The position numbers and the translations under genes are program-made. The notes under the pieces are model-generated. The model saw only the letters and a program-made list of their open reading frames with translations. It was not told where the DNA came from and ran no database searches. From assembly GCA_018398765.1 (NCBI GenBank), contig JAHBMJ010003326.1, positions 79,560 through 109,559 on the forward strand: a stretch of 30,000 nt of DNA, read 5' to 3'. This document shows positions 1-30,000 of this stretch, piece by piece. This stretch comes from Chromera velia. Its lineage: Eukaryota > Sar > Chromeraceae. Numbering within the stretch: position 1 is the stretch's first letter; the number at the start of each line of letters is the position of its first letter.

Positions 1-13
1 GGGGGGGGGGGGG
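1..13. repeat. Poly-G homopolymer run
   Basis: Thirteen G residues open the window. It lies downstream of the last visible exon of the cysteine-rich minus-strand gene, probably in its next intron. It could also be a scaffold-edge artefact. Confidence 0.8.
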
Positions 14-144
14 AAGGTCTGACTCTTTTCGTCTTTCTGACACACGCAGGAAAAGAAAGATCACGGGCATCGAAGAGAAAGTAAACTTGATTGAGCAAAA
101 CTTTCCTTAATTGTGCGTGCCTGCCGCTGCAATGCAAGACCTAC

Positions 145-1535
145 CCTTTCTGAGCGGTGCAGCCTGTGCACATCGTGAAAGAAGAGCACTGGGAGGCCGG
201 GCAGTAGTCGTCATTCTCGGGTTTGAAGCAGCTGATACCGTCTTGGCAGTCCTTGCAGAGCCCCACAAAGTTGCTTCCTTCAATGCAGGTCTGGGAGGAG
301 GCGCACCTGCAAAAGGAAAGGAAGACAAACATTTGACAAAACACATGCACGCGTGCACCCATCCAAACACACACAGAGACAGTGAGAGCGAGAGAGAAGG
401 GACAGGAGAGGTGGGGTAGGAAGGAGAGAGAAGCTCTGATACGGGTTCACTTTAGAAAGTGGCAAGTTGGAAAGAGCACAGCTGACGCTGAGGGAAAAGG
501 AACGGCTGGATGAACGCGGCATCGAAGTGATTCCGAGCGAGGAGAGAGCCGCCGAAGAAAAGGCCAGTAGCTCTCGCAGGTGCGTGCGTAAAAGGAACTT
601 CAAAGGGGGAGGGGCGCGTCGAAACAACCGTCACAGAGAAGGAATGGAAAGACAGAAACAGACAAGGGCGTGCTCACTGACCATCCGCAGCCTTTGTTTT
701 GAGCACAAGAAGAGCAAGTGTCGAATTTGGAGCACTGGACAGCCGGACACTTCTCGTTCGGTTCCTTCGACAGGCAGCCCTGCCAGTTGGAGCATTTGGA
801 GCCCTTCCCATTCACGCACATCTCTCCAAAAGTGCTGGTAGGACCGCATGTCCCCGTCTCGGCACACCACCCGCAGCCCTTACCGCTCCTCGCACACTCG
901 TCACACGTGCTCCCACTGCAGGTTCTGCAGGAGTCGTCTCCGAACATCGACATGCCTCTGTCGAAGTTCCAGCACTCATCCTTGGTGTAACCCGTGTCTC
1001 TCTTCGGGCCGAAGGTGTTACCTGCAATGGAGTGGTGAGAGAAGAAAGAATGCGGCTGTCGCTAGTGCTGTCGGGGTAACTCGGTAATGCCTGGGCTCAG
1101 AGAGACGCAGAGGGTCAGTGGGACACGGAAGCGAAGTTAGTAGAATGACGCGAGCCAAGGATGTGAGCAGGACGGCATTTAGAGAGGAACATAGACTACA
1201 ACTAGACAAACGAAAGCAGACGAAAAGGAACACGGACGGTCAGATACGGAAATGTCGTCAGCGGAGGAACGAGAGACGGGAATGCACACAAAGGACGCAC
1301 ACGAGACGTGCATGAGCTCGAGTGCAACAAGTGCAACATCAAAGAAGAAGCTCCATCCTCCCCACGTACCTGGAACGCAAACTCCGGTCTTTCCGTCGCC
1401 ATACCAGCCACAGCCTCCAAAGATGCTCTTGTTCTCCTTCAAGCAGCTGCTGCAGCTGCTGGAACGGCAAGAGTCAGGTTGTCCTGAAACTGACTGTCCA
1501 CAGAGACAGAGAACAAGGAACAACAGAAATCGCAT
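145..1535 (-). CDS. Secreted cysteine-rich protein with PSI-like repeats (5' part, gene continues off left edge)
   Basis: Three exons fit on the minus strand: 1535-1370, 1021-682 and 306-145, with donors GTACGT, GTCAGT and GTAGGT and acceptors ending in TTGCAG. Phases agree at both joins (1, then 2), and the last donor leaves phase 2 toward a further exon outside the window. About 222 residues are visible. The protein starts MRFLLFLVLCLCGQSVSG, a clear signal peptide with likely cleavage before QPD. The mature part has at least four cysteine units of the type C-x2-C...GCGWC...C, for example CSSCAQNKGCGWCASSQTC, which forms only after the 682/306 splice. This resembles PSI (plexin-semaphorin-integrin) or EGF-like extracellular modules, so a secreted or surface role is likely. 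No transmembrane segment is seen in this part. Function beyond that is unknown, and the family name is tentative. Confidence 0.72.
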
Positions 1536-2303
1536 CGTGCCCTTATGCAGGATCAGAGTAAAAGTAGAATCTGAGGGGAAGAAAACTCTTCAAAGCGAAT
1601 GGAATCAGTCGTAGGAATCGTACGGGAAAGTCTCTCCCTTGAAGTCGTCACAAAAGGTTTTCAAAAGTGTCTGGACGATTCTATCCATCAGAATTCGTCA
1701 AAGAGAAAAGCAAAGGTCTTCGATCACCCGCCAGTCAATCCTATCAAGCTGATGACGAACAAGAGTTCAAGCTGACAGAGTGAGTCGTACAAACGTATTC
1801 AAGGTGCATGTCGTTGAACAACTTATCGTCTGCAGTGACTCTGCTGGCCTGGATCTGTCATGATGCTCTTAATTGAGTTTGTGCAACGCGCATGCAGCCA
1901 TGCAGCTATAGCCATCCTATATGTGTTGCAACACGACTGGTGGCCCCGGAAAGCGCGCTCCGTGGCACAGAACTTGCGGATTCGAGCGACCCCGGAAAGC
2001 GAACTTTTTACTAAACTGCATACGCACTGTTGCGCAGCAAAACGGTGTGTTGCTTCACATATATATTCTTCTCTTTTTTGGGAGCTTCCTCCTTCTCATT
2101 CTCACTTATCCATCGTAGACCGTCAGAGCGACTGAAAATAGGAATCATTAACGGTTCTTTGTTACCCCTTTGCGCTTCTTTGGTGGTGTTGCAAAGTGTT
2201 GTTAACCTGTTGCAGCGTGCTGCTTTGAAAGAAAGACTTCACTTTCCGACTGTGTGAATCCGACATTTGACCTTCCGCCTGTCTTGCATCGTTTTGTCCC
2301 TTC
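1536..2303. other. Intergenic region
   Basis: This holds the 5' flank of the minus-strand secreted protein gene, followed by sequence with no convincing coding frame. Short open frames around 1860-2260 have no recognisable motif and no splice support. I see no clear promoter element. Confidence 0.5.
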
Positions 2304-2439
2304 TTGTCACTCATAGGGACCTCTATTTCCTCCCCTGCGACCGTTCCAGCTGACACCCACGGTCTTGAACTGCGTGCGCAAATTTCTGTCCGTCTCAGCG
2401 AACAGCTTGAGGAAAGCAGTAAAACTCCATGCACGCGTG

Positions 2440-3208
2440 TCGAAAAGGGAACAGACAGTGATGTCATCCTTCTCTGCCGTCTTGGGGCTGACGTCAACGG
2501 ACTTGTGGAGGCGCCAGAGGACGACAGACAGTCCACTGGAGAAAGACGGACCCTTACAGAGGCAGCTACTTATCTGGCGGCAAGGAAAGGATCTGCGGAG
2601 GCAGAAGGAGGGCTGGTCTTTCTGGGGGCTCGTGTCGAGCTCATTGACTCCCGTGGGTAGAATCCGTTCATGTCTGGGAAGTGCTGGGTTCATTCAGATC
2701 CTCTTGGCGGTGGGCACTGGAGTCGAGGGAGTCGGGACGAGGAACGAAACCGAACAAAACCCGATACAGACGAAACCACTGCTCTCATGTGCGCATGCTT
2801 CAGTGGACACCTGCAGGTTACCGTAGCCAGAATCCTCTTAGAATCGATGCAAACGTGAATTCTGTGAGTCATGATGGGGCGAGAGCCCTCATGGAGGCAT
2901 CATTGAGCGGCCACCTGGAGGTCGTGAAGTTTCTTCTTGAAAAGAATGCCGACACAAATGTTGCCGCTTCAACCGGGGAGAGAGCTCTAACGTTTGCCTC
3001 CGCCAGAGGGCACACAGAAGTTGTCAGAGTCCTTTTGGACGCGGGTGCAGACGTCCATGCGCGTCAGAAAGGTAACTCAGCGCTAGATTTGGCGTGTAGG
3101 GGGGGGTACACTGAAGTCGCCCGGCTTCTCTTGCAGGCAAACGCTGAGATTGATATGGAAGGAAACGTTGGCAGACTGCCACATAATCACACAATGTCAT
3201 CTAAGTGA
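2440..3208 (+). pseudogene. Ankyrin-repeat protein remnant with broken frames
   Basis: Ankyrin units are readable on the plus strand but not in one frame. The first part (about 2440-2647) contains LGADVNG and ATYLAARKGSAEA. A possible intron (donor GTGGGT near 2648, acceptor CAG at about 2767) leads to ETTALMCACFSGHLQV. After RILLES near 2843 the frame must change to reach DANVNSVSHDGARALMEA. From there three units run cleanly, with cores SGHLEVVKFLLEKNAD, RGHTEVVRVLLDAGAD and GGYTEVARLLLQANAE, to a stop at 3206-3208. Ankyrin repeats mediate protein-protein binding. The shift at about 2840 and an extra two codons before RILLE do not look like an intron, and no proper start codon is visible, so decay is more likely than an intact gene. 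A sequencing indel is the alternative. Confidence 0.6.
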
Positions 3209-3365
3209 TACGCTCAAAGCCCCACTCTCTAAACCAACAACAACAACACCCTTCCCCACCCCAACTTTCCTCTGGACTGCGAGGCCCTCCATGACATAAT
3301 GATAGCCCCACCCCATTCCTCCTTCTCTACGGATCAGTACATGACCGACGAAGCACATCAACACC

Positions 3366-3774
3366 ATGAAGACAGTCACGGAAAGGGCTCACCTCTGGGC
3401 CGAGATGGCCGACATGTTGGAGATCCTAGTCGGAGATCACAGCACCATCTTCGACACATCCGACGGTCAAGGAGGAGGAGACAGACGACGAGATCCTCGC
3501 TGACACAGTGGCACATCTTGCCCCATCTCCAAGAGGCAATGCCGTCAATCAAAATTGAAGAGGACATCAAGAAGGAGGAGGAAGTCAACAAGATCAACAG
3601 CAAGGCTAAGAGCGTCAGCAAAGGGCAGCCGAGGAAGAGGCTCGTGGAGACGGTCGAAGGGAAGAAGCCGAGGAAGCCCCCTACACACCGCACCGTCAAG
3701 ATCCCGGGGAACATGTGCACCGGATATACGAGCCTGGCAGCTTCTCCGTTGAGATCAAGCTCGTGAAAAAGTAA
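3366..3774 (+). pseudogene. Decayed coding remnant using three reading frames
   Basis: Protein-like sequence hops between frames. ATG at 3366 opens MKTVTERAHLWAEMADMLEI up to about 3465. A second frame then gives VKEEETDDEILADTVAHLAP to about 3550. A third frame gives IEEDIKKEEEVNKINSKAKS and a Lys/Arg-rich stretch to about 3705. The second frame then returns with YEPGSFSVEIKLVKK and a TAA stop at 3772-3774. No splice sites explain the switches. The product would be charged, with an acidic then basic middle. I do not recognise the family; it could be part of a retroelement or a host gene fragment. Confidence 0.4.
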
Positions 3775-3779
3775 TTTGC

Positions 3780-4338
3780 GAGGGCATGACAGCAACTCGA
3801 GTTGCTAGTCGAGTTTGCAGACGCGCAGTATTTTTTTTTTAAGTGTTGTGGAATTTTCGAGCTGTGTAGCTGGCTGCTGCTGTACGTGCTGTAATTGAGT
3901 TCGATCATGTTGTATGCATACATGCCGGCATGCACTACCCCCCATGGCATTGCATGCGAGAGCGTCCGCGTTTGAGTTTCACTTATCTTCAATGCTTCAC
4001 CCTTGCACAAAAAAACTCGAGTTTGTTTAAGTTGTTTATGAAGAAAAATTAATGGAACAAAATCATTGAAATTCGTCGTGCGCATCTTCGATCGACTGCA
4101 AAAAAACTTTAAAGGAGGCTGTAAAAAATACAAAGCCATCATTTAAGGCCTAACATTAGACTATCAGTGAGTCTTGTAGTAGTGACTAATAAACGCTAGA
4201 AATCTTCTATCTTTTAATGTTTTATAATCAGAATTCAAAGCTAGATTCAAAGTTTGACTGACAGTTCGAATCGAACGCTAAATCGAACGTGGCATTTAAG
4301 TTCTAATCCTAGAAAAAGACGAATGCCAGTGATTATTA
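3780..4338. other. AT-rich intergenic sequence left of the foldback element
   Basis: Composition becomes AT-rich after about 3820, with A/T homopolymer runs and no coding frame that can be supported. Confidence 0.6.
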
Positions 4339-4810
4339 GTGACCATGTTTAATTTGATTTGATTTGATTTGAGGTAGGGCTTAAGCTCAAATCAAATATC
4401 CAGTCAAAGAGGACCTAGTGTTTAAAGACCTATCAAATACGATCAAATATTTGATCAATATGACTTTCAACCTCAAATATGAAGGTCCCGAAAAAACTTT
4501 TGCAAGTACCAATCCGTCACGCATGCTGATTCAAATGAAAAAACCTAAATCTTGATGGTTTGCTCTCAAAAAAAAAACGTTTTGAGCTGCACTGAAATTA
4601 ACGTTTCACCCCCTTTTACTTCATGCAGAGGTAAACCGATCAGCTGAACGTTTTCCCGAACAGCTGTGTTGACTTTTCTGGTGCTGGAACATCTTTTACG
4701 GCCCCTTTTTTGAGCGTCTGCAAACATTTTACACCCTGTAAAGACATGTCACACAATCCGACAGGGTCGAACGGGAAGAAAGAGGCATTTGTTTTTAGAG
4801 CCGGGTACGC
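4339..4810 (+). repeat. Left inverted-repeat arm
   Basis: It matches 5376-5851 in reverse complement. It begins with GTGACCATG and TTTGA pentamers and ends at CCGGGTACGC. It carries the first half of the gene-like fragment described separately. Confidence 0.85.
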
Positions 4811-4973
4811 GGAAAATTCATGGTCCGTGCAAAAAGGGGCAAATGTGATTCAGTGTCAGGTGAAAATACAAGGAGCCGAGGGGGAAGGAGAAACTATTTG
4901 TGGCTGTGAGTATGCAGCAGCGGCAACCAGTTCTTTTCATGTCAGTGGTATAATCACTAGTGACCATGTTTGA
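4641..4973 (+). pseudogene. Gene-like fragment inside the foldback element
   Basis: An open frame after a stop near 4632 reads through the left arm into the unique centre. It includes VCKHFTPCKDMSHNPTGSNG, AFVFRAGYAENSWSVQKG and a Cys/Ala-rich ETICGCEYAAAATSSFHV. It has no ATG at its start. The part up to RAGYA is mirrored in the right arm; the rest is unique. It looks like a captured host-gene 3' part or a relic of the element's own protein. I do not recognise the family. Confidence 0.4.
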
Positions 4974-5375
4974 TTTGATTATATTTGATTTGATTTGATT
5001 TGAGCTTCAACCTCAAATATTTGATATTTGAGGTAAGATTTGAGGTTAACCTCTTAGGGTTCCTCTCTGAGTCACTAACTTACTAGCTGTCATTCTGATC
5101 ATTTTTCTCATGACAATAGTTATCAGAACATTTCTGATGTGTGTTTCAAAAATTTAAAAAAATATATATAAAATTATAACTTATCACTTCCGTAAAAAGA
5201 ATATGCCTGTGTTGCAGTGTATATACATTAGTCACTGAGACTCACTCTAGTACTAATAGAGATTAAGAATGTAAAATTGATAGATTTGAAATTGCATATA
5301 ACTTTTTGTTAATACGATAAAGTTAGAGCACATACTAAAATTGAGGTGACAATCACTCAGCTTTATATTTTTTTT

Positions 5376-5851
5376 GCGTACCCGGCTCTAAAAACAAATG
5401 CCTCTTTCTTCCCGTTCGACCCTGTCAGATTGTGTGACGTGTCTTTACGGGGTGTAAAATGTTTGCAGATGCTCAAAAAGGGGGCCGTAAAAGATGTTCC
5501 AGTACCAGAAAAGTCAACACAGCTGTTCAGAAAAACGTTCAGCTGATCGGTTTACCTCTGCATGAAGTAAAAGGGGGTGAAACGTCAATTTCAATGCAGC
5601 TCAAAACGTTTTTTTTTTGAGAGCAAACCATCAAGATTTAGGTTTTTTCATTTGAATCAGCATGCGTGACGGATCGGTACTTGCAAAAGTTTTTTCAGGA
5701 CCTTCATATTTGAGGTTAAAAGTCATATTGATCAAATATTGATCGTATTTGATAGGTTTTTAAACACTAGGTCCTCCTTGACTGGATATTTGATTTGAGT
5801 TTAAGCCCTACCTCAAATCAAATCAAATCAAATCAAATCAAACATGGTCAC
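5376..5851 (-). repeat. Right inverted-repeat arm
   Basis: This is the reverse complement of the left arm, with scattered differences (for example GACGTGTC against GACATGTC). It ends with five CAAAT units and CATGGTCAC, followed by the TA target copy. Confidence 0.85.
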
Positions 5852-5853
5852 TA

Positions 5854-6665
5854 GCGCCATCACCATCCATATCCAGAACTAGCTGGATGCTTTTAACGTT
5901 AGGCAGGGAAAAGTTGTACAACATTATTTTTTAGGATGCCACGCTACACTGCCTAAATCAACACTTCAAATCAAATTTAAAGTTTCAATCTCTGGAAAGG
6001 CATGCTTCTTCATCAAAGCTGCTAGCTCCTAGGTAAGGGTCTTCCATCCAACCTACTTCACCTGAGAATAATTAAACATAACTAGAAAGAAAATAAAAAT
6101 TAAATGAATTGATTTCAAGTTTATTAAGCTTTAAAAAAAATCCTCTATCAAATCTTGTACTCCCCCCCTCAGGCTCCCCTCTCGGAGACCTCTCCTTATA
6201 ACCAATGCCTAAAATAATTGGCGGCAACTTGTGTTACAACTATAGTGTTGCAAGCAGTTTTGTTTATTTTAATTGGTTTTCATATAACCTATATAAGTAA
6301 CAAAGAATCTATACCATTAATTGTCATACTCAGTCGCGGTTTCAGACCGGGTTTCTAAGAAATTTTCAGGCTTTTCTAGCCAGGATTAGCCACGTCAACT
6401 TGATATAAAATTTGATATTGGCTGCTTTTGCTAGGATGTTTAATTTAAATAAAATATTAAAAATTCCATAACAATTAAATTTTTTTGACAATCAATTCTA
6501 GCCGGATTCTTTGCGGTTTAGTCTACTACTAGTAGTGAAAGTATTGATAGCAGAATCATGTGCAAACTTTCCGAAAGTGATGCAAAAGTTTAAGTTCAAG
6601 AAGTTCGTAAATCATTCCACTGTTTGAATTTAGAGGTCCATATTCATCTGTCTTCTTTTTTTTTG
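5854..6665. other. AT-rich intergenic sequence right of the foldback element
   Basis: There is no supportable coding frame. It ends at the stop codon and 3' flank of the cyclic-nucleotide-binding gene. Confidence 0.6.
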
Positions 6666-7021
6666 TCACCGTGAAGGTGCCACAATGCTAGGAGCCCTGT
6701 GGCTGACGATTGAAGCCCTGGAGCTGCTGTCATATGAAGCCTTGAAGCGCTCTTTTTGGATCAACTGCAAATAGACATGCGTGTGTGCAGGGGAACGTGA
6801 ACAGAGACGCCAGAAAGGGCAAGAGGACAAATTCTCGTGTTCAAAAAAGAGCGGACAGGCAGACCGACAGGAAGATTGATGCACAGACAAAGAGATGATC
6901 AGGCAGACAGAAGGAAACTCCATGGGGCAGTCAGATGACCAGATAGGCTGACTGACACGACTGCAGATAAGCAGACGGAAAGACAATTGAATAGACTGCG
7001 AGATATCGAGAGAGAGAGAGA

Positions 7022-7064
<43 letters not shown>

Positions 7065-8084
7065 ACATGGCCTCTGAGAACTCTAAATTTGTAGAACTCC
7101 TCATGCTCCCAGGCCCCGTTTGCATCTGCAGATCAATTCAGAGAGAGCACGTCTGACGCATGTATACACGCGCGCGGGAACGAGAAGATGAAAAAAAGGT
7201 GGCAAGGGAAGAGAAGAGAAGAGAGGGGGGAAAGTGCATGTGCCCCGGAGAGAAAGACGTTCGTCAAAGACTGGGCTTTTCTTGACTAGTTTGAGTAAGA
7301 AAAAGAACCCTTTCCCTTAATGCCGTACTTGCCATGAAGAGCCCCCGAAGCTGTATCTTTTTGGCAGACAATGAACGTCCATCAGACCACTTCAGGTCAC
7401 TTCTTTATTGCAGGAGAGGAAGGCCAGCCGACTGACGTACCTCGAAGAGTCATGTGGCTTGGCACCTGCATCGCGGACATCTGCTTGGCAATGGACATGC
7501 GCCGTGCCTCTGCTTGTTCTTTGGGCTCTTTGGCAATCTCACAGGGCAACACGGTGGTCTTCTCCCCAGAAGGCGCCAGCATCAGGGGACAGTACATCTT
7601 GGCGCTGGTGCGAAACCCCCGAGGCCACAAACGCTCTTTGCCCTCGTATGCCTCTGCTCTACGTGCAAATTCTGCAAGAGTACGCGAGTCTGTGACTCTG
7701 AAGCGCGCCAGGTCTTGGAAGAGCAAATTGGGAACGGTGGTGAGAGGCGAAGGGCGCGATTCGCGTAGAGATCTTGTAGTGTGCATTCCCGTCTTGGCGC
7801 CAGTGTGAGTCTTACTTCGCCACCCTTTCGCGTAAATGGCCGACCGCTTTGTGGGAGAGGAGGAAGTTGAGCCTGGGGCTCCGGGGGCAGGAGGAGGCAT
7901 GCGGGGGGAAAGGAGAGGCGCATCTCTCGAGACACACACACCCCGAAGCTTTGCCTCAAGCCGTCCCGCCCGGCCGTCGTCTTCCATTTGTGTGGGGTCT
8001 GAATTTCTGAAAGCTGCAGAGGCGTCGCTCTCAGAAATGTTGGACTGGAAGCAGGTCTGGATCTCCTCCAGCCTGTGTTCAAAG

Positions 8085-8147
<63 letters not shown>

Positions 8148-8846
8148 TGTATCGGAGCACACAGAGAAATTTGGATTACTCACGTTTTGGCTGGATTGAT
8201 TGATCATTCATAGGTGTGCATGCACTTGCAATTCGTAGACAGAGAAAGAGAAGGGAAACACAAGTGAGATTACGAAGTCACGGGACCTCGGTTCTTTTTG
8301 ACGACTCTCAGAATGCATGCAGAAGCTAACGTCCTTTCGTGTAGTTCATTCGTTTGTTCGTTACGTTCTTCATCCCTCCTCCTCTTCCCTCCCTCCTTCC
8401 CTCCCTTCCTCCCTCCCACCCTCCCACCCTTTCCCCCCCTCTCTGTCCATGTTTTCTCCCTTTCTTTCTGTTTGTGTCTCTTTTTCTGTTTGTGTATGCA
8501 GGTGTTCATCCAAGCACTTCTTATTGTGTGTCTCCTCTCCCCCCTTTTTTTCTTCAGATCTTTGCCCGCAGACCCCCCGACCTCATGTGGTGCCTTGGGA
8601 CTGCAAGACGGCAGTCTAATGACTCCGCGGTACTCTTCACGGTGTGTGCAGGGCAGCGTGCTTGTGCCATGGATCTGTAGAGTCTCCCAAGGATGATCTC
8701 GTCAGTGAGAAATTCCTTGTAGTTTTGCCACCTGTGTGCATGCATACATGGAGACGTTTCCCGCGTGTGGGAATTCAGACAAGAATACTTGGACACATCC
8801 TTTGTCTGTCTCTCCCCATATCCTTCAACTTGTGTTAGCGTGTTCG

Positions 8847-8883
<37 letters not shown>

Positions 8884-10659
8884 GTGTGTGTGTGTGTGTG
8901 TGTGCAGGTGCACGTGTTTTTCTTTCCGTGCGAGTCCCCTCTCTGTGTGCATGCATGTTTGATTGCACGGTGTCTGGCGGGGTTCCCCTGCGAAAGAGAG
9001 GCCACTTTTAGATTGCAAGAAGAAAAACAGGCCAGATGCCATTTTCCTCCGCGGGAAAAATCAATCCGAGAACCGTCGAATAAAAGAAAAAGACAGAGCC
9101 GGACAGCACCAGGATGGATGCACCAACCTATCATGTTGTTCGAGTGCCTTCAGCAAGCTTTCGTCTGTCGGAAAGATGGGCATATTCTTGTAGAAGACGA
9201 ACAGAAGATTCTGCAGCATGCATCAACACCAATACGGCTATTCAATGCAAAAGCATGAGCACAATGCGGTCTATACGCCACAGAGCCGCAGAAAATCTCT
9301 GGTTTTTGGTGTCCTCCAAAGAGTGATCGAAGACTAAGATGGACCATTCGCCCGTAGTCAGGTGACTCACCACAGAGATTCTCCTGAGAAATTCCTGTTT
9401 GTTGATCTCCAGGACCTCTGCCGACGTGTCTGCCAACAGAGAAAACGCCGCGGTCTCTCCGTTGAACACCTCTCGCAACCCGTAACACTCGAATGGTCCT
9501 ACATAACCCGCCTGCATGATTCCAATGAGAGAACCGGAAAGTTTCCATATGCAAACCATCTGCGTGCACAATCACCCTACATATGGCAACTGTGCTTTTC
9601 TCTTCAAAGAAGAGAAAGTCTCTTTCCCTTTCCCTCCTCGACCGCGTACTTTCACCTTCACTGAAGGCCAAAATCACCTGCACTTATTTGAAAGGCTTGT
9701 CAGAACGGCACGGAAGCAAAAAGACAAGAAGACAAGAAAGAAGCGCTTAAGAAGACAGAGCAAAGGGAAACAAAGAATTCAGGGAGCAGAACGGGATATA
9801 AAGCAAACAAGTGTGGTCTGATATTAGACAGGCAGACACAGGCAAAGCCACCGACCTGTAACACCATAATGTCTTTTTCTTTCACCTCAGGCGCTCTCCG
9901 GCCTGTGGGCAAATCTACCTCAGTCCCCTGTATTTCTTGACTTTCTAGTTTTTCATTTGCTTCCTCCTCTTTGATCTCGTCATCATCAAAAAGAAATTCA
10001 TCGTGAGTTGGTTTGAACGTCAGCCTGGAACGAGACTTTTTCAAATCCCCCTTTGCAAGCGCACTCTTTCTTCCAGCACTTCCCGCAGCACTCTTCGCGC
10101 TCTTTCCATCGTCATCACCCCCTTGTGTTTTTGACGAAGACGAAGACGACGAAGAGTTTCTTCTCTTCAACAGGTTCATGTCATCTTCTTCTTCCAGAAG
10201 AGAAGGGGGACCGGACCCCTCGCGCCCCTCCCCTCCTGTCTCCTTGGAGGACTCTATCCCCATCTCTCCCTCGGCTTCCTGCTCGTCCTCCATCTTTTTC
10301 ATCAAATTCGCGATTTGGGGGCTGAAGCTCACACCACCTGCCGACTCTCCTAGAGCCCCCCCACTTCCCGTCCTCGAAATGGATGGATGAGCACCCCCCC
10401 CCCCATGGGAGGCCAAACCCGCAGCGATGCTGCCTCCTTGGAGTCGAGAGGAGGCCCCCCCTTGAGGGACGTTCACAGTGCTGCCCCCCGAGGGATCCAC
10501 GGCAGAGGTCATGGCACTGTTGGGCGAAGCGCAAGAGACTGCAGGCAAAAATTGATCGAGAAACGGGCGAAGGAAAAGGAAACCCAAAAGGGCGATCCAT
10601 TGGACTCTTCCTTTTTCGTTCTCCCTAGCTACCTTCGCGCGTTCCTACCAGCCCTCTCT

Positions 10660-10697
<38 letters not shown>

Positions 10698-13008
10698 TTT
10701 GTCAAGGCAGACAGCCTCGGCTGGAGTCATAGGGTCTACGCATTCTCTCTGAGATTTAACTGAAGCGTCCAAACAGGTCTGCGTGTTTGTCTATGCTCAC
10801 CAATGCTACGCCTTCTGCGCATCCCGTCCCTTACTGCTTTTGCGTCAAGGCTTCTGAGCAGTCGAAGGCGACCACTCTTCACAAAGAAGACCGACGAACT
10901 TTCGCGTCCCTGCATGTGCTCACATACACATGCGCATGCACACGCATAGACGGGGAATGTGCTGCTGCATTAGTCTCCAACCTAGAGTCACCGCTCTGTC
11001 TATCGATTGATGAAGGCAGGCAGCCTCTCTCATAAAAGAACATTCGGGAGACTGCATGACCACCTGAGCATCAAAGGAATCTTTCTCGCACGCTGTTGCT
11101 TCATGAAAGAAGAGCAGGTGGCTGGACTCAACCATTTTGTGGGTCTATGCAGAACAAAAACATGCAGAGGAGAAGCAAGCTACCTTTCAAGCATGCTCAT
11201 CTGACGAGATCAGCCTACCCATGTATGCTTACAAGACAGAGCAGCCAACGCATGCTAGAGGTGAACTGAAAGACCGACCTGCAAGAGGGCAAGTGCGGGG
11301 GTTTCGCCCAGATCCGACGCTCCCTGTGAGTGCTTCTGACAAGGGTACGAGTTTTCCTGCACCCATACACGCATGATCACACAAAAGTGTCCTTCTTGCA
11401 TCTTTTCGCACACAAACGCGCGCGCGCGCACACACACACACACACACACGCGCGCGCGCACGTACTCCTCGATTCATACAAAAATGCATATACATGACTG
11501 CGCGTGTGTGGAATTATAACGGATTCTGTTGTCTGCAAGTTCCAAATGCAGAGGGATGAATCAGATGACCGCACGTAAATTCGAACCATCCCGAGGAGAG
11601 GAAAGGAACCTTCAGCCACCGCAGAGAAGCCGGATAGGAGGGAGGAAAGGAAGTTTATTTTTGACAAGCTTGGACTCATTGTTCTCTTCGGAACAAAGAG
11701 AGAGACTGCCGATGAAAGAGGGAGGATGCAAGTGAGGCTCAAGATGAGAGGAAGTCAATTAACCAATCGTATCAAGATCTAGCTAGGGAAAGAAATTGTT
11801 TGTGCAGGTACCTGAAAGAGGTTCGAGAGAGCTCTCAAGTCTTGCTCCAGATTTTCTGCAGTGGCGCCCCTGGCAGTGTAGATGGCCTTAGCCCCCCTGT
11901 GTTCATCCACAAAGTCATGTCATCGCGTTACTCACGGTGTTACTGTTGCACTCCTCCGTCAGAAATGCACCCGAATGCCGATTCAAAATCAGAGGTGAAA
12001 AATAGATACAACGGACAAATGTAAATGAGTTTGTCAAAACTTCTTTTTGCCACGCTTTGCAATCACCACGGAGAGTCATCCATTGTCGCACGACTGTTGC
12101 CCAATGCATCATTGATCTCCATGTATGCCTTTGCTTGTGCAGACCGACTGACTTGAGAACGGGCATCATGAAGAGGAAGTCAATCCGATCTTGCTGTCGC
12201 TTTGCGTGTGCACCTCCTGCAGTTGCGAGGTAGACCTGCACGAAGGAAACTTACTAATCCATCCGCGCGACGGGCCAGCCATCACTTCTTGTTCGTTCTT
12301 TTGACGCTGACTGACAGAGCAAAGAATAATGCCAAACACAGCAGCATGTGCTAAAAAGGGCAGAAGGCGAAACGGTCATTCAGAAGGACATGCGGAGAAA
12401 GCACTTCAGACCGCTGGGAGGCACGTGTTGGTGGAGAACGAAACTTGAGGTGCTGACGAGCCGGGCCCACCAATGCTGAGATCAACACATCCGGCACTTT
12501 GATGTCCTCTAGACACCAGAGTCAGCCTTGTTGCTTTCTGAATTCTCAGCTAAAAGAGACACAAATTGGTGGAGGAATTCGTCCCACACGGCTTTTCAGA
12601 CACTCATCATGCATGTTTTTAGATGGGCAAACAAAGAAAAAGACAGAAAAACAGACGGACCGACAGACCTCTTTGGAGATTGCGAGGAGCATCAGCTGTT
12701 GGTCTGCGAGGATGGTAGCTGCCCTCGGTTTGTTGTTCAACAAGGAGAGGTCTCCGACTTGAGAGCCCTGTGAGAGAGAATGGGAAAGGGACGACGGGTA
12801 CTTAAATGAGACATTGGAGGACACAAGAAGTGAGACAGGAAACCAGGGATGCAAGATGAAGGGACACGCACAAATGTGCGTGCAACAACAGGACACACAC
12901 ACACACACACGCACACACATACATACATACACACACACGCACACACACACACACACATACATACATCACACACATACACATACACACACGCATACACACA
13001 TGCACACA

Positions 13009-13043
<35 letters not shown>

Positions 13044-15262
13044 ACACGCATACACACACATGCACACACACACCCATGCACACACACACCCATGCACACA
13101 CACACATACACACACACATACACACATACGCATATATATACACACACACACGCACACACACACACACACACCCATACACACACCCATACACACACCCACA
13201 CACACACACACACACACACATGTATGCCTGCCTCCTGACTTGTTCAAGTCGCGCTGCCCTGAGCAGTTGCCTGTCGTCACAATCGCATTGTCCCTCAGGA
13301 TGAATTCTGCACAGAAGGGCAGAGAGGAGAGGAGAGGAGACACTCCCTGTTGGCTTTGCTGATCTCATTTCTGAACTTTCCGATCAGAGCTCCTCGTTCA
13401 GTTTTTCTTTTCCTTCCACAGCTTCTATCGCTTTTTGTTTTGCTCTCCCCTCACCAGCTTTCGAATTGAGGAAGATCGGATACACTCCACCAAAAGACCA
13501 AACAGAATCTCAGACGACTCTTTTCATCCCCTGTGGGTCAGAATCATATCCTCCTGCAGTCTCTCTCGTTGCCACTTTTCTCTAGTCTTCTCATCCTTCC
13601 CTCCACTGACTTGTGGGGGCAGTTCTGACTGTACTTGAACACCCCAATGGCTCCGTCGACAACCACGTACAGTTTGTACCCAGGGTCACCCTGCGGAAGT
13701 TGCCGTGCATGTTTGCCTTATGCAAAGTGAGTTTGAGCCCAGATCGTTCTGTGGAGAAGAGAAAGAACAAGGATGAAGTGCGGCAGCGGACAACTTAGAC
13801 TTCTGGCAAACTCTGACAGGTTATGGAACAAGGTTGAGGAAGCGGACCAGAGGACAGACAAATTAGACATACAGGGCCCCTTCAAGAAGAAAAAAAAGGC
13901 CGCACCCCCAATCGGCACTCACCTCTTTGAATACGACCTGGCCTGCCTTGAACTCTTCGACCGTGCAGTACTTTGCCATGTGGCTGCATGCACTCAGAGA
14001 AGGGTGCCCGCACGAGGTGAAAAGCACGCACACATTGAGGGAAAGAGAGAGGGGGAAAAAGACACAGAAGAGAGAAGGAAGGGCTACACTGCACGAAAAG
14101 ACACGAGAAAGCACGTCTCTCACTCGGCAAATACTGACGCTTTGGAGCCCGCACACGGTTACAGACACGCAACGGCCAGAAGCGAAGAGATATGGCAGAA
14201 AGAAAAACTGAGGAGATCAAAGAAACGCATTCACATGCCAGGAAAACGATTACCAGGTCAAAGGAGAGCTAACAGATTGAGTGTCAGTCAGCACAGAGCT
14301 TTGGATAACAGCCTCACTTCGGTCCTTGAAGAGTGACCTTATTTCTCTCCCTCGATCGGTCTGCCATTTGAAGAATTGGATTCCCACATAAATGCACATG
14401 CACAAGCGCATGGAAGGTTCGTGCATGAATACGCAATCTCCATCTGCGTCAACAGGAAGGCATGCCAAATGCGGACTCACATTAAATGTTCCTCCTTCTG
14501 GTTTTTCCCTTTGAAGAATTCGACCCCCTTCAGAAAGGCAACAAGAAGCTGCAGGTTTCTCTCCGTTCTGTTCTCGGGAGACTTGTCGCATACGTCCTTC
14601 AGTTTTTTTGTGAGGATGTTGCGCCATCTAAGAGCAGCCCCCGGTTCTCCCAACGACTTGATCAGTTCCTCTTCGATCTCGTTCTCGTCTTTTCCTTCCC
14701 CGAACAGCGCACCCTCAATAGGCGAGAGGGAGGAAGGGTCGATGTCCCTGTCCTCTGCTGCAGGGGATGAGGTGGCGGCTGCGTTCTTCTTTTTTACTGC
14801 TTTCCGGGGTAAAGTTTGGCCGTCTGTGTCTTCAAGGCCTTCAAGGTCGTCGGGAGGTTCCTCGTCGTCTGATTCCTTTTCATTCCATTCCTCTATGGTC
14901 GCAAAGGGAGCCTGGATTGGTAGATAGGATGGCTCTCTTTGTCTCCGTAATTTTGCCTCCTCCTCTGTCTCTTCTCTTTCCCCCCCTTCTTCCTCTCCCC
15001 CCTTTTCTTCCCCTCCCCCGCCTTCCTTCTGTCCGCTCCCTTCATTCTGTTCTGAGTTCGCCTCTTTCTGCTCGTCGTATTCAGAAGTGTCAGACGCACC
15101 ACCCCCTTCCAGTTTTTCCTCCTCGTCAACTTCGCTTCGGGTCTTCTCCCGCGGCTCCCCTTTGTCTGATCCTTCGACCGGGTGGGAAGAAGATGCACCT
15201 TCGTCGTTCGCCCCTCCCCCCTTCTCTTTGGTGGGGGTGCTTGCTTCAGCAAGGTCAGCCAT
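6666..15262 (-). CDS. Protein with two cyclic-nucleotide-binding domains, about 1108 aa, 17 exons
   Basis: The exons on the minus strand are 15262-14481, 13983-13923, 13690-13635, 13306-13240, 12767-12669, 12235-12153, 11896-11812, 11335-11279, 11144-11064, 10909-10801, 10538-9856, 9511-9371, 9210-9128, 8731-8582, 8072-7441, 7125-7067 and 6764-6666. All 16 introns are GT-AG and every phase agrees (3327 nt in total). Residues 1-230 are acidic and low complexity. Domain 1 (about 238-375) has [20 protein letters not shown] and a phosphate-binding cassette [14 protein letters not shown] (327-340). Arg337 is kept, Asp replaces the usual Glu, and Ala after Arg is the PKA-like version. Domain 2 (about 400-790) has [11 protein letters not shown] (465-475), then about 230 inserted residues, then [17 protein letters not shown]; it lacks the cassette Arg, so ligand binding is doubtful. 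RRRRSI at the insertion start fits a basophilic kinase site. No kinase or channel motif is seen. It is likely a cyclic-nucleotide sensor or scaffold, perhaps CNBD2-like. The weakest joins are 13240/12767 and 8582/8072. Confidence 0.85.
7009..7061. repeat. (GA)n microsatellite
   Basis: About 52 bp of nearly pure GA on the plus strand, in intron 16 of the cyclic-nucleotide-binding gene. On the gene's sense strand it is a CT tract starting directly after the GTAGGT donor. Confidence 0.9.
8088..8147. repeat. Compound (CA)n(GA)n microsatellite
   Basis: CA units run to about 8120 and GA units to 8147. On the sense strand of the gene this gives (CT)n(GT)n about 15 nt before the acceptor of exon 15. 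Confidence 0.9.
8385..8440 (-). repeat. C-tract region with G-quadruplex potential on the sense strand of an intron
   Basis: The plus strand holds CCC tracts at 8411, 8415, 8419, 8423 and 8427 separated by single bases. The minus strand, which is the sense strand of intron 14, therefore reads as five GGG tracts with 1-nt loops. Confidence 0.75.
8846..8904. repeat. Compound (TC)n(TG)n microsatellite
   Basis: TC to about 8882, then TG to 8904, in intron 13 of the cyclic-nucleotide-binding gene. Confidence 0.9.
10656..10696. repeat. (TC)n microsatellite
   Basis: Near-pure TC tract in intron 10 of the cyclic-nucleotide-binding gene. Confidence 0.85.
11416..11461. repeat. CG-CA-CG alternating purine-pyrimidine repeat
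   Basis: CG units, then CA units, then CG units again, in intron 7. Such alternation can adopt Z-DNA. Confidence 0.85.
12893..13220. repeat. Long imperfect (CA)n microsatellite
   Basis: About 330 bp of CA with interspersed CATG, CATA and CCCA variants. It fills most of intron 4 (12768-13239). Open frames here only encode His-Thr or Cys-Val repeats and are not genes. Confidence 0.95.
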
Positions 15263-15848
15263 TTTGCGCCCTGACCCTGGTTTGAAGAGTTTCAGACTGA
15301 TTTCGTGGGAAGCCCACTGCAGAAAGTCACAATCAACTGAAGCAGTGTGTGGTGGTGGGTCTGTGAGTGTCAGCTGCTTTTCCACTTCTTGTACAGACGC
15401 TGACCGGCGGGGTGTCTGGTTCCTGATACATATACAGCAGCTATAGTGAATCTGGACTTGCATGCAGCTGCATGGAAATTAAATTGGCTTACTGTATCGA
15501 AACTTCTTTTTTTTTTGCCATGCACACCGATACAGATCGAAGTCCCATACAAGTCCCATGCACACATTCCCGCACGCATGCATGCTTGAAGGATTCAAGG
15601 CCTCAAATTGCTTTGATTGCAAAGACGGCCGCCCCCGCACGAGACAGATCGACCATGGTCCCGCACGAATCAGTGAGAACACACTCATGGTCGCTGAATA
15701 CGTCCTATTATGTCCTTCTCGTACGTCGTCGTCGCTTATATATGTAGCTACGGAGCAACAGTGGGTCATCCGATCGAAAGAATGTAAGGGGTAGACGGTG
15801 TTAAAGTTTTCGTTTGCGTATTCTCGGAGACGGCTACCAGCTGTAGAC
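15263..15848. promoter_or_regulatory. Divergent promoter region
   Basis: 586 bp separate the start of the cyclic-nucleotide-binding gene (minus) from the start of the SET gene (plus). It must hold both 5' flanks. The one recognisable element is TGCATGCA at 15459. No TATA box is evident at a convincing position. Confidence 0.55.
15459..15466. promoter_or_regulatory. TGCATGCA palindrome in divergent promoter
   Basis: Exact 8-bp palindrome, about 197 bp upstream of one start and 383 bp upstream of the other. TGCATGCA is a known binding word for some ApiAP2 proteins; its use here is inferred. Confidence 0.4.
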
Positions 15849-17315
15849 ATGAGTTCTGATCTCTTTTCTTTTCAGTCGGGCCTCGAGGGAGGGTGGCATG
15901 ATGGAGAAGCTCGACTCCTTGCTGCAATTGCCAGAAAAGGGAGCGCTCCGAGTAACCGTTTTTTGCAGAGAGCGGCAGAAGAGTGCAGGATGTGTGAGAT
16001 GGGCAACGGGGAAAAGGGGATTGGGCTGTTCGCTTCCAGGGACATTCAGGCTGGGCAGATCATCATGATGAGGTGAGCTCACGTAAACTGGGTGAAGTAG
16101 ACGAACTGCTTTGGCACCCCGTTTTGGAATTGGCTTCATTGCGCATTCGCTGACGTGCGTGCAGGTGGCCGATGTCAGTGGTTCCCGTCTCCGTCAGTTT
16201 GTGCCGTCTCTTTGCACCCCCCTCGCCCTTCCTTCTGTTTCTTCTATTTCCGCCTCCGAGTCATGGAATCTCCGTCTTTGCTTCCAGATTTCTCTCTCTG
16301 AGTGCACGCTGCTGTTTAGCTCTCCTCTCTCTCCGTCCCCCCCCCCGATTCGCCTTCTTTTCCGCCTTCAATGCGTTACAGAATGTTAAGATTAATAATT
16401 ATCGATTTACATGTGGAAACCTTTGAACGACCGCGTTTGGATGTGCTCTCAGGAAACCAACAAGGAGCGTGCAGAGTTTATGGAGAAGTTTTCCCCGCCG
16501 GCAGACGGAGGGAGGGGGGTCGGGGAAGGGTCGGAAGAACGATCTGGAGTCTTCCTGGAGGCAGACGAAAGAAAGCAGGAAGGGAAGAAGAGTGGTATAA
16601 AAGACGCAGAAGAAGATGAACAGGACACAGAGGAGGTAGAGAAGGGAGAATTAGAAGAAGAGGACGAGGAAGAGACATTTCTTGAAAGGGTTGACGTTGC
16701 CCGTCTTTGCCTTTCTCTCGTGTCCAAAATCGTCAAAAGACGTGCCCTCTTCCCAGAGCTGTCTAACGCTCCCTTCCTGCAAGTGCTCCCCGCCCTCCAA
16801 ATACTGCAGCCCAGAGAAACGGAACAAGAATGGAAAAGGAAAAGCAGCGCCAGTGAGACCCCACCAGAAGAATTCACATGCGGATCTCCCTCCCTGGATG
16901 CGCACCTGGAAAGGGAGCTGGAGAGGGCTGGAGCCCAGACGAAATACGAACAGCAGAGGTTTCTCTGGGCAGTGGCGTTGAATGCGATGGGGACCTATCC
17001 TGGAGGTCCGGAACAGCTGAGCCATGCCGAGCAAGTTGGCGATTCGGCGGGGGAGGGTGAGGGGGTGGGGCTGTTTGACTTCCCGTCTCTGTTCAATCAT
17101 TCGTGCCAGCCGAATGTGAACCGCTATTTCATGGGACTTCGGAGGGAGCTCTCGGATAAATTTGGAATGTCAGTGGGTGAGAAGACATTTGGGCGTGCAT
17201 TGGGGAAAGGGAGACAGATGAGAGGCAACAGAAAAGGGGAGAGAGGCAGAGGAAGAAAGGGCGTCGATGATTGTGACTCTGTGTGTGTATGTGTGTATGA
17301 CTTTGTATGCGACCA

Positions 17316-17355
<40 letters not shown>

Positions 17356-18950
17356 TGTGTGTGCCCGGGCGCATCTTAAATTGCTGGACAATGAAGAATA
17401 GCAAATCCCTCCTCCCCGCGTCCAGTTCCCCACTTTCTTTCTCTGCATGCAGCCGGAGGGGGGAAGAAGACGGGGAAGAAGCAGATGGTCCCAGGGAACC
17501 CCTCGCCATCTTCGTCGCTTGCCGTGACATCTCTGCGGGGGAAGAGTTGTGCATTTCCTACATCGAGTCTGAGGTCTTGTGCGAGGACAGGACAAACAGG
17601 GGGGAGGCCTTGCAGGAGGGGGCGAAGGGCTTCACATGCGGATGTCCTGCGTGTCTGCGGGAAAAGGAACAGCTGAGGCTGATTCAGAGAGGGAAAAGGA
17701 TTGAGGTGCGGACGTGAGTTTCAGGCAGAGCCAGGCGGACTACGAATGAGAGAGACAGGGACTATCTTCATGGCTCTACTGTGACTGACGGGGTAGGAGA
17801 CCGATGAATGCAAAGGGGGAGTGAGGGCTGGAAAAGAGCTGTCAAGAATTATACTACCAATGAGCTTCTTGTCGGTCTGTCTAGTCCAGCAAGGGCTTCG
17901 AAGAGTTTACTCACTGCATTTGTGAGCCTGCGAATGCGCAGGTTTCTTGCCTCCCCTCTCCTTCTTGCCTGCAGACCGTTCGTTCCCCTTTGGTTTTACA
18001 GTCGCTCTAAATCCTCCCATCATTTTTTCTCTTCTCTTCCCCGTCTTTCCAAAAGAAAAGAAGCTTGGAAGACCTCCTCCTTTTTTTTCGTGGTGGCCTG
18101 TCTCTCCCACGTCCGGGTATCTGCATCTCCGTGGTGATTTGTTCTCTCTTGTCTTGTCTTGTATGTGAGTGCTCAAGTCTTTGCGTGAGTATGTTAAGAA
18201 GTCGATTCTTCTTTCTTCGCACGCACCCGACTTGACGTATTGCAGCAGGTTAGCTCCCCCGTCTCCTACGAGCCCCTTCCAGATGAGATCAAGGAAGTCC
18301 TAAGCCTCCCCTCCCCCCCCCAGGATCGAATTCGCTTAATCGACCAACTCCTTGCTGAAGTAGCTCAAGGGGACACGGACACACAAACACGACCACGAGA
18401 TAGCAAACAGCCCAAAAGACTTCTCGCCACCGCAGATCACCTCGAGCTCCTTCAGACGAGGGCGCAGTTGCGAGCCTTGTTGCTGGCACGTGCCTCCACC
18501 AGAAAAAAAACGAAAGGTTCTCAGGCAGCCAAGCGGCAGGGGGTGGACGAAGAACAGTCTGACAACGATCTGCAGTCCGCACGGACCTTAGCACACCAGT
18601 ATTTGCAGGACTGGCGGGATTGTATATCCTTCATTGAGGGTCGTGCTTCATCTTCGCCAAATGCGCCTCCACCTAACCGCAGAGGCCCCGGTTTCCCCCC
18701 GAACGAGGAGAGTCTCGTAGTGTTCCATCTGCAGGCTTCCAGAGGTGCAACTGCACTCGCAAGTCTGTCGCCCGACGTCGAGACAGAGACCTTTGAGAGG
18801 GCGTCGAAGAAGAAGAAGAAAAAAAAAGATGACGAGGGGGCTCCAGAGAAAAAGGGGGGGAAGTTAGAGGGTCTGGCAGAATGCATGGAACACTTGAAGT
18901 CGGCAAAACGGTCGGTTCAAGAAAGCTGTTTGGTCTCTGACCAATTTTGA
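15849..18950 (+). CDS. SET-domain protein (lysine methyltransferase-like), about 641 aa, 5 exons
   Basis: The exons are 15849-16072, 16165-16192, 16453-17168, 17453-17713 and about 18254-18950. Exon 2 is a 28-nt exon that I infer because exon 1 (phase 2) and exon 3 (phase 0) cannot join directly; it gives MMRWPMSVVPVS. Residues 54-74 (KGIGLFASRDIQAGQI) form the first SET strand pair. An acidic insert follows, then helical sequence, then the core NHSCQPNV (from 299), GEELCISY with the likely catalytic Tyr359, and a zinc-type FTCGCPAC (383-390). The layout resembles SMYD or SET-only enzymes that use S-adenosylmethionine to methylate lysine; no MYND finger is visible. The C-terminal third is helical with a poly-Lys run, which may be a nuclear signal. 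The last acceptor (GGTTAG) is unusual, so an extra exon between 17714 and 18253 is possible. Confidence 0.82.
17048..17070 (+). repeat. G-rich tract with quadruplex potential in coding sequence
   Basis: Four runs of three to five G with loops of 1 to 3 nt on the coding strand, in exon 3 of the SET gene. They encode a Gly/Glu-rich loop just before the NHSC motif. Confidence 0.65.
17315..17363. repeat. Compound (TC)n(TG)n microsatellite
   Basis: TC then TG in intron 3 of the SET gene, same composition as the repeats at 8088 and 8846. Confidence 0.9.
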
Positions 18951-20326
18951 ATTTGAATACCCTCTTGTTTCTGTGTCGTTTGTGAACGGTATTGGTCCAT
19001 CTTCCAGGGACAGATGTACACCGTCTGATCCCGATTTCTATCTTAATCTCAGATATGCACTGCTTTCCTTCTTTCTCTCTCAGTCGGCCCCCCCCCGTCC
19101 TTCCTCTTATCAGACCTTTTTGTTCTTGCGTCGACGCGTTGGGGTTCTTTCATGACTGCCTCAAAGTCGGACCATCAGCATTTTGGGTTGTTTCGGTAAA
19201 CCGCGTCATTTCAACCAGATGTACCACAGATTTGCTTACAACTTCGAATACACCAGCCAGCTTCCAAAGTTAGAAGAATCACAAAGAGTCTGCAACAACC
19301 TGCAAAAATCACTGCAGGCTTCATGCACGTGCGTTTGGGGGAGGACCGTCCTGGTTTCTGTTCAGATACAAACACGAACTGTTGGCAACTGGTGCTGCCA
19401 TAGGTGGAATGGGGCAAAGCATCTTCCAGCTTTGCTTCAATCAAATAACCGGTCTTTCAGGCGTCTTTGATTAATATACTACAACGTATTTCCATATGAA
19501 AAGTAAACAAAAATTCTTAAATATATTGAAATAACCCATTGAAATATGATTTGATTTTCAATTTTCCATGTGTTCAACTAAACAAAGCTCTTTTCTATAA
19601 ATTTTTATAAATTCTAAGTGTGATCTATAAAGTTTTTTCGCCTTAGATAGAGTCCGACCCTCAATTTTTGAGTTTTAAATTTTTTGTGACTTTTATAATT
19701 ATTACCATCATGATTGTTATTCTTTTCTAGAAGGCTACTATAGAAGTTCAATGTTGCTAGTGATGTTCAATCTAGTGTTCAATTAATGATTATACAGTCA
19801 GTAGTCTCATTAAAAGTTTTCTGGCTCACTCTCAGAGAGTATCTGAGACAAAAACAAACAGCTGCATGGAATTAAGCCCCGATCGTCCCAGTTCAATGCG
19901 GATTAGTTGCGGAGAATTTTTTTTTGCGCCGCTAGCTAGCTATTATCATCAGCTGCTGCATGGGCAGTTTGTCGATCATGTCGGGTTTGCCGGGGCCCGG
20001 CCAAGGCCGGTGCGGCGGGCCCATACATACACACGCTTTTTAGCCACCGACAGAGCCGATTTTAGACACGCGCGTGCATGCAACTATAAGAACCGATTTC
20101 TGCACGGACAAGTGTCCCCATGCAGACAGTCGATCGACCGGCCAGACACCATGCACTGCTTCATCTGAAATCGGACTTTCTCCATCACTTCACAGCATCT
20201 TCAATCCTTGCAAGCGTTTGCAAACTGTGAGAAAGCGAAACCCGAGAGAGTTGACATTCAACGAGAGATTCTAACAACCACCACTAGAGAACCGACTCTT
20301 CCCGTGCATTTTCCATCACTACCAGA
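18951..20326. other. Intergenic region with AT-rich core
   Basis: The 3' flank of the SET gene is followed by about 19000-19470 with an open frame lacking any recognised motif, then a strongly AT-rich stretch to about 19860, then the 5' flank of the cysteine-rich gene. A GC-rich imperfect palindrome lies near 19988-20022 and TGCATGCA at 20075. Confidence 0.55.
20075..20082. promoter_or_regulatory. TGCATGCA palindrome upstream of cysteine-rich gene
   Basis: Exact palindrome about 245 bp before the ATG at 20327. It is an ApiAP2-type binding word; function is inferred from position only. Confidence 0.4.
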
Positions 20327-21780
20327 ATGCAGAACATCAACCTCGCCGCTCAGGCTCAGGAGGCATTCGGGCCCAAGCGTTTCCACTGCTGCAAGAAGTG
20401 CACCGATGACATCGTTATCGGTAGGTCAAAATTTCACATAAGTACTGTAAGCTGGAAAACAGCCTGGTACGCATGACTATTTCAAGTGTTGTGTTGCAGG
20501 TCCTACTTGTGTTGCGGATGTCTGCGGTGGCCGCTCCTGCAAGGACTGTGGTTACCCTGCATCCTCCCCCACTTACATGAAGCTGAGCAACATCTGGGGT
20601 GACATCGGAGCAAAGACCCTTCCCCTCTGCAATGGATGTGCTGGCTCTATGGACGCAAGGAAGAAGCTTGGTACGCCGAGAAGGAAACAACAGTTGTTTC
20701 ACAAACGCCTGACCTTCATCTCCCTCTTGTTCTGCCATAAGTTTCCAAATCCTTTGACAAGGTACCCCGGACCCTTGAACCCCTCATACACTGTTCTTCA
20801 TGCTTCTCTCCTCGATTCCGGTACCGAGAACTCTCCTATTTTCTTCTTCTTCACCTCACATTCCTGCCTTTCCCTCCTCATTTTCTCTTCTACCTCCTGC
20901 CTGCAGAGCTCACGAAGGTCCACAAGATAATGGTTGAGACCGACAGAGGGTCCAAGCACAACTCCTCCATGACTGCCTGCCTGGGTGGGTGCGGTCAGCA
21001 GGTTCCCACCCCAGTCCTGAGAGTGAAGGATGACGGATCCGACGGAAGGCACATGACCTCTGTGTGCATCTCCTGTGCCTCCAAGAAGAACAAGTGCCAG
21101 TTCTGCCAAAAGCCTGTCGACAAGGAGGTCGACCCTACAGCCCCCCAGCAGGAGCAGGCACCAGTTGCCGAGGGAGACACATGGGGAAACATCACCAAGG
21201 TTGCCGGACAGGCCTTCGCTGCTGCCACCGACTTCACCAAGAAGAACGTCATCAAGATGGAGACACCACACGACGCCTTCACACTTCGCATGATGGCAGT
21301 CAGAGCCGTCCTCGGTCAGTCCAAGACAGATTGGCAAGTCAGTAGGTAGAGAAGCAGGCAAAAACCGTCAGAGGCTGGTAGTCTGGCAATCCCTTCACTA
21401 CCAGCATCATTCTTCTACCTTTCCTTCACCTCGATGAATAACGGCACTCTTCTTCTGTCCTTCTGTTGGGCATGAGTGCGAGCAAAAGTGGGCCATCAGC
21501 GAAGACATACAGACAAACGCAAAAGCATTTCCAAATCTCTCCTTCAATCACGGACTGCTTTGGCTCTTCTCCCTTCCCTTCCCTATCTGTTTCTGCAGAG
21601 GAGCGCCACAGAACCCCCGCAGTCGACCACACTGCCCCCGTCTCTCCCTCTGGACAGGGAATGATGGGTATGGGTATGGGCATGGGTATGGGACAGCAGC
21701 AGCAGCCGATGGTGCAGGGCCAATACGGCCACCCCGGCATGCCCCAGCAGCGCTCCCCGAAGTCCTGGGGCTGCATGTGA
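20327..21780 (+). CDS. Cysteine-rich putative zinc-binding protein, 284 aa, 4 exons
   Basis: The exons are 20327-20420, 20500-20670, 20907-21314 and 21599-21780. All junctions are phase 1 with acceptors TTGCAG or CTGCAG, and total length is 855 nt. The N-terminal part has clustered cysteines (HCCKKC, then C-x4-C-x4-C-x2-C, then LPLCNGCAG). The middle has ACLGGC (from 112) and the motif C142-x2-C145-A-x3-N150-x-C152-x2-C155, as expected for a treble-clef or zinc-ribbon site. A region with basic and aromatic residues follows. The tail is low complexity: alternating Gly-Met, four Gln, Pro/Gln-rich, ending SWGCM. There is no signal peptide or membrane segment, so it is probably cytosolic or nuclear. 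The same cysteine motif occurs in the minus-strand gene at 23886-24524. I do not recognise a named family. Confidence 0.85.
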
Positions 21781-22740
21781 GCGGAGGGAAAGGAAGCTGT
21801 ACGTGTGAGTGCAAGAAGCGTGACTTACAGAGAAAACTTGTAATAAAAGGAGGAGTGGGGGGAAGGGTAACAAGGAAAAGACGAGCGCACAGTGACATGC
21901 GCAAGAGAGGACTGAATGGCTCTTCCCGTTTCCCTTCCCCGCTGTGTCAATCATTTCATGTAGGAGAATGCCCTTCCCTGTCGAATGTACCCTCTATGCA
22001 ATGCACGAATTGATCTGCGTGTTGAGCCCGACGGTGTCACCGAATTTCCAGAATGAGCTCTGGAAACTCAGAGAACGAAACCCAAGGTCATCGAGCCGGA
22101 GTCGTCAGCGACCGCGGTGAGAGAAGACGAACCGAACAGACTGACACCGTGCGACACGAGAGAGAGAATGAATGAAATGAATGAATAGGTGCATGGATGC
22201 GTGAATGAGTGACGAAGTGATAAGTGCATGCATGAATGATGAGTGGATGAGTGTGTGCGTGATTGAATGAGTGCTAAAGAATGAAAGAGCGAGAGTGGGG
22301 AGGGGGGACATCAACCGAGAAAGCAAAAACAGCTTTCGGCCCTGCAGGCAGATCCAAAGAGTTTGCGGCCTTCCGTCTCTCGTTCGATCCCTTGCATGCA
22401 CTGCTTGTTGTCTTCCATCTGTCATGTGCGTATGTGTGCGTACACGCAAGACTGTTAGCCAACTTGAAGCAACGACGCTCATGCATCCGCAGTCCGAGCA
22501 TCGATGGACTGGGCGTTCCGCTGCAGCAGTCCGAATTCTTCTTCAAAATTTATCCTCCCTTCATGCCTACGCACGTAGACATGTTCGCGTTCCATCTCAT
22601 GCGTCTGCATAGGAATACACGCTACCATACACGCATTCTTCCGGTCAAACTGACTGTGAATGTCACCATGAGGATCGACAATGATGACGTTTTGTGGATC
22701 GACAGCGGTTTTCTTCATAGAGACCGTGACCGAAAATGAA
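21781..22740. other. Intergenic region downstream of cysteine-rich gene
   Basis: The 3' flank, then a degenerate TGAA-type repeat (22164-22275) and two TGCATGCA sites (22225, 22393). A 152-codon open frame at 22281-22739 has no recognisable domain or splice support and is not called. Confidence 0.5.
22164..22275. repeat. Degenerate TGAA/TGAG tetranucleotide repeat
   Basis: GAATGAATGAA-type units with substitutions such as GGATG and GAGTG spread over about 110 bp. Confidence 0.7.
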
Positions 22741-23885
22741 CGTATATATGAATACGTGGACCGCAAGTAACAGAATTCAGTCAAATCATCAGGGTTTATA
22801 AATCTAGTTATAAAATTCACCGGCTTTAAGTGCCTCAATTCAATAAAAATTTTCTAAAATAAGTAAATTTCATATTTTTTTATGTTTCAAAATCAAGATG
22901 AAATCACATAAGAATTTATTTGCACAGCCTGAGCTCTAGCACGCGTCGATTTAATATGCATATATTTAGGATAGTTTAGGAATGCAAAAAAAGTTTTTAA
23001 AGAATTCAATTATGTATTAACATTGTCCGAGTCGCTAAACATTTTCTCTGACATCATCTAGGACATCATAAACACTGCATGAAATCAGGCTTTAATCAGT
23101 GTTGAAAACCACTAAAAGCTGGCATTCAATAACATTTAACATCGCTAATTAATAGATCACATAGTTATTACGCGTCTCAATTTAAATGGTCACGTCTGAC
23201 GGTCTATAAGATATCCTATTGATGGGTTAAAGTTGTCTTAAACTTGATTATATTAATATATGATTATATTTATATCTATCACTATATGAATACGAAGCTA
23301 GATACGAAGTAACCTAAAGTGATGGTTCTAGTCCTAGTTCTAGTCGGATCTATAGCGTGTCTAGTAGCGTGTATACATGGACTTACTCAAATGATGATAT
23401 TAATATAAAGTTTTGATCGTACGCCGTGTGGTAATGGCACTTTAGAAACGGTAGCACCAAATTAACGCATCCCGTCAGTTTTGCTGGCAATTTTGTTACC
23501 TTAAATTTTTTCCCATTCTGCGCTGAAATCATCTGAGAAGCCGCAATACTGCTCCGAATACTGTTGAGTGGGCAGATGGCCGGGGGTTGGTCCCCAGGAG
23601 ACTTTCAGACAGCTGCATGGTGGCATCAAGGTGCTTTCCTTTGACCATTCTTTGACGGTTAGAGAAAGCACTTTGCACACAACCGTAGCTCTGAGAAAAC
23701 CGACAAAAATTCCGGAAAAGTGTTGCATTCCAAATGCTTTCAATTGTGTACCACAATCCTGAGAAGTAGAAGGAATGAACTGCGACACTCTCCTTTGAGT
23801 CCCTTCGCCTTCATGATTTGGGGAGAGGATCAAATTGAGGAGAAAGGTCCGAGGGCTATTCCCAGTCTTTCAAGAGCTAGCTAGA
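22741..23885. other. AT-rich intergenic block, then 3' flank of the small cysteine-rich gene
   Basis: About 22800-23510 is strongly AT-rich with no coding signal. 23500-23833 is GC-balanced with open frames on both strands but no recognisable protein, perhaps an old repeat. Confidence 0.5.
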
Positions 23886-24524
23886 TCATTTCAGCTTGGC
23901 CCCGCACCCACAGCATCGATTCATCTTCTTCGCACACCCATTGCACATACACATATAGTCCAATAGAGTGCTCCCTTCACCCAGACGCGGAGGTCCTTTT
24001 CTTGCAGAATCGTCCTTGCAGAAGGAACAGGACCCGCAGTAGGGGTGTTGGCACATCGGCTGGTGCTCGCACTCTGTGCAGTGCCCAGGAGACATCTGGG
24101 AAGCCTTCGTCGTGGTGTCTGGCAATTTGAACCCCTCCATTCTCTCGTGGTGCGCCTTGGCCATCCTTGCGCCTGCTTCTGCTTTGCCCGTCCGCTTCGG
24201 CTTTGCTTTGGGTACTCTGAAGTCGGAATTCTCACTCGCCTCAGCGAAGTACTCCAGGCCGATGTCTCCGAAGGTTTCTTCCAACTCCTTCCAGACCTCC
24301 AGGTCTCTCTTTGAGGGCTCCCAGTCAGCCCATCCAGCGTCCACCATCTTCTGAGCAAAGACCTTCGCCTGCGCAAAAGAGATGCTTCCCGTCTCTTGGG
24401 GGTCGAGGGATTTCCATATCTTTTTGAACAGAGGACGGTAGGAGTCGTGGAACTTGGAGAAACCGGAGTATTTCTCAGCGACGTCTATGGCGTCGTCTAG
24501 CTTTGCATCAAATTTCGACCCCAT
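23886..24524 (-). CDS. Cysteine-rich protein with degenerate EF-hand, 212 aa, single exon
   Basis: The protein starts MGSKFDAKLDDAIDVAEKY at 24524 and ends at a TGA at 23886, with no intron needed. The same frame stays open upstream to an ATG at 24767, which would add a basic 81-residue leader with the look of a transit peptide; I prefer the shorter start because the extension is not conserved in style with the body. The first half is helical and contains a loop DPQETGSISFAQ, EF-hand-like but with Gln instead of Glu at position 12, so calcium binding is uncertain. A basic linker follows. The last 70 residues hold about 14 cysteines and end with C194-x2-C197-A-x3-N202-x-C204-x2-C207, the same spacing as in the gene at 20327-21780. 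It is probably a zinc-binding adaptor. No named family is recognised. Confidence 0.75.
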   Translation of the reverse strand: MGSKFDAKLDDAIDVAEKYSGFSKFHDSYRPLFKKIWKSLDPQETGSISFAQAKVFAQKMVDAGWADWEPSKRDLEVWKELEETFGDIGLEYFAEASENSDFRVPKAKPKRTGKAEAGARMAKAHHERMEGFKLPDTTTKASQMSPGHCTECEHQPMCQHPYCGSCSFCKDDSARKGPPRLGEGSTLLDYMCMCNGCAKKMNRCCGCGAKLK

Positions 24525-25151
24525 CGGAATCAATAACTTGGGAGGACTGTTCGGTTGTCGTGCTTGAGTGTATAACTTTTCTGATCCGCCTGTTTGCGAT
24601 ACAACGGAGGACAAACTCGTGAAAGTTCCTCTTGTGTTCAGCGCACAATGATACCTATTAATACTTGCTGTCAGACAAGCGTTACGCAAGGTCACAAGGT
24701 GATCTCGTCCGATTCGCCGGAATCTGACCGCTCTGAATGAAAATCGATTCAGGCAGCATGCATGCATGCAGTGACTGACCTTTGTAACAATTCGACTGCA
24801 TGGAGCTATGCCGAGCTACCCGAATTGAGTGCGCATCCGTCTGAGCCGTCTCCTCCGTCGGATCAGCAGTCGCCAGTCGGCCTCCTCTCCACAAATGCCC
24901 CTTCCTCCAAGCATCTGGCATGAATCTGGTATTCATGTAGCCTGGGTAGAAGTCAATGGAGCTCTGGATAAAATCTCGGCAGTGGGTCGGCCAAGCCCTG
25001 CAAAAGTCAGTGTTGCAATATATTTGTCAACATATACAGAAGACGCGGCCGCGGATCGCCGTCTCCGCCCCCTGTTGTTGTAGAGTACCTGAATTAAATT
25101 GCTGTTTTGCTCCTTGCCCACTCTAACCCCGGTCTTGCGTGGTCAGATTCA
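24525..25151. promoter_or_regulatory. Divergent promoter region
   Basis: This 627-bp gap lies between the minus-strand cysteine-rich gene and the plus-strand flavin oxidoreductase gene. It contains a doubled TGCATGCA (24759-24770). If the longer start at 24767 is used, that motif would overlap the leader's start codon. Confidence 0.5.
24759..24770. promoter_or_regulatory. Double TGCATGCA (TGCATGCATGCA)
   Basis: Two overlapping copies of the palindrome, 235 bp from one start and about 380 bp from the other. ApiAP2-type word; role inferred. Confidence 0.4.
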
Positions 25152-28042
25152 ATGCGCGGGAGCCATATAACGGGGTCTCTGTTTTTTTCGTTACTGGGCA
25201 CCTGCGATGGCACTCTCCTGAACGCCTTTCATTCTCGTTGCTCTGTCCGGATGGTGTCCTTTTCCTCAAAGTGTCCGCGTCTGCTGTCGCCCTTCAGCTT
25301 GCGGGGGCTAGATTTGAAGAACCGGGTGGTCATGGCTCCGCTCACACGTTCTCGTGCGGGGTCCGAAAGAATTCCGAATGATTTGATGGCGGAGTATTAC
25401 AGACAGAGAGCGTCGTGCGGTCTGATCATCTCAGAAGCAACCACCGTCTCCCAGCAGGCCAACGGGTGGGTGGACTCCCCAGGAATTTACACGGACGAAA
25501 TGAGGGATGGGTGGAAGAAGGTCACAGAAGCCGTGCATTCTAGAGGGGGGAAAATATTTTGTCAACTCTGGCACATGGGACGGGCAGCACACAGTGAGTG
25601 GGTGAGTCAGCATGGGGGGCAATCAGCCAGACAGACAGTCTGACAGTGGCTCAGTAAGGTCCTGATGCCAATCAGTCCACACACAAGACAGTCAGGTGGA
25701 TGTTACATCATCGAAGGATGAGTCACTAAAGGGATCAGCGGCCCGGAAAACTTCATTGTCTAACTTTCCGTTCTTTTTTTTCTGTTCTGACTGTGTGTCT
25801 GCATTTTCCGTTCTTGCGTCTCGGAGCATGACTGTGTGAGACAAGTCTGTGCCTGCAGGGGCATGAGTCCATCTTGGTCTAGAGCTCAAGCATGTCGCCT
25901 GTCGTTCTTCTCCCACCCCTCGGGTGTTCGTTCACGTGTTTGTATGCGAGTATGCATGTATATTGTTACATGTGTGTCATGTGAAAATGTTCACAGGTTC
26001 CTTCAACAATCGCGAGACCCCTGTGAGTGCGTCCTCCATTCGCATGAACGTGGAGCTCCTGAGACGGGCAGACAACAAAAAGGTGGCACCAGAGACCCCG
26101 AGAGCGCTCTCGACCGAGGAGATCCCCCATCTTATAGAGACTTACAGGAGGGCAGCTTTGAGGGCGAAAGAAGCAAATTTCGACGGGATAGAGATCCACT
26201 CTGCGAACGGGTGGGTCCATAGACAGAAGAATTCATGAGACTGATGATTCTATCGGGTGTGTCTGATCAGGTATTGCAATGAACTGGGCCCCCATCCATC
26301 TGCATGTGCAGAGTGGGTGTGTGCAGAGTGGGTGGGTGCATTGAGTGAAGTGGTCATCTCCAAAATCAGGTGTGTGGGGGTGGTGGTCAGACAAAATCTA
26401 GGGCGCTGCGTTAACTGTGTGAACAGAGCAACAGCTAGTTGATTCAGGTAAATGCCACTCTGTGCTTTCTGGGTTTTTCTTTCTTTCCTTTGCTTCACGG
26501 AGACACAAAGGAGGAGAAAGTGGGGGGACACCGAAGAAGAGCGTTTTTCCAGCCCACCTTCCGTCCTTATTGCTCCTGCTGATTTTGATGTTCAAACAGA
26601 ATCAAGTTGAATCAGTGAGCAACACACCTTCTCAGAGGATTATGTGGGTGCATTTTTGGACAGCATGATTGCGCCTTGCTGTTGTATCTGATGGAAGGTT
26701 GTCACATTCTGAAGTCTCGCAATTTTTCTTTTTGTCTCGGCCTCCCTTCAATGAATGCAGGTACCTGCTCGACCAGTTCCTCCAATCCAAAACAAACCAC
26801 AGAACAGACGCGTATGGGGGGAGCCTCCCTAATCGGTGCCGGTTGCTACTTGAGATCTTTGATGCCACAGCGGCTGCCTGGGGGGACCCTGGCAGGGTGG
26901 GCGTGCGTCTGTCACCCAATGGCGGCATCAACGACATGGGATCTGAGGACTATCGGTCGGTCGGTTGGTGAAAGACCGAATGGGATGCATGGTAGATGAT
27001 GTTTGGTGCTGTGGGTTTTGTTTTGCTCTGGCTTCGTGAGTTGATCGACGATGCCGTTTTGTGCTGTTCTTTAAAAGACTTTTCTGATCGGAGTAAATCT
27101 TCTTCATTCTCTTTCGTCTCTCCCTTTTTGATCGGTGCATGTGATCTTTGAGAGAAGAATTACTGGATGGCCGAATTGCATGATTTGCTTTCTAGCCAAC
27201 GCGTTTGATCGGTGTGTCTGAAGAAGTGCCCCACCAACCAGGAGGCCACATGCAGCTGTAGGCGCGCATGTATGGTGGCCTTTGATGAATGAAGAAACGA
27301 AGCAGGAGAGCCTTTGTTTTTGCTGAATCACCTGTGGTCTTTCTACCCGTTAATTCCCTGCAGGGAAACGTTTCTCTACGCGGCATCTCAGCTGTCCCCT
27401 CTACAACCTGCCTACCTCCACGTGATGGACGGACTCAAGTTTGGCTTTCATGAGCTGGGAGAGGCAATGACACTCAAGGACTTTCGGTCGGTCGGTCGAT
27501 CCAGTGCAGTTTTGCCTGTGCCTGAATGGCCTTCCTTCCTTCCTTCCTTTGTTTCCTCTCTGTCTAATGCTTTGAGTGAAGTACGCATCGGGTTGCGCTC
27601 TGACTCGCTCGGTCTGCGCATTGCTTTCTACACATCCCGCCTGCCGGTGGAGTTGCCTAAGCCGTTGTCAAAAATCTGTCTGTCCGGTCGCATTTTGATG
27701 GCGCTTTACAATATCTGACAATCAAACAGTGCGCACACGAATCCTCATGATGTTCCATGCAGGGGTGTTTTCGAAGGGCCACTGATGGGCAATTGTGGGT
27801 ACGAACAGGAGAGCGCAGAGGAAATGATAGCCTCGGGGGATGCAGACTTGATTTCCTTTGGACGGCCTCTGATCAGCAATCCAGACCTGGTGGAACGCTT
27901 TGAAGTGGGGGCGCCACTGAACCCCCCTGCTGACGTTACTGTGTACTATGCTCTGATCGGTGAAAAAGGGTACACCGACTTCCCGACACTGACAGAGGAA
28001 GAAAAGGGCCAGATAAAAAACAATGCGGGAACAACGCTTTGA
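25152..28042 (+). CDS. Old Yellow Enzyme-family NAD(P)H:flavin oxidoreductase (OPR-like), 5 exons
   Basis: The exons are 25152-25593, 25997-26210, 26761-26955, 27364-27486 and 27763-28042, all GT-AG with agreeing phases, giving 417 residues (384 from the internal ATG at 25251). This family uses FMN and NAD(P)H to reduce the C=C bond of alpha,beta-unsaturated carbonyls, such as 12-oxophytodienoate in plants. Visible signatures are KNRVVMAPLTRSRA, CGLIISEATTVSQQANGW, QLWHMGRAAHS, IHSANGYLLDQFL with the substrate-binding His215/Asn218 pair and Tyr220, TDAYGGSLPNRCR, VRLSPNG and the FMN-phosphate segment FGRPLISNPDL, ending YTDFPTL. Length is normal for the family. The extra 33 residues before Met34 contain a hydrophobic stretch (SLFFSLLG), possibly a signal or plastid leader; otherwise translation starts at 25251 and the enzyme is cytosolic. 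Confidence 0.95.
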
Positions 28043-29509
28043 TCATAACTTGTCATACTTCTAATTTGTTGTTTTCATGAATTATTATCATCATTCATCA
28101 TCGTTATGGGACGATACATGACCGCCTAGCGTTCAGTTGGTTCGATATGCAGCTGCACACACTGCTAGGGCAGTCTTCTCCTTTGAAGGAAGGTGACACA
28201 GGCAAAAACGGTTTCCGATCCTATAACCGCTACTCATTGAATTTTTATGCTGAAACTTAGTAGAAAATTGGCGATCAAAGTGTTTTTTAAGCTAAAATTA
28301 TTGTTTAAACAGTTTTGAGTTCATCACTTAGACTATGACTTAGTTAATATTTTAAGAATGTGAGCTAATAGGATTAGGATTAGGATTAGGATTTATGTCC
28401 GGAGGATTGACCTCCCACCCCAATGCCGAATGTCCGACGTGCAGCTCCTAAGAAAAACGTCTAGACGCATCAGACCTCCCTGGCCGGCCCACACAGGTCT
28501 AGCCTGTGCTGTAAACGGTTTACAATTGAAGAAAAAGCACACACGGCATCATTTTTCCTTTATCTGAATGGCTTTCTTGTTCCGATCTGAGGCCATCTGA
28601 CAGAGGGGCAAAAGGCTGCCAAAAGTAAAATATGAGCCAATTCAGTAATCAAGCAAAAATTGAAGCAATGTAGGCTAAAATTGAGCCGATTGAGCTAAAT
28701 AGCCAACTAATTTAACATAAAAAATGATCGTAAACTAACAAGTTAGGACACATCTAGCTAGCTAACAAAATATCATAATTGGTCGATAATCATCGATCGA
28801 TTATTTGTTTGAAAGGATCCTGTTCTGTTTCTTGTATTTTTTTTTTATATGAAGGGGTTACAAAAACAGTTGCTTTCACACAAATTGTAATAAGAGATAG
28901 ACCCGATTAACAAAGAGAAAAAAAAAATTAAACAGAATAAAACAGAGAATTAAAGAAATACAGTTCACCAAATCTGACTAAAAACCAACGTCGAATGAAA
29001 ACAGAGGCGGGAAAGAAGGATCATTGCAGTAGTTTTGTACGTACTATTTTGACTATGGTTGCTGTTTTGGTATAGTGCCTCCCTGCCGTCCGCCTGCCCA
29101 AGCAGCTGCGTGGGCCCCACACAATTCCGGCTCCGTTTGTCTGTGCGCGAATCCGGTTGGGGACGCACTCATGCAGTGCGGCAGGCCGCACACGCGCGCA
29201 CGCGAAGTACGTGATCGCGCAATACAGATCCACATTTTTTTTTTTTCTTTAAAGCGCTAAAAAAATATGTATATACATCTCAATTGCATACAGAAACAGA
29301 GATACTTTCAGCTGGCATCTTCTGACCTGCACTTCTGATCGGGAGACACGTTCTTCCGCTTTGAGAGCGATCAGAGCTGTGTGACGATTTTCTTCTGTAC
29401 GCAGAAAACCCTTCAACAAGCTGTGTGCCTGAAAACTCAAAGTTTCTATCAGAATCGATCGAACCCATCCGTCCACACGTGAAGCAGAGAACGTTCGCTG
29501 TGGTCGACA
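28043..29509. other. AT-rich intergenic region
   Basis: There is no supportable gene. It contains an interstitial TTAGGA repeat (about 28370-28392), A/T homopolymers near 28840 and 28918, and from about 29060 a GC-richer stretch that is the 5' flank of the transporter gene. Confidence 0.6.
28370..28392 (+). repeat. Short TTAGGA hexamer array
   Basis: Four units of GGATTA/TTAGGA. It resembles but does not equal common telomere hexamers or the TTTAGGG heptamer. Confidence 0.75.
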
Positions 29510-30000
29510 ATGGCAGGCGGCTGTCGAAAACTCGGAGTCAGTTCGCAATCAGAGGGAGGAGGCTACAGACATGTGACCATTCGGCTGTTCGATTGTGTAC
29601 CTGAACACGCAACTCGCATTGGTTTTCAGATTAATGTGAAAAATGGGGAAGATATGGAAGTTCATCCGTCGTATCCAAATGTGTCTACCTCTCCGTGTGT
29701 GCAGGCTGTTCTGTGGAAGAACGTCAAGCTCAAGCAGAGGGCTTGGTTCTCCACCCTGGTTGAGATCGTTGCCCCAATTGTCATTGTGGCTATCTTCATC
29801 GCCCTCAAGGACCTTACTTCAAGAGTCAGTCAACAGAGTCCGCCCTCGCGTCGACCTCACCGATACATATGACTTACCTGACTGAACGCATGCACCCCCC
29901 TTTGTGCACTGTTTGCAGAAAACCATCCCTGCCCAGAACTACGCAGCCGCCAAATGGGATTTGGCACAGTGGGCTTCCTACAACCCTGAAAGTCTGAGGA
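29510..30000 (+). CDS. ABCA-type ABC transporter, N-terminal part (gene continues off right edge)
   Basis: The model is exon 1 at 29510-29536 (27 nt), exon 2 at 29705-29824 and exon 3 from 29919 past the window end, with donors GTCAGT and GTCAGT and acceptors GTGCAG and TTGCAG, all phase 0. Joined, the start reads MAGGCRKLGAVLWKNVKLKQ, then a first membrane helix (STLVEIVAPIVIVAIFIALK), then KTIPAQNYAAAKW. This matches the N-terminus of subfamily A exporters: short cytosolic start, LLWKN-like motif, one helix, then a large extracellular loop. Such proteins move lipids across membranes using ATP. The nucleotide-binding domains would lie to the right and are not visible. An alternative is reading straight through 29510-29870 without intron 1, which gives an atypical leader. 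Confidence 0.72.

Follow-up and report, generated by a model that had tools for sequence, protein, structure and literature searches.

Two cysteine-rich genes of Chromera velia, gene A and gene B, lie tail to tail in the window (the whole 30,000-nucleotide stretch of DNA analysed here), and we consider it fairly likely that they are separate members of small dispersed families sharing a predicted zinc module of the Slt11/RBM22 and CRIPT type. By profile comparison, the second cysteine module of gene A is nearest to the Slt11/RBM22 finger and the C-terminal half of gene B is nearest to CRIPT, and both similarities rank above that between A and B.

Gene models and protein parts

The features of the two genes are listed in Table 1. 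The models of both genes are predictions that rest on homology. The last acceptor of gene A is uncertain, and an alternative exon start at 21599 would give a protein of 253 aa. The Gly-Met/Gln-rich tail attributed to gene A by the first-pass annotation is present with the preferred last acceptor and missing with the alternative one. The phase-1 intron between the two Cys modules (before 20907) was found at the same place and in the same phase in the relatives on contigs C851 and C1636, was absent at that place in C3394, and was ambiguous in C1013. In the six-row alignment of the A family, C45, C48, C75 and C78 of module 1 were invariant. An internal repeat in gene A (module 1 against module 2) was considered and was unsupported, at 1-5% in hhalign. 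The structure models were poor (mean pLDDT of 41.8 and 48.7, and 31-37 in the module block of gene B), and in neither were the zinc parts modelled reliably; within the otherwise poor single-sequence model of gene A, the hairpin block reached a pLDDT of 63-78, which is of moderate confidence.

Table 1. Coordinates of genes A and B and of their parts in the window.
Feature	Position	Strand	Description
Gene A	20327..21780	+	four exons (20327-20420, 20500-20670, 20907-21337, 21658-21780) with frame-keeping GT..AG joins; 272 aa
Gene A module 1	20390..20639	+	C22-x2-C25, C45-x2-C48, C75-x2-C78, plus C35 and C40; spans intron 20421-20499
Gene A module 2	20978..21106	+	C113-x3-C117-x24-C142-x2-C145-A-x3-N-x-C152-x2-C155; by profile nearest the Slt11/RBM22 finger
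Gene A C-terminal helical hairpin	21179..21313	+	residues 180-224; two predicted helices; similar sequence in C851
Gene A Gly-Met/Gln-rich tail	21658..21777	+	translation if the acceptor ends at 21657
Gene B	23886..24524	-	single open frame; 212 aa and stop
Gene B zinc module (predicted)	23904..24080	-	four C-x2-C pairs: C149/152, C166/169, C194/197, C204/207
Gene B degenerate EF-hand-like loop	24369..24404	-	residues 41-52, DPQETGSISFAQ; Gln at loop position 12; sub-threshold EF-hand_1 match

A degenerate EF-hand had also been read in gene B, and the searches supported it weakly. On a 37-aa piece of the protein, EF-hand_1 (E = 0.16) and EF-hand_6 (E = 0.27) matched below their cut-offs and behind GPHH (E = 0.025); with 12 bits, the EF-hand_1 match stayed under the cut-off of 25.4, short of EF-hand membership. 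An EF-hand has an acidic residue at loop position 12, where gene B has Gln. For the whole protein, Pfam gave no EF-hand match up to E = 10. In a single-sequence search of the PDB, gene B matched a calcium-binding protein of 25 kDa at E = 0.33; a nine-heme cytochrome was also listed, at E = 6.5.

The cysteine motif and its carriers in the genome

A six-frame scan of the window found two copies of C-x2-C-A-x3-N-x-C-x2-C, namely CISCASKKNKCQFC in gene A (21065-21106, plus strand) and CNGCAKKMNRCCGC in gene B (23904-23945, minus strand). In 300 first-order Markov simulations of the window, the mean number of full motifs was 0.0, and the bare spacing C-x2-C-x6-C-x2-C, observed three times, had a mean of 0.037; this null rules out random DNA for the motif and says nothing on the kinship of two zinc proteins that carry it. 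The earlier observation that both genes encode the motif was thus borne out. The third copy of the spacing, CDECARSGKGCGWC (864-905, minus strand), has the spacing alone and lies in an unrelated frame. Another part of that frame gave a sub-threshold PSI match.

The motif was also thought to be accompanied in both genes by an LCNGCA or MCNGCA element. Each gene does have a CNGCA, but that of gene A lies in its first module, whereas the MCNGCA of gene B lies inside the motif itself. At the position of the gene A element (20628-20642), the residues are CNGCA, CHTCN, CNQCN, CDDCK, CDDCE and CQGCK in the six rows of the A family. The exact motif C-x2-C-A-x3-N-x-C-x2-C was kept in three of these six rows (one of the six, C1636, is incomplete here) and in two of the three B modules.

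The two genes are not alone in having this exact spacing. The RBM22/Slt11-type gene of the same genome (contig C723) contains CQSCARLKNVCQTC, an identical C-x2-C-A-x3-N-x-C-x2-C pattern, and the genome's CRIPT (contig C3276) contains CPDCAYKKGRCSMC, which has the same spacing with G in place of N. Since the pattern recurs in a conserved splicing factor of this genome, it is unfit, taken alone, for grouping genes.

Relatives of both genes were sought in the 177.8 Mb assembly (4040 contigs, spliced genes), in which the counts of relatives are lower bounds. The search with gene A listed 12 matches, comprising four to A itself, three to C851, two to C3394 and one each to C1636 and C1013 (the last at E = 0.0026); a match to C1674 (E = 0.4) was not credited. 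Among the matches listed, the closest relative was C851, with 49 and 62% in the Cys modules and 40% in the C-terminal part, while C3394 holds two A-like units in one frame. The N-terminal exon of C851 falls in an assembly gap. A search with C1013 found itself, C1636, A and C851, with C3394 not among them; one further match (E = 3.9) was not credited. The search with gene B listed six matches, including itself and two to a gene on C1470, one for each of its tandem modules (48% and 46%); the three others (E = 1.8-7.6) were not credited. The C1470 protein, which begins MGCGAS, found itself and gene B, and two further matches (E = 0.23 and 8.9) were not credited. Neither of genes A and B was listed among the matches of the other up to E = 10. 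No A match was listed on C1470, and no B match was listed on the A contigs other than that of the window. As to the A-family alignment, the C1636 linker is one residue short and the linker join of C1013 was guessed; some comparisons used an imperfect C1636 module 2 row, which held intron residues and missed an exon piece, and the profile comparisons were rerun without that row.

Beyond this genome, viral contigs gave no confirmed relative among 23 pattern matches for the B alignment and 120 for A and its C851 relative, and prokaryote genome contigs gave none among 51 pattern matches. These scans used short exact patterns in non-eukaryotic collections and carry little information on how widely the families are spread.

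Comparison with known zinc fingers

Neither A and B nor the scanned relatives had a match above cut-off to any Pfam family, in keeping with the first-pass annotation, where the family could not be named. Below cut-off, module 2 of gene A matched RING zf-C3HC4_3 (E = 0.022), and the B modules matched zf-CXXC (E = 0.018-0.023), Zn_ribbon_6 (E = 0.034) and DUF2039 (E = 0.19). DUF2039 was considered and set aside; an own-genome search found none, but the model was equally silent in every control genome. Searches up to E = 10 with gene A and with a 55-aa piece for its module 2 did not list PF21369 (STL11_N), the model of the Slt11/RBM22 finger, and neither did searches up to E = 1 with the six family rows; this model detects the RBM22/Slt11-type gene of the genome at 81.9 bits. 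Likewise, PF10235 (CRIPT) was missing from the matches of gene B up to E = 10 and from those of the three B modules up to E = 1, and it detects the genome's own CRIPT at 46.7 bits. In Pfam, gene A matched neither the CCCH finger nor the RRM of RBM22, and it does not qualify as an RBM22/Slt11 orthologue; a separate STL11_N gene exists on C723, apart from gene A.

When family profiles were searched against the PDB, the top matches of family A were Slt11 (E = 0.14) and cwf5 (E = 0.34 and 0.61); for family B, CRIPT (E = 0.42) ranked first and the GATOR2 subunit MIOS (E = 0.43) second. None of these E-values (0.14-0.61) is significant. Like gene B, the C-terminal zinc domain of MIOS has a C-x2-C followed by C-x2-C-x6-C-x2-C. 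With single sequences, gene A module 2 had one match up to E = 10, to a splicing protein that contains CLTCARLKNACQCC (E = 0.66). For family B, however, these searches did not point to CRIPT: the C1470 protein matched bL32 (E = 0.17) and YfgJ (E = 2), and CRIPT was not among its matches. LIM matches of gene A module 1 (E = 1.2-4.1) were not credited.

Profiles were also compared directly with hhalign, whose values are rough and direction-dependent because each profile is very small (2-6 sequences, 48-71 columns). Over several directions and alignments, module 2 of gene A scored 83, 86.5 and 94.8% against Slt11, 58, 68 and 75% against CRIPT, and 20, 20 and 60% against B; the whole A family scored 6.6% against B. 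Gene B scored 93 and 95% against CRIPT and 3 and 11% against Slt11, and Slt11 against CRIPT gave 75 and 67%. The own-genome LIM and TFIIS-ribbon controls, which were small (four LIM matches and two of five TFIIS-ribbon matches), gave 9 and 1% for A module 2, 1.5 and 1% for B, 4 and 10% for Slt11, and 2.5 and 7% for CRIPT. The highest value among the control comparisons was that of gene A module 1 against the TFIIS ribbon, at 31.5%. Of 200 shuffles of one side that kept the Cys columns, none reached the A-Slt11 score in either of two runs and none reached the B-CRIPT score; the A-CRIPT score was reached by 5 and 4, the A-B score by 2 and 7, and the B-Slt11 score by 58. Some distant similarity between the modules of A and B, which had been described as related but divergent, is thus supported, and it may reflect a remote common type of finger.

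The arrangement of the cysteines can be set beside that of the known proteins. The N-terminal zinc finger of Slt11/Ecm2/RBM22 has, as gene A does, a Cys pair, 23-24 residues and then C-x2-C-A-x3-N-x-C-Q-x-C, and the RBM22/Slt11-type gene of this genome reads CKIC-x23-CQSCARLKNVCQTC. In gene A the x24 distance and the tail of the finger agree with this, whereas the upstream pair is C-x3-C instead of C-x2-C; unlike RBM22, gene A has its own first module and its own tail. Gene B shares with CRIPT four ordered C-x2-C pairs, x6 between pairs 3 and 4, and CA after pair 3; four such pairs with x6 between the last two were found in all three B modules, including both modules of the C1470 paralogue, and one C1470 module has an end (CGKKL) that resembles that of CRIPT. 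In contrast to CRIPT, gene B has an N-terminal EF-hand-like region and an extra Cys in pair 4, and its C1470 relative has two tandem modules. Pairs 2 and 3 are separated by 10 and 11 residues in the C1470 modules and 24 in gene B, as against 11 in CRIPT by the numbering in PMC10676203. A literature search on CRIPT with RBM22 fingers, or on Chromera Cys-rich zinc-finger proteins, gave nothing relevant by title or start of abstract, from which no claim of absence from print is made. Given the profile ranking and the presence of the motif in the genome's own RBM22/Slt11-type gene, both modules are probably zinc fingers of a known kind.

Origin of the modules and a possible zinc arrangement

The first-pass annotation proposed that one local duplication gave rise to both modules, which were later fused to different partners. 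The genes are adjacent and carry an identical motif, and the A-B profile score lies above 198 of 200 and 193 of 200 Cys-preserving shuffles, as a duplication would suggest. However, each gene resembles its relatives on other contigs more than it does the adjacent gene, with no mutual match up to E = 10, so that the mark of a local pair, neighbours more alike than copies elsewhere, was not found for A and B. Moreover, the A-B similarity ranks below those of A to Slt11/RBM22 and of B to CRIPT, and A has three introns whereas the frame of B has none. Nothing points to a recent local duplication of A and B, and we regard this origin as very unlikely. An error in the gene models, with one of the two frames not being a gene, is less likely still: the models rest on homology and the last exon of gene A is uncertain, but the Cys positions are kept in paralogues and, for A, so are the place and phase of an intron.

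Convergence deserves more weight, and we see it as a minor but real possibility. Here the two modules would be zinc knuckles without a common origin, and the common A and N would be chance on top of a favoured spacing. The recurrence of the bare spacing in the unrelated frame at 864-905 is consistent with this, as are the incomplete retention of the full motif within both families and the spread of the weak database matches over several zinc families. On the other side, the A-Slt11 and B-CRIPT scores exceed all 200 Cys-preserving shuffles in each run. We prefer two dispersed families with a zinc module of the Slt11/RBM22 and CRIPT type. Where an undescribed zinc-binding module had been suggested, the best reading of the A and B modules is as variants, still without a name, of a zinc-finger kind that is already known: no Pfam family reaches its cut-off, and the profiles place A near Slt11/RBM22 and B near CRIPT.

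In CRIPT (PDB 7DVQ), zinc one is held by Cys3, 6, 83 and 86 and zinc two by Cys58, 61, 73 and 76, according to PMC10676203, and with this pairing each half of the C-x2-C-x6-C-x2-C tail binds a different ion. The modules of A and B perhaps have a similar interleaved two-zinc pairing, in which the two C-x2-C pairs of the motif would sit on different zincs. By analogy with CRIPT, gene B would hold two zincs, one bound by pairs 2 and 3 (C166/169 and C194/197) and the other by pairs 1 and 4 (C149/152 and C204/207). In gene A, C113/117 and C142/145 may bind one zinc, C152/155 may join a pair from the N-terminal part, for example C22/25, and a third zinc site may be formed by C45/48 together with C75/78. 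The zinc cores could serve as rigid scaffolds that bind protein or RNA, joined in B to the weakly EF-hand-like helical part and in A to the helical hairpin and the low-complexity tail. Zinc binding, Cys pairing and the binding role are all proposed for A and B from these likenesses.

The known proteins are associated with splicing: CRIPT is reported to stabilise the U12 snRNP in the minor spliceosome (PMC10676203), and the N-terminal region of RBM22 is reported to contact U6 snRNA and pre-mRNA (PMC8833553). The tempting reading of the pair, a local duplication with a new metal site, is set aside, and two families without a Pfam name are now placed beside known zinc fingers. We tentatively suggest, as a possibility that falls well short of the likely, that A and B represent two unnamed lineage families which reuse the Slt11/RBM22 and CRIPT finger type, either away from the spliceosome or in additional factors linked to it, A being multi-copy with an added first zinc module and B a calcium-module or, in view of the MGCGAS start of its C1470 relative, possibly membrane-anchored adaptor.

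Cys-rich and other frames in the window

The first of the Cys-rich minus-strand frames matched the plexin repeat PSI in the Pfam scan with E=2e-4 and 22 bits, slightly below the cut-off of 23.1. This frame also carries, outside the PSI match, the third C-x2-C-x6-C-x2-C of the window (864-905, minus strand), the bare spacing common to the Cys-rich genes A and B. The N-terminus of the second frame, as judged by eye, resembles a signal peptide. The oxidoreductase frame and gene B are head-to-head neighbours.

Frames and their supporting matches (window positions)
Feature	Position	Strand	Evidence
Cys-rich frames	603-1589	-	Cys content; PSI match below cut-off in first frame
Ankyrin-repeat frame	2648-3205	+	Ank_2, E=6.7e-33
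Frame with weak SET-domain end	17301-17714	+	E=2.9e-4, slightly below cut-off
NADH:flavin oxidoreductase, N-terminal part	25098-25640	+	Oxidored_FMN, E=9.3e-29

Base composition

In 1-kb steps, the GC content was 35-39% at 4001-7000 and 28001-29000, versus 41-55% in the remaining window; these low-GC stretches are possibly inserted elements.

Relatives of genes A and B on other contigs

On the reverse strand of contig C3394, a single 750-codon frame with a Pro/Gln-rich tail holds two tandem gene A-like units, and it lacks an intron at the site where gene A and its relatives on C851 and C1636 carry one. The gene B paralogue on C1470 (frame 0) contains two zinc modules in tandem and begins with MGCGAS, a candidate lipid-anchor signal.
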